A DNA stretch of 64,000 nucleotides from Sphingomonadaceae bacterium (lineage in GTDB: Bacteria > Pseudomonadota > Alphaproteobacteria > Sphingomonadales > Sphingomonadaceae). Where the stretch lies: positions 124,001-188,000 of the forward strand of contig JAFAZF010000058.1 in the NCBI GenBank assembly GCA_019239915.1, read 5' to 3'. The notes under the pieces are model-generated. The model was not told where the DNA came from. It was given only the letters and a program-made list of their open reading frames with translations, and did no database searches. The position numbers were made by a program, and so were the translations under genes. Below, piece by piece: positions 1 to 64,000 of the stretch (position 1 is the stretch's first letter; the number at the start of each line of letters is the position of its first letter).

Positions 1-269
1 ACGTCGCCGGCTTCGGTACGGCCCTTGTTGCCGAGATTGTCCTGGTGCGTGATCGCACCCTCGCGGACATAGGTAATGATCTCCATGTCGGCGTGCGGGT
101 GCGGCGGGAAGCCGCTCTTCGGCGCGATCGTGTCGTCGTTCCAGACCCGGAGTGAACCCCAATGGGTGCGCGCCGGATCGCGATAGTCCGCGAACGAGAA
201 ATGGTGGTGGGCATCGAGCCAGCCGTGGTCGGCGGCGCCGAGGCTGGCGAAGGGGCGGCGTTCGATCAT
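1..269 (-). CDS. Pirin family protein (N-terminal part, cut by window edge)
   Basis: The first 89 codons read on the minus strand give a pirin-type cupin start. The conserved metal-binding cluster is visible as PPHPHADMEIITYV, with the paired histidines and glutamate that bind iron in pirins, followed by the EG.ITH..N strand typical of the N-terminal cupin. Pirins are cytoplasmic, and some have quercetinase activity or act as redox-sensitive cofactors; which applies here cannot be told. The ATG at 269 is preceded by an AGGAG-type ribosome site. The gene is divergent from the LysR regulator at 379, which probably controls it. The C-terminal two thirds lie outside the window. Confidence 0.85.
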   Translation of the reverse strand, partial: MIERRPFASLGAADHGWLDAHHHFSFADYRDPARTHWGSLRVWNDDTIAPKSGFPPHPHADMEIITYVREGAITHQDNLGNKGRTEAGD

Positions 270-349
270 GTCCTGTCTCCTGGATGGAGCGAGCATCGGC
301 TCGTTGAACGCCAAGATAAGGATTGCGTCGCGTTCGGAAATAGAAATGA

Positions 350-368
350 TCGAAACGTATCGTTTCGA
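350..368. promoter_or_regulatory. Perfect palindrome between pirin and LysR genes, candidate LysR operator
   Basis: TCGAAACG-TAT-CGTTTCGA is a perfect 8-3-8 inverted repeat, ten bases before the LysR start codon and 81 bases from the pirin start. LysR proteins usually bind dyads between themselves and a divergent target gene. Its closeness to the LysR start suggests autorepression. The assignment is inferred from position. Confidence 0.5.
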
Positions 369-378
369 GGAATTACCT

Positions 379-1299
379 ATGGCGCTGCCGGATTTCGAAG
401 CCTGGGCAATCTTCGCGAAGGTCGCGGAGCGCGGTGGCTTCAGCGCCGCGGCGGCCGACCTCGGCTTCTCCAAGCCGACCGTGTCCAAGGCAGTCGCGCG
501 GCTCGAGACACGGCTCGGCGCGCCGCTGTTTAGCCGCAGCTCGCGACGGCTCTCGCTCACCGATAGCGGCCGCCGCGCGCTCGATCGCGCGCAGGCGCTG
601 CTCGCCGACGGCGAGGCGATCGAGGCCGATCTCGCCGAATGCGCCGAGGAACCGCGCGGCCGGGTCCGCCTCGCCGCACCAATGTCGTTCGGCATCCGTC
701 ACCTCGGCCCGCTGCTCCCCGCGTTCCTCGAACGCTATCCGCAGATCGAGATCGAGCTCAGCCTCAGCGACAGCCGCATCGACCTGATCGGCGACGGCGT
801 CGACGTCGCGCTGCGCATCGGCGTGCTCGGCGATTCGGCGCTGCGCGCGCGCCGTCTGTTCGATGTGCGGACGGTGCTCGCCGCCGCCCCCGCCTATCTC
901 GAACGCGCCGGCGCGCCCGAGCATCCGCGCGATCTCGAACGGCACGCGGCGATCCTCTACACGCATGTCGCGACGCCGGCGCTCTGGCATTTCGAGCATC
1001 CGCTGGAAGGCAACTGCACCGTGCGCGTCCACGGCCGGCTGCTCGCGAACAATGCCGACGTGGTGACGCCCGCGCTGCTCGCGGGTGCCGGCATCGCCCG
1101 CGAGCCCGAGTTCTTGCTGTGGGACGAGCTGCGCGCCGGCCGCCTGGTCGAGCTGCTGCCAGGCTGGAGCTCGGCCGCGGCCGGGCTCTACGTCGTCACC
1201 CCACCCTCGCCGCTGCGGCCGGCCCGCGTCACCGCGCTGATCGACTTCCTTGCGAGCCGCTTCGCGCGCGCGCCCTGGGCGCACATGCCGATGAGCTAA
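379..1299 (+). CDS. LysR family transcriptional regulator
   Basis: This 306-residue protein has the usual LysR plan. The N-terminal winged helix-turn-helix (about residues 1-60) contains the motif FSAAAADLGFSKPTVSKAV, followed by a linker helix and a periplasmic-binding-protein-like effector domain (about 85-295, RGRVRLAAPMSFG onward). The ATG at 379 is chosen because the HTH begins right after it; upstream in-frame starts at 268 and 346 would add unrelated residues or run through the palindrome. It is divergent from the pirin gene, a common arrangement in proteobacteria in which the regulator senses an aromatic or electrophilic compound and controls pirin. The ligand is unknown. Confidence 0.88.
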   Translation: MALPDFEAWAIFAKVAERGGFSAAAADLGFSKPTVSKAVARLETRLGAPLFSRSSRRLSLTDSGRRALDRAQALLADGEAIEADLAECAEEPRGRVRLAAPMSFGIRHLGPLLPAFLERYPQIEIELSLSDSRIDLIGDGVDVALRIGVLGDSALRARRLFDVRTVLAAAPAYLERAGAPEHPRDLERHAAILYTHVATPALWHFEHPLEGNCTVRVHGRLLANNADVVTPALLAGAGIAREPEFLLWDELRAGRLVELLPGWSSAAAGLYVVTPPSPLRPARVTALIDFLASRFARAPWAHMPMS

Positions 1300-1420
1300 A
1301 GGATCCGTAGCGCAATAAAATTTTGCGGGATTGGCTTGTGCGAGTGCGAACGGCTATGGCCGATCGCCCGAAGGTTCAGACTCGCAACGCGTTTTAACGA
1401 AAGAGCGACAGCGGCGGCGG

Positions 1421-2674
1421 ATGACGAGCGTGCACAAGTCCCTGGCCGCAGCCGCGCTCGCGCTGCTTCTCACCGGTTGTGGCGGCAAGCCCAAGCAAGG
1501 GCCGCCGCCGCCACCAACCGTTGGCGTCGTAACGGTGCGGACGCAGCCGGTCGCGATCACGACAGAGCTTCAGGGCCGCACCGACGCCTTCGTGACGTCG
1601 GATGTGCGCCCGCAGGTCTCCGGCATCATCCGGCGGCGGCTGTTCACGGAGGGCTCGCGCGTCCGCAAGGGTCAGCCTCTCTATCTGATCGATCCCGCAC
1701 CCTATCGCGCCGCGCTCGCCCAGGCTCTTGCGCAGCTGCAGAGCGCGCAGGCCAACCGCGTGACCGCCGAGCTCAAGAACGAGCGCTACCAGCAGCTCGT
1801 CAAGGTCAACGCCGTCGCCAAGCAGGATGCCGACGACGCCCGCGCCGCCGCCGGCCAGGCGGTCGCCGCCGTCGGCGAGGCGCAGGCGCAGGTCCAGACC
1901 GCGCGGATCAATCTCCACTACACCAACGTCAACGCGCCGATCTCCGGCCGCATCGGCCGCTCCTCGGTCACCGTCGGTGCGTTGGTCACCGCGAGCCAGA
2001 CCGACGCGCTGGCGACGATCTCCGCGCTCGATCCGATCTATGTCGACATCCAGCAATCGTCGACGGACCTGCTCCAGCTCAAGCGCCAGCTCGCGCAGGG
2101 CGGCGCGGTGCCGGACAGCGCGCCGGTCAAGCTCAAGCTCGAGGACGGGACCGACTATCCGCTCGTCGGCAAGCTCGAATTCTCGGAAGTGACGGTCGAC
2201 GCCAGCACCGGCTCGGTGACGCTGCGCGCCCGCTTCCCCAATCCCCACGGATTGCTTCTGCCCGGCATGTTCGCGCGCGCGATCCTCCAGCAGGCGACGC
2301 GACCCGATGGCATCCTCATCCCGCAGGCTGGCGTGTCACGCGATCCGAAGGGCAATGCGACGGTGCTCGTGCTCGCGCCCGGCAACAAGGCGGCCCAGCG
2401 GCCGATCGTCACTGCCGGCACGATCGGCACCGATTGGATCGTGACCAGCGGGCTCAAGCCCGGCGAGCGCGTGATCGTCGAGGGGCTGCAGGCGGTGAAG
2501 CCCGGGCAGCAGGTCAAGCCGATGGAGGCTTCGGTCATCACCGGCGGCACCGCGCCGGCCGCCAGCGCGGACACGGCCCTCAAGCTTACGCCGGAGCAGC
2601 AGAAGCAGGCCGCGAGCGGCAACGCCGCCGGCGGCGGCGGGGGCAGCGCGGGCGGCGGGAAGCCGAGCCGCTGA
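1421..2674 (+). CDS. RND efflux periplasmic adaptor (membrane fusion) subunit
   Basis: This is the adaptor linking the inner-membrane pump to the outer membrane channel. The N-terminus is a lipoprotein signal with lipobox LLLTGC, so the mature protein is probably acylated and inner-membrane anchored. The barrel-sandwich/lipoyl half (ITTELQGRTDAFVTSDVRPQ), a long alpha-hairpin rich in Ala/Gln (about residues 105-165) and the beta-barrel (LYVDIQQSSTDLL region) follow in AcrA order. Length, 417 residues, is normal for the AcrA/MexA family. The C-terminus is a Gly/Ser-rich tail of about 25 residues. The pump gene starts 4 bases after the stop. The ATG at 1421 is chosen because it directly precedes the signal peptide; longer in-frame starts give no signal. 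Confidence 0.93.
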   Translation: MTSVHKSLAAAALALLLTGCGGKPKQGPPPPPTVGVVTVRTQPVAITTELQGRTDAFVTSDVRPQVSGIIRRRLFTEGSRVRKGQPLYLIDPAPYRAALAQALAQLQSAQANRVTAELKNERYQQLVKVNAVAKQDADDARAAAGQAVAAVGEAQAQVQTARINLHYTNVNAPISGRIGRSSVTVGALVTASQTDALATISALDPIYVDIQQSSTDLLQLKRQLAQGGAVPDSAPVKLKLEDGTDYPLVGKLEFSEVTVDASTGSVTLRARFPNPHGLLLPGMFARAILQQATRPDGILIPQAGVSRDPKGNATVLVLAPGNKAAQRPIVTAGTIGTDWIVTSGLKPGERVIVEGLQAVKPGQQVKPMEASVITGGTAPAASADTALKLTPEQQKQAASGNAAGGGGGSAGGGKPSR

Positions 2675-2678
2675 CGCG

Positions 2679-5600
2679 ATGCTTTCGCGCTTCTTCATCG
2701 AACGGCCGATCTTCGCCTGGGTGATCGCGATCGCGCTGATGCTCATCGGCATCGGCTCGATCCGCAGCCTTGCGATCGAGCAATATCCCGACGTCGCGCC
2801 GCCGACGATCGGCATCAGCGCGACCTATCCCGGCGCATCGGCGCAGACCGTCGCGGACAGCGTCACCCAGGTGATCGAGCAGCAGCTCACCGGCCTCGAT
2901 CACATGCTCTACTTCCAGTCGACCTCGAGCTCGAATGGCGCGGTGTCGATCACGGTGACCTTCGCGAACGGGACCAACCCCGACATCGCGCAGGTCCAGG
3001 TCCAGAACAAGGTCCAGCAGGCGCTGCCGCGGCTGCCGCAGGAGGTGCAGCAGCAGGGCGTCACGGTGCGCAAGCGCCAGACCGACTTCCTGATCATCGT
3101 CGGCCTGTTCGACGAAACCGATCATTCCACCTCGTCGGACATGTCCGACTATCTCGTCAGCCACTGGCAGGACCCGCTGGCGCGCGTGAACGGGGTCGGC
3201 GACTTCCAGATCGCCGGCGCGCAATATGCGATGCGGATCTGGCTCGATCCGTTCAAGCTCAGCTCCTACAATCTCATGCCGGGCGACGTGATCAGCGCCG
3301 TCCAGGCACAGAACACGCAGATCTCCGCGGGCCAGGTCGGCGGTCTGCCTGCCGTCCCCGGACTGCAGATGACGGCGACGGTGAGCGCGCTGTCCCGTCT
3401 CAACACGCCGGACCAGTTCCGCGCGATCGTGCTCAAGACGCTGCCGAACGGATCGCAGGTGCGCCTCGGCGATGTCGCCAACGTCGCGCTGGGCGAGGAG
3501 AGCTACGTCTCCGAGGCGCTGTGGAACGGCCATCCCGCCACGGGCATGCTGATCTATCTCGCGCCCGGCGCAGACGCGCTCAAGACCTCGAACGCGGTCA
3601 AGGCGGAGGTCGAGAAGCTCGCGCGAGATCTGCCGGCGGGCTACAAAATCTGCTACCCGCGCGACTCCACGGCGTTCATCAAGCTCTCGATCGAAGAGGT
3701 CGAGAAGACGCTCGTCGAGGCGATGATCCTCGTCGTCATCGTCATGTTTGTCTTCTTGCAGAGCTGGCGGGCGACACTCGTGCCGGCGATCGCGATCCCG
3801 GTGGTGCTGCTCGGCACGTTCGGCGCGCTTGCGCTCGCCGGCTTCTCGATCAACACGCTTACCCTGTTCGGCATGGTGCTCGCGATCGGGCTGCTCGTCG
3901 ACGACGCGATCGTCGTAGTCGAGAACGTCGAGCGCCTCATGGACGAGGAGGGGCTGAGCCCGCATGATGCGACGGTGCGGTCGATGGGCGAGATCACGCC
4001 CGCGCTCGTCGGTATCGCGATGGTGCTCTCGGCGGTGTTCCTGCCGATGGCCTTCTTCGGCGGCTCGACCGGGACGATCTATCGGCAGTTCTCGATTACC
4101 CTCGTCTCCTCGATGGTGCTCTCGGTGCTGGTCGCGATCATCCTGTCGCCGGCACTGACCGCAGCGCTGTTCAAGGCCAAGCATCGGGAGGATGGGGAGA
4201 CCGAGCAATCGGGCGCCAAGGGCGTGCTCGCGCGCTTTTCGGACCGCTTCAACAGCGGCTTCCACCGCATGACCGACCGCTATGTCGATCTCGTCAAGAC
4301 GGTGATCGCGCGCACCTGGCTGTTCATGCTGATCTTCGCCGGCGTCGTCGCGCTGCTCCTGCTGCTGTTCGTGCGGCTGCCGACGAGCTTCCTCCCGACT
4401 GAGGACAATGGCAGTTTCATCGTGCAGTTCACGCTGCCGCCGGGCGCGACGCGCGAGCGCACGGAGAAGGTCGCGCTGGCGGTCGAGCAATATTTCACGA
4501 GGCAGGAGAAGAACCTCTCGGGCATCTTCACCGCCGCTGGCCAGAGCTTCTTCGGCGCCGGGCAGAATGCCGGCCAGGCGTTTGCGATGCTCAAGGACTG
4601 GAGCGAGCGCCACGGCAAGCAGAACTACGCCGCCGCGATCACGCAGCGCGCCACCAAGGCGCTCTCCGGCGTGCGCGACGCGCAGATCTTCGCGCTGCAG
4701 CCGCCGCCGATCAACGGCCTCGGCCAATCGAACGGCTTCACGATGGAGCTGCTCAACAACGGCGGCCTCAGCACCACCGCGTTCAATGCCGCGAAGGACA
4801 AGCTGCTCGCCGCCGGCGCGGCGGATCCCAAGCTTAGCGCCGTCCGCCTCAACGGCCTCGACGACCAGCCCGCCTTCAGCCTCAACATCGACGAGCAGAA
4901 GCTGGGCGCGCTCGGCCTCGCCGCGGCCGACGTCAACACCACGCTCGATGCCGCGTTTGGCGGCGTCTACGTCAACGACTTCATCGATCGCGGCCGTGTC
5001 AAGCGCGTCTTCGTGCAGGGCGACGCGCCCTATCGCGCGCAGCCGCAGGACATCGACAAATGGTATGTCCGGTCGTCCGCCGGCACGATGACGCCGTTCT
5101 CGGCCTTCTCGACCTCGTCGTGGACGCGCCAGCCGGTGTCGGTCTCGCGCTTCAATGCGGTGCCGTCGTTCGAGATCCAGGGCCAGGCGGCGCCCGGCCA
5201 GAGCTCGGGCGCAGCGATGGAGGAGATCACCAGGCTCGCACAGCAGATCCCCGGCGTCGGCGTCGACTGGAGCGGTCTCTCCTACCAGGAGCGCCAGTCC
5301 ACCGGCCAGGCGCCGATGCTCTACGGCATCTCGGTGCTCGTCGTCTTCCTGTGCCTGGCGGCGCTCTACGAAAGCTGGTCGATCCCGATCTCGGTGCTGC
5401 TCGTGATTCCGCTCGGCGTGCTCGGCGCCGTGCTCGCGGTGATGCTGCGCGGGCTCGACAACGACATCTATTTCCAGGTCGGCCTGCTCACGACGATCGG
5501 GCTTTCCGCGAAGAACGCGATCCTGATCGTCGAATTCGCGGAGGTCGCCGAACGCGAGGGCAAGCGCCCCGTCGATGCCGCGCTGCAGGCGGCGCGGCTC

Positions 5601-5855
5601 CGGCTGCGGCCGATCCTGATGACCAGCCTCGCCTTCGTGGCGGGCGTGATCCCGCTCGCGATCGCGACGGGCGCCGGCGCGCAGAGCCGTGTCGCGATCG
5701 GTACTGCGGTCGTCGGCGGGATGCTGACCGCGACCGTGCTCGCGATCTTCTTCGTGCCGATGTTCTTCGTGCTCGTGCGCAGCCTGTTCAAGCGGCGGCA
5801 CGATCATGACGAGCATGAGGATGGCGAGGACGCGCATCCGCAGGAGGCGCAATGA
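2679..5855 (+). CDS. RND multidrug efflux permease, HAE1/AcrB type
   Basis: A 1058-residue proton-driven inner-membrane drug exporter. It starts with the family signature MLSRFFIERPIFAWVIAIAL and has the AcrB arrangement of twelve membrane helices with two large periplasmic loops. The proton-relay pair sits in helix 4 as GLLVDDAIVVVENVER. The second half repeats the fold, with an AKNAILIVEFA segment in the helix-10/11 area. The C-terminus is short and charged (HDHDEHEDGEDAHP). It lies between the adaptor gene and the outer membrane factor, whose start codon overlaps its stop, so all three are one operon. Substrates cannot be inferred. Confidence 0.96.
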   Translation: MLSRFFIERPIFAWVIAIALMLIGIGSIRSLAIEQYPDVAPPTIGISATYPGASAQTVADSVTQVIEQQLTGLDHMLYFQSTSSSNGAVSITVTFANGTNPDIAQVQVQNKVQQALPRLPQEVQQQGVTVRKRQTDFLIIVGLFDETDHSTSSDMSDYLVSHWQDPLARVNGVGDFQIAGAQYAMRIWLDPFKLSSYNLMPGDVISAVQAQNTQISAGQVGGLPAVPGLQMTATVSALSRLNTPDQFRAIVLKTLPNGSQVRLGDVANVALGEESYVSEALWNGHPATGMLIYLAPGADALKTSNAVKAEVEKLARDLPAGYKICYPRDSTAFIKLSIEEVEKTLVEAMILVVIVMFVFLQSWRATLVPAIAIPVVLLGTFGALALAGFSINTLTLFGMVLAIGLLVDDAIVVVENVERLMDEEGLSPHDATVRSMGEITPALVGIAMVLSAVFLPMAFFGGSTGTIYRQFSITLVSSMVLSVLVAIILSPALTAALFKAKHREDGETEQSGAKGVLARFSDRFNSGFHRMTDRYVDLVKTVIARTWLFMLIFAGVVALLLLLFVRLPTSFLPTEDNGSFIVQFTLPPGATRERTEKVALAVEQYFTRQEKNLSGIFTAAGQSFFGAGQNAGQAFAMLKDWSERHGKQNYAAAITQRATKALSGVRDAQIFALQPPPINGLGQSNGFTMELLNNGGLSTTAFNAAKDKLLAAGAADPKLSAVRLNGLDDQPAFSLNIDEQKLGALGLAAADVNTTLDAAFGGVYVNDFIDRGRVKRVFVQGDAPYRAQPQDIDKWYVRSSAGTMTPFSAFSTSSWTRQPVSVSRFNAVPSFEIQGQAAPGQSSGAAMEEITRLAQQIPGVGVDWSGLSYQERQSTGQAPMLYGISVLVVFLCLAALYESWSIPISVLLVIPLGVLGAVLAVMLRGLDNDIYFQVGLLTTIGLSAKNAILIVEFAEVAEREGKRPVDAALQAARLRLRPILMTSLAFVAGVIPLAIATGAGAQSRVAIGTAVVGGMLTATVLAIFFVPMFFVLVRSLFKRRHDHDEHEDGEDAHPQEAQ

Positions 5856-7396
5856 TGGCGCGGCGGGCCGTCGCCCGGCTCCCGCTTGCGCTGGCGATGC
5901 TGGCGGCGCTCGCCGGCTGCGACCTCGCGCCGCATTATGCGCGGCCGGGGGCGCCCGTCCCGCCCAAGTTCCCGAGCGACGGCGCCTACCAGAAGGCGAT
6001 CGAGAGCCAGCCGCCGCCGGCGAGCGTCGACTGGCACCAGCTCTTCACCGATCCCAAGCTCGCCCAGGTGATCGAGCTCGCGCTCGCCAACGGCCGCGAT
6101 CTGCGCATCGCTGCCGCCAACGTCGCCGCCGCGCGCGCGACCTATCGCGTCCAGCGCTCCGATCTCTTCCCCGAGATCGACGCCGGTGCTGTCGCGCGGA
6201 TCGCGCATTCGAACAACGGCGAGAGCAGCGCGACGGCGGTCAGCGGCACCGGCGCCGGCACGACCGGCTCCGGCGCGGGCAGCGGCGCCGGATCGGGCAC
6301 CGGCAACGGCACCGGCGGCTCCAGCGGCACCGGCACGGGCACCACCGCCGTCGCGACTGGCGGCGGCACCAGCCATTATTACTCGCTCGATCTCGGCATC
6401 GCGAGCTACGAGATCGATCTGTTCGGCCGCGTCCGCAACCTGACCAAATCCGCATTCGAGCAGTATCTCGCGACCGACGCGGGTGCGCGCGCCACCAAGC
6501 TGACGCTGATCGGCGAGACCGCGGCGGCCTGGTACACCTTCGCCGCCGATCGCAGCGTGCTCGAGGTCGCGCAGCAGACGCTCAAGGCGAGCCAGGCGAG
6601 TGCCGAGGTCTCGCGCCAGCGGTTCGAGGGCGGCATTGCCTCCGAGCTCGATCTGCAATCGACGCTAACGCTCGTCGAGCAGGCGCAGTCCGATATCGCC
6701 GCCGACATGAGTCAGGTCGCGCAGGACAAGAACGCGCTCGACCTGCTCGTCGGCGCGCCGGTGAGCGACGACCTGCTGCCGGTCGACATCGATCATGTCA
6801 CGCTGCCGGTCGAGCTGCCCTCGGGGTTGTCATCGACGATCCTGCTCAGGCGCCCGGACGTCGTCGAGGCCGAGCACCAGCTGATCGCCGCCAATGCGCG
6901 GATCGGCGCGGCGCGCGCCGCCTTCTTCCCGCGGATCAGCCTGACGACGGCGGCGGGGCTGGCGAGCGGCGGTCTCTCGAGCCTGTTCACCGGCCACGCC
7001 TTCAACTGGTCGGTCGAACCGTCGGCGACGCTGCCGATCTTCGATGGCGGTGCCAATGCCGGCAACCTCGCTTATGCCAAGGCCGAGCGGAAGCTCTACC
7101 TCGCGCAATATGAGCAGGCGGTCCAGACCGCGTTCCGCGAGGTCGCCGACGCGCTCGCCCGCCGCGGCACGATTGACGCGCAACTCGCCGCGCAGCAGGC
7201 GCTCACCAATTCGGCGAGACTCAGCCTCAACCTCGCGCAAGCGCGCTACCAGGGCGGCATCGATCCCTACCTCAACTATCTCGATGCCGAGCGCACGCTC
7301 TACACCGCGCAGCAATCGCTCGCCGCGACCAAGCTCATCCAGGCGGAGAACCTCGTGACGCTCTACCGCGTGCTCGGCGGCGACCAGAATTTCTAA
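5852..7396 (+). CDS. RND efflux outer membrane factor, NodT/OprM-type lipoprotein
   Basis: The TolC-like channel of the efflux operon, 514 residues, starting in an ATGA overlap with the pump gene. It has a lipobox (LAALAGC), the family start PHYARPGAPVP, and two repeated helical halves ending in the ARYQGGIDPYLNYLDAERTLY motif common to NodT-type proteins. An unusual insertion of about 50 residues made almost only of Gly, Ser, Thr and Ala lies near residues 130-180, where the first extracellular beta-hairpin is expected, before the SHYYSLDLGIASYEIDLFG strand. The family usually has a short loop there. The rest is a standard length, so function is probably retained. Confidence 0.93.
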   Translation: MMARRAVARLPLALAMLAALAGCDLAPHYARPGAPVPPKFPSDGAYQKAIESQPPPASVDWHQLFTDPKLAQVIELALANGRDLRIAAANVAAARATYRVQRSDLFPEIDAGAVARIAHSNNGESSATAVSGTGAGTTGSGAGSGAGSGTGNGTGGSSGTGTGTTAVATGGGTSHYYSLDLGIASYEIDLFGRVRNLTKSAFEQYLATDAGARATKLTLIGETAAAWYTFAADRSVLEVAQQTLKASQASAEVSRQRFEGGIASELDLQSTLTLVEQAQSDIAADMSQVAQDKNALDLLVGAPVSDDLLPVDIDHVTLPVELPSGLSSTILLRRPDVVEAEHQLIAANARIGAARAAFFPRISLTTAAGLASGGLSSLFTGHAFNWSVEPSATLPIFDGGANAGNLAYAKAERKLYLAQYEQAVQTAFREVADALARRGTIDAQLAAQQALTNSARLSLNLAQARYQGGIDPYLNYLDAERTLYTAQQSLAATKLIQAENLVTLYRVLGGDQNF

Positions 7397-7421
7397 AACT
7401 GCCGTGCTCCGCGCAGACCGG

Positions 7422-7444
7422 AGCGCTGGCGGGAGCCCAGCGCT
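7422..7444. terminator. Hairpin between convergent genes
   Basis: AGCGCTGG and CCAGCGCT form a perfect 8-bp stem around a 7-base loop, 25 bases after the outer membrane factor stop and before the convergent DUF72 gene. There is no clear T run, so it may be only a weak or Rho-assisted end. Confidence 0.35.
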
Positions 7445-7486
7445 TGCGTCTCCAGGGCTCCGGCCTTCGCTGGAGCACATGGTCGC

Positions 7487-8278
7487 TCAGAGCCGCCCGA
7501 TCAGCGCCTGCGCGGCGGCGGGATTGCGGACCTTGGCGCCGCTGATGAAGAAGATGTAGGCGTCGCGTTGCTTCACCTTTGCCGCCGGCGCACCGGCATA
7601 GGGCAGATCCTCGGGCGCCTCGCCCGCTGCCCACGTCTTCGCCAGCGCCGCCCAGCGATCGAGCGCGGCGGCGTCATAGCCGGTTTCGATATCCTCGACC
7701 GCGCGCTGCAGGCGCGCATAAACAAAATCGGCGGTGAGGTCGGCGATGCAGGGATAATCGTCCGAATCGGCGAACACGATTGCGACGCCGGCGGCGCGTG
7801 CCAGATCGACGAAGGCGGGATCGCGGAAGCTCTCGTGGCGCGGCTCGATCGCGTGGCGGAGCCGCACGCCGTCCCGCTCCGGCGGCAGCAGTTGCAAGAA
7901 GGCGGCGATGTCGTCGCGATCGAACTTCTTGGTGGCGGCGAGCTGCCACAGGATCGGCCCGAGCTTGTCGCCCAGCCGCGTCAGCCCCTGGCCCAGGAAC
8001 TTGTCGATCGATTCGCCGGCTTCGCCCAGGACCTTGCGGTTGGTGCAGTAGCGCGAAGCCTTGAGCGTGAACTGGAAGTCATCGGGAACGGCGTCGGCCC
8101 ATTTGGCGAAGCTGTCCGGCGACTGCAGCCGGTAGAAGGTGCCGTTGATCTCGATCGCGGTAACGGCCTTGGCCGCGAATTCGAGCTCGCGGGCGTGCGC
8201 CAGCTTCGGCGGGTAGAAGGTGTCGCGCCACGGCTCGTAGGTCCAGCCGCCAATCCCGACTCTGATGCGTCCAGCCAT
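7487..8278 (-). CDS. DUF72 (YecE-like) TIM-barrel protein
   Basis: A 263-residue cytoplasmic protein of the DUF72/YecE family, whose biochemical role is not established. Recognisable parts are the start RVGIGGWTYEPWRDTFYPP, the EINGTFYRLQ strand, FTLKASRYCTN, GPILWQLAATKKFD and the RHAIEPRHESF region. These follow the family order through the barrel. The start at 8278 is used because the conserved domain begins four residues later; an upstream start would add about 19 unrelated residues. It stands alone on the minus strand, convergent with the efflux operon. Confidence 0.88.
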   Translation of the reverse strand: MAGRIRVGIGGWTYEPWRDTFYPPKLAHARELEFAAKAVTAIEINGTFYRLQSPDSFAKWADAVPDDFQFTLKASRYCTNRKVLGEAGESIDKFLGQGLTRLGDKLGPILWQLAATKKFDRDDIAAFLQLLPPERDGVRLRHAIEPRHESFRDPAFVDLARAAGVAIVFADSDDYPCIADLTADFVYARLQRAVEDIETGYDAAALDRWAALAKTWAAGEAPEDLPYAGAPAAKVKQRDAYIFFISGAKVRNPAAAQALIGRL

Positions 8279-8374
8279 AGCGCGCGATACCGCGTTCCGG
8301 CGAAAGCAGGAACCCACGTCCGCGCCGGACCGCATGTCGACCTAGAGCATCTTTCGATCTGATCGATGCAACAT

Positions 8375-8450
8375 CATCCGTTCGGCCTGGGCGCAGTCGA
8401 CGCCCATACGCTGCGGCTGCCCTTCGACTTCGCTCAGGGCGAACGGGTGA
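8375..8450. repeat. REP-like palindromic repeat pair
   Basis: Two inward-facing copies of a short palindromic unit: CATCCGTTCGGCCTGGGCGC at one end and a reverse-complementary CGACTTCGCTCAGGGCGAAC near the other. The same unit recurs at 62791-62946 and 62998-63074, and shorter forms occur near 43555 and 40608. It lies in the gap upstream of the DUF72 gene. Confidence 0.7.
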
Positions 8451-8512
8451 AGCCAATTCCGACCGACCGAATGCTCTACGTGCCGGCTTTCACCGGACCC
8501 ATCATCGCTGCG

Positions 8513-8704
8513 TCAGCGCGTGACCGCCATATAGGCCGCAAGCGCGACGAGCAGCGCGGCGAGCGTGAACGACATCGCCATCATCACGATGCCGAACAGC
8601 TTCAGCGTCGGATGATGCGGCCGCTGCTCGCGGCGGTTCCGGCCGGCGCTCGACAGGATGAAGCCTGCAAGCAAGGTGTAGGTGAAAGCGGCGACTTCGA
8701 ACAT
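8513..8704 (-). CDS. Small membrane protein, 63 residues
   Basis: Two hydrophobic segments (VAAFTYTLLAGFILSSAG and IVMMAMSFTLAALLVALAAYM) are joined by a basic, histidine-containing loop (NRREQRPHHP), so it is probably a two-helix inner-membrane hairpin. A GGGGG ribosome site precedes the ATG at 8704. No family is recognised. It lies downstream of the large HAD-type gene on the same strand, separated by about 115 bases. Confidence 0.6.
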   Translation of the reverse strand: MFEVAAFTYTLLAGFILSSAGRNRREQRPHHPTLKLFGIVMMAMSFTLAALLVALAAYMAVTR

Positions 8705-8820
8705 CGATCCCCCCGGATCCGGTGACGCGCGATAGCGCAGTTCGGCGCCGCCGCATAGCTGCGCACGCTCGACGCGGCGCGATTTCGTGGCGGCGTGTCG
8801 CTGCGGCGCAGCAGACCTGC

Positions 8821-11199
8821 TCAGGCGGCTTGCGCGACCGCAATTCCCGCGCGCGGCACCACCGGGCGGAACACGATCGCGAGCAGCAGCGCCGTCTCGG
8901 ATCCCGCTTTCTGCGCGGGCGGCGTCACGAACATGAAGCCGGACGGATCGCAGCGATAGAGCCCGCCGGCGGCCGGCTCCATGCCGCGGAACAGCGGCGT
9001 CGCCGCGACCTCGCGCCCGCCGATGCGGTTGAATTCGGTGACGGCGTGGAAGCTCGCCTCCTCGACCTGCACCCATTCGCACAGCCGCCCCCACTGCACC
9101 CCCAGCGAATAGCGCGACGCGCCGACCGGGACGGTCGCGAGATAATAGCCGTCATGCGTCGGGTGCGCGTCGATCTCGGCAATGGTCTGGCTCTGCGCGT
9201 CGGCGATCATCACCGGCAGCTTGAGCGGCCGTGTCTGAAAGTCGCTGTGGCGCAGTTCCAGACCGAAGCGGCGCTGCGCCAGGAAAGTTAGGCTCAGCGG
9301 CAGGCCGTGTGCCTTGAGCTCGGCCGAGAGATACATGCGCGCGGAGTCATGCAGATAAGGCAGTCCGCGCCGGCGAAGGCCGTCGCCCGAGGCCTCGACG
9401 TCGAGCAGGCGGGTGAGATCCTTGGTGCCGAGATTGACGTCGTGGTCGAAGCTCTCGAGCAGCGCGATCTCGCTCTCGGACGGCAGGAAAAGCAGCCGTG
9501 CGAGGATCGCCGCGCTCATGCGGCGCCGCGCGTCGGCATCGTCGGATACGGCCGGGCGGTGCACGCCGATGCCGGCATGAGCGACGAACGCGAGCGCCGC
9601 CTCCTGCACGCGATCGCGCACCGCGCTTTGCGCGCTCTTGACGCCGGCGGCCTTGCGGATGGGCTGGCCCTTCTCGGAATAGTCGATCACCGAGCCTTGC
9701 GCGAGCGTGCACAGCTGCTCGACCACCGCGATCGATTCCGAGAGCGCGATCAAGGCCTTGGTGTCGTAGTGGCGGACGTCGAGCAGGCCGGCCTTGTCGA
9801 AGCCGGGCATGTTCTGCTCGCGCAACAGGAGGTACCGCCCCGCGACCTCAACGCCGAGCCGCGCGCGCAGCACCGGCTCGATCATGTTCTGGACGGTGCC
9901 GTTGTAGCCGAGATCGACGAGGATGATCGTGTCGCCGCGCTCCACGCCGGCCTTGCCGCGCAGATGCGCGATCAGCCGCTCGGCGAAACGGCCCGAGCGC
10001 GTCACGATCCGCTGGATCGCTTCGGGCGCGAGCACCGCCTGCTTGAACCGGCTCTCGTCGCTGCCCGTCGGGCCGCCAGCCTTGACGAGCTTCGCCGCCT
10101 CGCCTTCCGAGAACAGCAGCTGCCGCGCCATCACGTCGACACGGTGCGCGCCGCCCTCGCCGCCGAGATAGTCGCGTATCGCGGCCTCATCTGTGAAGCT
10201 CGCGGCGGTCGCGGTGAAGCGGCTGAGCTCGATCGCCGCCGCCTCATGGCCGAGCGCCGCATAGGCGCGCGCGGGAAGATGGCCGTCGCGCAACAGGAAG
10301 ACCGGCTTGGGCGTGCGGCCGTAGCGTTCGGCGAGCGCGTCCGCCTCGCTCTCCAGCCAGCGCGCGAAGGCGTGCATCATCGGGCCCATCACGTCATGGC
10401 CGAGCACCCAGGCGGAATCGTCGGCCTCGCGCAGCGAGACCGCCGGGCGCTGCGGCTGAAAGGCCGGCGCAGTCGTTCGCACGCTCGGATCGACGAAGGC
10501 GGCGGCGGCGGCCTCGAGCCGCAGGCGATGCTCGGCGGCGGCATCGAACTGGCGAAAATGAACCGCGCGTACGCCGCGCGCGAGTGGTGCCTTGAGGTCG
10601 GCGATCTCGTTGTCGCCGAGGTGGAGGATCGTCGCGGGCAGCACGCGCAGCTCGGCGATCACATCCTCGAACAGGCCGTCCCCCTTGCTGCGGCCGTAAT
10701 GCGACGAGCAGAAGATGCGGTCGATCAGCTGCACGACCTCGTCGCCGGCAGCGGCGGCGATCAGCGCCCACAGCTGCGGCTCGGAAAGATAGGTGTCGGA
10801 AACGATGACGATGCGGAGCCCGCGCCGCTTGGCGTCGCGCATCAGCTCGACCGTAGGCGCAAACGCATAGCAATGGCGCGCCTCCGCGGCGAGTTCGCGT
10901 GCGACCGCCTCCGCCCTGGCTTCGTCGCCCGCGGCGGGAAGCAGCCGCGCATAGATCTGCTCGATCGAGACTTCCGAGGTCTCGGCCTCGAAATGATGCG
11001 CGCGGCGCGCGGCACCCTCGGCCCAGGTGCGCGGCTCGATGCCGCCGCCGGCGATGCCAAGATCGGCGAAGACGTCGCGCGGCATCTGCGCGTTGCGCCA
11101 CAGCAGCGTGTCGAAACAGTCGAGCGAGAGATAGCGCAGCCCCGAGGGCGCATCCGCCAACAGTCTGGCGATTTCGGTGGCGCGTACGGCGCTGGTCAT
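8821..11199 (-). CDS. Large HAD-superfamily protein (792 residues)
   Basis: The first 230 residues form a HAD-type hydrolase domain. The nucleophile motif is seen as LSLDCFDTLLWR (Asp-x-Phe-Asp-Thr), motif II as IVIVSDTYLS, then a conserved Lys region (SSHYGRSKGDG) and the acidic motif as LHLGDNEIADL. All catalytic positions are present. The remaining 560 residues are a second unit with no family I can name, including VFLLRDGHLPARAYAAL and a DTIILVDLGYNGTVQ strand that resembles a second Rossmann-like or HAD-like fold. Such long HAD proteins are often found near surface-polysaccharide genes, but none is adjacent. The substrate is unknown. Confidence 0.75.
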   Translation of the reverse strand: MTSAVRATEIARLLADAPSGLRYLSLDCFDTLLWRNAQMPRDVFADLGIAGGGIEPRTWAEGAARRAHHFEAETSEVSIEQIYARLLPAAGDEARAEAVARELAAEARHCYAFAPTVELMRDAKRRGLRIVIVSDTYLSEPQLWALIAAAAGDEVVQLIDRIFCSSHYGRSKGDGLFEDVIAELRVLPATILHLGDNEIADLKAPLARGVRAVHFRQFDAAAEHRLRLEAAAAAFVDPSVRTTAPAFQPQRPAVSLREADDSAWVLGHDVMGPMMHAFARWLESEADALAERYGRTPKPVFLLRDGHLPARAYAALGHEAAAIELSRFTATAASFTDEAAIRDYLGGEGGAHRVDVMARQLLFSEGEAAKLVKAGGPTGSDESRFKQAVLAPEAIQRIVTRSGRFAERLIAHLRGKAGVERGDTIILVDLGYNGTVQNMIEPVLRARLGVEVAGRYLLLREQNMPGFDKAGLLDVRHYDTKALIALSESIAVVEQLCTLAQGSVIDYSEKGQPIRKAAGVKSAQSAVRDRVQEAALAFVAHAGIGVHRPAVSDDADARRRMSAAILARLLFLPSESEIALLESFDHDVNLGTKDLTRLLDVEASGDGLRRRGLPYLHDSARMYLSAELKAHGLPLSLTFLAQRRFGLELRHSDFQTRPLKLPVMIADAQSQTIAEIDAHPTHDGYYLATVPVGASRYSLGVQWGRLCEWVQVEEASFHAVTEFNRIGGREVAATPLFRGMEPAAGGLYRCDPSGFMFVTPPAQKAGSETALLLAIVFRPVVPRAGIAVAQAA

Positions 11200-11334
11200 G
11201 CTGATCCCCGGCTTGGTCCTTTGCCGGAACCTTGCAGGACGTGGTTGCCAAAGCGTTAACGACGATAGGAGATGACAGCCTTCGCCCCACTAGGAGCCGT
11301 AGCGGGACGCCTCGGGTGGTCCTATAAGCGGACG

Positions 11335-11529
11335 ATGAAACCGACGCCCGGCATGGTGTTCTCTGGCATCATGCTGCCGCTGCTGGCGCTTTGCTACTAC
11401 TGCGGTGTCATCCCGCTCCTCCACTCGCGCGAACGTGCGGTTCGCGAAGCCGATGATCCTCATCGGTTCAATGTCACGGCGGCGGGGCTGCTCGTGGTGC
11501 TTCTTGCTCTACCGTTTCTCTGGCGATGA
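11335..11529 (+). CDS. Small membrane protein, 64 residues
   Basis: It contains two probable transmembrane segments (VFSGIMLPLLALCYYCGVIPLL, here split by a conserved-looking Cys-Tyr-Tyr-Cys, and AAGLLVVLLALPFLW) joined by a charged loop. The ATG at 11335 is preferred over 11272, because the extra residues do not continue the hydrophobic pattern. No family is recognised. Confidence 0.5.
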   Translation: MKPTPGMVFSGIMLPLLALCYYCGVIPLLHSRERAVREADDPHRFNVTAAGLLVVLLALPFLWR

Positions 11530-11619
11530 GTTTTGGCGGCTACCGCGCTATTCTAAGTCGCTTTGATCGGTCGGCGCGTCCACCACTATCGGCCATTCCG
11601 ATCTCCGACCTCATTGGTA

Positions 11620-12072
11620 TCAATGTGCGAAGCGCTGCGGAAAAAACATCATCGACATGATCATGGCGCAAAAGGCCAAGGCGAGGACGAGGCCAAGAAC
11701 CATCTGCTGGCGCACCGCACGCTGATGATCGTCGGTGACGCGATAAGTGATGGTTCGTGCCGCGAAGACGATCGCCGCGTCGGGCGCGCCGAAGAAGAGC
11801 ATGTCGCCTTTCGATGCGGGTAGATGAGCAAGCGGTGAAAAGAACAGGCTCAAGTTGACCAGCGCTGCTATCAAAAGCGCGGTCTGGGGCCACCGCTCGC
11901 CTTGATATTCGGAACCGACCTTCGCGACGAAGATGAGGCATGTGATCGCGCAGGCAATTCGGAAGGTCGTCTTGAAGGGTATGCCGACTTCGTTCTCCAG
12001 CGTGATAGAGAACGCAAGAAATGCGGCGATCCCGAATATCGCCAAAGCGAGGCGCAATAGCCGAGCTTTCAA
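11620..12072 (-). CDS. Integral membrane protein, 150 residues, unknown
   Basis: Four hydrophobic stretches are visible: residues about 5-22, 37-52, 65-80 and 123-143. A cytoplasmic-type charged loop (TITYRVTDDHQRAVRQQ) precedes the last one. The composition is less GC-rich than the neighbours. It follows a 40-residue membrane peptide gene by 34 bases on the same strand, so the two may be co-transcribed. Function unknown. Confidence 0.55.
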   Translation of the reverse strand: MKARLLRLALAIFGIAAFLAFSITLENEVGIPFKTTFRIACAITCLIFVAKVGSEYQGERWPQTALLIAALVNLSLFFSPLAHLPASKGDMLFFGAPDAAIVFAARTITYRVTDDHQRAVRQQMVLGLVLALAFCAMIMSMMFFPQRFAH

Positions 12073-12106
12073 TCTCGGCTGCCCGCGCTGTGATCCGCCC
12101 CTTCCA

Positions 12107-12229
12107 CTAGCGGCCGACCCAGCCTGTCATGATGAGCAGTCCGTAGACAAACCGCGATAGCAGGAGCGCAGCGACGGCTAAGCCAGCGATGATGAGGGTG
12201 GAGGAAGCGAGCGCGTTCCTATTAGACAT
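12107..12229 (-). CDS. Small single-pass membrane peptide, 40 residues
   Basis: Reading from the ATG at 12229 gives MSNRNALASS followed by a continuous hydrophobic helix (TLIIAGLAVAALLLS) and a short tail ending GWVGR. A GGTGAG ribosome site precedes the start. It lies just upstream of the 150-residue membrane protein on the same strand. Coding status rests on the clean start, the hydrophobic helix and position. Confidence 0.45.
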   Translation of the reverse strand: MSNRNALASSTLIIAGLAVAALLLSRFVYGLLIMTGWVGR

Positions 12230-12488
12230 CTCACCACCATATCACGGCCCATGGCAGGTTTCGACTGACCAACCGCCAAAGCCGACTTTCGGCTAACCAC
12301 CACAAGCGGACATTCGCCTTTCCTACATATGCCCCAAGCGCATGATCCCATCCGGCCTTTTGCGATCGTTGAATTCGCGTGACGCTTCACAGCCGAGATC
12401 AGACACGTAAAGTCACAGAACCATGTGACCTTAGTCGTGACGTTAACGGCGACCTCGGCTTTCTTTAGTCGACCCCAAAGGGCAGCGC
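12230..12488. other. Intergenic region with an inverted repeat at 12412-12429
   Basis: No convincing gene. It contains GTCACA-GAACCA-TGTGAC, a perfect 6-6-6 inverted repeat, in a locally AT-richer stretch that probably holds promoters for the minus-strand small membrane genes. No protein binding the repeat can be named. Confidence 0.35.
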
Positions 12489-13112
12489 CTACAAGGGCAG
12501 CCCCTTCGCGCTATAATGATGCCAGGCGAAGATCGCGGCGGCGCCGCGATGGGGGCGCCAGGCTTCGGCGAGCGCGCGGACCTGCTTCTCGCTCGGCCGC
12601 GCGTCCAGCCCCAGCAGCTTGCCGACCTCCGCCTGCACGGCGAGGTCGCCCGCCGGCCAGATGTCGGGCCGCCCCTCAGCGAACAGCAGGTAGATCTCCG
12701 CCGACCAGCGGCCGATGCCCTTGATGCGGGTCAGCGCGGCGATCGCCTCCTCGTCGTCCGCCGGCAGCGCGGCGAGATCGAGCCGGCCGGAGACGATCTC
12801 GTCGGCGAGGCTGCGCGCATAGCTCATCTTCTGGCGCGAGAGGCCAGCGGTGCGCAGCGTCTCGTCGCTCGCTGCGGCGAGCTTTGCGGGATCGGCGATC
12901 GCGCCCAGCCCTTCCTCCAGCCGCCGCCAGATCGCGTTGGCGGAAGCGACGCTGACCTGCTGGCCGATGATCGTCCGCAGCAGCGTCTCGTAGCCGCGTT
13001 CGCGGATCCGCGGCGGCGGATAGCCGACCCGCGCCAGCGCTTGCCCGAAGGCGGGCTCGATCGCCGCCAGCGCGTCGATCGCGCGCTGCAACTGCTCCAC
13101 ACCGAGACCCAT
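12489..13112 (-). CDS. DNA-3-methyladenine glycosylase II (AlkA/HhH-GPD family)
   Basis: This 207-residue enzyme removes alkylated bases from DNA in base-excision repair. The helix-hairpin-helix and following loop are seen as [34 protein letters not shown] with internal breaks; the Gly-Ile-Gly hairpin is intact, and the catalytic Asp is the one in PAGDLA. The [19 protein letters not shown] helix is also typical. It lacks the N-terminal domain of E. coli AlkA and matches the shorter form common in alphaproteobacteria. The ATG at 13112 is chosen since the 83 upstream codons do not match the family. It is divergent from the ferredoxin gene. Confidence 0.9.
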
Positions 13113-13182
13113 GCCATCCCCTCGCTTGCATATTCGACGCAGTCGCCACATAGCCTGCCGGCGCAAAGAGGAGCCAGAATCA

Positions 13183-13500
13183 ATGCCGAAGCTGACCGTC
13201 ATCACCCGTGAGGGGACCGAGACCACGGTCGATGGCCAGAGCGGGCTGTCGGTGATGGAAGTGATCCGCGACGCCGGCTTCGACGAGTTGCTCGCGCTCT
13301 GCGGTGGCTGCTGCTCCTGCGCGACTTGCCATGTGTTCGTCGAGCCGGGCTTCGACGACAAGCTGCCGAAGATGAGCGACGACGAGAACGACCTGCTCGA
13401 TAGCTCGGATCATCGCCAAGGGAACTCGCGTCTCTCGTGCCAGCTGCCTTTCACCGATGCAGTCGACGGCCTGCGCGTGACGATCGCGCCCGAGGACTGA
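13183..13500 (+). CDS. 2Fe-2S ferredoxin, adrenodoxin/FdxB type
   Basis: A 105-residue electron carrier. Cluster ligands are visible as C-x5-C-x2-C in [13 protein letters not shown] and a fourth cysteine in RLSCQL, the adrenodoxin-type spacing. The acidic DDENDLLD segment is the usual partner-docking helix. Such ferredoxins feed electrons to cytochromes P450, monooxygenases or Fe-S assembly; no partner gene is adjacent. An AAGAGGAG ribosome site precedes the ATG. Confidence 0.92.
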
Positions 13501-13505
13501 GCCTT

Positions 13506-13524
13506 TCCCCTCCGTTGAAGGGGA
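13506..13524. terminator. Short hairpin between convergent genes
   Basis: TCCCCT and AGGGGA pair around a seven-base loop, flanked by T and A residues, between the convergent ferredoxin and RNA methyltransferase genes. It could act in both directions. The stem is short. Confidence 0.35.
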
Positions 13525-13537
13525 GAATTCCTGGTCT

Positions 13538-14290
13538 TCAATACCGCGTCGCCGCCGCATAGAGCGCGATCGCGGCGGCGTTGGAGATATTGAGGCTCTC
13601 CATGCGCGGGCTGATCGGCAGCCGCGCGAGCTGATCGCAATGCACCGCGCTATTGTGCCGCAATCCCTCGCCCTCCGCGCCGAGCACGAGCGCGAGCGGC
13701 CCCTTCCCCATCGCCTCGGCGAGCGTATCCTTGGCGTGACCGGCCAGCCCGATCCGCCAATAGCCCGCCTCCGCGATCGTATCGAGAGCGCGGGCGAGAT
13801 TGACCACGCGCACCCAGGGCACGATCTCGAGCGCGCCCGACGCGGCACGCGCGAGCGCGCCGGATTCGGGCGGCGAGTGGCGATCCTGCGTGACGATGCC
13901 GAGCGCGTCGAACGCCGCCGCCGAACGCAGCACCGCGCCGACATTGTGGGGATCGGTCACCTGGTCGAGCACTACCAGCGGGCGGTTCGCGTCGCCGCCG
14001 CCCTGCTCGAGCAACTCGTCGAGCCAAATGTCGGGCAGCGGCTCGGCCTCGATCACCACGCCCTGATGCGGCGCGTCGGGCGGCACCAGGCGGCCGAGAT
14101 CGGCGACGTCGGCGAAACTCGTCGGCACCGCAGGCGGCAGTTCCGCGGCTGCCGCCGCCTCGCGCGTGACCCAGATGCGGCGCACGACACGCTCGGGGTT
14201 GGCGAGCGCGGCGTGCACCGCGTGCCGCCCCCACAGGCGGATGCGGCCCGAGTTGGGCTGCGACGGACGGTGGCCCTTGCGCATCGTCAC
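13538..14290 (-). CDS. rlmB: TrmH/SpoU-family rRNA 2'-O-methyltransferase (RlmB-like)
   Basis: A 250-residue SPOUT methyltransferase that probably methylates the ribose of a guanosine in 23S rRNA. The N-terminal substrate-binding domain starts GRIRLWGRHAVHAAL. The catalytic domain has the three SpoU motifs: LDQVTDPHNVGAVLRSA (motif 1, with the Asn and Arg), LVLGAEGEGL (motif 2) and LPISPRMESLNISNAAAI (motif 3). These knot residues are all present. Length fits RlmB. It lies immediately upstream of, and divergent from, the tRNA-Tyr gene. The exact target nucleotide is inferred from the family. Confidence 0.9.
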   Translation of the reverse strand: MTMRKGHRPSQPNSGRIRLWGRHAVHAALANPERVVRRIWVTREAAAAAELPPAVPTSFADVADLGRLVPPDAPHQGVVIEAEPLPDIWLDELLEQGGGDANRPLVVLDQVTDPHNVGAVLRSAAAFDALGIVTQDRHSPPESGALARAASGALEIVPWVRVVNLARALDTIAEAGYWRIGLAGHAKDTLAEAMGKGPLALVLGAEGEGLRHNSAVHCDQLARLPISPRMESLNISNAAAIALYAAATRY

Positions 14291-14390
14291 CGCCTATTGC
14301 CTGGACGGCGCGCCCGCAAGCATCGCACCGCTTCGGTTGACAGGCCATGCCGCCTTCGCCAATGAGCGCGGCTCGCTTCGGCGGCGCCAT

Positions 14391-14476
14391 GGAAGGGTGG
14401 CCGAGTGGTTAAAGGCAGCAGACTGTAAATCTGCCCGCGCGAGCGTACGCTGGTTCGAATCCAGCCCCTTCCACCA
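14391..14476 (+). tRNA. tRNA-Tyr (GTA)
   Basis: An 86-nt tRNA with encoded CCA. The acceptor stem pairs GGAAGGG with CCCTTCC, the anticodon stem pairs GCAGA with TCTGC around loop CTGTAAA (anticodon GTA at 14425-14427), a long variable arm follows, and the T-arm is TGGTTCGAATCCA. The 3' 56 bases are repeated at 36703-36758, showing it is the attachment site of the integrative element. The element's end restores these bases, so the tRNA stays intact. Confidence 0.96.
14421..14476 (+). repeat. attL, 56-bp direct repeat within tRNA-Tyr
   Basis: Identical over 56 bases to 36703-36758. It runs from the base before the anticodon loop, through the variable arm and T-arm, to the encoded CCA. The bases just outside differ between the two copies, which defines the ends of the repeat. 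Confidence 0.95.
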
Positions 14477-14481
14477 GCGGC

Positions 14482-15711
14482 CTAAGCCGCTGTTTTGCCG
14501 CTGATAATGCCGACGATCCGCCGATCGTCCGGCTGCTCCGGATCGGCCGGCGTGTGTAGTTCTGGTGTAAGTGTGCCAGGAAAAGGCGTGTTCAGCGCCT
14601 CGATCGCGTTGTCGATGTGGACACCGTGGACGTGGGTGTAGTGCAGCACCATCCCCACCGTCTTGTGACCGCTAATGCGTTGGATCGTCGGAATGTCGGT
14701 GCCGGCCTGGACCAGCCGCGTGATAGCGGTGTGGCGCATCACGTGCGGCGTCACCTTCTGTGGATCGAGCTTGGCCCGTGCAACGGCGCGCTCGAATGGG
14801 ATCCGCATATCTCTCCGGTATGGCAGCTTCGCCCGCCTGTGGGCGGGGAAGACGTACCCGTTCGGATCATCCTCCGTCTCGCGCTGGTGCTTCAACGCCT
14901 CGGCTAGCGCTGGCGTGATCGGCTGCTCGCGCTCGCCGGCCTTGGCCTTGTTGATCCAAATCCGGCGTGTCGCGAAGTCGATCTCGTCATAGCGAACGCG
15001 GACGATCTCGCTGTGCCGCATCGCCGCGCCCAGGCCGAAGGCAACGAATAGCCAAAGCCGGCCATCCTGATCCTGAATCGCTGCTTTCATCAGCGCGTCG
15101 CTCTGCTGCTGGGTCAGCACGCGAATCTGTTTCCGGGCCTCGCGCGGCTTCTCGATCTTCGGCACCTTATCGCCCGGCAGCCACTTCCATTCGACCGCCC
15201 GGTTGAACAGGTGCATCAGGGTCGAGAACTCGCGGTTCACCGTCGCGTCGGTCGCGCCCGAATCGCGGCGCTTCTTCCGGTATTGAAGCAGCGCAAAGTC
15301 CTTGAGCTGATCGAGCCGCTGCGAGCCGAAAACCGGAACGAGATGCTGTTCGAGATGCCGGCGCTTGTTGGCCATGTCCTTGCCGCCGGTCTCCTCCAGC
15401 CGCTTGAGATAGTCCGACGCTGCCTCCTTGAAGCTGCGGTGCAGCTTGCGGCCTTGGGGCAAATCAAGCCGCCCTGCCCTTGCCTCCGTACGGAACTTCT
15501 CGATAGCGCGCTCGGCCTGTTCGCGGGTGACGCCCTCGCTGTCGCGGCCGATGACGCGGTGGACCCGCTGGCCATCGACCATGATGTTGACGCTGTAGCG
15601 GATGTCACCGCTCGCTAGCCGCTCGGCGATGATGCCGTGCTCAGCGAGCTTCTGGCCGAGCTCTAGGGCGCGGACGGCAGGCCGGGTGAGCTTGGTGAAG
15701 CGGAGGCTCAC
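14482..15711 (-). CDS. int: Tyrosine recombinase / integrase
   Basis: A 409-residue phage-type integrase ending six bases from attL. It has an N-terminal DUF4102-like or arm-binding region, a core-binding SAM-like domain (about 110-200, KDMANKRRHLEQHLVPVFG) and a catalytic domain. Catalytic residues are visible: Arg in GLGAAMRHSEIVRVR, His-x-x-Arg in HVMRHTAITRL, His in ISGHKTVGM and the nucleophile Tyr in VLHYTHVH. It starts in an ATGA overlap with the upstream RHH gene, so integrase synthesis is coupled to that protein. It should recombine the tRNA-Tyr 3' end. Confidence 0.95.
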   Translation of the reverse strand: MSLRFTKLTRPAVRALELGQKLAEHGIIAERLASGDIRYSVNIMVDGQRVHRVIGRDSEGVTREQAERAIEKFRTEARAGRLDLPQGRKLHRSFKEAASDYLKRLEETGGKDMANKRRHLEQHLVPVFGSQRLDQLKDFALLQYRKKRRDSGATDATVNREFSTLMHLFNRAVEWKWLPGDKVPKIEKPREARKQIRVLTQQQSDALMKAAIQDQDGRLWLFVAFGLGAAMRHSEIVRVRYDEIDFATRRIWINKAKAGEREQPITPALAEALKHQRETEDDPNGYVFPAHRRAKLPYRRDMRIPFERAVARAKLDPQKVTPHVMRHTAITRLVQAGTDIPTIQRISGHKTVGMVLHYTHVHGVHIDNAIEALNTPFPGTLTPELHTPADPEQPDDRRIVGIISGKTAA

Positions 15712-16484
15712 TCAGGGCTCCCCACAAAGGTAGCGAAGCGACCACTTTCGATTGCTCGCTCCGCAGCGGCTACACCTTCGCGCTGAGCACGGACCGCGCC
15801 AGTGATAGTCTCATCGATCGCAGCTTCTGCGGCGCTGAGCTGGCGAAGCAAGGCACTTCGGCGCTCCCAAAGTTGACGATGTTCGTCATCATCGAACTTC
15901 AGGCCGCCTATCGCCGAAAGCAATAGATTTTGCCCACTTACGCTTCGTGCTGGCGGCATCACGCCAGCAGTCCGAAGATCATCCTCAACTGATTGCAAAT
16001 CCTGTTCGATTTTTGAGCGCTCGCGCTCTGCTTCAAGGATGGCTGGCTCATTCGGCATGGGCGGACGTCGAAGCGCCATTAGCTGAGGGATGCCCTCGAG
16101 GAGACTTCTTCTAACGGCGTGATACGCGACGTAGCTCTCATGCCACGCCGCGCCTGCTTCGGTTTCTGCATCTTCGATCAGAGAAAGGAGCCGTCGGAGC
16201 AACGAAGCCGAAGCCGATCCGCCCAACAGCCGCTCATCATCAAATGAGCGTTCGAGTCGTTGCTCGATCTCCTGAGTAATCGACCGGCCGCGAGCATCTG
16301 CCGCCGCCTTAAGCATGGCCTTGATTGTTGGTGTTGTCCTGACAGCGACGGCTGCACGCTTCGCTTCGTCGCGCTCAGAGGGCCGCCCACCGCGCCGAAC
16401 AGCGCCCGTTTCCTCACTCTGCACAGCCAACATTCCCGAACCGTCCATAAGATACCGCAACGTATGCATCGCATGATCTTGCAA
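15708..16484 (-). CDS. Ribbon-helix-helix DNA-binding protein with coiled-coil C-terminus
   Basis: This 258-residue protein is translated just before the integrase. Residues about 45-85 (AAVAVRTTPTIKAMLKAAAD then GRSITQEIEQRLERSF) look like an Arc/MetJ-type ribbon-helix-helix domain. The remainder is alpha-helical and Glu/Arg-rich, with likely coiled coils around ILEAERERSKIEQDLQSVEDD. RHH proteins beside integrases often act as recombination directionality or repressor proteins. The start could be one of several internal ATGs in the first 20 codons. It is divergent from the AlpA-like gene over a 70-base gap with an inverted repeat. Confidence 0.65.
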   Translation of the reverse strand: MQDHAMHTLRYLMDGSGMLAVQSEETGAVRRGGRPSERDEAKRAAVAVRTTPTIKAMLKAAADARGRSITQEIEQRLERSFDDERLLGGSASASLLRRLLSLIEDAETEAGAAWHESYVAYHAVRRSLLEGIPQLMALRRPPMPNEPAILEAERERSKIEQDLQSVEDDLRTAGVMPPARSVSGQNLLLSAIGGLKFDDDEHRQLWERRSALLRQLSAAEAAIDETITGAVRAQREGVAAAERAIESGRFATFVGSPE

Positions 16485-16517
16485 AGCAAGGGTTGAGGTG
16501 GCACAAATTGGTGCAAC

Positions 16518-16542
16518 GCGGGCATTGCGGGAACATGCCCGC
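16518..16542. promoter_or_regulatory. Inverted repeat in the divergent int/alpA control region
   Basis: GCGGGCAT and ATGCCCGC form a perfect 8-9-8 inverted repeat midway between the integrase operon and the AlpA-like gene, 14 bases before the latter's start and over its ribosome-site approach. A second imperfect dyad, GCAC-AAATTG-GTGC, lies just upstream. They are likely operators for the RHH or AlpA-like protein. Confidence 0.45.
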
Positions 16543-16555
16543 CGATGGAGGTGGT

Positions 16556-16753
16556 ATGGACGAGATCAAGGTTATGGTTCTTCCGGACGGTCGCCTCGAC
16601 CGCGCCAACGCCGCGAAGTTCCTGGGTTATCAGCCCAAAACGCTGGCCGAGTGGCATAGGCTCGGCAAAGGCCCCCGCTCCCGTCTCGTGGGCGGCCGGC
16701 GCTTCTACTTCATCGAGGATCTGCGCGCCTTTGCGCAGGGCGTCGCGGCCTAA
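16556..16753 (+). CDS. AlpA/excisionase-like helix-turn-helix protein
   Basis: A 65-residue MerR-type winged helix protein. The pattern LDRANAAKFLGYQPKTLAEW, then GKGPRSRLVGGRRFYFIEDLRAF, is the usual layout of AlpA-like or Xis-like DNA-binding proteins: recognition helix, wing with Arg-Arg-x-Tyr, and a final helix. It is the first rightward gene of the element and has a strong GGAGG site. It may control excision or switch the right operon on. The exact role is inferred. Confidence 0.75.
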   Translation: MDEIKVMVLPDGRLDRANAAKFLGYQPKTLAEWHRLGKGPRSRLVGGRRFYFIEDLRAFAQGVAA

Positions 16754-16759
16754 TGCGTG

Positions 16760-16963
16760 ATGGCAACCGCATTCCGGGCAAGCGGCCCCAAAACGCGAAA
16801 GGCCGGCGTCGCCACAACGCCGGCCCCCGCAATTTTCATCAACTCAGGCGCCAGCACAAATAACGACTTCGACCCGCAAGCGCAATTGCTCGCCGCGCGC
16901 TTCGGCCTCTCGGCGCCGCTCGCGTCGCTGGTGCTGGGCATGCTTCGGGAGCGGCGGCAGTGA
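16760..16963 (+). CDS. Small element protein, unknown (67 residues)
   Basis: A short gene with a basic N-terminus (ASGPKTRKAG) and an Ala/Leu-rich C-terminal helix (AQLLAARFGLSAPLASLVLG). It ends in an overlap with the next start codon, as do the following genes, which argues that it is translated. The start may be GTG 16757 or ATG 16760. No family recognised. Confidence 0.5.
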   Translation: MATAFRASGPKTRKAGVATTPAPAIFINSGASTNNDFDPQAQLLAARFGLSAPLASLVLGMLRERRQ

Positions 16964-17160
16964 GCGCGCCGTTCGAAAGCTACCAGTCCGCCGCCCGCGC
17001 CCTGTTCAACGGCGCCGAGCTGAAATCGCGCGAAGGTCAATTCGTCGGCGGCCTCGCCTTCAGCGACGGCCCGCTGACCGATAAGCAGCTGAACTGGCTG
17101 CGCGTTCTGCTCGCCCGCCATGGTTTGCCGCCTCTGGATCAGGAGGCGACGCATGGCTGA
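16960..17160 (+). CDS. Small element protein, unknown (66 residues)
   Basis: It starts with GTG in a GTGA overlap with the previous stop. The FVGGLAFSDGPLTDKQLNWL stretch, followed by a short helix (RVLLARHGLPPL), resembles small proteins found beside phage primases, which suggests an accessory role in replication. This is an inference from position. No enzyme motif is visible. Confidence 0.55.
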   Translation: MSAPFESYQSAARALFNGAELKSREGQFVGGLAFSDGPLTDKQLNWLRVLLARHGLPPLDQEATHG

Positions 17161-17344
17161 TCACGCGATCTATATTCGTCCCGAACCCTTCGGCTGCGGC
17201 TACGACATCGTAATCGAGCCGCCGATCCTCCACGCTCGCTACAACGCCGAGCGCGGGACCGTGAAGGCGGCACGGCGCTACGCGGACAGCATCCGCATCG
17301 TCACCGGCTTCAAGGTCGTTGATGAGACGGGAGAGCCGCGGTGA
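17153..17344 (+). CDS. Small element protein, unknown (63 residues)
   Basis: The start at 17153 overlaps the previous gene by 8 bases and follows a GGAGGCG ribosome site. The sequence looks like a compact alpha/beta protein with strands DHAIYIRPEP and YDIVIEPPIL and a C-terminal strand IRIVTGFKVVDE. No family recognised. It is part of the overlapping early cassette. Confidence 0.55.
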   Translation: MADHAIYIRPEPFGCGYDIVIEPPILHARYNAERGTVKAARRYADSIRIVTGFKVVDETGEPR

Positions 17345-17550
17345 CGGTCGCGGCCTTCCCGCCGATGCGCGCATGGCGCGTAGTCGAGGTGCAGCCGTCG
17401 CTCTATCGCGCCGAGCTGCACGAGCGCGGACGCGGCGTGATCTACGCTACCGGCATCGCCAGTTGGCCGCGCATTCACCGCTTCCTGCGGTGTGCCCGTG
17501 GCGGCCTGCCCGTCTCCTTCAAGGAGCTTAGGCGGAGGGCGAGGCCATGA
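17341..17550 (+). CDS. Small element protein, unknown (69 residues)
   Basis: It starts with GTG in a GTGA overlap and ends in an ATGA overlap with the primase gene. Basic overall. Strands such as WRVVEVQPSLYRAELHERG and GVIYATGIASWPRI suggest a small beta-rich domain. Translational coupling to the primase suggests a replication-accessory role, but no motif confirms it. Confidence 0.5.
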   Translation: MTVAAFPPMRAWRVVEVQPSLYRAELHERGRGVIYATGIASWPRIHRFLRCARGGLPVSFKELRRRARP

Positions 17551-18554
17551 GCGGCTTTCGCGATCGCCGCCACGCGCCGCCGCGCCTCAGCGATGACGAG
17601 TTCCGCCGGCTCTGCGACGACGCGAAGGCGCAGGTCGCCTTGTCCTCCATCATCAGCCGCCACACCGATCTCAAGAAGCGTGGCGGGCACGAGATGAAGG
17701 GCATTTGCCCATTCCACAGCGAGAAGAGCCCAAGCTTGGAGGTGAACGACGCCAAGGGCACTTATCATTGTTGGGGCTGTGGCGCTGCCGGCGATCACTT
17801 CACGGCGCTGATCAAGCTCGACGGGTTGACCTTCCGCCGCGCGTTCGAGGCGCTGACCAACGATACCTTCCCGGCCGTCGACCCGGGCGAGCGCGCGCGG
17901 CGAGCAGCGGAAGACGAGGCGGAGCGGTTGGCCGCGATCGAGGATGCGCGCACTTTCTGGGCGGCTGCCAGCGACATCTACGGCACGCCTGCTGAAACCT
18001 ATCTACGCGGTGCGCGCGGCATCGTCGCCAACCTGCCTGCCTCGATGCGCTTCGGCATGGTGCCAGCCGCGAAGGATGACGCCGGCCGCTGGAAGCGCCC
18101 TTTTCCAGCGCTGTTGTGCGCGGTCACGATCGGCGAAGAGCTGAGCGCGATTCAGCGGGTGTTCCTGCGCGACGACGGCTGCGACAAGCGCTGGGGCAAG
18201 AAGTCGAAGCTGACCATCGGCCGCTTCCGTGGCGGCGCGGTGAAGATGGGCTCTCGTCGTCCCGATCCCGCTGAGCTTGTAATCGCCGAGGGGCCGGAAG
18301 ACGCCCTCAGCCTCGCGCAAGAGCTGCCAGAGCTGGAAGTCTGGGCTGCGCTCGGCACCGCCAACATGCCACTGCTCGTGCTGCCGCCATCGGTGCAGCG
18401 TGTAACGATCGCCGGCCAGAATGACGCCGCCGGTCGCGCTGCGGTCGATGCGGCATCGCGGGCGCTAATCGACCGTGGGCTCGACGTGCGAACGATGTGG
18501 CCCCCCGAACGCTTCAAAGATTTCAACGACGCCTTGTGCGGGAGGCGTCCATGA
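17547..18554 (+). CDS. DNA primase-like protein (CHC2 zinc finger and Toprim domains)
   Basis: A 335-residue primase that would make RNA primers for element replication. The zinc finger is complete: Cys-x2-His in GICPFHSEKSPS and Cys-x2-Cys in YHCWGCGAAGDH. A Toprim domain follows, with the glutamate motif in LVIAEGPEDALSL. The second acidic motif is altered: the usual Asp-x-Asp is read as AGQNDAAGR, retaining one Asp. It is shorter than DnaG and lacks the DnaB-binding C-terminal domain, as is common in phage and plasmid primases. It overlaps the DUF3987 gene by 4 bases. Confidence 0.85.
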   Translation: MSGFRDRRHAPPRLSDDEFRRLCDDAKAQVALSSIISRHTDLKKRGGHEMKGICPFHSEKSPSLEVNDAKGTYHCWGCGAAGDHFTALIKLDGLTFRRAFEALTNDTFPAVDPGERARRAAEDEAERLAAIEDARTFWAAASDIYGTPAETYLRGARGIVANLPASMRFGMVPAAKDDAGRWKRPFPALLCAVTIGEELSAIQRVFLRDDGCDKRWGKKSKLTIGRFRGGAVKMGSRRPDPAELVIAEGPEDALSLAQELPELEVWAALGTANMPLLVLPPSVQRVTIAGQNDAAGRAAVDAASRALIDRGLDVRTMWPPERFKDFNDALCGRRP

Positions 18555-20053
18555 CGGTCGCCCCGATACGCGCGAGCTTCGACAGCGCACAGCCGGGCGC
18601 GGACGGTTGGCTGCCGCCCGACATGCACGTTCTGAACGCCGGCCGCGTGAGTCCGCCGAAGATGCCATCCGATATCTTCGGAGTGCTCTGGCCAATCATC
18701 TCCGACCTGGCCGAAGGAGCGGGCGCACCTGTCGATTACGTCGGCGTCAGCGTCCTCGCCGTCGCGGCCTCGCTGATCGGTGCCAAACGGCGCGTGCAGC
18801 CGTTCACGACATCGCCGCAATGGCAGGAGCCCTGCATCCTGTGGATTGCCCTGGTCGGCGATCCGTCGTCGCACAAATCGCCAGCGATCGATACCGCGAC
18901 GGCCGGACTGCGCCCGCTAGAGCGAGAATTCGCGGAAGATCACAAGATCGTCCTGCAGGGGCACGAGACGCTCGTCGAGCGCGCGAAGGCCGAGCGCGTG
19001 CATTGGCAGGAGGCGGTGAAGGCGGCCACGAAGGAGGGCCTGGGCACGCCGCACATGCCGGATGCGGCGACCGCGCCCGACGAGCCGGTGCGCAAGCGCG
19101 CGATGGTCCAGGACGCCACGCCTGAAGCGTTGGGCGAGATCCTTTCGGGCAACCACAATGGCGTGCTCCATCTCCGCGACGAGCTGTCTGGCTGGCTGCA
19201 GTCATTCGAGCGCTATGCGCCTGGCGGTCGGGAATTCTGGCTGGAAGCCTATGGCGGCCGGCCGCATGTGATCGACCGCAAGAGCCTGAAAGCGCCGCTC
19301 GCGATCCCCTACAATGGTGTCTGCGTGCTTGGCGGCATCCAGCCGGAGAAGCTCGCCGATACGCTGCTGAGCGTCGCCGACGACGGCTTGGTCGCTCGTT
19401 TCCTGTGGGCATGGCCGAACGCGGTCCCGTATCACCGGCCGCGCGCGGTCGCGGATGCCGATCGGCTGGAACGCGCATATCGGCGCCTCGGGCGGCTGGA
19501 TGGCGACGCGGCGAAGCCGACCGTGCTGCTGCTGGCTCCGATCGCGAGCGACATTTTCGAAGCCTGGGTCGCGGAGAACGTCGCTTTGATCGAGGACGCC
19601 GCATCTCTCTTCAAAGGTTTCTGCGGCAAGCTGCATGGTGCCGCGCTCCGGTTGGCTCTCGTCGCTGAGCTGCTCGGCTGGGCGGCGGGCGGCGTCGAAG
19701 ACGATCCGACAGAGATCAGTGCCGCGTCAATCACTGCGGCTATCAACTTTATCGAGGGCTACGCCGAGCCCACCGCGCTGCGCGTCTTCGGCGACGCGGC
19801 GCTGCCGCCTGCCGAACGCAATGCGGCAATGCTAGCCCGGCATATTCAGAAAAACCGCCTGCGGCAGATCAACGCGCGCGATGTTCGGCGTAGCTCCGGC
19901 ATCCCGACTCTCCGTCAGCCGCTAGCCGTAGATGATGCAATCGAGGCGCTGATCGAAGCGAATTGGCTCCGATCGATCGGCGGTGGCACGGTCGGTCGCC
20001 CCGGCAAGGACTATGCTGTCAATCCCGCGTTGCACGGCGGCGCCGATGCGTAG
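18551..20053 (+). CDS. DUF3987 protein, helicase/primase-associated
   Basis: A 500-residue DUF3987 (YfjI-type) protein, a family found next to primases in prophages and plasmids and thought to act in replication initiation. A P-loop is seen as LVGDPSSHKSPA, with His in the place where most members have Gly. Other conserved parts are the GVLHLRDELSGWLQSF motif (Walker-B-like with Asp-Glu) and VLGGIQPEKLADTLL with its sensor-type position. The C-terminal part has a winged-helix-like segment (INARDVRRSSGIPTLR). It is translationally coupled to the primase and lies just left of the iteron-like repeats. Confidence 0.8.
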   Translation: MTVAPIRASFDSAQPGADGWLPPDMHVLNAGRVSPPKMPSDIFGVLWPIISDLAEGAGAPVDYVGVSVLAVAASLIGAKRRVQPFTTSPQWQEPCILWIALVGDPSSHKSPAIDTATAGLRPLEREFAEDHKIVLQGHETLVERAKAERVHWQEAVKAATKEGLGTPHMPDAATAPDEPVRKRAMVQDATPEALGEILSGNHNGVLHLRDELSGWLQSFERYAPGGREFWLEAYGGRPHVIDRKSLKAPLAIPYNGVCVLGGIQPEKLADTLLSVADDGLVARFLWAWPNAVPYHRPRAVADADRLERAYRRLGRLDGDAAKPTVLLLAPIASDIFEAWVAENVALIEDAASLFKGFCGKLHGAALRLALVAELLGWAAGGVEDDPTEISAASITAAINFIEGYAEPTALRVFGDAALPPAERNAAMLARHIQKNRLRQINARDVRRSSGIPTLRQPLAVDDAIEALIEANWLRSIGGGTVGRPGKDYAVNPALHGGADA

Positions 20054-20501
20054 CTGGCGCGAGATCGCTGCGGAGGCGCTCGGCGAGCCGCATAATACGA
20101 GCGCTTTGCGGGCAACCGTGCCGGACACGCATGGACTGCCGGACGCCGTTCGGCGCGATCTGGAGCGGCTAGAATATCTGCCCCCGCCACGCATCGACAA
20201 CCCAAAGCTTTGGCCTCCGATCGTGGCCGACGCGCTTCGGTTGGCACGCGATGGCTGGGCTGAGCGGGCGCTCGCTCTCGGCTGGTCGATCAACGACCTG
20301 TTCGGCGTCGTCCATGACGGGATCGGCTACAGCGATTGTCTCGCTACGGCGCTGCGCGGCCGCCGCGTCATCATGATCGACGCGGATGTCGCCGTGATCG
20401 CCGGCAGCGACGGTAAGGCCACCCTCTTCAGTCGGGGTAGGCACGATCACACTGGCGAGCAGATCATGCCGCTGTGGCAGTTCGGAAGGGCAGAACGGTG
20501 A
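20046..20501 (+). CDS. Element protein of unknown function (151 residues)
   Basis: It starts 8 bases inside the DUF3987 gene. The sequence is mainly helical at the N-terminus (WREIAAEALGEPH), with a central segment (LALGWSINDLFGVVHDGIGY) that resembles the 'LGWSxxELFG' motif often seen in small phage proteins encoded after primase genes, and a beta-rich end (RVIMIDADVAVIAGS). Probably replication-associated; no catalytic residues are recognised. Confidence 0.65.
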   Translation: MRSWREIAAEALGEPHNTSALRATVPDTHGLPDAVRRDLERLEYLPPPRIDNPKLWPPIVADALRLARDGWAERALALGWSINDLFGVVHDGIGYSDCLATALRGRRVIMIDADVAVIAGSDGKATLFSRGRHDHTGEQIMPLWQFGRAER

Positions 20502-20758
20502 GTTTTGGCAATTTTGACATTTTGGCAACGGCACACCGCGCGCCTACGCGAGAGTTTTGGCAACAATGGCAAAAGGGCACTTTGGGAAAAAAGAGAACTA
20601 TTCTCTCTCTCCTGACGGACGGAGTGCTGGTGATCCGGAGAGACGTCGGGTGCCACGTGCCAAAATTGCCAAAATGCCAAAACTCGGCGCGCGCCGCTGC
20701 CGCCGCAAAAGCGGGCTTGATGACGCGATGCCGTTTGACGAACAGAGGAGGTATTTAA
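20498..20758 (+). CDS. Doubtful 86-residue ORF containing the iteron-like repeats
   Basis: It starts GTG in a GTGA overlap with the previous gene and runs to the base before the DUF5681 start. Its DNA is dominated by repeated TTTTGGCAA units, so the protein (FGNFDILAT, HVPKLPKCQ) may be a by-product of a cis-acting site. The overlap favours translation; codon use does not. Confidence 0.35.
   Translation: MSFGNFDILATAHRAPTREFWQQWQKGTLGKKRTILSLLTDGVLVIRRDVGCHVPKLPKCQNSARAAAAAKAGLMTRCRLTNRGGI
20503..20682. repeat. Iteron-like cluster, candidate element replication origin
   Basis: TTTTGGCAA occurs at 20503-20511, 20520-20528 and 20555-20563. Three inverted copies ((T)TGCCAAAA) follow in tandem at 20658-20665, 20666-20674 and 20675-20682. 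Between the two groups lie an A-rich run and a perfect dyad AGAGAA-CTA-TTCTCT at 20592-20606. The cluster sits directly after the primase and DUF3987 genes and is more AT-rich than the flanks. This matches an iteron-type origin, or else a repressor-binding region. Confidence 0.6.
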
Positions 20759-20759
20759 G

Positions 20760-21173
20760 ATGGCCGATGACGAGGACCGCGACGAGGTGAGTTGCGGTGA
20801 TGATACTCCGCCGAAAACAGGTCTGCGTCCGGCATGGGCGCCAGGCCAGTCCGGCAACCCCGCCGGCCGCCCCCGCGGCGCGCGCAACAAGCTCGGCGAG
20901 GCGTTCATCGCCGACGTCTTGGCAGACTGGCAGCAGCATGGCCCGGCCGTGATCGCGCGGGTGCGCACCGAGCGGCCGGCCATCTACCTGCGGGTTATTG
21001 CGTCGATCCTGCCGCGCGAGTTGAACGTGCGGACCAATGAGCTTGATGAACTCACTGACGAGCAGCTGGAGACGCGGCTGCGGGCGCAACTGCGCGCCCT
21101 GGCGGCGGCAGGCGGCGATCTGTTCGAAGATGGCGACGCTGCGATCGTCGTCGGGTCAGAGACGGTGCAGTGA
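20760..21173 (+). CDS. DUF5681 domain protein
   Basis: A 137-residue protein with the DUF5681 signature WAPGQSGNPAGRPRGARNKL near residue 25, followed by a helical region (FIADVLADWQQHG, YLRVIASILPREL) and an acidic C-terminus. In phages this family usually lies just before the terminase genes and may be a small-terminase-like DNA-binding protein. Here no large terminase follows; an FkbM methyltransferase does. A GAGGAGG site precedes the ATG at 20760. Confidence 0.8.
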   Translation: MADDEDRDEVSCGDDTPPKTGLRPAWAPGQSGNPAGRPRGARNKLGEAFIADVLADWQQHGPAVIARVRTERPAIYLRVIASILPRELNVRTNELDELTDEQLETRLRAQLRALAAAGGDLFEDGDAAIVVGSETVQ

Positions 21174-21351
21174 GGCTGCAAGCGCTGCATTTGCTTGGAC
21201 GCTTTTAGCGATCCCGAACCCGCGGGCGGGCATAGTCATACTGAAAGGTGAGCTCCGTAGGTTGAGTTTGCGACCCATGCCTCAGCTGTTTAAGGGGTGT
21301 CGCGTTTTTGGCGGGTCAAGTGCCGCATTTCCGCGCGTCCTCTGGAGCAAC

Positions 21352-22227
21352 ATGGTAATGAGCATTTCAATCTTTCCACCGAAACGATTTACTGGCTCCG
21401 ACCTGTTTGACCTCGCTGACCTAATAAACCCCAACCGTTTGCAGAATGAGGCGCATATTCGAGCCTTGTGCGATGCCTCCTATGTGGGTGAAAACACAAG
21501 TGTCTGCCGCGTGCTCGGTCGATACAAGATGTACGTGGATACGACTGATGTTGGCATTGCTCCGCACCTGATGCTTGACGGGTATTGGGAGATGTGGGTT
21601 ACGGAAATACTTGCTTCCTTGACTAGGCCAGGAATGGTAGTTGCCGATGTCGGAGCTAACGTCGGTTACTTCACGCTTTTAATGGCCGATATTTGTGGTC
21701 CCTCTGGCAGGGTTTTTGCATTTGAACCAAACCCTAGAATTGCCGAGCTTCTTCAGCGGACCGTAACTTTGAACGGCTTTTGGCCGTGGGTGAGCATACA
21801 CACTGATCCGCTCTCCGATGTAGATGGAGCAAGCGTCGACCTAATCGTTCCAGTGAACGACCCAAAGAATGCGCATATTGTCTCATCGCCTGAGGGCCAG
21901 GGGCAGGGCATTCCCGTAGTTACACAGCGCTTCGACTCAAAAGAGGTTTTTAGAACTGTCGAAATGGCTAAGATCGACGTTGAGGGCGCAGAGGAGGCGG
22001 TTTGGCGTGGTATGACGGCTATGCTAAACGGATCAGCTCTAAAAACGGTTGTTATAGAATTTGCTGCAGCTCGTTATATCGACCCAGAAGGCTTCCTTTC
22101 GGAGTTAACATCGCACGGCTTTGCCATGTCCTATATAAGCTTCAAACATGGCATTCGAAATACGAACATAAAGAGTGTTCTACAACAAAATCCTCTTGAG
22201 GACATAATGTTACTTTTGCGAAGGTAG
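21352..22227 (+). CDS. FkbM-family SAM-dependent methyltransferase
   Basis: A 291-residue methyltransferase. The SAM-binding motif is clear in MVVADVGANVGYFTLLMA, with the acidic ribose-binding residue in RVFAFEPNPR and the later KIDVEGAEE motif typical of FkbM enzymes, which O-methylate sugars or small metabolites. The ATG at 21352 has a GGAG site; the frame is open further upstream without matching the family. The gene and its flanks are clearly more AT-rich than the rest of the element, and codon choice differs. It sits exactly where terminase and capsid genes would be expected, so it looks like late-acquired cargo. Host surface glycan modification is a plausible role. Confidence 0.82.
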   Translation: MVMSISIFPPKRFTGSDLFDLADLINPNRLQNEAHIRALCDASYVGENTSVCRVLGRYKMYVDTTDVGIAPHLMLDGYWEMWVTEILASLTRPGMVVADVGANVGYFTLLMADICGPSGRVFAFEPNPRIAELLQRTVTLNGFWPWVSIHTDPLSDVDGASVDLIVPVNDPKNAHIVSSPEGQGQGIPVVTQRFDSKEVFRTVEMAKIDVEGAEEAVWRGMTAMLNGSALKTVVIEFAAARYIDPEGFLSELTSHGFAMSYISFKHGIRNTNIKSVLQQNPLEDIMLLLRR

Positions 22228-22478
22228 CGATGTTGTGTTTGCTTTCTACCGCGAGCTGCTTGCCAACCCTTGCACTCGCACTCCAAGGTAGCAGCGAGTA
22301 TTTTGCGCGCGCTTAAGCCGGGCGATGATGTTCTCAAGGGGCTTTGCAGTTCGCTCCCGAAGGTGTCGCGTTCTGCAAACGGACTCCGCCGAGGCGGCTG
22401 TTAATAGGGTTTCGCCAAGAGCCTTTTTGTGCTACTGACGCGCCCGTGATCGTCGGATGACTGACCACGGAGACATTG

Positions 22479-22628
22479 ATGCGAACTGCGGTTCACGACC
22501 GGGTTGCCCGGTTTCGCGTAAGCGGACAGCTTCTCGAACAGGCTGAGGCCAAAGCCCGCTCGCAAGGAATGTCTGTCCCGGAGCTTCTCCGCCACGCGCT
22601 GCGCCGCGAATTGGCTGACGCCGCGTGA
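22479..22628 (+). CDS. Small ribbon-helix-helix protein (49 residues)
   Basis: Reading from the ATG at 22479 gives a short protein whose core (ARFRVSGQLLEQAEAKARSQ then GMSVPELLRHALRREL) fits a CopG/Arc-type ribbon-helix-helix: one strand and two helices with a Ser-Val-Pro turn. It overlaps the next start (GTGA). It begins the ejection-cassette operon and may regulate it. About 250 bases upstream hold no gene. Confidence 0.6.
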   Translation: MRTAVHDRVARFRVSGQLLEQAEAKARSQGMSVPELLRHALRRELADAA

Positions 22629-23074
22629 TTGCCGAGGCGGCCGGTCCCGAGCTTTCGCCCATCTTCCAGGCCGAGCTGATCAAGCTCGCCGATGCCGGTG
22701 ACGATGACGCCGGCAAGGCGATCTTCCGCATTCTTTGCGACTTCGACATCGCGGAACTGAGCCACGGCGATCAGCTGCTGGCTTGCGCCGAAGATTGGGC
22801 GCGCCGCCGCGAACTATCTGGCGACGATGTCGTGCTGCCCGGTCTCTGCGCTCTGATCACCGTGCGCGCCGCCGTGCACCTCCAGCGGCGCGAATACGCG
22901 CTGGCGATGCTTCACGCCGCCGAGGCAATCGCGCGAGCCGACACGCTCGCCGACGCCGATCATCCGATCGCTGGCGACATGGTAACCGAGATCAGCCACT
23001 GGCTCGCCGCCAAGGGGTTCGGACCCGAAGTGCATCGCATGGCCAAGATGATGCTGCCGGGGATGGCCCACTGA
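22625..23074 (+). CDS. Alpha-helical phage protein, unknown (149 residues)
   Basis: A helical protein beginning with GTG in a GTGA overlap and ending in a TGATG overlap with the hydroxylase-like gene. Amphipathic, Ala-rich helices (LIKLADAGDDDAGKAIFRIL, VHLQRREYALAMLHAAEAIA) suggest a repeat-like solenoid. No family recognised. Its place inside the ejection cassette suggests a virion or assembly role. Confidence 0.6.
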   Translation: MIAEAAGPELSPIFQAELIKLADAGDDDAGKAIFRILCDFDIAELSHGDQLLACAEDWARRRELSGDDVVLPGLCALITVRAAVHLQRREYALAMLHAAEAIARADTLADADHPIAGDMVTEISHWLAAKGFGPEVHRMAKMMLPGMAH

Positions 23075-23604
23075 TGCGGCATTTCCTCCAGATCGCAGGC
23101 GGCATCGACGTGATGCCGATCCTGGCGGCGCTCGCTGCGCGTCCAGAGATGTGGAACCAGCACAACCTCCGCACCACCTATCCCGGTTCACCCCACGCCG
23201 ACGCCGACGACATCCTGCTGATGTTCAACGAGCTGGATGGCGACGTCGTGGACGACATCCAGACGCATCCCTTCGACGCCTGGTATCAGCTCCCGGTCCG
23301 AGCCCTCGTGCTCGACCTGATGCACCGCGTCGGCGGCGTGCAGCTTGGCCGCGTGATGATCACCCGGCTGGCTCCCGGCAAGCAGATCGCCCCGCACGTG
23401 GATCAGGGCGCGCCGGCCGAATTCTACTCGCGCTACATGGTTGCGCTCCAGTCAGGGCCTGGCTGCGTCACAAAATCGGGCGATGAAGTCGTGACGATGC
23501 GGAGCGGTGAGGCGTGGTGGTTCGACAATCGCGCCGAGCATGCCGTCCTTAACAACAGCGGCGATGACCGCATCACGCTGATTGCGGACATGCGCCTATG
23601 CTGA
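23074..23604 (+). CDS. Aspartyl/asparaginyl beta-hydroxylase-like 2-oxoglutarate oxygenase
   Basis: A 176-residue protein resembling the double-stranded beta-helix of Fe(II)/2-oxoglutarate hydroxylases of the Asp/Asn beta-hydroxylase group. The iron triad is visible as His-x-Asp in KQIAPHVDQG and the distal His in FDNRAEHAVLNNSGDD, followed by an Arg (DDRITLIADMR) that would hold 2-oxoglutarate. Family members hydroxylate Asp or Asn in proteins; related genes occur in phage structural operons with no proven target. It is coupled to the acetyltransferase by overlap. A modification of virion or host protein is an inference. Confidence 0.72.
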   Translation: MRHFLQIAGGIDVMPILAALAARPEMWNQHNLRTTYPGSPHADADDILLMFNELDGDVVDDIQTHPFDAWYQLPVRALVLDLMHRVGGVQLGRVMITRLAPGKQIAPHVDQGAPAEFYSRYMVALQSGPGCVTKSGDEVVTMRSGEAWWFDNRAEHAVLNNSGDDRITLIADMRLC

Positions 23605-24050
23605 CCGCGCAGCCCGAGCCGTTCGCGCCCTTTCTGGAGGAAGTGAAGCCGCTGCTCCCGCTCCATTGGGACGAGCTGGCGCTGAACAAGGACATGGTGC
23701 CGCTGTCGCCGCAATACGAGGAGTATCTGCGCCGCGACAGCATCGGCATGGTCATGACGGTCACGCTGCGCGCTGCCGGCGCGCGCGTCGGCTACTTCGT
23801 CGGGTTCGTGGCCCCCGGGCTCCACTACTCGACCTGCCTGACGCTGCACCTCGATATCTTCTGGCTGCACCCCGAGCAGCGCGGAAAAATGGGTGGCGTG
23901 AAGCTGTTCCGCGCGGTCGAGGCCGAAGCGAAGCGCCGCGGCGTCCAGCGCATCTTCGTCGGCTCCAAGATCCATCGGGATGCGTCCCGGCTGTTCGAGC
24001 GTCTCGGCTATGCGGAAGTCGAGCGCACATTCTCCAAAATGGTGGCTTGA
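23598..24050 (+). CDS. GNAT-family N-acetyltransferase
   Basis: A 150-residue acetyl-CoA-dependent acetyltransferase. The acetyl-CoA-binding region is seen as IFWLHPEQRGKMGGVKLFRA, close to the usual Q/R-x-x-G-x-G/A pattern, with the preceding beta-strand (LTLHLDIFWL) and the C-terminal SRLFERLGYAEVE motif typical of GNAT proteins. It overlaps the hydroxylase-like gene by 7 bases and lies one base before the first ejection protein gene. Small GNAT genes at this position are frequent in podovirus-like prophages; substrates are unknown. Confidence 0.78.
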   Translation: MLTAQPEPFAPFLEEVKPLLPLHWDELALNKDMVPLSPQYEEYLRRDSIGMVMTVTLRAAGARVGYFVGFVAPGLHYSTCLTLHLDIFWLHPEQRGKMGGVKLFRAVEAEAKRRGVQRIFVGSKIHRDASRLFERLGYAEVERTFSKMVA

Positions 24051-24051
24051 T

Positions 24052-24801
24052 ATGGTGGGCGTAGCAGTCGGGGCGGGAACGGCGCTGATCGGCGGCGTGG
24101 TGCAGTCGAGCGCGGCCAGCGACGCGGCGGACGCGCAGGTGCAGGCGGCCAACGCGGCGGCCGGCGTCCAGCAGAACATGTACAATCAGACCCGCGCGGA
24201 TCTGCTGCCTTACCAGCAGTATGGTCAAACGGGCGGCATCAACCAGCTGCAGGCTATGTCGGGCTATCTCAACACGCCGTTCTCGATGACGCAGTCGCAG
24301 CTGGAGCAGACGCCAGGCTACCAGTTCGACCTGTCTCAGGGTCTGAAGTCGGTGAACAACCAGCTCGGCGCACGTGGTCTGCTCAACAGCGGCGCTGTCA
24401 TGAAGGGCGCCGCAAATTACGCTACTGGCTTGGCGGACAACACCTACCAGAATCAATTTAACATGGACCAGACGCAGAAGACTAACATCTATAATCGTCT
24501 CGCTGGTATCGCGACGCTTGGCGAAGATGCGGCGGCTAAGACCGGGGCTGCCGGCATTCAGACGTCTGGTGTGCAGTCACAAGCGCTCACCAATGCGGGC
24601 AACGCGGCTGCGACCGGCGCCATCAACTCCGGCAATGCCTACAACAACGCGTTCCAGGGCGTCAGCAATTCGCTGCTCGCTCGAACGAACCCGTTCTCAG
24701 CTGGCGTCTACGGGGGTGGTTTCTCGCTGCCCTCAAGCTTCGGCGGCGGCTCGCCGATCGACAGCAGCTATTACTATAACCCTGACTACACCTACGGCTG
24801 A
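24052..24801 (+). CDS. Phage DNA-ejection (transfer) protein, P22 gp7-like
   Basis: A 249-residue Ala/Gly/Gln-rich protein. It opens with a glycine-rich hydrophobic segment (VAVGAGTALIGGVVQSSAA) that could enter a membrane. It then shows the pattern found in many podovirus internal proteins: YNQTRADLLPYQQYG, LGARGLLNSGAVMKGAANYA, and NQFNMDQTQKTNIYNRLAG. Such proteins leave the virion with the DNA and build a channel through the cell envelope. It is the first of three consecutive ejection-type genes. The assignment rests on these patterns, not on a search. Confidence 0.68.
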   Translation: MVGVAVGAGTALIGGVVQSSAASDAADAQVQAANAAAGVQQNMYNQTRADLLPYQQYGQTGGINQLQAMSGYLNTPFSMTQSQLEQTPGYQFDLSQGLKSVNNQLGARGLLNSGAVMKGAANYATGLADNTYQNQFNMDQTQKTNIYNRLAGIATLGEDAAAKTGAAGIQTSGVQSQALTNAGNAAATGAINSGNAYNNAFQGVSNSLLARTNPFSAGVYGGGFSLPSSFGGGSPIDSSYYYNPDYTYG

Positions 24802-24812
24802 GGGAGAGCGCG

Positions 24813-26231
24813 ATGCCACTTTCGGAGGTCGCTGGCCCCAGTGCAGCCCCGGTACCCGCTGCCGGTCCCTATAATCCGCTCGTCATCCAGTCCCAGCTGG
24901 CTGCGCTGCAAGGCGAACGGCTGGACAATCAGAACAAGCTCCTGTCGATGGCCGGCCAACAGGCCGTTGGACAAGCGCTCCAGGGCGCTACCGACGCGAA
25001 CGGCAACACCGATTATTCGGCGGCGATGGCCGCGGCCTCTCGCGATCCACGGGCGGCTTATGCGATGCAGGCTGCCGCCGACGATGCGATGGCGCAGAAG
25101 CAGAAGCAATATGATCTCGGCATGGCTCACTATGGTGCCATCCATCAGGTCATGGGCGCGATCGCTGACAAGCCGAACCCCACCTACAAGGACTTTGTCA
25201 ACGCAGGCGGCGACCTACTGAACGTCGACAAGTCGTTCACGCCCGGAATGATCGCAACTCAGCTTACCGCGATCAGCAAGGCCAACCCGACCGGAGATCC
25301 GGACAAGTTCCACGACATCGCCACGGACATGCGCAATCAGGCGATGACGGCGGTTCAGCAGATGGACGCGCACTACCGGCCGCAGCTCGTCAGCAACGGT
25401 CAGCAGCTCGTCCCGGTCAACATGGCTCCTATGGCGTCGCCGCCCGCGCCGATTGATCTGAAGCCGTCGCCCGAATCCCTGAACCAGCCCGTCACCACGT
25501 TCGACCCGACGACCGGCGCGCCCGTATCGCAGCCGATGTCGTCCTATCTCGCCGCGACCAAGGGCGGCCCCGTGCAGGCCGGCCCGGCGCAGGGCACGGC
25601 CACCGCGGCCGACGCCAACGCGCAGGCCAACGCCGGCCGGTATCAGCAGACGCTGGTGGCGGGGAACGAGGCGCACAACATGAAGGCGTTGCTCGGCAAT
25701 ATGTCCGGCGATCTCACGCAGATGCAGACCGGCCCCGGCGCGGAGGCGTGGAAGCAGATGGCGGCCCGCGCCAATTACTGGGCGCCGGGGACATTCGACG
25801 CCAACTCGGTCGCGACGCAGGAGAACTTCGTCAAGGCCAGTCGCATTCTCGCTAACCATGTGATGCAAGCGGGCGGCGGGACCGACATGGCTAAGGCCTT
25901 CTCGATGGCGCAGAACCCCAACATCGAAACATCGACCGAGGGCAACCGTCGTATCCTCGCCGGTTTCCAGGGCACTGCCGATCGCGACATCGTGAAAGCT
26001 GAACTGGCAAACACCTATGTCAACCAGCATCCCAACCAGCCGAACGCCTATTCCGACTTCGAGAACGCGTTCAACCGGCGCTTCGATCTGCGGATGTTTC
26101 AGGCGCAGTACCTGCCGCCGGCCGCGCTCGCCGAGATGAAGGCGGGCATGAAGCCGGCTGAATGGACGGCGTTCAAGCAGCAGTATCAGGACGCGATCGC
26201 CAAGGGCATCGTCCGGGCGCCCGGCCAGTGA
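24813..26231 (+). CDS. Phage internal/ejection protein (472 residues)
   Basis: A Gln/Ala-rich virion-type protein with many predicted helices and long, Pro-rich linkers (PVNMAPMASPPAPIDLKPSP). The segment WKQMAARANYWAPGTFD with VKASRILANHVMQAGGGTD resembles the C-terminal part of internal proteins encoded between gp7-like and gp16-like ejection genes in P22-type phages. No catalytic motif is visible. The start at 24813 has a GAGGGAGAG ribosome site. Its stop overlaps the GTG of the next gene. Confidence 0.62.
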   Translation: MPLSEVAGPSAAPVPAAGPYNPLVIQSQLAALQGERLDNQNKLLSMAGQQAVGQALQGATDANGNTDYSAAMAAASRDPRAAYAMQAAADDAMAQKQKQYDLGMAHYGAIHQVMGAIADKPNPTYKDFVNAGGDLLNVDKSFTPGMIATQLTAISKANPTGDPDKFHDIATDMRNQAMTAVQQMDAHYRPQLVSNGQQLVPVNMAPMASPPAPIDLKPSPESLNQPVTTFDPTTGAPVSQPMSSYLAATKGGPVQAGPAQGTATAADANAQANAGRYQQTLVAGNEAHNMKALLGNMSGDLTQMQTGPGAEAWKQMAARANYWAPGTFDANSVATQENFVKASRILANHVMQAGGGTDMAKAFSMAQNPNIETSTEGNRRILAGFQGTADRDIVKAELANTYVNQHPNQPNAYSDFENAFNRRFDLRMFQAQYLPPAALAEMKAGMKPAEWTAFKQQYQDAIAKGIVRAPGQ

Positions 26232-29194
26232 GCGCTGCTGACGATCTCGATACGCTGGTGCGCACCGTCTATGGCGAGGCGCGCGGCGAGCCGCCTGAAG
26301 GCCAGCAGGCGGTCGCGTCCGTGGTGCTCAATCGGTCGCGCTCATCGGGTCAGCCGGTATCCTCCGTCGTCACCGCGCCGGGACAGTTCGAAGCGTGGGA
26401 CACGCCGTCGACCCGCAACGCAATGGTGGCGCTCGATCCCAGTTCGGCCGCCTATCAGTCGATCAGGGCGAACATCCTGCCGATCGTCACCGGCGCAGCG
26501 CCGGACCCGACTGGCGGTGCCGATCACTTCTATGCACCCTCGCTGCAGGCCTCGGACGGTCGCAAGAAGCCGGCATGGGACAATGGCAGCGGCCAGGCGA
26601 TCGGCAATCATCTCTTCTTCAGACTAGGAGACACGGGCGTGAGCGGAGATACCGGGCTCGACGCCGCGATTGCCGCGCGCTCGCCGCACGCTGGTGGCGG
26701 CACAGTCGATCTCGACGGAGCGTTCTCCGGCTCCAATCCTGACGTTGCGCTCGATGGCGCCATTCGGGCGCGATCTGGCGCGTCCGCCCCGGCCGTGGCT
26801 AAGCCCGCCGATCTTGACACGGCGTTCGGTGGCGGCGGCTTGGTGGCCGATCCCAGCTCGATCCAGAGTGGCTTCAACCAGATCATTCGTGCGGGCGGCA
26901 CGAAGGCCGACGTTGACGCCTTCCTCGCCAAGAACGGCATCGATCCCACCAAAACGACCGGCGTGCAGGACGCCATCAATTGGGCCAAGAACAACAAGGG
27001 CAACATCGGCGTCTATCATCCGGGCGCGACCGCTCCGCCTGCCGGCGTTTCGCCTTCCGCCCCAGCGATCACGCCGGTTCCGCTGACGCCATCGGGCAGC
27101 ATCGCCGACAATCTTCGCGCCGGCCTCAACCAGGGCGTGGAAGACGAAGGTTCGACGCTGCAGCGGTTCGCGCAGTGGGCGGACAACAAGGTGCCGCTGC
27201 TGAAAGACCTGGATCAGGGCGCCGCGTCGATCGGCATCGGTCCCGGCACCCCACAGCAGCAGCTGGACCAATATGCGGTCGATAAGGCGGTCTACGATCG
27301 AACGGCCGGCCAGACCATGGCGGGCAAGATCGGTCGCGTCGGAGGCAACATCATCGCTACCGCGCCGGTGATCGCGGCTGGCGGCGGCGTGCTCGGCGCT
27401 GGTGGACGGCTGGCGGAAATTGCCGCGCCGTCTCTCGCCGGCACCACCGACTTTCTCGCGGGTGCGGGCGGCCCAGGAAACCTGATGACCCGTGGCGCGT
27501 CGCTCGCGGCCAACGGCGCGCTCCAAGGTTCGGCGGCGGCGGCGCTGACCGGCAATAGCCCGTTCGCGGGCGCGGTGGGCGGCGCTGCGCTCGGGCCCGT
27601 CGCTGGCGCTGCCGGAACCGCAGCTAACAAGCTCTTGGGGCTGGCGAGGCCGGTCACGGAGAACCTCGCGCAGGTGACCGGGCGCATCAGCCCGGAAGAA
27701 GCTGCAGCGCAGCGCGTCGCGGCACGCATCCAGCAGGACGCGAACGCTGGCGGCCCGACGCTTGCGCAGATGCAGGCAGCTCGCGCGGGGCAGCCCGACA
27801 AGCCGCTGACGCTCATGGATTTGGGCGGCGACAATCTGGCGGGCTATGCCGGACGCATGGCCCGCGCGCCGGGCGAGAGCCGCGCGATCATCGGCAATGC
27901 GCTCAACGGCCGCGATCAGGGAGCCGGGCAGCGCATCGCAACCGACATTCAGAGCGCGGTGAGCGGCGGCGGATCGAGCTACGACACCGCGCAGTCGCTG
28001 ATGCAGGCACGATCGGCCGCAGCTAAGCCCCTCTATGATCAGGCCTATGCCCAGCCGCCCGTGAGCAGCCCCAAGCTCGACGCGATCCTGGCCACGCCGG
28101 CCGGCCGGCAGGCGCTTACGAAGGCCGCGACGATCGCCGCCAACGAGGGCCGCGATCCGCGCGCCATGGGTTTCGTGCTCGACAAGGATGGCAGCGTCGC
28201 GCTCGATCCGACGGTTACGCTGAATGACGACGGCAGCCAGAGCGTCTCGCCCCTGAAGCGGCCGGGCTATTCGACGGAGACGCTTGATTACGTGAAGCGC
28301 GGCATGGACGATATCATCGAGGCCGACCGCGACAAGGTGACGGGCATCCTGCACCCGACGCCGCTCACCAGCTCCGTGCAGACGGTCAAGAACCAGCTGC
28401 TCGCCGAGATGGACGCGACCAACCCGGCCTATAAGGCCGCGCGGGCGGCGTACTCGGGACCGTCGACTAGCCTCGATGCGATGAACCGCGGTCGCCAGAT
28501 CCTCAATCAGCGCCCTGAAGCGAACCGCGACTTCATCGCCAACCTCAGCGACGGCGACAAGGAGTTCTTCAAGCAGGGTGCGGCCGACGCGCTCCTCGAG
28601 AAGATCGCGCGTACCAGCGCTGAAGGCGACGAGAGCAAGCGCATCATCGGTAACAGCTACACGCAGCAACAGCTCCGGCCGCTGTTCGCCAACGATACCG
28701 ACTTCAACCGGTTCATGGGGCGCATCCAGACCGAAGCGCAAATGTTCAACACACGCCAGGCGATTCTTGGCGGGTCACAGACCGGCGCGCGCGTCGCCGA
28801 GGACAGTTCGCCCGATCAGCAGATGGCGTTGAGCGGGATTGGCATGGCGCGATCCGCGATGGCTGGCCATGCCCCGGGAATCATCGCTCACGGCACGAAT
28901 TTCCTCCAGGCGATGGCGGACCGGCGCTCGCCTGCGACGAATGCGGCGGTGGCCAATCTGCTCGTGCAGGGTGCGAACCCGGGCACGCCGGCCGCCAATG
29001 CGCTGCAGCGGATTACCGCAGCGCCCGCGAGCGCTGGCCCGGCTGTGCCGCTTACGCGCTATGCGCAGCGGCAGGCGGCGTCGATCGTCGGCAATAAGCT
29101 GATGGCGGTGATGAATGATAATTCGCTTGGGACATCGCTACTGCCTAGAGCAGCCGCCGCCGACGATCATAAGCGCAAAAATCAGGCTCGCTAA
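26228..29194 (+). CDS. Virion peptidoglycan hydrolase (SleB domain) fused to long ejection protein
   Basis: The 988-residue product begins with a cell-wall-hydrolase (SleB/hydrolase_2) domain: LVRTVYGEARGEPPEGQQAV with the catalytic-type Glu, VVLNR, and GADHFYAPS further on, ending near residue 135. A repetitive, disordered linker with recurring LDxAFGG-like units follows (DLDGAFSGSNPDVALDGAI, DLDTAFGG). Then come a hydrophobic Gly/Ala-rich stretch (about 375-470) and a long helical region typical of gp16-like ejection proteins (PLYDQAYAQPPVSSPKLDAI). It would locally open peptidoglycan and insert into the membrane during DNA entry. The GTG at 26228 overlaps the upstream stop. Confidence 0.75.
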   Translation: MSAADDLDTLVRTVYGEARGEPPEGQQAVASVVLNRSRSSGQPVSSVVTAPGQFEAWDTPSTRNAMVALDPSSAAYQSIRANILPIVTGAAPDPTGGADHFYAPSLQASDGRKKPAWDNGSGQAIGNHLFFRLGDTGVSGDTGLDAAIAARSPHAGGGTVDLDGAFSGSNPDVALDGAIRARSGASAPAVAKPADLDTAFGGGGLVADPSSIQSGFNQIIRAGGTKADVDAFLAKNGIDPTKTTGVQDAINWAKNNKGNIGVYHPGATAPPAGVSPSAPAITPVPLTPSGSIADNLRAGLNQGVEDEGSTLQRFAQWADNKVPLLKDLDQGAASIGIGPGTPQQQLDQYAVDKAVYDRTAGQTMAGKIGRVGGNIIATAPVIAAGGGVLGAGGRLAEIAAPSLAGTTDFLAGAGGPGNLMTRGASLAANGALQGSAAAALTGNSPFAGAVGGAALGPVAGAAGTAANKLLGLARPVTENLAQVTGRISPEEAAAQRVAARIQQDANAGGPTLAQMQAARAGQPDKPLTLMDLGGDNLAGYAGRMARAPGESRAIIGNALNGRDQGAGQRIATDIQSAVSGGGSSYDTAQSLMQARSAAAKPLYDQAYAQPPVSSPKLDAILATPAGRQALTKAATIAANEGRDPRAMGFVLDKDGSVALDPTVTLNDDGSQSVSPLKRPGYSTETLDYVKRGMDDIIEADRDKVTGILHPTPLTSSVQTVKNQLLAEMDATNPAYKAARAAYSGPSTSLDAMNRGRQILNQRPEANRDFIANLSDGDKEFFKQGAADALLEKIARTSAEGDESKRIIGNSYTQQQLRPLFANDTDFNRFMGRIQTEAQMFNTRQAILGGSQTGARVAEDSSPDQQMALSGIGMARSAMAGHAPGIIAHGTNFLQAMADRRSPATNAAVANLLVQGANPGTPAANALQRITAAPASAGPAVPLTRYAQRQAASIVGNKLMAVMNDNSLGTSLLPRAAAADDHKRKNQAR

Positions 29195-29272
29195 CGCAAC
29201 CAGCCGCATCCTTCGCGTCGCAATCAAACCGTAGATTGTCGCCAGAAGGAAAAGGATCTGCCAGTTCTTCAC
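29138..29272 (-). CDS. Possible 44-residue membrane peptide / lipoprotein
   Basis: A GTG-started frame on the minus strand gives two hydrophobic segments, the second ending in a lipobox-like VGGGC followed by SRQ. This resembles a small inner-membrane or Rz1-like lipopeptide, but the tail after the Cys is only three residues long. It overlaps the 3' end of the ejection gene and ends a run of four minus-strand genes. Weak ribosome site. Confidence 0.3.
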   Translation of the reverse strand: MKNWQILFLLATIYGLIATRRMRLVALASLIFALMIVGGGCSRQ

Positions 29273-29302
29273 GCCGGCAGATCAATGGGCCCGGGCATGT
29301 GC

Positions 29303-29455
29303 CTAAGCTCCCCTCGCTCTCGCCAGCTCGCGCTCGAAGCGCGAGATGAGTTTCGCCCGCTCTGCTTTCATCCGATCATTGATGACGTCTGCCGGTCCAT
29401 CAGGGTCGATCCCGAGTTTGATCAGGTGGCGCCTCAGCGCAAGTTCGCTCTTCAT
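29303..29455 (-). CDS. Small helical protein, unknown (50 residues)
   Basis: Reading from the ATG at 29455 gives a charged, helix-rich peptide (ALRRHLIKLGIDPDGPADVI, then NDRMKAERAKLISRFEREL). It resembles small phage proteins placed beside DNA-binding regulators. Third in a minus-strand run after an RHH and an HTH gene. Confidence 0.45.
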   Translation of the reverse strand: MKSELALRRHLIKLGIDPDGPADVINDRMKAERAKLISRFERELARARGA

Positions 29456-29492
29456 GGGGACGGGATCAGCGACACGACCGGCTGTATCCCAC

Positions 29493-29657
29493 TCACTTCG
29501 TTACCCTCAGCTTGAGCTTGCGCGATTGGGTTTCGATTGCCGCCTCGCTGCGTCCCATGGCCTGAGCGATCGCATGGACAGGCTGGCCCATTTCGGAGAA
29601 CTCGCGAAGAAGCGCGCAATCCTCTTCGCCCCATGGCTTAATAGGGTAGCGGCCCAT
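29493..29657 (-). CDS. Small SANT/GcrA-like helix-turn-helix protein, paralogue 1 (54 residues)
   Basis: A compact three-helix DNA-binding protein: KPWGEEDCALLREFSEMGQP, then AIAQAMGRSEAAIETQSRKL. The pattern (Trp, acidic pair, hydrophobic helix, Gly-x-x-x-x-x-Ile-Ala, then an Arg/Gly recognition helix) recurs in four other genes of this element (32937, 34731, 34901, 35114). It resembles the Myb/SANT-like fold and the N-terminus of GcrA. The ATG at 29657 lies 7 bases after the RHH gene stop, so the pair is one operon. Confidence 0.65.
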   Translation of the reverse strand: MGRYPIKPWGEEDCALLREFSEMGQPVHAIAQAMGRSEAAIETQSRKLKLRVTK

Positions 29658-29664
29658 CAGCGCG

Positions 29665-29895
29665 TCATCCCTCGCGCGTTTCTGCCCGTGGCCCCTTGCG
29701 GCGATCCTGAAGCGCGATCTCAACCATGAGGCGGATGGCTTCGGGGCGGGAGATAGACTCTCCCGTCGCGAGTATCCATCTGTCGATTGCCGCCAGTTGG
29801 TTGGGCTGCAGGCGGACTCCAATTTGGACACCCTTCCCCGTGGTAGCGGGGCGGCCACGCTTTTTCGTGCCAGCACAAATTGACGCGCTCATCAT
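29665..29895 (-). CDS. Ribbon-helix-helix DNA-binding protein (76 residues)
   Basis: A basic start (KKRGRPATTG) precedes an RHH core: strand VQIGVRLQPNQ, helix LAAIDRWILATGE, turn SISRPEAIRLMVEIAL. It fits CopG-type repressors, which are often autoregulated; a perfect TAGCGCTA at 29897-29904 sits directly at its start and could be its operator. It leads the minus-strand run of small genes and faces the rightward operon at 29985. Confidence 0.7.
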   Translation of the reverse strand: MMSASICAGTKKRGRPATTGKGVQIGVRLQPNQLAAIDRWILATGESISRPEAIRLMVEIALQDRRKGPRAETREG

Positions 29896-29984
29896 TTAGC
29901 GCTACCACAAAAGACGAGCCGGAGCGAGGGGCCTAATCCTCGCGCCGGCTCTGACCGCAACACCTGATGATGAGGTGATTGGCT

Positions 29985-30239
29985 ATGTATACCCTACCGA
30001 CCGGCGTGCGCCCGGCCAAGCCTGACCCGCGCGCTTTTCCAAGCACGCAGACCGTCACTTACTTCTCACTGGCGCGCATCTATCGCATCTGCGAGCGCCA
30101 CGGGATCGCGCACAGCCGCTTCGGCCGCGACGCTGTGAATGATCCCGCCCTGATCGCCGACATGCGCAACGGCCGGCGCCTGCGGCCCGAGACGCGTTCG
30201 CGCGTCGCAGCCCACCTCGCCGCGCTGGAGGGCTGCTGA
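29985..30239 (+). CDS. Small putative HTH protein (84 residues)
   Basis: The sequence TYFSLARIYRICERHGIAHS, then RFGRDAVNDPALIADMRNGR and RLRPETRSRVAAHLAAL resembles a lambda-repressor-like HTH with a recognition helix around DPALIADMRNGR. The ATG at 29985 has a GAGGTGA site; a TTG six bases earlier is also possible. It leads a rightward operon of small genes and may regulate it. Confidence 0.55.
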   Translation: MYTLPTGVRPAKPDPRAFPSTQTVTYFSLARIYRICERHGIAHSRFGRDAVNDPALIADMRNGRRLRPETRSRVAAHLAALEGC

Positions 30240-30240
30240 C

Positions 30241-30960
30241 ATGGCGACGCAGCCTTACAGCCCCGAAGCTGCGGCGGTGATCGTCGCCGGCATCTTCGCG
30301 CGTTTCGAGCGCGAGCAGCTCGACGCCTTCGTCGAGATCGCGGTCGACCTGATGGACGCGCTCGATCCCGATACCGACCTTGAGGAGACCGGAACCGAAG
30401 ACGGCTTCCTCGATCATCCGGCCAACGGCCCGGGCTGCCCGCTCAGCGATGCGGGCGGCAGCGATGACGAGGCGCCCGGCGACCCCTCATGGCCGGAGGT
30501 CGACCGCTACGGCCGGCCCGCGACACTCGATCCCGAAGGCGGCCCCCGCTGCGAAGACACAGAGGAAGACGATCCGCCCGAAGACGAGGACAGCCCGCAC
30601 GACGCCGCGTGGCGCGAGCGTGTCGACCAAGCCACGGCTGGTCTGCCCAGGATGCGCGCTGCGCAGAAGCACGACGACGGCAGCTCCCAGGCGATCGGCA
30701 GCGTCGAGGACCTTGAGGAGGACGACGCACCCGAGGACGATCTTGAAGACCGCTGTCTCGCGGGAGACGATGGTTGCGGGCCGATCGTCAGCCACGGCGT
30801 CATCGCCTGGGGCTCGTCGGAGGATGATCTCGGGGCCGCAGCACCGATCTATGGGATTGATCAGACGGCCGGCCCGATCAACCAGCGCGAGGCCGGGACT
30901 GCGCATCAGGCGGCTGTGCTGAGCCTCGTGCCGAACGGTCGCGGATGGAGGCGGCCATGA
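30241..30960 (+). CDS. Acidic protein of unknown function (239 residues)
   Basis: A very acidic protein. Residues 18-45 (FARFEREQLDAFVEIAVDLM) form a helix followed by DALDPDTDLEETG, a motif shared in form with the next-but-one gene (DDIDGDPDLEDG). The rest is Asp/Glu/Pro-rich and probably disordered. No family recognised. The ATG lies directly after the previous stop, and its own stop overlaps the next start. Confidence 0.55.
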   Translation: MATQPYSPEAAAVIVAGIFARFEREQLDAFVEIAVDLMDALDPDTDLEETGTEDGFLDHPANGPGCPLSDAGGSDDEAPGDPSWPEVDRYGRPATLDPEGGPRCEDTEEDDPPEDEDSPHDAAWRERVDQATAGLPRMRAAQKHDDGSSQAIGSVEDLEEDDAPEDDLEDRCLAGDDGCGPIVSHGVIAWGSSEDDLGAAAPIYGIDQTAGPINQREAGTAHQAAVLSLVPNGRGWRRP

Positions 30961-31217
30961 TCGACGACCGCAACAGAATCGGTGGCCAAGCCATGAGCGC
31001 CGTGTTCGACGCCAGTGAGTGGCTGGATCGCTTCACGGCCGCTGGAGGCTGGTTCGTCGCCGCACCGGACGGGCGAATCTGCACGGGCTGGACTATCGAC
31101 GGCCGGATCGCGCTCGCGATCGCCTGCCGAGATATATGGCGGGAGATCGCGGATGATGAGGAACGTCGAGCCGCGGTTCGGTCCATCATCCGCGATCGCT
31201 CCGGCATCGCGGCATGA
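30957..31217 (+). CDS. Small element protein, unknown (86 residues)
   Basis: It starts in an ATGA overlap with the acidic protein. A short Trp-rich segment (SEWLDRFTAAGGWFVAAPDG) precedes a helix (ALAIACRDIWREIADDEERR). The start at 30957 is used because it is coupled to the previous stop; an earlier in-frame ATG at 30945 adds four residues. Function unknown. Confidence 0.5.
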   Translation: MIDDRNRIGGQAMSAVFDASEWLDRFTAAGGWFVAAPDGRICTGWTIDGRIALAIACRDIWREIADDEERRAAVRSIIRDRSGIAA

Positions 31218-31765
31218 CGCGCCTGCACCCTGCGCGCCCATATCGGCGTCACCGCCGCGTACGCTGGATGCGTCGGGACCGGCGAGTGCGGCCGTCGGCA
31301 GCCCGCGACATGCTCGCGGCGATACCGGGGCTGCCTCGCCCGGTGCTTGTGCGGCTGACGGCCGCGATCATCAACCGCATGGACGACATCGACGGCGATC
31401 CCGATCTCGAAGACGGCCACGACGCCGAGCAGGTGAACGACGTCTATGCCCGGTCCGAACCAGCCAAGCAACACAGCGCCTCGGTCCGGCGGCCGGGGCG
31501 CTGTTCGCGTTCCGCGCCGCCGCATCCACCGCTTCCGCGACAGCCTCGCCATGTCGGAGCAGCACGCCGGCAGCGAATGGTGGCTCAAGACCTATCGGCG
31601 CGCATTCCCGCGGCTGGCGTCGGCGGTGTCGGTTCGGGAGGACGGTTGGGCCCAGCGCGGCGGCGTCGACCGCGTCCTGACGCTGGCGTGCGGCCGGGTA
31701 TATACCGTCGACGAAAAGGTGCGCACCGAGGATTGGCCGGACGTGCTGCTCGAACAATGGTCTGA
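31214..31765 (+). CDS. Uncertain ORF with DxDGDPDLED motif, conflicts with next gene
   Basis: It starts in an ATGA overlap. The first 90 residues look real: a basic start, a helix (PRPVLVRLTAAIINRMDDI) and the acidic motif DGDPDLEDGHDAE found in related small proteins. Beyond about 31490 it becomes Arg/Pro-rich and shares bases with the nuclease-like gene in another frame, which is the better coding frame there. The true gene may have been shifted or truncated. Confidence 0.4.
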   Translation: MTRLHPARPYRRHRRVRWMRRDRRVRPSAARDMLAAIPGLPRPVLVRLTAAIINRMDDIDGDPDLEDGHDAEQVNDVYARSEPAKQHSASVRRPGRCSRSAPPHPPLPRQPRHVGAARRQRMVAQDLSARIPAAGVGGVGSGGRLGPARRRRPRPDAGVRPGIYRRRKGAHRGLAGRAARTMV

Positions 31766-32027
31766 CGAAGCGCGTCGCTCGCCTGGTTGGGTCCAGAAAC
31801 CGCTTGCCGCCGACTTCATCGCCTACGCCTACGCGCCGTCCCGCGTCTGCTACCTACTTCCCGTCGTGCCGCTGCAGCGCGCTTGGCGGCAGCACGGTCG
31901 CGAGTGGATCAAGCGCTATGGGCAGGTGCGCGCCCAAAACATCGGCTATGTGAGCGTCAGCGTACCGGTGCCACGCGCGACGCTCATGGCCGCCCTGATC
32001 GACGCGATGATGATCACGGCACCCTGA
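31551..32027 (+). CDS. Putative PD-(D/E)XK nuclease-like protein
   Basis: A 158-residue protein with a compact alpha/beta core. The segment GGVDRVLTLACGRVYTVDEK matches the acidic core of PD-(D/E)XK nucleases (Asp, then Asp-x-Glu-x-Lys variant as VDEKVR), with a following TEDWPDVLLEQWSD loop and an AYAPSRVCYLLPVVPLQRAW strand-helix pair. Similar proteins occur in prophages with no known function. The start could instead be 31446, giving 193 residues with an Arg-rich N-terminus. No active-site proof. Confidence 0.55.
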   Translation: MSEQHAGSEWWLKTYRRAFPRLASAVSVREDGWAQRGGVDRVLTLACGRVYTVDEKVRTEDWPDVLLEQWSDEARRSPGWVQKPLAADFIAYAYAPSRVCYLLPVVPLQRAWRQHGREWIKRYGQVRAQNIGYVSVSVPVPRATLMAALIDAMMITAP

Positions 32028-32035
32028 TGATGTGC

Positions 32036-32272
32036 TCAGCGACCAACCGGGCCGATGCCTTGCACCCAGATCAGATCGGGACCGAACTGCTGTCCTGTTA
32101 TCTCCACCTGGTGGTCGAGAAGATGAAGTGGCACGGGTTCAATCTCAAGCCAAACGCTTTTGCCCATCGCGTCTCGGAGAGCAAAGGACCCGCTCTTCTC
32201 CGTAAAGACACCAACCTTACGGCAGCGCCGAGGCTCGACTGTCGGCGCGGGTAAAGATCGCTTTCCTGCCAT
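32036..32272 (-). CDS. DUF5818-like small protein (78 residues)
   Basis: A basic N-terminus (APTVEPRRCRKV) is followed by a small beta-barrel: GVFTEKSGSFALRDAMGKS, VWLEIEPVPLHLLDHQVEIT, then FGPDLIWVQGIGP. This is close to the DUF5818 pattern common in sphingomonads. The start at 32272 is chosen as the nearest ATG before the conserved part. Role unknown; it is convergent with the nuclease-like gene. Confidence 0.6.
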   Translation of the reverse strand: MAGKRSLPAPTVEPRRCRKVGVFTEKSGSFALRDAMGKSVWLEIEPVPLHLLDHQVEITGQQFGPDLIWVQGIGPVGR

Positions 32273-32462
32273 CGAACAGCTCCCTAGCCAGTGCTCCAGG
32301 GCAGTCGTTTGCGAATCGGAGCTTACTCGCATCCCCCTCAGGCGCAACTGGGCCCGTTGCGTTAAATGCGACCGGGACCTGTAGTGCCAGCGCGCCGCCC
32401 GTCCGCTCCGCTCGAAATGCATCGGCGTCGCGAGATAATCCCAGCGGACGATGAGCGAACAC
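32217..32462 (-). CDS. Doubtful 81-residue ORF upstream of DUF5818 gene
   Basis: A GTG-started frame with reasonable amino-acid balance (ALALQVPVAFNATGPVAPEG), overlapping the DUF5818 start by 56 bases in another frame. No family or ribosome site recognised. Listed because codon composition is not obviously random. Confidence 0.25.
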   Translation of the reverse strand: MFAHRPLGLSRDADAFRAERTGGALALQVPVAFNATGPVAPEGDASKLRFANDCPGALARELFDGRKAIFTRADSRASALP

Positions 32463-32637
32463 CTCGCTACCGCCAGGGCAGTGACGCTCTCTCGCCGCGC
32501 GCCATCATGCCTCAAACCGAGCAATTCGGTTCCGAATTTACCTAATTCAGGTGGTCGAAGTCGGTCATCACGCCGTCGTACAGCGGCTTCATAGGCGGCG
32601 TAGATTCGCCGAAACGAGAGAGAGAGCGAGAGAGAAG
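32273..32637. other. Low-information stretch
   Basis: Apart from the doubtful ORF at 32217-32462 no gene is supported. Around 32615-32637 a GA-rich run (AGAGAGAGAGCGAGAGAGAA) precedes the next gene and supplies its ribosome site. Confidence 0.3.
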
Positions 32638-32862
32638 ATGCTGACTGCGGCAACACCGTGCGGTGGTGACGTCGATCGGGTGACAATCGTTAGTCGCAGA
32701 TCGGGTCCCGGCTACAGGCTGGTCCTTAACATCCGGACACGTCGAGGCACACACGTGCTGGAGACGCTCGACCAAACTTTCGCGTCGCCGCGAGAAGCGC
32801 GATTGTTCGCTCTGCGAGACCTCAGTTTATCGGCCGCCGCGGTGCGCTCAGCGGCAGAGTGA
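32638..32862 (+). CDS. Small element protein, unknown (74 residues)
   Basis: The ATG at 32638 follows a strong GAGAGAAG site. The protein has a beta-rich middle (RVTIVSRRSGPGYRLVLNIR, THVLETLDQ) and a helix with ASPREARLFALRDL, a pattern reminiscent of small proteins with a Ser-Pro-x-Glu-Ala helix start, but no family is recognised. An upstream in-frame start at 32551 would add an Arg-rich leader. Confidence 0.45.
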   Translation: MLTAATPCGGDVDRVTIVSRRSGPGYRLVLNIRTRRGTHVLETLDQTFASPREARLFALRDLSLSAAAVRSAAE

Positions 32863-32936
32863 GAGAGCTTCCTGCCAGTCTCCTCAAGAAGGCCGTTGTG
32901 CCGCTGGAAGCCTAACATGCGCCGCACACGCTAACT

Positions 32937-33110
32937 TTATCGGCACGGAATGCCGAGCTTGTTGGCGCGGCTCCTGCATCCTTCCTGCGTACGTCCGAGT
33001 GCACGTGCCACGTCCCTAAGCGTGTCGCCCGCCGCGCAACGTCGTCGAATTTCGTTATCCTCTTCCGGCGTCCACAGCCGGCGGTGACATTCGGGCTTCG
33101 TGAAAAGCAT
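32937..33110 (-). CDS. Small SANT/GcrA-like HTH protein, paralogue 2 (57 residues)
   Basis: Translation from the ATG at 33110 gives CHRRLWTPEEDNEIRRRCAA, then LRDVARALGRTQEGCRSRAN and KLGIPCR. It is the paralogue closest to a Myb/SANT repeat (Trp-Thr-Pro-Glu-Glu-Asp). Length and motif spacing match the 34731 and 34901 copies. Stands alone, with no close upstream partner. Confidence 0.65.
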   Translation of the reverse strand: MLFTKPECHRRLWTPEEDNEIRRRCAAGDTLRDVARALGRTQEGCRSRANKLGIPCR

Positions 33111-33335
33111 GGCCGCTCCTAAGAACGGCAGTCCAATAAAGTGATTTCAATTAATATCTTCCAACGCTGATCGTAATTGGTGCTTCACGCCTCAATGACC
33201 TCGCTAATGCGAGATGCGTAACCTGCAGCCGGCTCGTTGCCGGCGCCCCGCTGCCCATGAATGAAGGCTTTCTAGGCCGTTCAGCGTCGCCGAACATCCT
33301 GGGTGCGACGATGCGTCTCCGAAATGGAGGCTGAG

Positions 33336-33443
33336 ATGGTCGTTCGTGAGAAGCTTGATGCTGCGGAAATGCGCGTCGCGGTGATGGCGTTCGCGCTGAT
33401 GATCACGATCATTGCGGGACTGCTAGCGTGGGTAGGGCTGTAG
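33336..33443 (+). CDS. Small single-pass membrane peptide (35 residues)
   Basis: A GGAGG site precedes the ATG. A charged N-terminus (VVREKLDAAEMR) leads into one hydrophobic helix (VMAFALMITIIAGLLAWVGL). It could be a holin-like or regulatory membrane peptide, but size alone does not show this. Confidence 0.45.
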   Translation: MVVREKLDAAEMRVAVMAFALMITIIAGLLAWVGL

Positions 33444-33570
33444 CGCCGACGCTGGCCACCTCCGTTCCGATCGGTGTTCCGCACAGGTTGCTGGGTGCGC
33501 CGTGTTCCGGCAGGTGCTCATGTGTGCGATTGTGGATGCGATGATGGTGGCGGCGAGAGGGCAGGCCGAA

Positions 33571-33602
33571 AATAGAAGAACCCCGGCCATTGCTGACCGG
33601 GG
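33571..33602 (-). terminator. Rho-independent terminator (minus strand)
   Basis: Stem CCCCGG...CCGGGG (33581-33602) is followed, on the minus strand, by TTCTTCTATTTTC. It would stop leftward transcripts such as that of the PilZ gene. Confidence 0.45.
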
Positions 33603-33663
33603 CGATGCCTCCCTTCGAACCGGCTGCGAAACGGCCAATTCCACGGTCGGTTCCCATAATGCG

Positions 33664-33701
33664 AAAAGCCCCGGCTGCCGAAGGGGGCAAGGCAGCCGGG
33701 G
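33664..33701 (-). terminator. Rho-independent terminator (minus strand), perfect 11-bp stem
   Basis: CCCCGGCTGCC (33669-33679) and GGCAGCCGGGG (33691-33701) pair perfectly. On the minus strand the stem is followed by CTTTTCGC. With the hairpin at 33571 it makes a tandem terminator downstream of the PilZ gene. Confidence 0.6.
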
Positions 33702-33947
33702 CGTGGCGCGGACTGCGGGGGGGAGCATCTCGCGCAGCGGAAAAACCTCGCACGCAAGCTGCGGCTCCAATCGATACGCAACCGATGCGGTGACCCGATT
33801 GAGGGTCGTGCTGAACGGCAGGCGTCAACGGCCGCGACGCTGCACTGGACGCCTACGGCCGCAGCAACTTGGGCGAGCGTGTTATGGTGATCTTCGTTCC
33901 GACCGCGCCGACGCTGCTCGACGCGGCGTAAGCTTAACCGCCGGCCG

Positions 33948-34304
33948 TCAGGCTGTCCGCTTGTACGGGTCTGGCATATTGGCGAGCCAGCCAGTCTTGA
34001 TGATCTCCGGCGCTTCGTTCCTTCGGGGTTGCCGAGCGTGATCCAAGTCGATGCTTTCTCGGAACCGCACTCCGGCCACTTTGTCGCGCGCCCAAATTAC
34101 CTGGGCCGGAACGGCTTCATAGGCGCCGATTCCAAGCAAGATGGACTGCCCGCTCCTCAAGTCGCCAGCGTGATCGATGCAGGCGCCGTGGGCGGAGAGG
34201 TTTCGCACCCTTCGCTCGGTCGCGGCGACGCCGTCCGCCTGGACGACGGCTCGGATGATGACGCTGCTGCGCGGTTCGCGCGGTGGCAGGGCGATCTCGG
34301 TCAT
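33948..34304 (-). CDS. PilZ domain protein
   Basis: A 118-residue protein with one PilZ-like domain. The c-di-GMP-binding type motifs are partly visible: Arg-Arg in ERRVRNLSAHGACIDHAG, with the (D/N)-x-S-x-x-G element as NLSAHG, and the VAGVRFRESI strand. The start at 34304 fits the domain start; the ORF is open 14 residues further. PilZ proteins link c-di-GMP to motility, polysaccharide or transcription. It is unusual cargo for a phage element and may have come from the host chromosome. Confidence 0.75.
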   Translation of the reverse strand: MTEIALPPREPRSSVIIRAVVQADGVAATERRVRNLSAHGACIDHAGDLRSGQSILLGIGAYEAVPAQVIWARDKVAGVRFRESIDLDHARQPRRNEAPEIIKTGWLANMPDPYKRTA

Positions 34305-34730
34305 GCTTCTACGATAGGCCGGGCGTGCTAAAGCGGCGGTCAACAAACAGCGTTTACGACGTCATCGAGGGCGGCAGCTTCCCGGAGCGATACGTCGCGG
34401 ACGAGCTAATCGAGATGCGGCGCACGGACCAGCCTTGGGCAAAGCGTCGCGAGGGAACTGACGCTTTTCTGCCAGCGCGCCAGCGCCGCAAGACTGCTAC
34501 GACGCCTCTATTAAGGCCCCGGTACCGCTCCCGAGGTCGCGGGGAAGGCAATTCTCGAACCTCAATATCGCCGCATGCGCAGGGGAGCGGTGGCGGCGGG
34601 GAGCGGCCTGAAGAGGCTGCGCCCATCGCGGTGAGTCGGCAAGAAACGTTGATCAACGCCCCGTCCCAAAATCGCGACTTCAACGCTGCCGCCTCCGCTG
34701 CACCTCCCGAGCAGCGCCGGTCCCAAATTG
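34305..34730. other. No confident gene
   Basis: Both strands are open in some frames, but none has a family match, good start or normal composition. The plus frame around VYDVIEGGSFPERYVADELI then EMRRTDQPWAKRREGTDAF looks faintly protein-like from about 34326, yet has no clear start or matching stop. Left unassigned. Confidence 0.3.
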
Positions 34731-34904
34731 TCACCGTGACAGCCTCAATCCAAGCTTCGACGCTTTCCGCTCAATCGCCGCCTCGGTGCGCTCCTGTGCG
34801 CGCGCAATCTCGGCCACCATGGCTCCATCGGCCGCCATGCGGCGGAGCTGCTCAATATCCACCTCGCTCCAGCGTCGGCCGCCGTCGACCGGACTCACCC
34901 TCAC
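34731..34904 (-). CDS. Small SANT/GcrA-like HTH protein, paralogue 3 (57 residues)
   Basis: It begins with GTG in a GTGA overlap with the paralogue at 34901-35074 and has the same length and the Trp at the same position (12). Sequence: GRRWSEVDIEQLRRMAADGA, then AEIARAQERTEAAIERKASK and LGLRLSR. The recognition region lacks the usual Leu-Gly before Arg (here Gln-Glu-Arg). Tandem coupling with paralogue 4 suggests they are made in fixed ratio and may form heteromers. Confidence 0.65.
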   Translation of the reverse strand: MRVSPVDGGRRWSEVDIEQLRRMAADGAMVAEIARAQERTEAAIERKASKLGLRLSR

Positions 34905-35074
34905 CTCGTCACCTTGATCTTCAGCTTCGTTGCTTTCGCGAGCACGTCCTGCAGTGTGCGCCCGAGAGCGCGGGCGATGTCGAGCATAGACGCGCCTTCT
35001 CTCGCCATGCTCTGAAGCTTGGCAAGGTCTTCTGCAGGCCATGGCTTGCCGGCGGGTGCCGCAACGCGCTTCAT
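34901..35074 (-). CDS. Small SANT/GcrA-like HTH protein, paralogue 4 (57 residues)
   Basis: Reading from the ATG at 35074 gives KRVAAPAGKPWPAEDLAKLQ, then SMAREGASMLDIARALGRTL and KATKLKIKVTR. It has the complete family pattern, including ARALGRT and the final Lys-Leu-x-Ile. It is coupled to paralogue 3 and follows paralogue 5 by 39 bases. Confidence 0.65.
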   Translation of the reverse strand: MKRVAAPAGKPWPAEDLAKLQSMAREGASMLDIARALGRTLQDVLAKATKLKIKVTR

Positions 35075-35113
35075 TTGGCGCGCCCAATCTTCACCGCCGC
35101 CTTCCGCTGCACA

Positions 35114-35290
35114 TCACGCCTCCCGCCGATCGCGCACCCTTATCTTGAGCTGCGCTGCCCGCCCCTGCACGGCCATGCGGCTGCGCCCAAGCACTCGGGC
35201 GATCTCCGCCAGCGGCTGCCCCTGCCCGGCCATCCGCCGCAGTGTGGCGACATCTTCATCGTTCCATGTTTGACGAGCACGGGAGGGCAC
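35114..35290 (-). CDS. Small SANT/GcrA-like HTH protein, paralogue 5 (58 residues)
   Basis: From the GTG at 35290: ARQTWNDEDVATLRRMAGQG, then PLAEIARVLGRSRMAVQGRA and AQLKIRVRDRREA. The frame is open further upstream, but GTG 35290 gives the same domain position and length as the other paralogues. First of the three adjacent copies. Confidence 0.6.
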   Translation of the reverse strand: MPSRARQTWNDEDVATLRRMAGQGQPLAEIARVLGRSRMAVQGRAAQLKIRVRDRREA

Positions 35291-35378
35291 GCGGCAAACC
35301 TGCCATGGACCTTCGAGTCGGCCAAGGGATCGGCGGGTGGGAAGTTCCGCGCCGGTCCACGGAATCTGGTCGGCAAAA

Positions 35379-35576
35379 TCAGGACCAAGACGCCTCGTGG
35401 CGCTCCAATGCCGCCCGAAGCCGATGGAGATGCTCACGAACGTCGTCCTCGGTGAGCGGGAGGAGATCACTGTCGTCGGGTGGCAGGCGAAACTTAGCTC
35501 CTTGCTCGATCCACTCCAGTTGCCGCTCCGCCAGCTCGATGTGAGCCCTCAGAAGCTGAACGAGACGATCCTGCAT
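35379..35576 (-). CDS. Small helical protein, unknown (65 residues)
   Basis: A charged helical protein (RLVQLLRAHIELAERQLEWI, then LTEDDVREHLHRLRAALERH) with a Pro/Asp-rich centre. It is placed 88 bases before paralogue 5 on the same strand and may start that operon. No family recognised. Confidence 0.5.
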   Translation of the reverse strand: MQDRLVQLLRAHIELAERQLEWIEQGAKFRLPPDDSDLLPLTEDDVREHLHRLRAALERHEASWS

Positions 35577-35835
35577 AGCGCGCTGTGTCCGCCAGAAGAG
35601 ACGTTTCGCGCGATGCGAAAGGCCAAAGGGCTGGAATGGCACAGCTAACGAGGGGCCGGGTGACCCGTTCCTCTGTCTGGCAGCGTCAACGGCGCCCCCG
35701 CAAGCCAGACCCAGGGCCGGCGGCCTACTGCGGAATGACAATGCTTTCATGAGGCGATCGCATCGAAACGGGTCGCGCCCGCCGGCGTTCGATTGATCGG
35801 CGGCAAAGCGCCGCCTGACTTCGTGGAGAGCATCA

Positions 35836-36027
35836 ATGCGAGCCATCATCTTCGCCGCGGCGCTGGTGATCGGCGGCCCAGCATTTGCGCAGGACCTGCC
35901 GGCCTGTTCAGCGTCAATCACGGATCGCTGCATCGAGGCGAGCCCAGCTCCCCCGCCGCGCTATGTCCCCATGCGCCACACGTCCTGGCGTGAACGTCGC
36001 CATCATCATCGGCCATCGCAGACCTGA
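35836..36027 (+). CDS. Small secreted protein (63 residues)
   Basis: A clean signal peptide (MRAIIFAAALVIGGPAFA, cut after AFA) is followed by a short Cys/Pro/His-rich tail (DLPACSASITDRCIEASPAP), ending in a His/Arg-rich stretch. The two cysteines could pair in the periplasm. Function unknown. Confidence 0.55.
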   Translation: MRAIIFAAALVIGGPAFAQDLPACSASITDRCIEASPAPPPRYVPMRHTSWRERRHHHRPSQT

Positions 36028-36195
36028 GCCGCGCGCGCCGATAACCCGAGGCGCCATGCTCGGCTTCATCTGCCACCCCGAGTCCCGCAGCGCGTACTCA
36101 CGCCCACGGGAACGGCAATGATCCTCCGCCGTTAGCTACGCGAGCCTGCAACGGTCCTCCATGCACAATGGGCAGGCTCAAGCGCATTGGCTCCT

Positions 36196-36232
36196 AACCC
36201 CGGTCGCGCGTCTCGCCGGCCGGGGTTTCTTT
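36196..36232 (+). terminator. Rho-independent terminator
   Basis: AACCCCGG and CCGGGGTT form an 8-bp stem around a 16-base GC-rich loop, followed by TCTTTATC. It lies 170 bases after the secreted-protein gene and before the last small gene of the element. Confidence 0.55.
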
Positions 36233-36311
36233 ATCGGCGAAAGAGCGGCACGGGTCGCGCTAAGGCCTCGGCGGCGGCCGGCAGACCGCTGATTATGGAG
36301 CGTGAGCCTAT

Positions 36312-36542
36312 ATGGCGTGGAACAAACGACCCAAGGCAGAGCGACCCGAGTATCCGAAGCTGGTGCCGATCATAGGGACAGCCGAGGCCGCGCAGACACT
36401 CCTATCTTCGGTCCGGGGCACTGATCCGCAAGCTGAGCTTGTGAACGGCGGCGAGCGCGGGCTTTACCTCAGGGTGCACAACGAGGCGGCGGAAACATAC
36501 GCTCGCCTGGCAGGCGAGACCAGGAGCTTTCCGCTGGCCTGA
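36312..36542 (+). CDS. Small element protein, unknown (76 residues)
   Basis: The protein is basic at the start (NKRPKAERPEYPKLVPI) and has a helix (GTAEAAQTLLSSVRGTD) and a strand (RGLYLRVHNEAAETYARLAG). Last gene before attR. No family recognised; the start is the first ATG in frame. Confidence 0.45.
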   Translation: MAWNKRPKAERPEYPKLVPIIGTAEAAQTLLSSVRGTDPQAELVNGGERGLYLRVHNEAAETYARLAGETRSFPLA

Positions 36543-36702
36543 GGCGCAGCGGCATTCCCAGAGCGATGCAAATTCCTGTGTAATCGCGCTCGGAATTACA
36601 CGGAAGTTCCCGGCACGTTCCGGGCTAGGAACGCGCCAAGAACCACTCGACTTTTCAACTCTCTAGGCACGGCTTGGAACTCCCCGGAACGCTGATCGGC
36701 AG

Positions 36703-36758
36703 GACTGTAAATCTGCCCGCGCGAGCGTACGCTGGTTCGAATCCAGCCCCTTCCACCA
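36703..36758 (+). repeat. attR, 56-bp direct repeat of tRNA-Tyr 3' part
   Basis: Perfect copy of 14421-14476, covering the tRNA anticodon loop to the CCA. It lacks the tRNA 5' half, so it is not a functional gene. It defines the right end of the element. A few GTTCC/GGAAC motifs just to its left (36606-36690) could be integrase arm sites. Confidence 0.95.
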
Positions 36759-36907
36759 TCACCGCGGCGGATCGCGCGAGCGCCGCCCCACCGGTTGCCT
36801 GATCTATGCTGTGGCACGAAAGCCACGCATATTGGTTTCATTCCGCTACGAAGGAACGGCGCGCCGCGCGGCCGGTTCTGCCAGCCTCCCAACAAGAGGT
36901 GGTGTGC

Positions 36908-37510
36908 ATGCGTAAGCTTCTTTTCGTTGCCCTGGCGCTCGGTACGGCCAGCGGCGCGTGGGCCCAGGATACCAGCTTCCGTGGCTTCCGGCTCGAAGGC
37001 AATGCCGGCTGGGATTGGTCCCACGTTCGCCATAACGGCGGCAACGACAAATTCGGGTTCGGCGGCGAGGCAGGCTTCGACGGCCAGATCGGCGACCACA
37101 TCGTGATCGGCCCCGAGTTCGATTACTGGCAGCCCAACCGCCGCCGCAACACGATCGCGCTGGCCGCGCCGGCGGGCGCCGCGAGCTATCTGCAGGCCCG
37201 CGACCAGGTCGGTGCGGCCCTGCGCATCGGCTATCTCGCGAACCCCGATCTGCTCATCTACGGCAAGGGCGGCTATGTGAACGAGGCGCAGCGCGCCTAC
37301 TTCCTCGCACCGCCGGGCGGCATCTCGACGGTCAGCCGTTACCATGTCGACGGCTATCAGGCCGGCGGCGGCATCGAATACACGCTGCACGACCGCTTCT
37401 CGTTCGCACCCAGCGGCGTCTATGTCTCCGCGCAATATGTCTACGACCGGTTCGACAACCGCACCACCGATCAGCATGCGATGGGCGGCATCGGCATTCG
37501 CCTGAAGTAG
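36908..37510 (+). CDS. Outer membrane beta-barrel protein
   Basis: A 200-residue exported protein with signal peptide (MRKLLFVALALGTASGAWA, cut before QD). Alternating strands typical of small Omp25/OmpW-like barrels follow, for example RLEGNAGWDWSHVRHNGGND, FGGEAGFDGQIGDHIVIGPE and ALRIGYLANPDLLIYGKGGY. It ends in IGIRLK with no aromatic C-terminal residue. First chromosomal gene after the element. The start is at 36908, because the longer frame has no signal. Confidence 0.78.
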   Translation: MRKLLFVALALGTASGAWAQDTSFRGFRLEGNAGWDWSHVRHNGGNDKFGFGGEAGFDGQIGDHIVIGPEFDYWQPNRRRNTIALAAPAGAASYLQARDQVGAALRIGYLANPDLLIYGKGGYVNEAQRAYFLAPPGGISTVSRYHVDGYQAGGGIEYTLHDRFSFAPSGVYVSAQYVYDRFDNRTTDQHAMGGIGIRLK

Positions 37511-37525
37511 GCACCACGGCGCCCT

Positions 37526-37555
37526 CCGGTCGGCGGCGGATGTGTCGCCGACCGG
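37526..37555 (+). terminator. Stem-loop after outer membrane protein gene
   Basis: CCGGTCGGC and GCCGACCGG pair perfectly around a 12-base loop, 16 bases after the stop codon. Only a short T pair follows, so termination strength is uncertain. Confidence 0.5.
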
Positions 37556-37646
37556 TTGGGGCCTAGCCTCGTCGGACGCCTTGCAGCCGCCGGCGCGTGC
37601 ACGATGATATATTGTATCCTCTCGCCGAAAGCCCCATAGGGGCGTC

Positions 37647-38042
37647 ATGGATTCGGCCGAAGCTTGCGCTGCTCCCCGTCTTGCAATGCGCGCAGGCTGG
37701 CTCGATCGTACGGCGATCGCGCTTTCCGGGCTTTGCGCGGTGCACTGCGTCGCGACCAGCGTCGCGGTGCTGCTGCTCGCCTCCGTCGGCGGTGCGCTGC
37801 TCGATCCGCGTATTCACGAGACCGGGCTGATGCTGGCGATGCTGCTCGGCAGCGTCGCGCTCGGCGCCGGCCTGCGTGCGCATGGCAAGCGTACGCCGCT
37901 CATGATCGGCGCGTGCGGGCTGATGTTGATGGGGATCGGCCTGATCGTGCGCGACGGACTCTTCGAGAGCGCGATCACGATCTGCGGCGTCACGCTGCTC
38001 GCTTATGCCCACCTGCGCAATCGCCGCGCCCACCGGCATTGA
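37647..38042 (+). CDS. MerC domain membrane protein
   Basis: A 131-residue inner-membrane protein of the MerC family, which includes Hg(II) uptake proteins and many uncharacterised metal-related proteins. The paired metal-binding cysteines and His are visible in SGLCAVHCVATSVAVLLLAS; four hydrophobic segments follow. The C-terminus is His/Arg-rich (HLRNRRAHRH). There are no other mer genes. It lies 78 bases before a Zur-like regulator, so a role in zinc handling is more likely than mercury resistance. An imperfect AT-rich dyad at 37606-37618 upstream might bind that regulator. Confidence 0.8.
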   Translation: MDSAEACAAPRLAMRAGWLDRTAIALSGLCAVHCVATSVAVLLLASVGGALLDPRIHETGLMLAMLLGSVALGAGLRAHGKRTPLMIGACGLMLMGIGLIVRDGLFESAITICGVTLLAYAHLRNRRAHRH

Positions 38043-38119
38043 GCTCGCCTCGCCCTCCGTTTCAGCGAACGACCCGGAGGTAGCCTCACCTTGCCGCCCT
38101 GTAATCCGCGGCATAGATA

Positions 38120-38596
38120 ATGGGCATGGCCGCGACGCATGCGCATGATCACCGGCTGCCCACCGGACCCGAGCTGATCGAGGCGGCGCGCGCCGCGGTC
38201 GAGGCGGCGGGCGAGCAGTGGACGGCGATGCGCGCCGCGGTGTTCGATGCGCTCGCCGGCCATGGTCGGCCGGTTTCCGCTTACGACATCGCCGAGGACG
38301 TTTCGAAGCGCGAGGGTCGGCGCGTCGCCGCCAACAGCGTCTACCGCATTCTCGATCTGTTCGTCGCGACCAACGTCGCGCAACGCATCGAGAGCGCCAA
38401 CGCCTATGTTCCCAATGCCCACCCGGGCTGCGTCCACGACTGCATCTTCCTCGTTTGCGATGCCTGCGGGCGGATCGCGCATGTCGACGACGACAGCATC
38501 GCCAAGAACGTCCGCAGCGTCGCGCGGCACTCCGGATTCACCGCCGCGAGACCCGTAATCGAGGTTCACGGCACCTGTGCAAATTGCACACAGTGA
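38120..38596 (+). CDS. Fur-family regulator, Zur-like
   Basis: A 158-residue winged-helix metalloregulator. The DNA-binding part contains WTAMRAAVFDALAGHGRPVS and ANSVYRILDLFVATNVAQRI. The dimerisation half has metal ligands: CVHDCIFLVCDACGRIAHVD, with the Cys-x2-Cys structural zinc pair, and a final HGTCANC pair. The arrangement fits Zur better than Fur. The nearby MerC gene is a likely target. It lies 72 bases before dxs. Confidence 0.85.
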   Translation: MGMAATHAHDHRLPTGPELIEAARAAVEAAGEQWTAMRAAVFDALAGHGRPVSAYDIAEDVSKREGRRVAANSVYRILDLFVATNVAQRIESANAYVPNAHPGCVHDCIFLVCDACGRIAHVDDDSIAKNVRSVARHSGFTAARPVIEVHGTCANCTQ

Positions 38597-38668
38597 ACCG
38601 CTAAAAAGCTTGTAAGTTTGCCTAATCTGACCGGCCCGCGTAAGCAGCGCGGCTTGGGGAGAGTACGT

Positions 38669-40594
38669 GTGACCGATCGTCCTTCGACACCCTTGCTTGA
38701 CCGCGTCGACACGCCCGAGCAGCTGCGGAAGCTGGCGCCGGAGGAGCTGCGCCAGCTCGCCGACGAACTGCGCGCCGAGATGGTCTCGGCGGTGTCGGTA
38801 ACGGGCGGCCATCTCGGCGCCGGCCTCGGCGTCGTTGAGCTCACCGTCGCGCTCCATTATATCTTCGATACGCCGCGCGACCGGCTGATCTGGGACGTCG
38901 GCCACCAGGCCTATCCCCACAAGATCATCACCGGCCGGCGCGATCGCATCCGTACGCTGCGCCAGGGCGGCGGCCTTTCGGGCTTCACCAAGCGCGCCGA
39001 GAGCGAATATGATCCGTTCGGCGCGGCGCACTCGTCGACCTCGATCTCGGCGGCGATCGGCTTCGCGGTCGCCAACAAGCTTGCCGACAAGCCGGGCAAG
39101 GCGATCGCCGTCATCGGCGACGGCGCGATGTCGGCGGGCATGGCCTACGAGGCGATGAATAACGCGCGCGAGGCGGGCAACCGCCTGGTCGTGATCCTCA
39201 ACGACAACGACATGTCGATCGCTCCTCCGGTGGGTGGGCTCTCCGCCTATCTCGCCCAGATCGTCTCAAGCCGGCCGTTCCTGAGCTTGCGCGAGATCGC
39301 CAAGCGCTTCGCGCAGATGCTGCCGAAGCCGCTCCACGACGTCGCGCGCAAGACCGACGAGTTCGCGCGCGGAATGGCGATGGGCGGCACGCTCTTCGAG
39401 GAGCTCGGCTTCTATTATGTGGGCCCGGTGGACGGGCATAATCTCGAGCATCTGCTGCCGGTGCTCGAGAATGTCCGCGACGCCGCTCCGGGCCCGATCC
39501 TCGTCCACGTCGTGACGCAGAAGGGAAAGGGCTATGGTCCCGCCGAGGCGGCGGCGGACAAATATCACGGCGTCCAGAAGTTCGATGTGGTGACCGGGGT
39601 CCAGGCCAAGGCCGAACCCGGCCCGCCGAGCTACACCAACGTCTTCGCCGAGGCGCTGATCGGCGAGGCGAAGCGCGACACGACGGTCTGCGCGATCACC
39701 GCCGCGATGCCCTCGGGCACCGGGCTCGACAAATTCGGCAAGGCATTCCCGGAGCGCAGCTTCGACGTCGGCATCGCCGAGCAGCATGCCGTCACCTTCG
39801 CGGCCGGCCTCGCCGCGCAGGGCATGCGGCCGTTCTGCGCGATCTATTCGACCTTCCTGCAGCGCGCCTATGACCAGGTCGTCCACGACGTCGCGATCCA
39901 GAATCTACCGGTACGCTTTGCGATGGACCGCGCGGGTCTGGTCGGCGCGGACGGCGCGACGCATGCCGGCGCGTTCGACATCGCCTATCTCGCGACGCTG
40001 CCTAATTTCGTCGTGATGGCGGCGGCGGACGAAGCCGAGCTGGTTCACATGGTCCACACCATGGCGCTGCACGACAGCAGCCCGAGCGCAGTACGCTACC
40101 CGCGCGGCAACGGCATCGGCGTCGCCATGCCCGAAACCCCCGAGCGGCTCGAGATCGGCAAAGGCCGCGTCGTTCGCGAAGGCAAGAAGGTCGCGATCCT
40201 GTCGCTCGGCACGCGCCTGGCCGAGGCGCTCAAGGCCGCCGACAAGCTCGATGCGCAGGGGCTCTCGACGAGCGTCGCCGACATGCGCTTCGCCAAGCCG
40301 CTCGACGAGGAGCTGGTCCGCCGCATGTGCGCCGAGCACGAGGTGGTGATCACGATCGAGGAGGGCGCGGTAGGCGGCTTCGGTGCCCATGTGCTGACGC
40401 TGGCGAGCGATCAGGGCCTGCTCGACGGCGGCCTGCGTATCCGCACGCTGCGCCTCCCCGACCTGTTCCAGGATCAGGACAAGCCCGAGAAGCAGTATCG
40501 CGATGCCGGGCTCGACGCGGAGGCGATCGTGGCGACCGTGCTCGCGGCGCTGCGGCGCAATTCGGTCGGCCTCGTCGAGGGTGCGCGCGCCTGA
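38669..40594 (+). CDS. dxs: 1-deoxy-D-xylulose-5-phosphate synthase
   Basis: The first enzyme of the MEP isoprenoid pathway, condensing pyruvate and glyceraldehyde 3-phosphate with thiamine diphosphate. All marks are present: the ThDP/Mg motif ([17 protein letters not shown]), [18 protein letters not shown] with the substrate His, [18 protein letters not shown] with the catalytic Glu, and the transketolase C-terminal domain. The length of 641 residues is standard when starting at GTG 38669, which has a GGGGAGAG site; a TTG start upstream would add 17 residues. Followed by a TlyA methyltransferase, a frequent arrangement. Confidence 0.97.
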
Positions 40595-40607
40595 GCGAGG
40601 AAATGCC

Positions 40608-40726
40608 GTTCGCCTGAGCTTGTCGAAGCCTGTCCTGAGCGCCTGCCCTGGCCGGCAGTCGAGGAGGGCCGTCCTTTTCTTGAGTGAGAACAAGGGCAGG
40701 GCTTCGACGGGCTCGGCCCGAACCGA
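40608..40726. repeat. REP-like repeats after dxs
   Basis: GCCTGAGCTTGTCGAAGCCT and, 70 bases on in reverse, GGGCTTCGACGGGCTCGGCC form a long imperfect hairpin. The units resemble the palindromes at 8375, 43555 and 62791. Confidence 0.6.
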
Positions 40727-40808
40727 TGATCTATAACTTCCACAGACACGAACGGCCGGGCGGGATCGCTCTGCGCCGCGTTCGTGTGTCTGAAAGAATG
40801 CGTCAGCG

Positions 40809-40892
40809 TTAGCTGAGCAGCATCGATCCGATGATCAGCGCATTGGCCGTGAACGCCACCGCCGCCATCGCGACATTTTCGATGATCCGCAT
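40809..40892 (-). CDS. Small membrane peptide (27 residues)
   Basis: It reads MRIIENVAMAAVAFTANALI then IGSMLLS: one hydrophobic helix. An AAGGAAA site precedes the ATG at 40892; a second start at 40910 would add six residues. Too short for any family call. Confidence 0.4.
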   Translation of the reverse strand: MRIIENVAMAAVAFTANALIIGSMLLS

Positions 40893-41166
40893 TTCCGTTT
40901 CCTTCTGCATCTCGTCAGCGCGCTCATCATGAGCTTGCGTAGCGACTATGACATCGCCTTATGCCTCGCTTGCACACAACGCAAGCACTTACTTCGCTGT
41001 TGCAGCAATCCGAGCTTACTTGGTTGTTTCGCGTTAAACGGGTCAGATACGTCGACGATCCGTGATTAGACGCCAGATTGCCACCGCGAGCTGATCTCAG
41101 CTACGCCTCTCATGCTGCGTCGCAGCGGCGCGCGACATCGCCGATCCGGGCCGATAGAAGATCAGG

Positions 41167-41904
41167 ATGCCGACCCGCCAGCGTGCCGATCAGCTCCTCG
41201 TGGAACGCGGTCTCGCCGAAAGCCGGGCGCGCGCGCAGGCGCTGATCCTCGCCGGGCTCGTCTTCGCCGGTGATCGCCGCGTCGAGAAGGCGGGCCAGCC
41301 GCTCGCGCTCGATACCGCGCTGCAGGTGCGGGGTCGCGATCACCCCTGGGTGTCGCGCGGCGGCGTCAAGCTTGCGCACGCTCTCGACCACTTCGCGATC
41401 GACCCCGCCGGCTGGGCGGCGGTCGACGTCGGCGCCTCGACCGGCGGCTTCACCGACGTGCTGCTGAGCCGCGGCGCGGCGCGCGTCTACGCGGTCGACT
41501 CAGGGACCAATCAGCTCGCCTGGAAGCTGCGGCAGGACGATCGCGTGGTAGTGCTCGAGAAGACCAATGCCCGCCACCTCACCGCGGCCGAGGTCCCCGA
41601 GCCGATCGACCTCGTCGTCTGCGATGCGAGCTTCATCGCATTGGAGAAGGTGCTGCCCGCGGCACTCGCCTTCGCAAAGCCTGCGGGTTGGCTGGTCGCA
41701 TTGATCAAACCGCAGTTCGAGGCGGGCCGCGGCGAAGTCGGCAAGGGCGGCGTGGTCCGCGATGCCGCCGTGCACGCCCGCGTCTGCGATCACGTCGCGG
41801 AGTGGGTTGGCGGGATCGGCTGGCAAGTCGCCGGAATCGTGCCGAGCCCGATCACCGGGCCGGAGGGCAATATCGAGTTTCTCATTGCGGCACAGCGCGG
41901 CTGA
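41167..41904 (+). CDS. tlyA: TlyA-family rRNA 2'-O-methyltransferase
   Basis: A 245-residue protein with an N-terminal S4 RNA-binding domain ([20 protein letters not shown]) and an RrmJ/FtsJ-type methyltransferase domain. The SAM site is seen in AVDVGASTGGFTDVLLSRGA, and the following CDASFIALEKVLP and LIKPQFEAGRGEVGKGGVVR motifs are typical of TlyA. Such enzymes 2'-O-methylate cytidines in 16S and 23S rRNA. Some members were described as haemolysins. Location after dxs is conserved in many bacteria. Confidence 0.92.
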   Translation: MPTRQRADQLLVERGLAESRARAQALILAGLVFAGDRRVEKAGQPLALDTALQVRGRDHPWVSRGGVKLAHALDHFAIDPAGWAAVDVGASTGGFTDVLLSRGAARVYAVDSGTNQLAWKLRQDDRVVVLEKTNARHLTAAEVPEPIDLVVCDASFIALEKVLPAALAFAKPAGWLVALIKPQFEAGRGEVGKGGVVRDAAVHARVCDHVAEWVGGIGWQVAGIVPSPITGPEGNIEFLIAAQRG

Positions 41905-42015
41905 GCGGCGTCGCGGCCGCTGCCGCTTGTGTTCGCGCGACGCCGCCGCTAGCGGCGGGCGCTTGGATTTGCGTGCCGCCCTGAAGGAGCCGGCCATGCG
42001 GCGGAGCGGGAGGGC

Positions 42016-42570
42016 ATGAGCGAGATCGCATCGCGCGGCCAGTTACGAATGGCGTTCGTGCGTGTCGCGCTAATCGCGGTTCCGCTCGTGCTGTTCCTGG
42101 GGCTGGCGTCGGCGGTGCTGTCGGGCTCCGGCGACGATAACGCCTGGTACGCGCACCTCATCAAGCCCGGCTTCACCCCGCCGGGTTGGGTGTTCGCGCT
42201 CGTCTGGACGATCCTCTACGTGCTGATGGGCTTCGCCATCACGCTGATCGTCACCGCGCGCGGCGCGCCGGGGCGGATCGCGGCGATCGCGCTCTTCGCG
42301 GTGCAGCTCGTCGTCAACCTCGCCTGGTCGCCGCTGTTCTTCGGCGCGCACAGGGTGGGTGCCGCCTTCGGCGTCATGCTGCTCCTGCTGCTGCTTGCGA
42401 TCGCTGCGGCTTGGGCGATGGGGCGCGTGCGCCAGGGCGCGCTCTGGTTGATGCTGCCCTATCTCGCCTGGCTCTGCTTCGCCGCGCTGCTGTTCCACGC
42501 CGTCTGGCGGCTCAACCCGCATGCCGAGACGCTTGCGCCGGGCGGCAGCGGCACCCAAATCATGCTCTGA
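42016..42570 (+). CDS. tspO: TspO/MBR family membrane protein
   Basis: A 184-residue five-helix membrane protein of the translocator-protein family, which binds porphyrins and modulates tetrapyrrole or stress responses. The signature is seen in WYAHLIKPGFTPPGWVFALV, followed by WTILYVLMGFA and NLAWSPLFFGAHRVG. The final helices have the YLAWLCFAALLF pattern. The C-terminal LNPHAE is also conserved. No partner gene is evident. Confidence 0.92.
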   Translation: MSEIASRGQLRMAFVRVALIAVPLVLFLGLASAVLSGSGDDNAWYAHLIKPGFTPPGWVFALVWTILYVLMGFAITLIVTARGAPGRIAAIALFAVQLVVNLAWSPLFFGAHRVGAAFGVMLLLLLLAIAAAWAMGRVRQGALWLMLPYLAWLCFAALLFHAVWRLNPHAETLAPGGSGTQIML

Positions 42571-42599
42571 GCGCAGCGCGCAGCCAGGAGCTTACACCC

Positions 42600-42878
42600 A
42601 TGCAGTCCGAGAACCGCTTCTTCGACGATATCGTGAAGATGCTGAACGGTGCGGCCGGCACGCTCGCCGGCGTCGGCCGCGAGGCCGAGGCCTCGATGCG
42701 CGAGCGCGCAAAGGAATGGGTCGGCGGGCTCGATTTCGTCAGCCGCGAAGAGTTCGACGCAGTGAAGGCGCTGGCGACCGCCGCCCGCGAGGAGGTCGAG
42801 ACGCTGAAGGCGCGGCTCGCCAAGCTCGAAGGTTCCGGCGAGCACGCGCCGACCTCCTACGACTCACCGTCGCGGTGA
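42600..42878 (+). CDS. UbiK-like (BMFP) accessory factor
   Basis: A 92-residue protein fitting the UbiK/BMFP family, which assists the ubiquinone biosynthesis complex and binds lipids. The N-terminal amphipathic part (RFFDDIVKMLNGAAGTLAGV) and a C-terminal coiled coil (REEFDAVKALATAAREEVET then LKARLAKLE) are as expected. The tail is short and polar. It starts 30 bases after tspO; co-transcription is possible. Confidence 0.82.
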   Translation: MQSENRFFDDIVKMLNGAAGTLAGVGREAEASMRERAKEWVGGLDFVSREEFDAVKALATAAREEVETLKARLAKLEGSGEHAPTSYDSPSR

Positions 42879-43011
42879 CACCCCTCGTCGGGAATCGCCG
42901 CCAAATCCACAGCTTGTTAACAGCTTTGTTAACCCAGACTTCGCGCCGCCCTTGCTCCATGGCCGCGCTTTGTTCACCTGTGCGCGCAGTGTAATGCGTT
43001 GGAGGGCGCGC

Positions 43012-43521
43012 TTGACGGTCGATGACGGCGAGGAAGCGCGCGAGGCGAGCGCTCCGATCGAGATGCTCGAACATTACTTCCTGGCGCATAGCTGGAACTG
43101 CGATCGCGTCGGCGACGAGGAGATCGTCGCGCAGGTCCAGGGCAGCTGGACGCAATATGAGTTGCGCGCGGTGTGGCGCGAGGAAGATCGCGTCCTCCAG
43201 TTCCTCGCGCTTCCCGACATCCGCGTGCCGGCCGACAAGCGCAGCGCGATCTACGAGACGCTCGGCCTCATCAACGAGCAGCTCTGGATCGGCCATTTCG
43301 AGATGTGGGCAAGCTCCGGGCTGCTCCTGTTCCGCTATGCCTCGCTGATCGACGCCGGCGGTGACGGCAGCCTGACGCTCGATCATGCCGAGGCACTGGT
43401 GGAGGCGGCGATCGACGAGTGCGAGCGCTTCTACCCGGTCTTCCAGTTCGTGCTGTGGGCCGACAAGTCGCCGTCCGACGCGATCGCCGCGGCGCTGATC
43501 GAGACGCAGGGCGAGGCTTAG
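43012..43521 (+). CDS. YbjN domain protein
   Basis: A YbjN-type sensory-transduction-like protein (169 residues). Parts: PIEMLEHYFLAHSWNCDRVG, then WTQYELRAVWREEDRVLQFL, RSAIYETLGLINEQLWIGHF and the C-terminal WADKSPSDAIAAAL. The fold resembles type III chaperones; role unknown in sphingomonads. TTG 43012 is preferred, because a GGAGGG site lies 6 bases upstream; ATG 42994 would add six residues. Confidence 0.82.
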   Translation: MTVDDGEEAREASAPIEMLEHYFLAHSWNCDRVGDEEIVAQVQGSWTQYELRAVWREEDRVLQFLALPDIRVPADKRSAIYETLGLINEQLWIGHFEMWASSGLLLFRYASLIDAGGDGSLTLDHAEALVEAAIDECERFYPVFQFVLWADKSPSDAIAAALIETQGEA

Positions 43522-43554
43522 ACGGCTGCCCAGCGGGACGGCGCGCACTAGAAC

Positions 43555-43590
43555 GCGTCCGTTCGTCCCGAGCGAAGTCGAGGGACGGTC
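43555..43590. repeat. REP-like palindrome
   Basis: CGTTCGTCCCGAGCGAAGTC with flanking CCGT/ACGG arms. Single unit of the same family as the copies at 8375 and 62791. Confidence 0.6.
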
Positions 43591-43651
43591 GCAAGCGCGC
43601 CGCGGACGTGTCTCGACTTAGCTCGACACGCACGGATTGAGGAAATCGAAC

Positions 43652-44482
43652 ATGAGCCAGCCGTTTGACGCCCTGCCGATCGAAGGTCCGCTTTGGCTCG
43701 TCGGCTGCGGCAACATGGGTGGTGCGATGCTGCGCGGCTGGCTTGCCGCCGGATTGGATCCACGCCAGGTGACGGTGATCGATCCCGGCATTCCGACGCT
43801 CGCCGACGGCGTCACCGTGCTGCCGGCGCCGCCGATCGACGGCGAGGTTCCCGCCGTGCTGATGCTCGCGGTGAAGCCGCAGCTGCTCGACCAGGTCACG
43901 CCCGCGATCGCGCCGATCCTCGGCACGGAGACGGTGCTGCTCTCGATCCTCGCCGGTGTCGAGACCAGCGCGTTGCGATCGCGCTTCGCCGCGCCGCGCG
44001 CGATCGTCCGGGTCATGCCCAACACGCCGGCCGCGATCGGCAAGGGCGTGTTGGCGCTCTACGCCGCCGAGGCGGACGCCACCGCACGCGATGCGACCGC
44101 CCGGCTGATGGCCGCGCTCGGGCTGGTCGAGTGGCTCGCCGACGAGGGGCAGTTCGACGTGGTCACCGCGCTTTCGGGGTCCGGCCCAGCCTTCCTGTTC
44201 CGCTACATCGATGCGCTCGCCAAGGCGGGTGCGACGCTCGGGCTGCCCCCCGACCAGGCGGCGCGGCTCGCGCTCGCCACCGTCGAAGGCGCGGCGCTGC
44301 TCGCTGCCCAGGCCGACGAGCCGCCGGGCGTGCTCGCCGATCGTGTCGCCAGCCCCGGCGGCACGACGCGTGCCGGCCTGAACATTCTCGATGACGGCGC
44401 TGCGCTCGACGCGCTCGTCACGCGCACGCTCGATGCCGCCGCCAGGCGCAACGCCGAGATGGCCGCCGCCGCGCGCGGATAG
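43652..44482 (+). CDS. proC: Pyrroline-5-carboxylate reductase
   Basis: The last step of proline synthesis, reducing pyrroline-5-carboxylate with NAD(P)H. The nucleotide-binding loop is LWLVGCGNMGGAMLRGWLAA; AVKPQLLDQV, VRVMPNTPAAIGKGV and the ALSGSGPAFLFRYIDALAKA motif follow, with the C-terminal dimerisation helices and RVASPGGTTRAGL. Length 276, typical. The ATG at 43652 has a GAGGAAA site. Upstream is a REP-like repeat. Confidence 0.95.
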   Translation: MSQPFDALPIEGPLWLVGCGNMGGAMLRGWLAAGLDPRQVTVIDPGIPTLADGVTVLPAPPIDGEVPAVLMLAVKPQLLDQVTPAIAPILGTETVLLSILAGVETSALRSRFAAPRAIVRVMPNTPAAIGKGVLALYAAEADATARDATARLMAALGLVEWLADEGQFDVVTALSGSGPAFLFRYIDALAKAGATLGLPPDQAARLALATVEGAALLAAQADEPPGVLADRVASPGGTTRAGLNILDDGAALDALVTRTLDAAARRNAEMAAAARG

Positions 44483-44548
44483 CGAATTGCGACCGGTGTC
44501 GCCTGCGAGCAGCGGGCATGGACTTGCGAGATTGATCGGAACGAGACG

Positions 44549-44809
44549 ATGGACTTCGACCAACTGCTGATCCGCTTCTTCGGCACCGACGATCTCTCGG
44601 CGCTCGAGCCGCAGCGCGTCGCCGACGGCACCGAGGCGCTCCGCCTCCAGTTCGGCCTCGAGCAGGATCGCGAACGCCGCTTCGCGCTTTGGGCGCTGAT
44701 GTACATGCTCGGCATCGCGCCCGATCTCGACGTCGCGTTCAAGGAGGAAGAGGATCGCGACGCCGCGCGCGACTTCATGGACATGGCCGACCGCGAGATG
44801 GACGAGTAG
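44549..44809 (+). CDS. Hypothetical helical protein (86 residues)
   Basis: A conserved-looking acidic, helical protein: MDFDQLLIRFFGTDDLSALE, then FALWALMYMLGIAPDLDVAF and an acidic C-terminus (DRDAARDFMDMADREMDE). No family recognised. It lies 66 bases after proC on the same strand. Confidence 0.7.
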   Translation: MDFDQLLIRFFGTDDLSALEPQRVADGTEALRLQFGLEQDRERRFALWALMYMLGIAPDLDVAFKEEEDRDAARDFMDMADREMDE

Positions 44810-44911
44810 CGTTTTCCGCAGCGGCCAAGCACGCCGGCATCGCGAAGCGAGCGAGCGCGCCGAACGCCCGCTGTCAGCTAGTAGCTGATGTAGGAGACGG
44901 GGAAGCATCAT

Positions 44912-45655
44912 GTGATCAGCGTGATCATTCCGAGCAGGCTCCAGCAAAGAATCGGTGCCGCTGACGGCACGCTCTGGCTTGACCAGGCCCTGGCGCAGGT
45001 GGCGCGTCAGGAGGCGGGTCTCGTCTGTGAGGTCATCGTCGGCATCGATCCAAACGCGGTTCCGCCACCGCGTTTCGATCCCGCGCTGTTCCGCCACGCG
45101 GCTGCGCCCGGTCAGGCGAGCGCGCTCAACGCCGCGATCGCCGCCGCCCGAGGAGAGTTCCTCGCGATCCTGGAGGATGACGACGGCTGGGCGCCTTGCA
45201 AGCTCCGCGAACAGATGCGCCACCTCGAGCGCTACGACATCGTCACCGCCGGCCAGCTGGAGTTGGACTCCGAAGGCACGCAGGTCGGTGAACGGGTGTT
45301 TGCCACGCCGAGCGGCTGGCTGATGCGGCGCACGATCTTCGACCGTGTCGGCGCGTTTGATCCCGCATTCCGCTATCGCCTCGACAATGAGTGGCTTGGC
45401 CGCGCCAATGCAGTCGGCCTCCACCGTATCCATCTTCTCTCGCGCAGCGCGATCGTGTCCGATCCCTTGGCGGTCGCAAACGTGGCGAAACGCTCGGCCG
45501 TCATGCTCGGGCCGGAGAGCTGCTCCCACCTCGTCTTCCGGACCGTCAATCCCAATGGCGGAACGACACGGACGAACACCGAAGAGGAGGCCGCGCAGCG
45601 GAGTCGCCAGGAATATGCGCTTTTGGTCGATCGCTTCGGGGAAATCCCTTGGTAG
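44912..45655 (+). CDS. Family-2-like glycosyltransferase
   Basis: A 247-residue GT-A-type transferase. The start MISVIIPSRLQQR, GQASALNAAIAAARGEFLAI, and the metal-binding acidic motif LEDDDGWAP are the usual family-2 landmarks. A later motif is RTIFDRVGAFDPAFRYRLDN, close to the acceptor-site motif. Substrate unknown. The GTG at 44912 has a GGAGAC site. It is isolated from other glycan genes. Confidence 0.75.
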   Translation: MISVIIPSRLQQRIGAADGTLWLDQALAQVARQEAGLVCEVIVGIDPNAVPPPRFDPALFRHAAAPGQASALNAAIAAARGEFLAILEDDDGWAPCKLREQMRHLERYDIVTAGQLELDSEGTQVGERVFATPSGWLMRRTIFDRVGAFDPAFRYRLDNEWLGRANAVGLHRIHLLSRSAIVSDPLAVANVAKRSAVMLGPESCSHLVFRTVNPNGGTTRTNTEEEAAQRSRQEYALLVDRFGEIPW

Positions 45656-45855
45656 CGGCGGCAGCGGGCGATCGCTTGCTACCGGTCCGGACCTTCCACT
45701 TTCCTGCAGCAACATGGGTGACGCACGATCCCATGGTTCTCCGACATGGTGGCACCGCGTCTGTGGAACTCGGCGATCTGTTAAGATTCGCGCTTTTGTG
45801 TCGCCTCAAGCCGCCGTGGCCTAAGACCCTGAGCGCGCGAAACGCCGCGTCCTAA

Positions 45856-46359
45856 TCAGCGCTCCTTCTGCAGGCCGATCACGCGTTCGCGCTCGTCGTC
45901 GGGGATCAGCCCCTCGAGCACCTGCCAGAAGCCCGCCACCGCGCTCGGCCCGGCCGAAGCATAAGCCGCCGAGAGCCGGCCGCGCAGCGCATCGAACAGC
46001 GCCGCCTCGAGCTTGGCGCCGGCGGGCGTGAGCCGCAGCAGCCGCTGGCGGCGATCGCTCTTGCCGGTCCGCGATTCCACCAGTCCGCGCTCGCCGAGCT
46101 CGTTGAGCACCCGCCCGAGCGATTGCTTGGTGATCGCGAGCAGCTTGAGGAGGTCGCTGACGCGCAGATCGGGCTGGCGCGCGATGAAGTAGAGCGCGCG
46201 ATGGTGCGCGCGGCCGAGGCCCTGCGCGGCGAGGTTCTCGTCGATCGAGCGGGTGAGATGGCTGTAGCCGAAATAGAGCAGCTCGACGCCCCGCCGGATC
46301 TCGGGCTCGCGCAGGAACAGCGGAGACGGGCGCGGTGCCTCGGAAAGTTGGACAGCCAT
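45856..46359 (-). CDS. MarR family regulator
   Basis: A 167-residue winged-helix repressor-type protein. The recognition region is LRVSDLLKLLAITKQSLGRV, with the wing GLVESRTGKSDRRQRLLRLT. The Asp-Arg-Arg of the wing is typical of MarR. The start at 46359 (MAVQLSEAP) is preferred to the open frame beyond it. It is divergent from ilvE, with about 90 bases between, which it may regulate. Confidence 0.88.
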   Translation of the reverse strand: MAVQLSEAPRPSPLFLREPEIRRGVELLYFGYSHLTRSIDENLAAQGLGRAHHRALYFIARQPDLRVSDLLKLLAITKQSLGRVLNELGERGLVESRTGKSDRRQRLLRLTPAGAKLEAALFDALRGRLSAAYASAGPSAVAGFWQVLEGLIPDDERERVIGLQKER

Positions 46360-46448
46360 GTTGACGCATTTAGTCCCGCGGCCTAGTCGGGCGCAACTGT
46401 TGTTGTCAGCTGCGCCGATCGGCACCGGCGGCAAAGGCGGAGGGTGAA

Positions 46449-47342
46449 GTGGCGGGTCTCGACGAGCGCACCTACGACGATCGCGACGGGTGGATCTGGC
46501 TGGACGGCAAGCTCGTGCCGTGGCGCGATGCCAACGTCCACATCCTCACCCACGCGCTCCATTATGCCTCGTCCGTCTTCGAGGGGCAGCGCGCCTATGG
46601 CGGCGAGATCTTCGAGCTTTCGCGGCACAGCCAGCGGCTGATCGATTCCGCCAGGATCCTCGGCTTCGAACTGCCCTGGAGCCGCGACCAGATCGACCAG
46701 GCCTGCCGCGACACCTTGAAGGCGAATGACCTCGTCGACGCCTATGTCCGGCCGGTCGCCTGGCGCGGTTCGGAGCAGATGGGCGTTTCCGCGCAGAAGA
46801 CCAAGGCGCACATGGCGGTCGCAGTGTGGGACTGGGGTGCCTATTTCGGCGCCGACGCCCAGGCCGGCCTGCGGCTCGACATCGCGCCGTGGCGACGCCC
46901 CGCGCCGTACACCGCGCCGGTGCAGGCCAAGGCGTCCGGGCTCTACATGATCGCGACGATGTCCAAGCATCACGCCGAGGGCCGTGGCTACAATGACGCG
47001 CTGATGTTCGACTATCGCGGTCAGGTCGCCGAGGCGACCGGCGCCAACGCCTTCTTCGTCAAGGACGGCGTGCTGCACACGCCGACGCCGGAATGCTTCC
47101 TCAACGGCATCACGCGGCAGACCGTGATGGGTCTCGCCCGCCAGCGCGGCATCGAGGTCGTCGAGCGCACGATCTGGCCGGAGGAACTCGAAGGTTTCGA
47201 GCAGATGTTTCTGACCGGCTCCGCCGCCGAGGTCACCCCGGTACGCGAGGCGGGGCCCTGGAACTTCGAGGTCGGCGAGATCACCCGGGTGCTTCAGAAG
47301 GACTATGCCGATCTCGTGCGCGGCCTTCGCGGCAACGCCTGA
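46449..47342 (+). CDS. ilvE: Branched-chain amino acid aminotransferase
   Basis: A 297-residue fold-type IV PLP enzyme making leucine, isoleucine and valine. Landmarks: IWLDGKLVPWRDANVHILTH, HYASSVFEGQRAYGG, the PLP lysine in YMIATMSKHHAEGRGYNDAL, and EATGANAFFVKDG. The later NGITRQTVMGLARQRGIEV and FLTGSAAEVTPV motifs bind phosphate. It starts at GTG 46449 with a GGAGG site. Divergent from the MarR gene. Confidence 0.94.
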   Translation: MAGLDERTYDDRDGWIWLDGKLVPWRDANVHILTHALHYASSVFEGQRAYGGEIFELSRHSQRLIDSARILGFELPWSRDQIDQACRDTLKANDLVDAYVRPVAWRGSEQMGVSAQKTKAHMAVAVWDWGAYFGADAQAGLRLDIAPWRRPAPYTAPVQAKASGLYMIATMSKHHAEGRGYNDALMFDYRGQVAEATGANAFFVKDGVLHTPTPECFLNGITRQTVMGLARQRGIEVVERTIWPEELEGFEQMFLTGSAAEVTPVREAGPWNFEVGEITRVLQKDYADLVRGLRGNA

Positions 47343-47501
47343 AGCGCTCCTCTTTCAGCGGCGCTCGCGCTGATTTGAGTCAGCCCGTGCACGGGCAGCG
47401 GCGAAGCGAGTCTGTCGCAATAGTGCAACCGTAGCGTCACACTCGCGCTTTGATACTCTTGCTTCCGAGCGCCGCGTCGTACTGCGGCCGAAGGGGGCCG
47501 C

Positions 47502-48275
47502 ATGGCGACGATCGCGATCTATAGCATGAAGGGCGGCGTCGGTAAGACGACGCTCGGCGTCAATCTCGCCTGGGTTGCGGCGACGCGCTCGAGCCGGCGG
47601 ACCTTGCTCTGGGATCTCGACGGTCAGGCGGCGGCGACCTTCATCCTCGCCGGCGAGGCGCTGCGGCCGCGCCACGCCCGCGAGGTAATCGAGCGCGAGG
47701 TGCCGCTGCAGGACGCGATCGCGCGAACCGCCACGCCGAGACTCGACCTGCTGCCCGCCGACCGCACGCTGCACGGGCTCGATACGATCTTCGCCGAGCT
47801 CGACAAGAAGAAGCGCCTCCGCCGGCTCGCCGAAAGCGCCGCCGAGCGCTACGATCACGTCGTGCTCGATTGCCCGCCTGGGCTCGGCCTCACGAGCGAG
47901 CAGGTGATCCGCGGCGCCTCGCTGATCGTGGTGCCGATCATCCCCTCGCCGCTCGCCTGGCGCGCGTTCGAAGAGGTGCGCACGCATCTCGATCGCCACT
48001 TCAAGCACGCGCCGCCGCTGATGCCGGTATTCAACATGGTCGACCGGCGCCGCGCCTCGCATCGCGCCGCGCTCGCCGACAATCCCTCGACACCGGCCAT
48101 TCCGATGGCGAGCGCGGTCGAAGCGATGGGCGAGCGCCACGCCGCAATCGGCGCCTATGCCCCGCGCTCGCCCGCGGCGGCGGCGATCGAGGCGTTGTGG
48201 AAGACCGTCGAGCGGCGCGCCTGCCAACCGGCGCGCGCGCCGCGGCTCGAGCTCGTTCACGCCCGCGCCGCCTGA
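47502..48275 (+). CDS. ParA-family ATPase (orphan)
   Basis: A 257-residue deviant-Walker ATPase. The P-loop is IAIYSMKGGVGKTTLGVNLA, with the signature lysine; Walker A' and B follow as LLWDLDGQAAATFIL and YDHVVLDCPPGLGL. No parB or parS-like site is adjacent, so it is not an obvious chromosome or plasmid partition pair. ParA-like orphans position other cargoes (for example chemotaxis or cellulose complexes). The role here is unknown. Confidence 0.87.
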   Translation: MATIAIYSMKGGVGKTTLGVNLAWVAATRSSRRTLLWDLDGQAAATFILAGEALRPRHAREVIEREVPLQDAIARTATPRLDLLPADRTLHGLDTIFAELDKKKRLRRLAESAAERYDHVVLDCPPGLGLTSEQVIRGASLIVVPIIPSPLAWRAFEEVRTHLDRHFKHAPPLMPVFNMVDRRRASHRAALADNPSTPAIPMASAVEAMGERHAAIGAYAPRSPAAAAIEALWKTVERRACQPARAPRLELVHARAA

Positions 48276-48341
48276 CGCGGCTATCGAGCCGCGCCGCGCA
48301 AGCTGCTAGGGCGCTACGATCGCCATCGCAGGAGATCGTCC

Positions 48342-48887
48342 ATGTTCCGCAGCGCCGCCGCCGCGATCGCCGTCACGCTCGCCGCTCTGTCCGCCGCCGG
48401 CCAGGCGACACTTCCGATCGGTGCCAAGGCCCCCGACATCCAGACGCAGGTGAGCCTCGCCGGCGTGCCCAAGCCCTTTTCGCTGAAGGAGGCGCTGAAA
48501 TCGGGGCCGGTGGTGCTCTATTTCTACCCTGCCGCCTTCACCACCGGCTGCACGATCGAGGCCCACGACTTCGCCGAAGCGACCGACGATTTCCACAAGC
48601 TCGGCGCTACCGTGATCGGGATGTCGGCCGATCCGATCGACAAGCTCAACAAATTCTCGGTGCAGGAATGCCGCAACAAGTTCGCGGTCGGCGCGGCGAC
48701 CGCGGCGACGATCAAGGCCTATGACGTCGTGCTGCCGCAGAAGCCGGAGCTCTCGAACCGGACTTCCTACGTGATCGCGCCCGATGGCAAGATCATCTTC
48801 GTCTATTCGGCGCTCGATCCCAGCGGCCATGTGAGCGGCACGATGGATGCGGTGCGCAGCTGGCGCGCCAAGCATCCGACCTCCTGA
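48342..48887 (+). CDS. Exported peroxiredoxin (BCP/AhpC-like)
   Basis: A 181-residue thiol peroxidase with a signal peptide (about 1-22, SAAAAIAVTLAALSAAGQA). The peroxidatic Cys is in FYPAAFTTGCTIEAHDFA, with Thr at the -3 position as usual. A second Cys in VQECRNKFAVG may resolve it. Likely reduces peroxides in the periplasm. It lies upstream of the large membrane protein gene, separated by about 95 bases. Confidence 0.87.
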   Translation: MFRSAAAAIAVTLAALSAAGQATLPIGAKAPDIQTQVSLAGVPKPFSLKEALKSGPVVLYFYPAAFTTGCTIEAHDFAEATDDFHKLGATVIGMSADPIDKLNKFSVQECRNKFAVGAATAATIKAYDVVLPQKPELSNRTSYVIAPDGKIIFVYSALDPSGHVSGTMDAVRSWRAKHPTS

Positions 48888-48981
48888 CGCACACGCGGCA
48901 GCGAACGCAAGGCGGCGCGCGGCAGAACGCGCGGGCCGATACGGCCGGGCAGACCACGGCCGATGACGGGGAGGGGGCAGG

Positions 48982-50964
48982 ATGACGGTCATGCTGGGCG
49001 ACATCAGCGGCTTGGCGCTCGCCACGGTGCTGATGGCGCTCGCCGGCCTGCTGCCCGGCTTCGCGCTCGTCGGTCTCGCCGAACGCGGCGGCTTCGATGC
49101 CGGCGGGGGCTGGCCGCGATGCGGTTGGGCCCTTCTGCTCGCGATCACGCTGCTGCCGTGCCTGGACGCGCTCGGCATCCGCTTCTGCGGGGTCGCATCG
49201 ACGGCGATCGCCCACCTCGTGATGGCGGCCTTCGGAGCGGCCGGTGCAGTGCGCGTCGCGCGCGACCTGCGCCCACCGTCGCGATCCGTGACGGCGATGG
49301 CGGCGCTGTGGTGGCTGCTGGTCGCCCTCGATTATGTCGACGTCGACTGGAACGGCGGCCTCCATCAAAGCCTGCTGATCATCGACCTCGTCAAGCATGC
49401 CGCGGTCATCGAATCGATCCAGCAAGTGGGTTTGCCGTTGCGCGATCCCTTCTTCGCGCGCGCCGAGGCAGCGGGTTATTATTACTTCTACTATCTCGCG
49501 CCGGCGCTTGTCCGCTGGCTGGGGCACGGCCTCGTCGACAGTCGCATGGCGTTCGCCGGCTCCGTGTTCTGGACCGGCCTCGCGGTGCCGGCACTGCTGT
49601 GGCGCATCGCGGTCGACGGCGGCATCGTGCCCCCTGCCCGCGCCCAGCGAAGCTTCGTCATCCTCGCGGGCCTGTGCTTCCTCGCGGGCTGCGACCTGCC
49701 CCTCTCCCTGCTCGGTGACGTGCTCAGCGGGCGCTGGGAGCCGCAGGTCGAATGGTGGAGCGAGGAGATCCGCTTCGCGCTCGGTACCGCGCTCTGGGTG
49801 CCGCACCACATGTCCGCGCTGATCGCCGTCTGGGTGGGAGCACTGCTCGTCGAACGAGGCCGCCGCGCGTCGGACGCCACCGCGATGCACGTCGCCGCGA
49901 GCGGCCTCGCCTTCGCGAGCGCGTTCGGCATGTCGGTGTGGATCGCAGTGGCGGCGGCGCCGGTGCTGGCGCTGTGGCAGCTACTGCTCGTCCGCCGCTG
50001 CGGCGTGAAGCCGCTGGTTCTCGCGCTGATATCCGCCGCGATCGCGCTCGTGCTGGTGTTGCCGCAGTTCCACGATCTCGCCGCCGGACGTGCGGGTCAG
50101 GCCTTTCCGCTTGCGATCTCGATCCGCCCGTTCCGCGCGATCACGCCGGGTCACGATGCCTCGACCTGGCTGCTGCTGCTGGCGCTGTTGCCGCTCTCCT
50201 ATCTGATCGGCTTCGGCGCTTTCGCTTATGGCGCGCTGCGCTACCTCGCCAGGCGGCCATGGCGCGAGGCGCCGCTCGAGCCGATCGCGCTGCTGCTGTT
50301 CGTCGCCGCGGTGATCGGGCTCCTCGAGTCAGGGTTCGTGCGATCGACGGTGATCAACAATGATTTCGGCTGGCGATCGCTCTGGTTCGCGCAGCTGCCG
50401 GCGATGATCTGGACGTGGGCTTTGATAGACAGCCTCGCGACGCTTCCCGTGATGCTGGTCCTGCTCATCGGGATGGGAATCTTGGGGAATGTCTGGGACG
50501 TGCTCGGCGCGCGCCTCGTCCGCCCGCCCGCCTTTCACACACGATGGGATTATCTCAACGCGACGCCGCAGATCGACCTCGCCGAGCGCCGCGCCTATCG
50601 CTGGGCGAATGCGCATGTGCGCGCCGACGCCATTCTCCAATCTAATCCCAACGCGGACCGGCGGGTCTTCGATTTCGGTCTCTATGGCCGGAACCGAACC
50701 GGCGTCGCGGATCGGCAGGCGCGTCTGTTCGGCGCTTCGCAGCCCGAGGTGCTGGCCCGCATCGATCGGCTGCAGCCGATCTTCCAGGCACCGCTCGATG
50801 CTTCGGTGATCGCCGCGACGGCGCGCCGTGACGGGATCGACGGGCTCCTGTTCACTGCGCGCGATCCGGTGTGGCAGCGGCAGGGCGGTCCGCCACCGGG
50901 CCTCGCATGCGCCTATCGCGAGCCGCAGGTCTGCCTCGCGATGATCGATCGGGTGCCGCGATGA
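48982..50964 (+). CDS. Large polytopic membrane protein, GT-C/DUF2298-like
   Basis: A 660-residue protein with a dozen or more membrane helices, followed by a soluble C-terminal domain (about 510-660). The loop DPFFARAEAAGYYYFYYLAP resembles the acceptor-side loop of DUF2298 and other GT-C-fold glycosyltransferases. Its role would be transfer of sugars from lipid carriers at the periplasmic face. The gene overlaps the following membrane protein gene (ATGA), so both form an operon. The exact activity is unknown. Confidence 0.65.
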   Translation: MTVMLGDISGLALATVLMALAGLLPGFALVGLAERGGFDAGGGWPRCGWALLLAITLLPCLDALGIRFCGVASTAIAHLVMAAFGAAGAVRVARDLRPPSRSVTAMAALWWLLVALDYVDVDWNGGLHQSLLIIDLVKHAAVIESIQQVGLPLRDPFFARAEAAGYYYFYYLAPALVRWLGHGLVDSRMAFAGSVFWTGLAVPALLWRIAVDGGIVPPARAQRSFVILAGLCFLAGCDLPLSLLGDVLSGRWEPQVEWWSEEIRFALGTALWVPHHMSALIAVWVGALLVERGRRASDATAMHVAASGLAFASAFGMSVWIAVAAAPVLALWQLLLVRRCGVKPLVLALISAAIALVLVLPQFHDLAAGRAGQAFPLAISIRPFRAITPGHDASTWLLLLALLPLSYLIGFGAFAYGALRYLARRPWREAPLEPIALLLFVAAVIGLLESGFVRSTVINNDFGWRSLWFAQLPAMIWTWALIDSLATLPVMLVLLIGMGILGNVWDVLGARLVRPPAFHTRWDYLNATPQIDLAERRAYRWANAHVRADAILQSNPNADRRVFDFGLYGRNRTGVADRQARLFGASQPEVLARIDRLQPIFQAPLDASVIAATARRDGIDGLLFTARDPVWQRQGGPPPGLACAYREPQVCLAMIDRVPR

Positions 50965-51650
50965 GGCGCCTCGCCGCGATGCTCGCCGTCATCGGCATGA
51001 GCATCGTTGCCGGTTTCGCGCTCTATGTCGGGCTGCTGCATTCGCCGCTGCTGCGATCGAACCCGATCCTCTTCTATCGCGGCCTGCTGCTCGGCGGGGC
51101 GGATGCGGTGGTCCTCGCGCTTCTGCTCGCCCTATCGCTGCCGCGGCTGAAGCTGTGGGATCCGGCCATCCTCATCGCGGCGGTGATGGCGTCGCTGAGC
51201 GTCAACCTCACCTTCCTCATCGTGATCCCGGTGACGATCGATCGGTCGGTGAGCGTGTTCCTGCTGAGCCGCATCGAGGCCGCACCGCCGCAGGCGCCGC
51301 TTGATGCGCAGGGGCTCCGCGCGACATTCGTCCGCGATTATGTGATCGGCATGGCGCAGATCGATCGCCGCATCGACGAGCAGACCCGCTCGGGCAACCT
51401 CGTCGTCGATCACGGCCGGCTGCGGCTTACGCCGCAGGGCGAACGGTTCATGCGGCTGTCACGCACGCTCGCGCGCCTGTTCGGCACCGATCCGCGCTTC
51501 GTCGGCGGCGACCGTGGCATGACGGTGCAGCAGGTGAAGGGAAGCGAACCCCCAAGCGCAGCCCGCAAGGCACAGCGCCATCAAATCAAAGAGGGCTCGC
51601 CAGGCGCCGCTAGGCTGGAGCGGGTGAAGGGAATCGAACCCTCGTCGTAA
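50961..51650 (+). CDS. Membrane protein of unknown function, 3' end overlaps tRNA-Gly
   Basis: A 229-residue protein with four hydrophobic segments in the first 110 residues and a soluble, winged-helix-like part (SGNLVVDHGRLRLTPQGERF). The last 35 residues (EPPSAARKAQRHQIKEGSPG region) are translated across a tRNA-like fragment and the antisense of tRNA-Gly, so the natural stop was probably lost and the frame extended. It overlaps the GT-C-like gene by 4 bases and is likely its partner. Confidence 0.65.
   Translation: MRRLAAMLAVIGMSIVAGFALYVGLLHSPLLRSNPILFYRGLLLGGADAVVLALLLALSLPRLKLWDPAILIAAVMASLSVNLTFLIVIPVTIDRSVSVFLLSRIEAAPPQAPLDAQGLRATFVRDYVIGMAQIDRRIDEQTRSGNLVVDHGRLRLTPQGERFMRLSRTLARLFGTDPRFVGGDRGMTVQQVKGSEPPSAARKAQRHQIKEGSPGAARLERVKGIEPSS
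51526..51552 (-). other. tRNA-Gly 3'-end-like fragment
   Basis: On the minus strand this stretch repeats the acceptor end and T-arm of the tRNA-Gly at 51616-51689, with about 23 of 27 bases identical. No 5' half is present. It looks like a partial duplication or an old attachment-site scar. Confidence 0.55.
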
Positions 51651-51689
51651 GCTTGGAAGGCTTCTGCTCTACCATTGAGCTACACCCGC
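51616..51689 (-). tRNA. tRNA-Gly (TCC)
   Basis: A 74-nt tRNA with encoded CCA. The acceptor pairs GCGGGTG with CACCCGC, the D-arm is AGCTCAATGGTAGAGC, the anticodon loop CTTCCAA carries TCC, and the T-arm is GGGTTCGATTCCC. Part of its antisense is read as the end of the upstream plus-strand gene. Confidence 0.94.
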
Positions 51690-51756
51690 GCCGGCGCCAT
51701 CGCGTTTCCGGCACTTCCGGCGCGGCGTCAACGCTTTTGCGACGCCGGTCTCGCGG

Positions 51757-52128
51757 TCAGCGATCGCAGCGGCGATAGGGATGCAGTGGCGCCCGCGCCG
51801 CTGGATGCGCAACCGCCTTTTTCGCAACGGGCTTGGCGATGGCCGGCTTGACCGCCACCGGCTTCCTCGCAGCCGCTTTCGTCACGGGTTCCTTCGCGGC
51901 CGGACCGCCGGACGCTCCGGGCTCATGGCCGTGCTTGGCGATATAGGCTTTCCGCCATTCGCTCACATAGGGCTTCGCCTTCGCTTCCGTCGCGGGCTTC
52001 GCGACATCCGGCTGGTGCGGCACGTGCGAGGGATTGCTCGGCGGAGGCCCGGCCGCGGGTTCGGGAGCCGCGAGCGCGGCGCCGGCGAAAAACGAAAGCG
52101 CCAGCGCGCCGAAAGCAGCTCGAACCAT
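51757..52128 (-). CDS. Exported Lys/Ala/Pro-rich protein (123 residues)
   Basis: A signal peptide (MVRAAFGALALSFFAGAALA) precedes a Pro-rich stretch (PEPAAGPPPSNPSHVPHQPD), a short ordered part (PYVSEWRKAYIAKHGHEPGA) and a Lys/Ala/Val-rich repeat-like tail (VKPAIAKPVAKKAVAHPAAR). Probably periplasmic and partly disordered, perhaps binding anionic envelope polymers. The start at 52128 is the one before the signal; the longer frame lacks it. Confidence 0.65.
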   Translation of the reverse strand: MVRAAFGALALSFFAGAALAAPEPAAGPPPSNPSHVPHQPDVAKPATEAKAKPYVSEWRKAYIAKHGHEPGASGGPAAKEPVTKAAARKPVAVKPAIAKPVAKKAVAHPAARAPLHPYRRCDR

Positions 52129-52318
52129 AGCGGACGATCTCCCAACCAGTGCAATACGCTGCCAGAGCGGCAGAAGCTTGTCGATGCAAAAGGATTTCGG
52201 GAGAATTCCGCGCGCAGGCTCGCACGCGGCGCGCGAACCGGTTGCGCGAACGCCGGGCTGCGGTCGATCGGGGCTCCCGCATTGCGATGCGGCTTGCAGG
52301 CGACCATAGCCCCTCGCC

Positions 52319-53377
52319 ATGTCCTTGTTCACGCGTCCCGCCCTGCCCCGTCCCGCGCCGCGCGCGTTCGCGCGCTGGCTGCTCGTCGTCGCAGCGCTGG
52401 TGCTGCTGATCGTGGCCGTCGGCGGGATCACGCGGCTGACCGAATCCGGTCTGTCGATCACGCAGTGGAAGCCCATCCGCGGCATCGTCCCGCCGTTGAA
52501 CGATGCGCAGTGGCAGGAGGAGTTCGCCGGCTACCGGCGCATCCCGCAATATGCCGCCTTCAACGCCGGCATGACGCTCGGCGGCTTCAAGCACATCTAT
52601 TTCTGGGAGTATCTCCATCGGCTGCTGGCGCGCGCGATCGGAACGGTGCTGGCCCTGGTGCTGCTTGTCTTCTGGTGGCGGCGTGCGATCCCCAAGGGCT
52701 ATGGCCGGCGGACGGTCGCGATCCTGCTGCTCGGCGCGCTACAGGGCGTGGTCGGCTGGTGGATGGTTGCCTCCGGGCTCGAATATCGCACCGAGGTCAG
52801 CCCCTATCGGCTCGCCATCCACCTGCTCACCGCGCTGCTGATCTACGGCGTGCTGATCTGGACGGCGCTCGATCTGTTCGCGCTCGCCCGCCGTCCTTCG
52901 GCGCAGCGGGCGCGGCTGACGGGGTTAGGGACGGTCGCGATCGCGACCCTCGTGATCCAGATCATGCTCGGTGCCTTCACCGCCGGGCTGCGCGCCGGTT
53001 ACGCCTTCGCAAGCTGGCCGCTGATGGGCGATCGGCTGTTCCCCGCGGGTGGCTGGAACAGCGCCACGAACGCGCTCACCAACCTCACCGCCAACCCGGT
53101 CGTCGTCCAATTCGTCCATCGCTGGTGGGCGTGGATCGCGGCCGGCGCGGTACTGCTGCTCGCACGCCGCGCCCGACGGAGCGGCCGTGGCCCGACGCAC
53201 GCCGTCGCGACCGCAGTGGTGCTGCAGATCCTGCTCGGCATCGCGACGCTGATGAGCGGCGTGAAGATCGAGATCGCCGTCGCGCATCAGGCGATGGCGG
53301 CGCTGCTGCTCGCCGCGACGATATGGGCCGCGCACGCCGTCGGCGGCGAGCGAGCGGCGGGACGCGTCGCGGCATGA
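52319..53377 (+). CDS. ctaA: Heme A synthase (COX15/CtaA type)
   Basis: A 352-residue eight-helix membrane enzyme oxidising heme O to heme A for cytochrome aa3 oxidase. Landmarks: VGGITRLTESGLSITQWKPI, FKHIYFWEYLHRLLARAIGT (heme-ligand His), GWWMVASGLEYRTEVSPYRL with the conserved His in AIHLLTALL, and VQFVHRWWAWI and VAHQAMAALL later. This is the alphaproteobacterial COX15 form. It overlaps cutA by 4 bases. Confidence 0.94.
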   Translation: MSLFTRPALPRPAPRAFARWLLVVAALVLLIVAVGGITRLTESGLSITQWKPIRGIVPPLNDAQWQEEFAGYRRIPQYAAFNAGMTLGGFKHIYFWEYLHRLLARAIGTVLALVLLVFWWRRAIPKGYGRRTVAILLLGALQGVVGWWMVASGLEYRTEVSPYRLAIHLLTALLIYGVLIWTALDLFALARRPSAQRARLTGLGTVAIATLVIQIMLGAFTAGLRAGYAFASWPLMGDRLFPAGGWNSATNALTNLTANPVVVQFVHRWWAWIAAGAVLLLARRARRSGRGPTHAVATAVVLQILLGIATLMSGVKIEIAVAHQAMAALLLAATIWAAHAVGGERAAGRVAA

Positions 53378-53688
53378 GCGCCATCGCCACCGTCTACGCC
53401 GTGTTCGGATCGCAGGCGGAGGCCGAAAGCATCGGACGCGCGATGGTCAAGCGTGGACTCGCCGCCTGCGTCAACATCCTTGGTGGCTGCCGCTCGATCT
53501 ATCGCTGGCAGGGCGCGATCGAGGAAGCGGACGAGGTCCCCGCGCTCTTCAAGACGACGGCCGAGGGCGCGGCAGCGCTGATCGCCGCGATCGCGGAGGC
53601 GCACAGCTACGGCGTCCCGGCAGTCGTCGCATGGCCGATCGCGCACGCGCATCCGGCCTACGCGGAGTGGGTGAAACAATCCTCCTGA
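53374..53688 (+). CDS. cutA: CutA-type divalent cation tolerance protein
   Basis: A 104-residue trimeric CutA protein. Marks: AIATVYAVFGSQAEAESIGR, GLAACVNILGGCRSIYRWQG, DEVPALFKTT and the HSYGVPAVVAWPIAHAHPAY end. The role is metal tolerance or signalling, not firmly known. It starts in an ATGA overlap with ctaA, so the two are co-translated; both relate loosely to copper/haem handling. Confidence 0.93.
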   Translation: MSAIATVYAVFGSQAEAESIGRAMVKRGLAACVNILGGCRSIYRWQGAIEEADEVPALFKTTAEGAAALIAAIAEAHSYGVPAVVAWPIAHAHPAYAEWVKQSS

Positions 53689-53990
53689 ACTCTCTCCGGT
53701 CGGTTCACCGCATCGAGCCCGTCGAAATGCGCCCGTCGATGAACCCCCATCAATGACGCCGCGACGGAGCGGCAGGTCGGATCCTCGTCCTGACGTCCCT
53801 GAACCATGTGGATAGGTTCACCTGCCACTCGACAAGCTCAACCCTCCCCCCGCCGGAACGCTAAAGGTATGGGAATACCTCACGCGAAACCGGCGCTTTT
53901 GCTTGACTTCTCCGCCCTCCCCCGCCATTTGCCCGCTCACACCGCGCCGCCCGCCGAGGCGGCGTTATTCATTTCAGGAGTCTCGGGGCC
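53689..53990. other. Leader region of rplM-rpsI, with hairpins
   Basis: No gene. It includes an inverted repeat around GGTTCACCGCATCGAGCCCG ... GATGAACC (53703-53742), which may end the cutA transcript. A TTGACT -35-like element lies at about 53902, and a GC-rich dyad (CGCCGCC/GGCGGCG) lies shortly before the rplM ribosome site. Promoter positions are tentative. Confidence 0.4.
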
Positions 53991-54470
53991 ATGAAGGCGC
54001 TGATGAAGACGACCAAGCCGGCCACGCCGTCGACGGTCGAGAAGAAATGGCATCTCATCGATGCCGACGGCCTCGTGGTGGGGCGCGTGGCGTCGATCAT
54101 CGCCAACATCCTGCGCGGCAAGCACAAGCCGAGCTTCACCCCGCATATCGACTGCGGCGACAACGTCATCGTCATCAATGCCGAGAAGGTCCGCTTCACC
54201 GGCAAGAAGGCGACGCAGAAGGTCTATTATCGCCACACCGGCTATGCCGGCGGCATCAAGGAAGTGCGCGCCGACAAGCTGCTCGACGGCCGCTTTCCCG
54301 AGCGCGTGCTCGAAAAGGCGGTGGAACGCATGATCCCGCGCGGGCCGCTGGGCCGCCAGCAGATGCGCAACCTGCGCGTCTTCAAGGGCCCGGAGCATGT
54401 CCACGCCGCGCAGAACCCCGAAGTGCTCGATGTCGCGGCCATGAACCGCAAGAACAAGGTGGGCGCCTGA
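53991..54470 (+). CDS. rplM: 50S ribosomal protein L13
   Basis: A 159-residue L13 with the usual start [20 protein letters not shown] after three extra residues, [38 protein letters not shown] and [20 protein letters not shown]. It is the first gene of the L13-S9 operon; its stop overlaps the rpsI start (TGATG). Slightly longer at the N-terminus than E. coli L13 (142), as in other alphaproteobacteria. Confidence 0.97.
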
Positions 54471-55018
54471 TGTCCGACAACCGCCAATCCCTTTCCGATC
54501 TCGCTTCGCTCACCGGCCAGGCCGCTACGCAGCCGCAGGCGGCAGCTGCCGCCGAGGGTGCGGCGCCCGCTCCCGCCGCACCGCTCTCGGCCGAAGCGGC
54601 GCCCGTGCTGCGCGAGCGCCAGGTCGACGCGCAGGGTCGCGCCTATGCGACCGGCCGCCGCAAGGATGCCGTCGCGCGCGTATGGATCAAGCCCGGCAGC
54701 GGCAAGATCACCGTCAACGGCCGCGATCAGGAGGTCTATTTCGCGCGACCGACGCTGCGCCTGGTCATCAACCAGCCGTTCGGCGTCGCCGACCGCGAGG
54801 GCCAGTATGACGTCGTCGCCACCGTTTCCGGCGGCGGCCTCTCCGGCCAGGCCGGCGCGGTGAAGCACGGCATCGCGCAGGCGCTCACCCGCTTCGAGCC
54901 GGTGCTGCGCAGCCCGGTGAAGGCGGCCGGCTTCCTCACCCGCGACAGCCGCGCGGTCGAGCGTAAGAAGTACGGCAAGGCCAAGGCGCGCCGCAGCTTC
55001 CAGTTCTCGAAGCGCTGA
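54470..55018 (+). CDS. rpsI: 30S ribosomal protein S9
   Basis: A 182-residue S9. The conserved body starts at [20 protein letters not shown], with [19 protein letters not shown] and the C-terminal [17 protein letters not shown] that reaches the P site tRNA. An N-terminal extension of about 50 residues, rich in Ala/Gln/Glu, is typical of alphaproteobacterial S9. Coupled to rplM. Confidence 0.97.
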
Positions 55019-55039
55019 TCGCTCCCCGCGCACGCTTCG

Positions 55040-55075
55040 AAGGGCGTCGTCCGCGAGGACGGCGCCCTTTTCGTT
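55040..55075 (+). terminator. Rho-independent terminator after rpsI
   Basis: AGGGCGTCGTCC and GGACGGCGCCCT pair around GCGA with one mismatch, followed by TTTTCGTT. 22 bases after the S9 stop. Confidence 0.75.
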
Positions 55076-55148
55076 GCGCGATGCGTCCGCTCGCCTCGCG
55101 CATGTTTGACTGATAGGTTCGGTCACCGCGACTTTCGGGAGTCGTCGC

Positions 55149-55880
55149 ATGACCAAGCCTGTCTTCGCCGCCTACGCCATCGCCGCCTATGCCGTCTTCC
55201 TGGCGACCTTCCTTTACTTGGTCGCGTTCGTCGCTGGATGGCCGATCGTCCCGCACACGGTCGATCACGGGCCGGCCGCACCGCTGGCTGGAGCGCTGGC
55301 GATCGACGCGGCGCTGATCGCGCTGTTCGGCGTGCAGCACAGCATCATGGCGCGCCAGGGCTTCAAGCGAGGCTGGGCGCGGATCGTGCCCGCGCCGATC
55401 GAACGCAGCACCTACATGCTCTTCGCCTGCGCCGCGCTGATCCTGATGTTCCTGTTGTGGCGGCCCATCTCCACGCCGATCTGGCATGTCGAAGCGCGCT
55501 GGGCGACCGTTCTAATCTGGGCGCTTTTCGCGGCGGGCTGGCTGATCGTGCTGCTCAGCACGTTCCTGATCAACCACTTCGAACTGTTCGGGCTGCAGCA
55601 GGTCTATCATCATTGGCGCGGCGTCGCCGCGGCCGCGCCGAAGCTGCGCCAGCCGCTATTCTATAGGCTCGTACGCCATCCGCTCTATTCCGGCTTCTTC
55701 CTCGCCTTCTGGGCGACGCCGGCGATGACGGGCGGGCACCTCCTGCTCGCGTTGGGCCTGTCGGCCTATATGCTGATCGCCATCCGCTACGAGGAACGCG
55801 ATCTCGTCCGCCTGTTCGGCACCGACTATGAGGATTATCGCCGCCGCGTCGGCATGCTGACGCCCCGCCGCGCGCGGTAA
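55149..55880 (+). CDS. Methanethiol S-methyltransferase-like membrane protein (MddA-type)
   Basis: A 243-residue membrane protein of the isoprenylcysteine-methyltransferase-like superfamily. Segments such as GVQHSIMARQGFKRGWARIV, PAPIERSTYMLFACAALILM, LFYRLVRHPLYSGFFLAFWA and IRYEERDLVRLFGTDYEDYR match MddA-type enzymes, which methylate methanethiol to dimethyl sulfide. NnrU-like proteins share part of this. Substrate is inferred. It stands after the rpsI terminator and has its own GGAG-type site. Confidence 0.72.
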   Translation: MTKPVFAAYAIAAYAVFLATFLYLVAFVAGWPIVPHTVDHGPAAPLAGALAIDAALIALFGVQHSIMARQGFKRGWARIVPAPIERSTYMLFACAALILMFLLWRPISTPIWHVEARWATVLIWALFAAGWLIVLLSTFLINHFELFGLQQVYHHWRGVAAAAPKLRQPLFYRLVRHPLYSGFFLAFWATPAMTGGHLLLALGLSAYMLIAIRYEERDLVRLFGTDYEDYRRRVGMLTPRRAR

Positions 55881-55926
55881 GCTGCCATCAAGCGCGATAT
55901 GAGGCCGAACGCGGTGGAGCGTTGAT

Positions 55927-56022
55927 GTGGCGAAACTCTCGATCATTGCCGGCTTTGTGCTTTGCATGGCCGCGGCAATGATCTTAGCCTTGCGCTCCAA
56001 GCCTCCGAAGCCCGACGCGTAA
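55927..56022 (+). CDS. Small single-pass membrane peptide (31 residues)
   Basis: GTG start with a GGAG site. It reads MAKLSIIAGFVLCMAAAMIL then ALRSKPPKPDA: one helix and a short basic tail. Unknown function. Confidence 0.4.
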   Translation: MAKLSIIAGFVLCMAAAMILALRSKPPKPDA

Positions 56023-56177
56023 TCGGAAACCTCCGCTGCCGGGGCGAAGGCTGTCATACCAACTTCGTCACCCCGGGGTCCCAACTGCCTTCGATCGCGC
56101 GATCGAGCGAGCCGGATGCGGAGAGCGAGGCCCCGGCTTAAGCCGGGGTGACGCCGGAGGACCGGCATTAGCCGCCG

Positions 56178-57611
56178 CTAGAGCAGCGGGCTGACCAATC
56201 GCGCGAAGTTTTCGCCGAGCCTGCGGATCGCCGGGCGCTTGCGCCAGGCGTCCAGATCGATGCGGTCGCTGTTGTCGAGATAGCCGCGCTGGAAGGCTTC
56301 GAGCCGCTCGATCTCCGGTGCATCGTAGAGCAGCAGGCTGACCTCCTCGTTGAGCTGGAACGAGCGGATGTCGACGTTGCTCGAGCCGACCACGGCGAGC
56401 CGCCCGTCGATGCTCACGCTCTTGGCGTGAAGCAGATAGTCGCGGAACGCCCAGATGCGCACGCCGCTCCGGAGCAGATCGTCGTAGAAGGAGCATTGCG
56501 CCAACCGTACGATCGGGTGGTCGACGACCTGGCTGACGACGAGATCGATCGTCACGCCGCGCAGCACCGCGGTGCGCATTGCGCCGATCAGATCCTCGTC
56601 GGGGATCAGATAGGGCGTGACCATGACGACGCGCTCGCGCGCCTCGTGGATCTGCCAGATGAGCAAAGTCTCGAAGCCTTCGAGGGGATAGTCGGCGCCG
56701 CTCGGCAGCAGCTGCACGGTGGCGTCGCCGGCAGGTGCGGGCACATCAGGCGAATCGAGCATCTCCTCGGTCTCGAGATACCAGTCGCCGAGGAAGATCG
56801 CTTCCATCTCAGCGACCGCCGGGCCTTCGACGCGTGCGACCAGCTCGCGATTGACGATGCCCTTGGCGAAATCCTTCGCGACGATGTTCTGCGACCCGGC
56901 CCAGCCGATCGTGCCGTCGATCAGGAACAGCTTGCGGTGGTTGCGCATGTCGCGGCGCGTGCGGCCGCGGAGCACGCGCAGCGGCAGCACCTCGCGCACC
57001 TCGACGCCGGCGTCGCGCAGCCGGTGGATGGTGCCGCGCCGCCAATGATGCGAGCCGACCGGATCGACGAGCACATGCACCCGCACCCCCCGCGCGACCG
57101 CACGCGCGAGCGCGGCAATGACCTCACGGCCGGTGGCGTCGTCCGCGAAGATGTAGACGAGCAGCCGGACGTGATGCTGGGCGCCGTCGATATCCTCGAT
57201 CAGCCGCGCGATGGCGCCGTCATAATCGTCGCTGAACTCGACCCGGTTGCCGCACACCGGCGGCAGCCGACCGAGCTGCTCGCCGAGCGCCTGGATCGAA
57301 GGGCATTCCGAAGTGGGCGGCGCGGCGCTCGCCAGCTTGTCACCGAGCGCGGCGTAAAAGGGCAGCAGCCCCTGCGCGCGTGCGACGCGCCACGCCGGAA
57401 ATTTCGGGCGGCCGATCGCCAGGTAGAGGATGATCCCCGGGATCGGCAGGAAAAGGATGAGCAGCAGCCAGCTTCGCGTCGCCTCCGGCGAGCGCCGCAG
57501 CGGCACGACGAACAGCATCACGATCCGGATCAGCCATTCGATGACGAGCAGCGGATAGGCGAGATCGGGCGGAAGCAGATGCTTCAGCAGCATCGCGCCG
57601 CCTTTTGCCAC
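56178..57611 (-). CDS. cls: Cardiolipin synthase
   Basis: A 477-residue phospholipase-D-superfamily enzyme joining two phosphatidylglycerols into cardiolipin. Two hydrophobic N-terminal helices anchor it (PLLVIEWLIRIVMLFVVPL and SWLLLILFLPIPGIILYLAI). Both HKD motifs are visible: RRDMRNHRKLFLIDGTIGWA and LLHAKSVSIDGRLAVVGSSN. Length fits bacterial Cls. An alternative start at 57593 (MLLKHLL) is possible. Confidence 0.94.
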   Translation of the reverse strand: MAKGGAMLLKHLLPPDLAYPLLVIEWLIRIVMLFVVPLRRSPEATRSWLLLILFLPIPGIILYLAIGRPKFPAWRVARAQGLLPFYAALGDKLASAAPPTSECPSIQALGEQLGRLPPVCGNRVEFSDDYDGAIARLIEDIDGAQHHVRLLVYIFADDATGREVIAALARAVARGVRVHVLVDPVGSHHWRRGTIHRLRDAGVEVREVLPLRVLRGRTRRDMRNHRKLFLIDGTIGWAGSQNIVAKDFAKGIVNRELVARVEGPAVAEMEAIFLGDWYLETEEMLDSPDVPAPAGDATVQLLPSGADYPLEGFETLLIWQIHEARERVVMVTPYLIPDEDLIGAMRTAVLRGVTIDLVVSQVVDHPIVRLAQCSFYDDLLRSGVRIWAFRDYLLHAKSVSIDGRLAVVGSSNVDIRSFQLNEEVSLLLYDAPEIERLEAFQRGYLDNSDRIDLDAWRKRPAIRRLGENFARLVSPLL

Positions 57612-57631
57612 GGTGGTGCGTTGGGGCGGCT

Positions 57632-57841
57632 ATGCCCTCCTCGGTGATCGCCGCCTTCGACTATGACGCACCCAGCCGCGCGCTCGCGATCCGCTTCGTC
57701 TCCGGGCGCCGTTACGTTTATCGGGACGTGCCGTCGACGGTCGCGCAGGCGCTCGCGCGCGCGCCTTCGAAGGGCAGCTATTTTAACCGGCGCATTCGCG
57801 ATCGCTTCCGGTACACGCGCGAGCGCAGCTCCCGCGATTAG
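57632..57841 (+). CDS. KTSC domain protein (69 residues)
   Basis: A small KTSC-fold protein, named for lysyl-tRNA-synthetase-associated copies. Pattern: SVIAAFDYDAPSRALAIRFV, GRRYVYRDVPSTVAQALARA and PSKGSYFNRRIRDRFRYTR. Probably nucleic-acid-binding; role unknown. Divergent from cls. Confidence 0.82.
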   Translation: MPSSVIAAFDYDAPSRALAIRFVSGRRYVYRDVPSTVAQALARAPSKGSYFNRRIRDRFRYTRERSSRD

Positions 57842-57895
57842 CCGCATGCGGCGAACCCGGCGGCGATCGTCCCAGCGGCAGTCAAGCGGCGAGAA

Positions 57896-58405
57896 TCAGT
57901 CGCCGCCGGCCTGGTCGTCCTTGAGGCTCGGTGCCTTGGACGATTTCGGCGGCTCGGCGGGCTTGCTGCGCTTGGAATAGAGCATCGCCGCCGCGACTGC
58001 CGCCGAGCCGATCGCCGCCGCCGAACCGATGCCGACGCCGAGCCAGTTGACCGAGCTTTCGGACTTCGCAGTAGGCGACTTGGCGGCCGCACCGTCCCTG
58101 CCATCGGAGTGGGATTTCGCTGCGGACTTGGTCTCGCTTGCCGACACGGGCTTGGTCTCGCTCTTGCTGGTCCGGGATGACGATGCCGGTTTGCTGGGAG
58201 CAGGCTTGGCGGCCGGCTTCGCAGTTTGCGGCTTGTCGGCGGCAGCCTTCGTCGCGGCGGGTCTGGCGGCAGCGGGCGTGGCAGGCTTGGCGGGCGCGCG
58301 TCGCGCGCGCGCCGTGCCGCCTTCCTTAGCCGGCGTACGCCGCCGCGCCGGCGGTTTGGCCGCGCTCTCGCCCTTCGAGGTCTTGTCGTCGTCCATGTCA
58401 GCCAT
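57896..58405 (-). CDS. Histone-H1-like Lys/Ala-rich protein with C-terminal membrane helix
   Basis: A 169-residue protein. Residues 15-115 are almost wholly Lys, Ala, Pro, Ser and Thr with PAKPATPAAARPAATKAAAD-like repeats, as in H1-like bacterial proteins. One hydrophobic segment (NWLGVGIGSAAAIGSAAVAA) then gives a likely membrane anchor, followed by a basic tail (YSKRSKPAEPPKSSKAP). It could tether DNA to the membrane, but a simple envelope linker is also possible. It lies upstream of pntA on the same strand. Confidence 0.6.
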   Translation of the reverse strand: MADMDDDKTSKGESAAKPPARRRTPAKEGGTARARRAPAKPATPAAARPAATKAAADKPQTAKPAAKPAPSKPASSSRTSKSETKPVSASETKSAAKSHSDGRDGAAAKSPTAKSESSVNWLGVGIGSAAAIGSAAVAAAMLYSKRSKPAEPPKSSKAPSLKDDQAGGD

Positions 58406-58477
58406 AGCGCCGCATCGCCTTATCGGTTCCGCGCAATTGTTGAGGCACCGTCACGGCTTGGCAAGCCCGGATCGGCC

Positions 58478-59614
58478 TCAGCCGAGCAGCCTCGCATTGA
58501 CCACCTTGCCGCCCTGCGTCAGCCGGACCGCGCCGCCGATCTCCTCGTCGAGCACCGGGCGCCCCTCGTCCTTCTTCCAGAAAGCGGAGAGGAAATTGTA
58601 GAGGTTGCGCGCGTAGAGCGCGGAGGCGTCCGAGGCGAGCGTGCTCGCCACGTTCTTGCGGCCGACGATCTTGACGCCGTGGCGCTCCACGACCTCGCCC
58701 AGCACCGCGCCCTCGACATTGCCGCCGCTCTCCACCGCAAGATCGACGATCACGCTGCCAGGGCGCATCGAGGCGATCTGCGCGTCAGAGATCAGCCGCG
58801 GCGCCGGCCGGCCGGGAATCAGGGCGGTGGTGATGACGATGTCCTGCTTGGCGATATGGCCGGAGACCAGCTCGGCCTGCGCCTTCTGGTACTCCTCGGA
58901 CATCTCGGAGGCGTAGCCGCCGACGCCCTCGCCCTCGATGCCGGCAACGCTCTCGACGAACACCGGCTTGGCGCCAAGCGACTGGATCTGCTCCTTGGTG
59001 GCCGAGCGCACATCGGTTGCGGAAACCTGCGCGCCGAGCCGCCGCGCAGTCGCGATCGCCTGGAGGCCGGCGACACCCACGCCCATCACGAACAGCTTGG
59101 CTGCGGCGACGGTGCCCGCGGCGGTCATCATCATCGGAAAGACGCGGCCATATTCATGCGCCGCATCGAGCACCGCGCGATAGCCGGCGAGGTTCGCCTG
59201 GCTCGACAGCACGTCCATCGACTGCGCGCGCGTGATGCGCGGCATGAATTCCATCGCCAGCGCCTCGAGCCCTAGCCCGGCATAGGCATCGATGCGCGCA
59301 CGCCCGCCATCTTCGCCGCCACCGAAGGGATTGAGGCTGGCGGTGAGCCACGCGCCCTGCTTGGCGCCGGCGAGCGACGCCGGCTCAGGACCCTGCACCG
59401 AGAGCAGGATGTCCGCGCCCGACAGAACATCGGCACGCGCGCCCAGCGTCGCGCCGGCGGCGGCATAGGCATCGTCGGCGATCGACGCGCGCGTTCCCGC
59501 CCCGTTTTCGACGGCCACGGTGGCGCCGAGACCGACGAACTTCTTGACCGTCTCCGGCGTCGCGGCGACGCGCGCCTCGTCCGGAGCGGTTTCGCGCAGG
59601 ACGGCGATCTTCAT
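58478..59614 (-). CDS. pntAA: NAD(P) transhydrogenase subunit alpha, part 1
   Basis: A 378-residue NAD-binding subunit (domain I) of proton-translocating transhydrogenase. Marks: MKIAVLRETAPDEARVAATP, the Rossmann loop LFVMGVGVAGLQAIATARRL, the DVRSATKEQIQSLGAKPV mobile loop and VIVDLAVESGGNVEGAV. Its membrane part 2 and subunit beta would be expected just downstream (leftward) but are not there, so they are encoded elsewhere or missing. A small oxidase subunit IV gene precedes it. Confidence 0.92.
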   Translation of the reverse strand: MKIAVLRETAPDEARVAATPETVKKFVGLGATVAVENGAGTRASIADDAYAAAGATLGARADVLSGADILLSVQGPEPASLAGAKQGAWLTASLNPFGGGEDGGRARIDAYAGLGLEALAMEFMPRITRAQSMDVLSSQANLAGYRAVLDAAHEYGRVFPMMMTAAGTVAAAKLFVMGVGVAGLQAIATARRLGAQVSATDVRSATKEQIQSLGAKPVFVESVAGIEGEGVGGYASEMSEEYQKAQAELVSGHIAKQDIVITTALIPGRPAPRLISDAQIASMRPGSVIVDLAVESGGNVEGAVLGEVVERHGVKIVGRKNVASTLASDASALYARNLYNFLSAFWKKDEGRPVLDEEIGGAVRLTQGGKVVNARLLG

Positions 59615-59623
59615 CGTGCCGGC

Positions 59624-59752
59624 TCAGCTGGCGATGAGCAGGACGACGATCGCCGCCACGATGAACGAGGCGATGGCGCCGTATTTCATGAGGCCGATGA
59701 ACCCCCCGTAGGTGCCCTCGTGCGCTTTAAAGTCGCCCGCCTTCTCGGCCAT
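59624..59752 (-). CDS. aa3-type cytochrome c oxidase subunit IV-like (42 residues)
   Basis: Translation gives MAEKAGDFKAHEGTYGGFIG followed by LMKYGAIASFIVAAIVVLLI. The Thr-Tyr-Gly-Gly-Phe turn before a single membrane helix is the signature of the small subunit IV of alphaproteobacterial aa3 oxidase. The same short family is often found before pntA genes. It is 10 bases upstream of pntA. Confidence 0.72.
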   Translation of the reverse strand: MAEKAGDFKAHEGTYGGFIGLMKYGAIASFIVAAIVVLLIAS

Positions 59753-59906
59753 GTCCGCCCCTCTGATGCCCTGACCCTGCCGCCTTAGACCCGCCGGCTG
59801 CCGGCCTCAAGTGCATCGGCCTCGAAGTGCGTGGCATCACAGCACGCGCTTAAGGCCGCCTTTACTGAACGCGCTGTAACAACGGCGTGAATCAGCGGGG
59901 GAACGC

Positions 59907-61337
59907 ATGTCGCGAGCTGACGAACGCGCGGTTTTGGTCATCGACGGCGAAGCCGCACAGGCGCGCCTGGTCGCCGCCATCGCCACGCGTGCAGGTTGGC
60001 GCGCGCGCATCGCGAGCGACGTCGACGGCGCGCTCGCGCTGCTGGCGGAGCCGCATGAGCCGCCGTTCGCCGCGATCATCGTCGACAGCACCGATCCCGA
60101 GCATGAAGGCGTCGATATGATCGCGCAGCTCCACGAGCTGGCGCCGCGCCTGCCGGTGCTGCTCGTGACCGCGCAGAGTTCGGTCGCGAATGCGGTGGCG
60201 GCGATGCGTGCGGGCGCGATGGATTTCCTGGTCAAGCCGATCGCACCGCACCGGCTGATCGCCGCGCTCGACGCCGCCACCGGCACCGCCGGCGGCGAGC
60301 TCCGCCCGATGGCCGAGAAGCTCGCCCATCCGCTTCCCTTCGACGAGATCGTCGGCTCCGCGCCCGATTTCCGCGCCGCGCTCGCCATCGCCGCCAAGGC
60401 GGCGCGGGCGCGCGTGCCGGTTCTGATCGAAGGCGAGATCGGTGTCGGCAAGGAAGTGATCGCGCAGGCGATCCACGCCGCCTCGTCGCGCGCGAAGCGA
60501 CCGCTGTTCGTAGTGAATTGCGGCGCGATCGCGCGCAACCAGATCGAATCGGAGCTGTTCGGCCACGAGCGCGGCGCCTTTACCGGCGCGTTCGATCGCC
60601 ACGTCGGCAAGCTCGCACAGGCCGACGGCGGCACGATCTTCCTGGACGAGGTCGGCGAGTTGCCGATCGAGGCGCAGGCCAAGCTGCTCCGGCTGGTGCA
60701 GACCGGCGAGGTCCAGCCGCTCGGCAGCCGCTCCCCGCAGGAGATCGACGTCCGCATCATCGCGGCGAGCAATCGCACGCTGCTCGAGGAGGTCGCCGCC
60801 GGCCGCTTCCGCGAGGACCTCTACTATCGCGTCGCGGTCGTGCAGTTCACGCTGCCTCCCCTGCGCGAACGCGCGGGCGACATCCCGGCGCTGGCCCGCC
60901 ACCTGCTCGGCCGCATCGCGCAGCAGCCCGGGATGCGCAGCCTCGGCATCACGGATGACGCGCTTTCGCTGCTGATGAGCTATCGCTGGCCGGGCAACGT
61001 CCGTCAGCTGCAGAACGCGCTGTTCCGCGCTGCCGTGCTCTGCGACGGCAGTGCGCTCACCGCGCAGGACTTTCCCGAGATCGCACGGGAGGCTGCCAAT
61101 CCCGTCCAGGCGACGCCGAGCGCCGGCAACAATTCGGCGCTGGCCGGCGCCCCGGGCATCACCCTCTACCAGGCCAACGGCCATCTCCGCCCGCTCGACG
61201 CGATCGAAGCAGACGTGATTCGCCTAGCGATCGGCCATTATCAGGGCAGGATGAGCGAGGTCGCGCGCCGGCTCGGCATCGGTCGCTCGACGCTGTATCG
61301 CAAGCTCGGCGAGCTGGGAATGGATAGCGCGGCCTGA
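59907..61337 (+). CDS. NtrC-type sigma-54-dependent response regulator
   Basis: A 476-residue activator: receiver (about 1-125), AAA+ domain (about 145-375) and Fis-type HTH (about 430-470). The AAA+ part has PVLIEGEIGVGKEVIAQAIH (Walker A), the sigma-54 loop ELFGHERGAFTGAFDRHVGK and GTIFLDEVGELPIEAQAKLL. The HTH is MSEVARRLGIGRSTLYRKLG. The receiver is weakened: the acidic pair is VLVIDGEA with only one Asp, and the phosphoacceptor site reads IIVDSTDPEHEG. No kinase is adjacent. Confidence 0.88.
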   Translation: MSRADERAVLVIDGEAAQARLVAAIATRAGWRARIASDVDGALALLAEPHEPPFAAIIVDSTDPEHEGVDMIAQLHELAPRLPVLLVTAQSSVANAVAAMRAGAMDFLVKPIAPHRLIAALDAATGTAGGELRPMAEKLAHPLPFDEIVGSAPDFRAALAIAAKAARARVPVLIEGEIGVGKEVIAQAIHAASSRAKRPLFVVNCGAIARNQIESELFGHERGAFTGAFDRHVGKLAQADGGTIFLDEVGELPIEAQAKLLRLVQTGEVQPLGSRSPQEIDVRIIAASNRTLLEEVAAGRFREDLYYRVAVVQFTLPPLRERAGDIPALARHLLGRIAQQPGMRSLGITDDALSLLMSYRWPGNVRQLQNALFRAAVLCDGSALTAQDFPEIAREAANPVQATPSAGNNSALAGAPGITLYQANGHLRPLDAIEADVIRLAIGHYQGRMSEVARRLGIGRSTLYRKLGELGMDSAA

Positions 61338-61570
61338 TTGTTGCAGCGCAACCATCTATCAAGCCGCGCTTTTATTGATAGAGCCTGCTAATCGGCAGCG
61401 GCTTGCAGGTCTTGCAACCAAGCGAATAGCCGATCCGTATTGCGCATTAACCCGTTTCAGTAACGATTCTTGTTGTGCGCCGCCGCATTCGACTGCACAC
61501 TCCCCTCCACAACCGAACATCGTCAAGACTCAAGCAGGCCGTGGACACCACGATTGCGGGAGATGCTGAT

Positions 61571-61882
61571 ATGATGGAGTGGTTCAAGCGGCTGAGCCTG
61601 CATTCCCAAGGCGCCGAACGGGGCCGGGAGGATTATGAGGACTCACTTGAGTGGGTGAGCGTCGCGCATGCCGACCTGCGTCCGCCGATCACGGTGGCGG
61701 AAGTCGAAAGCTGCGTCGCCAATCTTCGCGAGCTCGATCGGCATGATCACGGCGCCGCGCTGGCGATGGCGGCCGAGCTGCGCGCCCGGGTGCTGCGCGC
61801 GATCGCCGACGGCGGAGGATTGAGCCCACGTATGCTGGCGAGGGCCGCGCTGCCGCTTTGCGACCAGGCCTTCGCCGGCTGA
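61571..61882 (+). CDS. Hypothetical protein (103 residues)
   Basis: It starts MMEWFKRLSLHSQGAERGRE and continues with an acidic strand (EDSLEWVSVAHADLRPPI) and two helices (EVESCVANLRELDRHDHG, LAMAAELRARVLRAIADGGG). A GGGAG site precedes the ATG. No family recognised. Downstream of the sigma-54 activator and upstream of thiD. Confidence 0.6.
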   Translation: MMEWFKRLSLHSQGAERGREDYEDSLEWVSVAHADLRPPITVAEVESCVANLRELDRHDHGAALAMAAELRARVLRAIADGGGLSPRMLARAALPLCDQAFAG

Positions 61883-61966
61883 TCGTGACGCGCTGACAAA
61901 CGCGCCCTCCTGATTGGCGGGCGATCGCCTTCGCCGGTGCGGCGCCATGATGCTAGGGGGAAGGCC

Positions 61967-62788
61967 ATGCCCTCCCCGCTTCGCAAACCGCCCCGCATCC
62001 TGGCGATCGCCGGCTCGGATTCGGGCGGCGGCGCCGGTATCCAGGCGGACATCAAGACGATCACGCGGCTCGGCGGCCACGCGATGACGGCGATTACCGC
62101 AATCACCGCGCAGGACACGCTGGGTGTGAAAGCCATCCACCCCATACCGGCGGAGATGGTGCTGGCGCAGATCGAGGTCGTCGCGGCCGACATCGGCATC
62201 GATGCGATCAAGATCGGGATGATCGGCTCGGCGGAGGCGGCGCAGGCGATCGCCGGCGCGCTCGATGCGCTCGAGGGCGTGCCGGTGGTGTTCGATCCGG
62301 TGATGGTCGCGACCAGCGGCGACCGCTTGGCGAGCAGCGAGACGATCGCGCGCTTCGAGCCGCTGATGGCACGATCGACGCTGATCACGCCCAATTGCGA
62401 CGAGCTGCGCGTGCTGTCGGGGCGAGGAATCGCGAGCGAGGACGAGATCGGCGAGGCCGCGCGTGCCATTGTCGCCGAATTCGGCTGCGCGGTGCTGGCG
62501 ACGGGCTGGCAATCGCCGCGGGAGCCGCCCGAGCTGGTCGATCTCCTGTTCGCGCCGACGCGCCGCGAACGCTTCCTCGGCACGCGGATCAATACGATCC
62601 ACGATCACGGCACCGGCTGCACGCTCTCGAGCGCGATCGCCTCCGGGCTCGGCGCGGGGTTGCCGCTAGCGGACGCGATCAGCCGGGGACGTGCCTTCGT
62701 CCGCGCCTGCCTGCTCGCTGCGCCCGGCTTTGGCGCCGGGCATGGGCCGATGGGGCATGCGGCGGCCGAGATTAACCCTGACTTCTGA
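61967..62788 (+). CDS. thiD: Hydroxymethylpyrimidine/phosphomethylpyrimidine kinase
   Basis: A 273-residue ribokinase-fold enzyme making HMP-diphosphate for thiamine. Landmarks: ILAIAGSDSGGGAGIQADIK, TAITAITAQDTLGV, VVFDPVMVATSGDRL, LITPNCDELRVLSG and the ATP/anion-hole end TIHDHGTGCTLSSAIASGLG. No TPP riboswitch is evident in the short gap upstream. A run of REP-like repeats follows it. Confidence 0.94.
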   Translation: MPSPLRKPPRILAIAGSDSGGGAGIQADIKTITRLGGHAMTAITAITAQDTLGVKAIHPIPAEMVLAQIEVVAADIGIDAIKIGMIGSAEAAQAIAGALDALEGVPVVFDPVMVATSGDRLASSETIARFEPLMARSTLITPNCDELRVLSGRGIASEDEIGEAARAIVAEFGCAVLATGWQSPREPPELVDLLFAPTRRERFLGTRINTIHDHGTGCTLSSAIASGLGAGLPLADAISRGRAFVRACLLAAPGFGAGHGPMGHAAAEINPDF

Positions 62789-63101
62789 AACCGTTCGTCC
62801 TGAGCGCAGTCGAAGGACGTGCTCCGAACGCATCGCTCCTTTCAGCCTGAGCGAGGTCGAAGGCCACGCGGCTGCGCTTCGACAAATTGGGCGCAAACGA
62901 CCGTCGCTCCACTGGGCGCGTCCTTCGACTTCGCTCAGACGAACGGTTACTCGGCAACTAATCTCTAGAGCATTGGCCGATCAGCCTAAGTCGGCTTCAT
63001 CCGTTCGGGCTGAGCGCAGTCGAAGTCCAGCCGCAGCGCGCGCCCTTCGACTTCGCTCCGGGCGAACGGATGATGGTGGATCAATCCAGTCGAAATCGGC
63101 T
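62789..63101. repeat. Cluster of REP-like palindromes
   Basis: Four or more units: CGTTCGTCCTGAGCGCAGTC (62793), a middle CAGCCTGAGCGAGGTCGAAG (62842), CGTCCTTCGACTTCGCTCAG (62920, reverse) and the long pair at 62998-63074 whose ends CATCCGTTCGGGCTGAGCGC and reverse CTTCGCTCCGGGCGAACGGA mirror each other. No gene. Confidence 0.75.
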
Positions 63102-64000
63102 CTAGAACAGCGCCTTCGCCGCCGCCAGGCTAGCAACGCCCAGCGCGGGGATCGCGAAATAGCCGAGCGGCGAGACGAACAGCGCCGAGAGCGCGATCAG
63201 GCCGCCCTCGAGCGCGCTCGAGGAGGGCTCGAAGCGGCCTTGCGGCTCGTCGAAATACATCGTCTTGACGATCTTGAGGTAATAGAAGGCGCCGATCACG
63301 GAGGTCGCGATGCCGATCATCGCCAGCGGCCACATGCCGACCGCGACGAGCGCGTCGAACACCACGAACTTCGCCCAGAAGCCGAGCAGCGGCGGGATGC
63401 CGGCGAGGCTGAACATGAACACCGCCAACGCCGCCGCGAGGCCCGGCCGCGTCCGCGACAACCCTGACAGCGAAGCGATCGTCTCGACCGGATTGCCGTC
63501 GAGATCGCGCATCTGGAGGACGCAGATGAACGACCCCAGCGTCATCGCGATGTAGATCGCCATGTAGGTGAGCACGCTCGCCGCGCCCGCCGGCGTCGCC
63601 GCGACAAGCCCCATCAGCGCGAACCCGACATTGTTGATCGAGCTGTAGGCGAGCAGCCGCTTGATATTGCTCTGCCCGATCGCGGCGACGCCGCCCAGCA
63701 CCGTCGAGGCCAGCGCAACGAAGATCACGATCTGCTGCCACTGGTGGCTTGCCGGACCCATCGCCTGCATGGCGACGCGCACCAGCAGCGCCATCGCACC
63801 GACCTTCTGCGCGGACGCGAAGAAGGCGGTGACCGGGGTCGGCGCGCCCTCATAGACGTCCGGGGTCCACATATGGAACGGCACCGCCGCGATCTTGAAC
63901 GCGATGCCGGCGAACACGAAGACGAGCCCGAACAACAGCCCGCCGCTCGTGCCTGTTTTCATCGCGGCAGCGATGCCGCCGAAGTGGGTCGTGCCCGAGA
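63102..64000 (-). CDS. nuoN: NADH-quinone oxidoreductase subunit N (3' part, cut by window edge)
   Basis: The C-terminal 298 residues of a complex I antiporter-like subunit. Marks: FVFAGIAFKIAAVPFHMWTP, DVYEGAPTPVTAFFASAQKV with the conserved Lys, LLAYSSINNVGFALMGL and GIPPLLGFWAKFVVFDALV. These are typical of NuoN. The frame is open to the window end. It would be the last gene of the nuo operon, with REP-like repeats after its stop. Confidence 0.94.
   Translation of the reverse strand, partial: SGTTHFGGIAAAMKTGTSGGLLFGLVFVFAGIAFKIAAVPFHMWTPDVYEGAPTPVTAFFASAQKVGAMALLVRVAMQAMGPASHQWQQIVIFVALASTVLGGVAAIGQSNIKRLLAYSSINNVGFALMGLVAATPAGAASVLTYMAIYIAMTLGSFICVLQMRDLDGNPVETIASLSGLSRTRPGLAAALAVFMFSLAGIPPLLGFWAKFVVFDALVAVGMWPLAMIGIATSVIGAFYYLKIVKTMYFDEPQGRFEPSSSALEGGLIALSALFVSPLGYFAIPALGVASLAAAKALF

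Follow-up and report, generated by a model that had tools for sequence, protein, structure and literature searches.

Opposed arrays of short repeats beside a DUF3987 gene in a sphingomonad integrated element: a candidate replication origin

The integrated element and its genes

The window, that is, the whole 64-kb stretch of DNA analysed here, contains a 56-bp exact repeat of the 3' part of tRNA-Tyr at both ends of an integrated virus-like element of ~22.3 kb. The gene order inside this element is integrase, primase, DUF3987, an ORF of ~150 codons, the repeat array, and then a gene coding for a DUF5681 protein. The coordinates of the main features are collected in Table 1. Genes for the large terminase, the portal and the capsid were not identified in the subset of element ORFs that was scanned; the data suggest that the 22.3-kb element is a satellite or a remnant. 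A DNA-ejection protein is encoded in the element (window positions 23980-24801), and a methyltransferase-like frame (21037-22227; phrog_8156, E 1.8e-25), possibly a cargo gene, is located just past the array region.

The ~150-codon ORF is kept in the Sphingomonas-type relatives of the element, shows a conserved GW...DLFG core and has matches at E < 1e-3 in 18 of 142 loci, two duplicate pairs counted. It has no Pfam or PHROG match, and its structural model (pLDDT 81.6, 11 sequences) gave no fold match, the best E being 0.35.

Table 1. Features of the integrated element and of its repeat cluster (positions in the window)
Feature	Positions	Strand	Basis
Left attachment repeat, tRNA-Tyr 3' part, 56 bp	14421..14476	+	exact repeat search, tRNA
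Tyrosine integrase	14482..15711	-	PF00589 E 1.4e-30
DnaG-type primase (zinc ribbon, DUF7146, Toprim_3)	17547..18554	+	
DUF3987 protein	18551..20053	+	PF13148 E 1.4e-57
~150-codon ORF, ATG 20046, stop 20501, start inferred	20046..20501	+	
Overlapping 94-aa reading frame, probably not a gene	20474..20758	+	
Left array, units TTTTGGCA, TTTTGACA, TTTTGGCA, 9 and 8 bp spacing	20503..20527	+	
Extra direct unit TTTTGGCAA outside both arms	20555..20563	+	
AT-rich pocket, 30-mer GC 0.33, A6 run, overlaps 6-3-6 dyad	20579..20608	.	
Perfect 6-3-6 dyad AGAGAACTATTCTCT	20592-20606		
Right array, three inverted units TGCCAAAA, 9 and 8 bp spacing	20658..20682	-	
Right attachment repeat, exact 56-bp copy	36703..36758	+	exact repeat search

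The repeat cluster in the window

The 8-mer TTTTGGCA is present six times in the window, in three direct and three inverted copies that all fall within positions 20503-20682, against 0.74 copies expected in the whole window. Six copies located anywhere were reached in 1 of 100 shuffles, a figure in which clustering is ignored. The exact 9-mer TTTTGGCAA has four copies (0.14 expected in 64 kb), three of them on the forward strand (20503, 20520 and 20555) and one on the reverse strand (20666-20674). A degenerate unit, TTTTGACA, can be read in the sequence at position 20512 of the left arm. Each arm is constituted by three units separated by 9 and 8 bp (20503, 20512 and 20520 on the left; 20658, 20667 and 20675 on the right), and the two arms face each other across a gap of ~130 bp.

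A previous sequence-only reading had described this cluster, and its coordinates, the direct and inverted layout and the 6-3-6 dyad were all borne out on re-examination. Its count of six units, three direct and three inverted, holds for the 8-mer TTTTGGCA but not for the exact 9-mer, which has four copies. The statement that the cluster comes right after the DUF3987 gene has to be corrected, since the first unit is located 450 bp past the DUF3987 stop (20053) and the ~150-codon ORF intervenes.

No 30-mer in the 600 bp flanking it on each side is as low in GC as the AT-rich pocket between the arms, which might be an unwinding element. The GC skew gives no clear origin signal at the array, its maximum being at 22548 and its minimum at 36217.

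Opposed arrays beside DUF3987 genes in related elements

Relatives of the DUF3987 gene were drawn from viral contigs and genomes. Widening the set through viral contigs was unsuccessful, A1 being too divergent and none of four single queries yielding a relative. The array layout of the window is present near the gene in many DUF3987 relatives, but with other units, such as TTTTGGCAG, CTATTGTCA and TTGCTAAAG. In all eight Sphingomonas-type relatives (L003, L016-L021 and L033) opposed arrays were seen by eye at the same place as in the window, after the ~150-codon ORF. All eight passed the unit-count test and seven of them the strict detector, both of which are defined below. Their arms are composed of two or three units each, with the letters TTTTGGCAG, CTATTGTCA, CTATTGGCA and CTAATGGCA. 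Within each of these loci the units of the left and the right arm agree, whereas between elements the units differ. What is conserved is the architecture; the sequence of the unit varies by element.

The conservation of the repeats in related elements, which had been proposed as a check of the origin, is found in one respect and not in the other: the architecture recurs, fresh distant relatives included, but the letters of the units change. A protein reading kept while the repeats drift had been named as one refuting case, and the outcome was the opposite, since the opposed arrays recur and a search of 142 other loci for the 94-aa frame that overlaps them gave no relative (best E 0.95). The suggestion that this small ORF is a by-product gains support from the same comparison.

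The strict detector looks for two tandem arrays of 3 x 9 bp, mutually inverted and within 260 bp. It found such pairs in 24 of 89 DUF3987 loci and in none of 267 shuffles; as the 89 loci hold three window copies and two duplicate pairs (L002/L016 and L005/L030), the distinct hits are 22. The three window copies, with their mixed 9/8 spacing, were missed at period 9 and found at period 8. Identical settings applied to fresh loci gave 8 hits in 56 loci and none in 168 shuffles, a set in which the hits L162 and L176 come from one genome and the members of each of the pairs L171/L182 and L178/L181 are fragments of a single place. When the period was scanned over loci L002-L089 (unflipped), paired arrays were found in 25 loci at period 9, in three at period 8, and in none at periods 6, 7, 10, 11, 12, 15, 18 or 21.

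The looser unit-count test, in which a pass means that at most 2 of 40 shuffles were as good, was positive in 41 of 77 loci (window copy L053 and both L005 and L030 counted) and in 27 of 54 fresh loci, a number that counts both L178 and L181 and includes a few passes that are dispersed rather than arrayed. About half of the DUF3987 loci failed this test (36/77 and 27/54); some of the failures show 2+2 units by eye after the DUF3987 stop and others show nothing. Five or more copies of the unit are present in 23/77 and 15/54 loci; the corresponding numbers for upstream coding controls are 0 and 1. The commonest spacing between units of the same strand is 9 bp (78 of 127 and 39 of 86 cases), with 8 bp in 15 and 8 cases. 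No paired arrays were found in 31 loci of other helicase families (30 AAA_25 and one VapE-like), a weak control because many AAA_25 matches are probably host proteins such as RadA.

The position of the arrays is variable. In 30 of the 41 unit-count-positive loci the first unit lies between -57 and +115 bp from the DUF3987 stop; in the window and the eight Sphingomonas-type relatives it lies 445-468 bp past the stop, with one small ORF in between. Several other sphingomonads have their arrays at a shorter distance from each other and inside the first codons of a relative of the ~150-codon ORF. Arrays located after the ORF in some elements and inside its first codons in others indicate a DNA pattern that persists although its place and its coding role shift. 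In L022, L028 and L030 the repeat-coded stretch is an insert placed before a shared core and is missing in the other 8 of the 11 aligned relatives of the ORF. Translation of the arrays of L005, L022, L023 and L028 yields peptide repeats (DNRDNRDNR, NVPNVPNVP) close to the N-terminus of a hypothetical protein. With respect to the primase, arrays were found together with a separate DnaG-type enzyme (the window), a fused Prim-Pol (L062, L080, L035 and L013) and a fused Toprim (L068). Since the type of primase varies among array-bearing loci, the constant partner is DUF3987.

Orientation was compared with spacer length in 30 hand-picked loci, 16 of which could be scored. Units pointing inwards, with gaps of 69-140, were present in 11 loci; units pointing outwards were present in four loci with gaps of 17-20 and in L005 with a gap of 125, probably due to a mis-paired arm.

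The pocket observed in the window recurs in most long-spacer loci. Of 13 such loci, the window included, 11 have a spacer 30-mer with GC below any other within 600 bp on each side, although 9 of these 13 belong to the Sphingomonas-type group and are hence non-independent; the result was 9/9 on the long-spacer loci first chosen and became 11/13 after adding four more. The pockets of L013 and L061 are unexceptional, with 75 and 33 of 1142 flank 30-mers equally low. The low-GC spacers of long-spacer loci often carry (ATCT)n. In the 22 short-spacer loci listed, the DNA between the arms is not AT-rich as a class. In L020 (~5999-6160) the AT-rich tract has the opposite orientation from that in the rest of the Sphingomonas-type loci, as though a flip of the spacer between the inverted arms had taken place.

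The DUF3987 protein as a predicted helicase

The structural model of the window DUF3987 protein, obtained with a 44-sequence alignment, has a pLDDT of 92.2 and a pTM of 0.89. A Foldseek search with this model placed MCM subunits on top and the SCCmec protein Cch (5dgk) at rank 4 (E 1.7e-4), and its structural alignment to the archaeal MCM 6mii covers 266 residues (Z 18.2, rmsd 3.4). The protein models as an MCM-like AAA+ helicase with an AAA+ core of the MCM type, in which the motif GDPSSHKS reads as the Walker A. The N-terminal domain of MCM proteins is absent, only ~42 residues preceding the aligned core. The end of the model (residues 419-489) consists of helix-strand-helix-helix-strand-strand and is probably a winged helix, a call that is based on secondary structure because the structural alignment tests only residues 43-417 well. 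A fold similar to that of Cch is predicted for DUF3987, yet the DUF3987 profile matched no chain among the PDB sequences up to E 10.

That DUF3987 is a helicase of mobile elements had been predicted earlier (PMC5862659). In the PICMI satellite model PF13148 (DUF3987) is listed with DUF5906 under primase, and the deletion of the primase gene of PICMI115 (DUF3987 or DUF5906) led to fewer circular copies (PMC10803314).

Which protein may read the units

The similarity of the units was compared with the divergence of the proteins, and all the correlations given here are inflated by shared ancestry. In 43 loci, rho was 0.57 for the DUF3987 C-terminus and 0.52 for the ATPase core, and the partial correlations were 0.285 and 0.086, respectively. 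When DUF3987 was divided into 12 segments, residues 441-499 were the best beyond the rest of the protein, with a partial correlation of 0.172 in the 43 loci (1/300 permutations) and of 0.235 with the 29 automatic units only (0/300 permutations). The next segments were 121-180 (0.107 in the 43 loci and 0.229 with automatic units), 401-460 (0.114 and 0.204) and 321-380 (0.118 and 0.078).

Unit similarity tracks no segment of DUF3987 in 22 Sphingomonas-type loci. In 16 of these the primase gave a rho of 0.48 (p 0.001), the ATPase core 0.38 (p 0.002) and the C-terminus 0.22 (p 0.03). From our reading of the matrix, the lead of the primase is chiefly due to the window, L003 and L016, which share TTTTGGC units and a distinct primase; this combination may represent one event. 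The broad set points to the DUF3987 C-terminus and the Sphingomonas set to the primase, and the C-terminus is the favoured candidate for the reader of the units.

A candidate replication origin

Short repeats located beside an initiator and around an AT-rich pocket are the look of many origins. The opposed arrays at 20503-20682 are probably the replication origin of the element, read by DUF3987 (or by the primase), and the candidate origin proposed in the sequence-only reading is in this way supported on anatomy and analogy. The steps from binding and loading to melting and replication, as well as the identity of the reader, are inferred as follows. Each array would be a set of iterons at ~9 bp, bound by an initiator encoded in the element, most likely the winged-helix C-terminus of the MCM-like DUF3987 protein, perhaps plus the primase. 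Two helicase assemblies would load, one per arm, the DNA would be opened at the AT-rich pocket between the arms, and after excision of the element the neighbouring primase would begin synthesis.

Several known systems resemble this arrangement. The alpha protein of the satellite P4 is a primase-helicase whose C-terminus reads short iterons (ori and crr), but it belongs to another helicase class, and the sequence and spacing of its iterons differ from those of the DUF3987 case. According to PMC7581432, the C-terminal domain of the SCCmec protein Cch2 binds a repeat region that lies immediately after its own gene and SaPI Rep does likewise; the likeness lies in the short repeats beside an initiator-helicase gene and in the presence of a primase. 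Clustered short repeats beyond chance, as in the SaPI Rep/Cch2 type, are found here as well. However, the helicase is here DUF3987, with its MCM-like model and a predicted binding, the spacing is mostly of 9 bp with two opposed arms, the units differ by element, and the arrays are sometimes inside coding sequence. In the PLE satellite, the element-encoded RepA_N binds a repeat needed for satellite replication, but its iterons are semi-palindromic direct repeats and this initiator family is unrelated to DUF3987 (PMC7145576). Keyword searches of the open-access literature in PMC, where DUF3987 is mentioned in 10 papers, found no description of the arrays reported here.

If the origin reading is true, the little-studied mobile elements with a DUF3987 helicase would have an origin visible in the sequence. 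They would also offer a natural series of matched protein-DNA specificities, in which the spacing is constant and the letters change, and such a series would allow one to ask how an MCM-like helicase loads at a defined bacterial site. The odd peptide repeats with which some hypothetical proteins begin (NVPNVPNVP and others) would be origin DNA read through by a gene.

Head-to-head loading of MCM hexamers is the manner of eukaryotic and archaeal origins. More tentatively, DUF3987 (YfjI-type) origins in general could be opposed ~9-bp arrays that load MCM-like hexamers head to head, the unit and the reader domain co-evolving in such a way that the origin is private to each element; we regard this hypervariable code as conceivable, though short of probable. 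If it were true, sequence would suffice to read the origins of many prophages, satellites and plasmids that are as yet uncharacterised.

Alternative explanations

The arrays might instead be operators, by means of which a regulator of the element (DUF3987, the primase, or an Arc-like or AlpA-like protein) controls transcription of the downstream genes or of the replication module. This is unlikely in our judgement, although the arrays are located between gene blocks, regulators are encoded nearby, and iterons often double as control and initiation sites. No sigma-70-like promoter was found in 20000-21200, a scan that alphaproteobacterial promoters may escape, and in the short-spacer loci that were inspected the next ORF has the arrays in its first codons, or else they come shortly past the DUF3987 stop. 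Moreover, the gene beyond the array is inconstant: apart from the window copies, the DUF5681 protein was matched in L033 alone among the loci compared.

A partition or incompatibility site, rather than an initiation site, is improbable. Iterons and centromere sites look alike, the plasmids L121 and L122 encode ParA, and the Arc-like protein of the element (15708-16484) matches phrog_795, labelled as partition protein ATPase, over 48 residues (E 2.9e-6). However, this match probably runs via the ribbon-helix-helix part, the Pfam match of the protein to Arc is sub-threshold only, neither a full ParA nor a full ParB was identified in a scan of 11 element ORFs, and the arrays associate with a helicase gene.

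There is slightly less to be said for a pairing of the arms as RNA, in which a long hairpin would serve as a terminator, an attenuator or a signal for processing. Folding of the 201-nt strand is better than that of its shuffles (z -3.96, 0/200), as is to be expected of any inverted repeat, but shuffling the order of the left-arm units in 27 loci gave a mean pairing of 23.64, as against 23.44 for the native order (8 better, 8 equal and 11 worse; p 0.33). This test, the lack of any Rfam match up to E 1 and the lack of a terminator-like site in the scan led to the rejection of the hairpin.

It is hardly credible that the repeats only encode a repetitive peptide, that of the 94-aa ORF, the DNA pattern being its by-product. 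Several short-spacer arrays do lie in coding sequence and give the peptide repeats mentioned above, and 9 bp equal three codons; nevertheless, the 94-aa ORF was rejected as coding for its lack of relatives, the repeat-coded stretch of three loci is an insert that the other eight relatives lack, arrays also occur outside the ~150-codon ORF, and the 8-bp spacing of the window breaks the frame. Just as implausible are arms that would be the terminal repeats of a small MITE-like insertion, for although GAGTTTTGGCA (20500 and 20552) and TGCCAAAACTC (20675-20685) are exact complements of each other, this candidate was rejected on its single match in the host genome assembly, where multiple copies would be expected, and the layout recurs near DUF3987 with different sequences and no target duplication was seen by eye.

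Arrays in plasmids and more distant elements

Arrays were also looked for on plasmids and in more distant elements. Sulfitobacter L122, in which an own RepA is present, has no array by eye, while the phage-plasmid L121 shows a 2+2 arrangement by eye beside DUF3987. Repeated 7-mers beside DUF3987 were seen, without shuffle comparison, in the plasmids L123, L124, L125 and L126. In loci L183-L190 the strict detector gave 0/8, the sequences of L183 and L184 stopping at the end of the DUF3987 gene, and no array was seen by eye in L185 or in L190 (the E. coli YfjI plasmid). Short arrays were seen by eye after DUF3987 in L186, L187, L188 and L189, which are a Bacteroides plasmid, the phages Javan191 and NatCom_43819, and an Alicyclobacillus plasmid. 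The arrays beyond the main set, in plasmids of Bacteroidota and Bacillota and in two phages, are taken as a lead only. In the Paracoccus plasmid pTAV4 (L125) the detector found four 3-unit arrays after DUF3987, at ~5554-5830, which form two opposed pairs.
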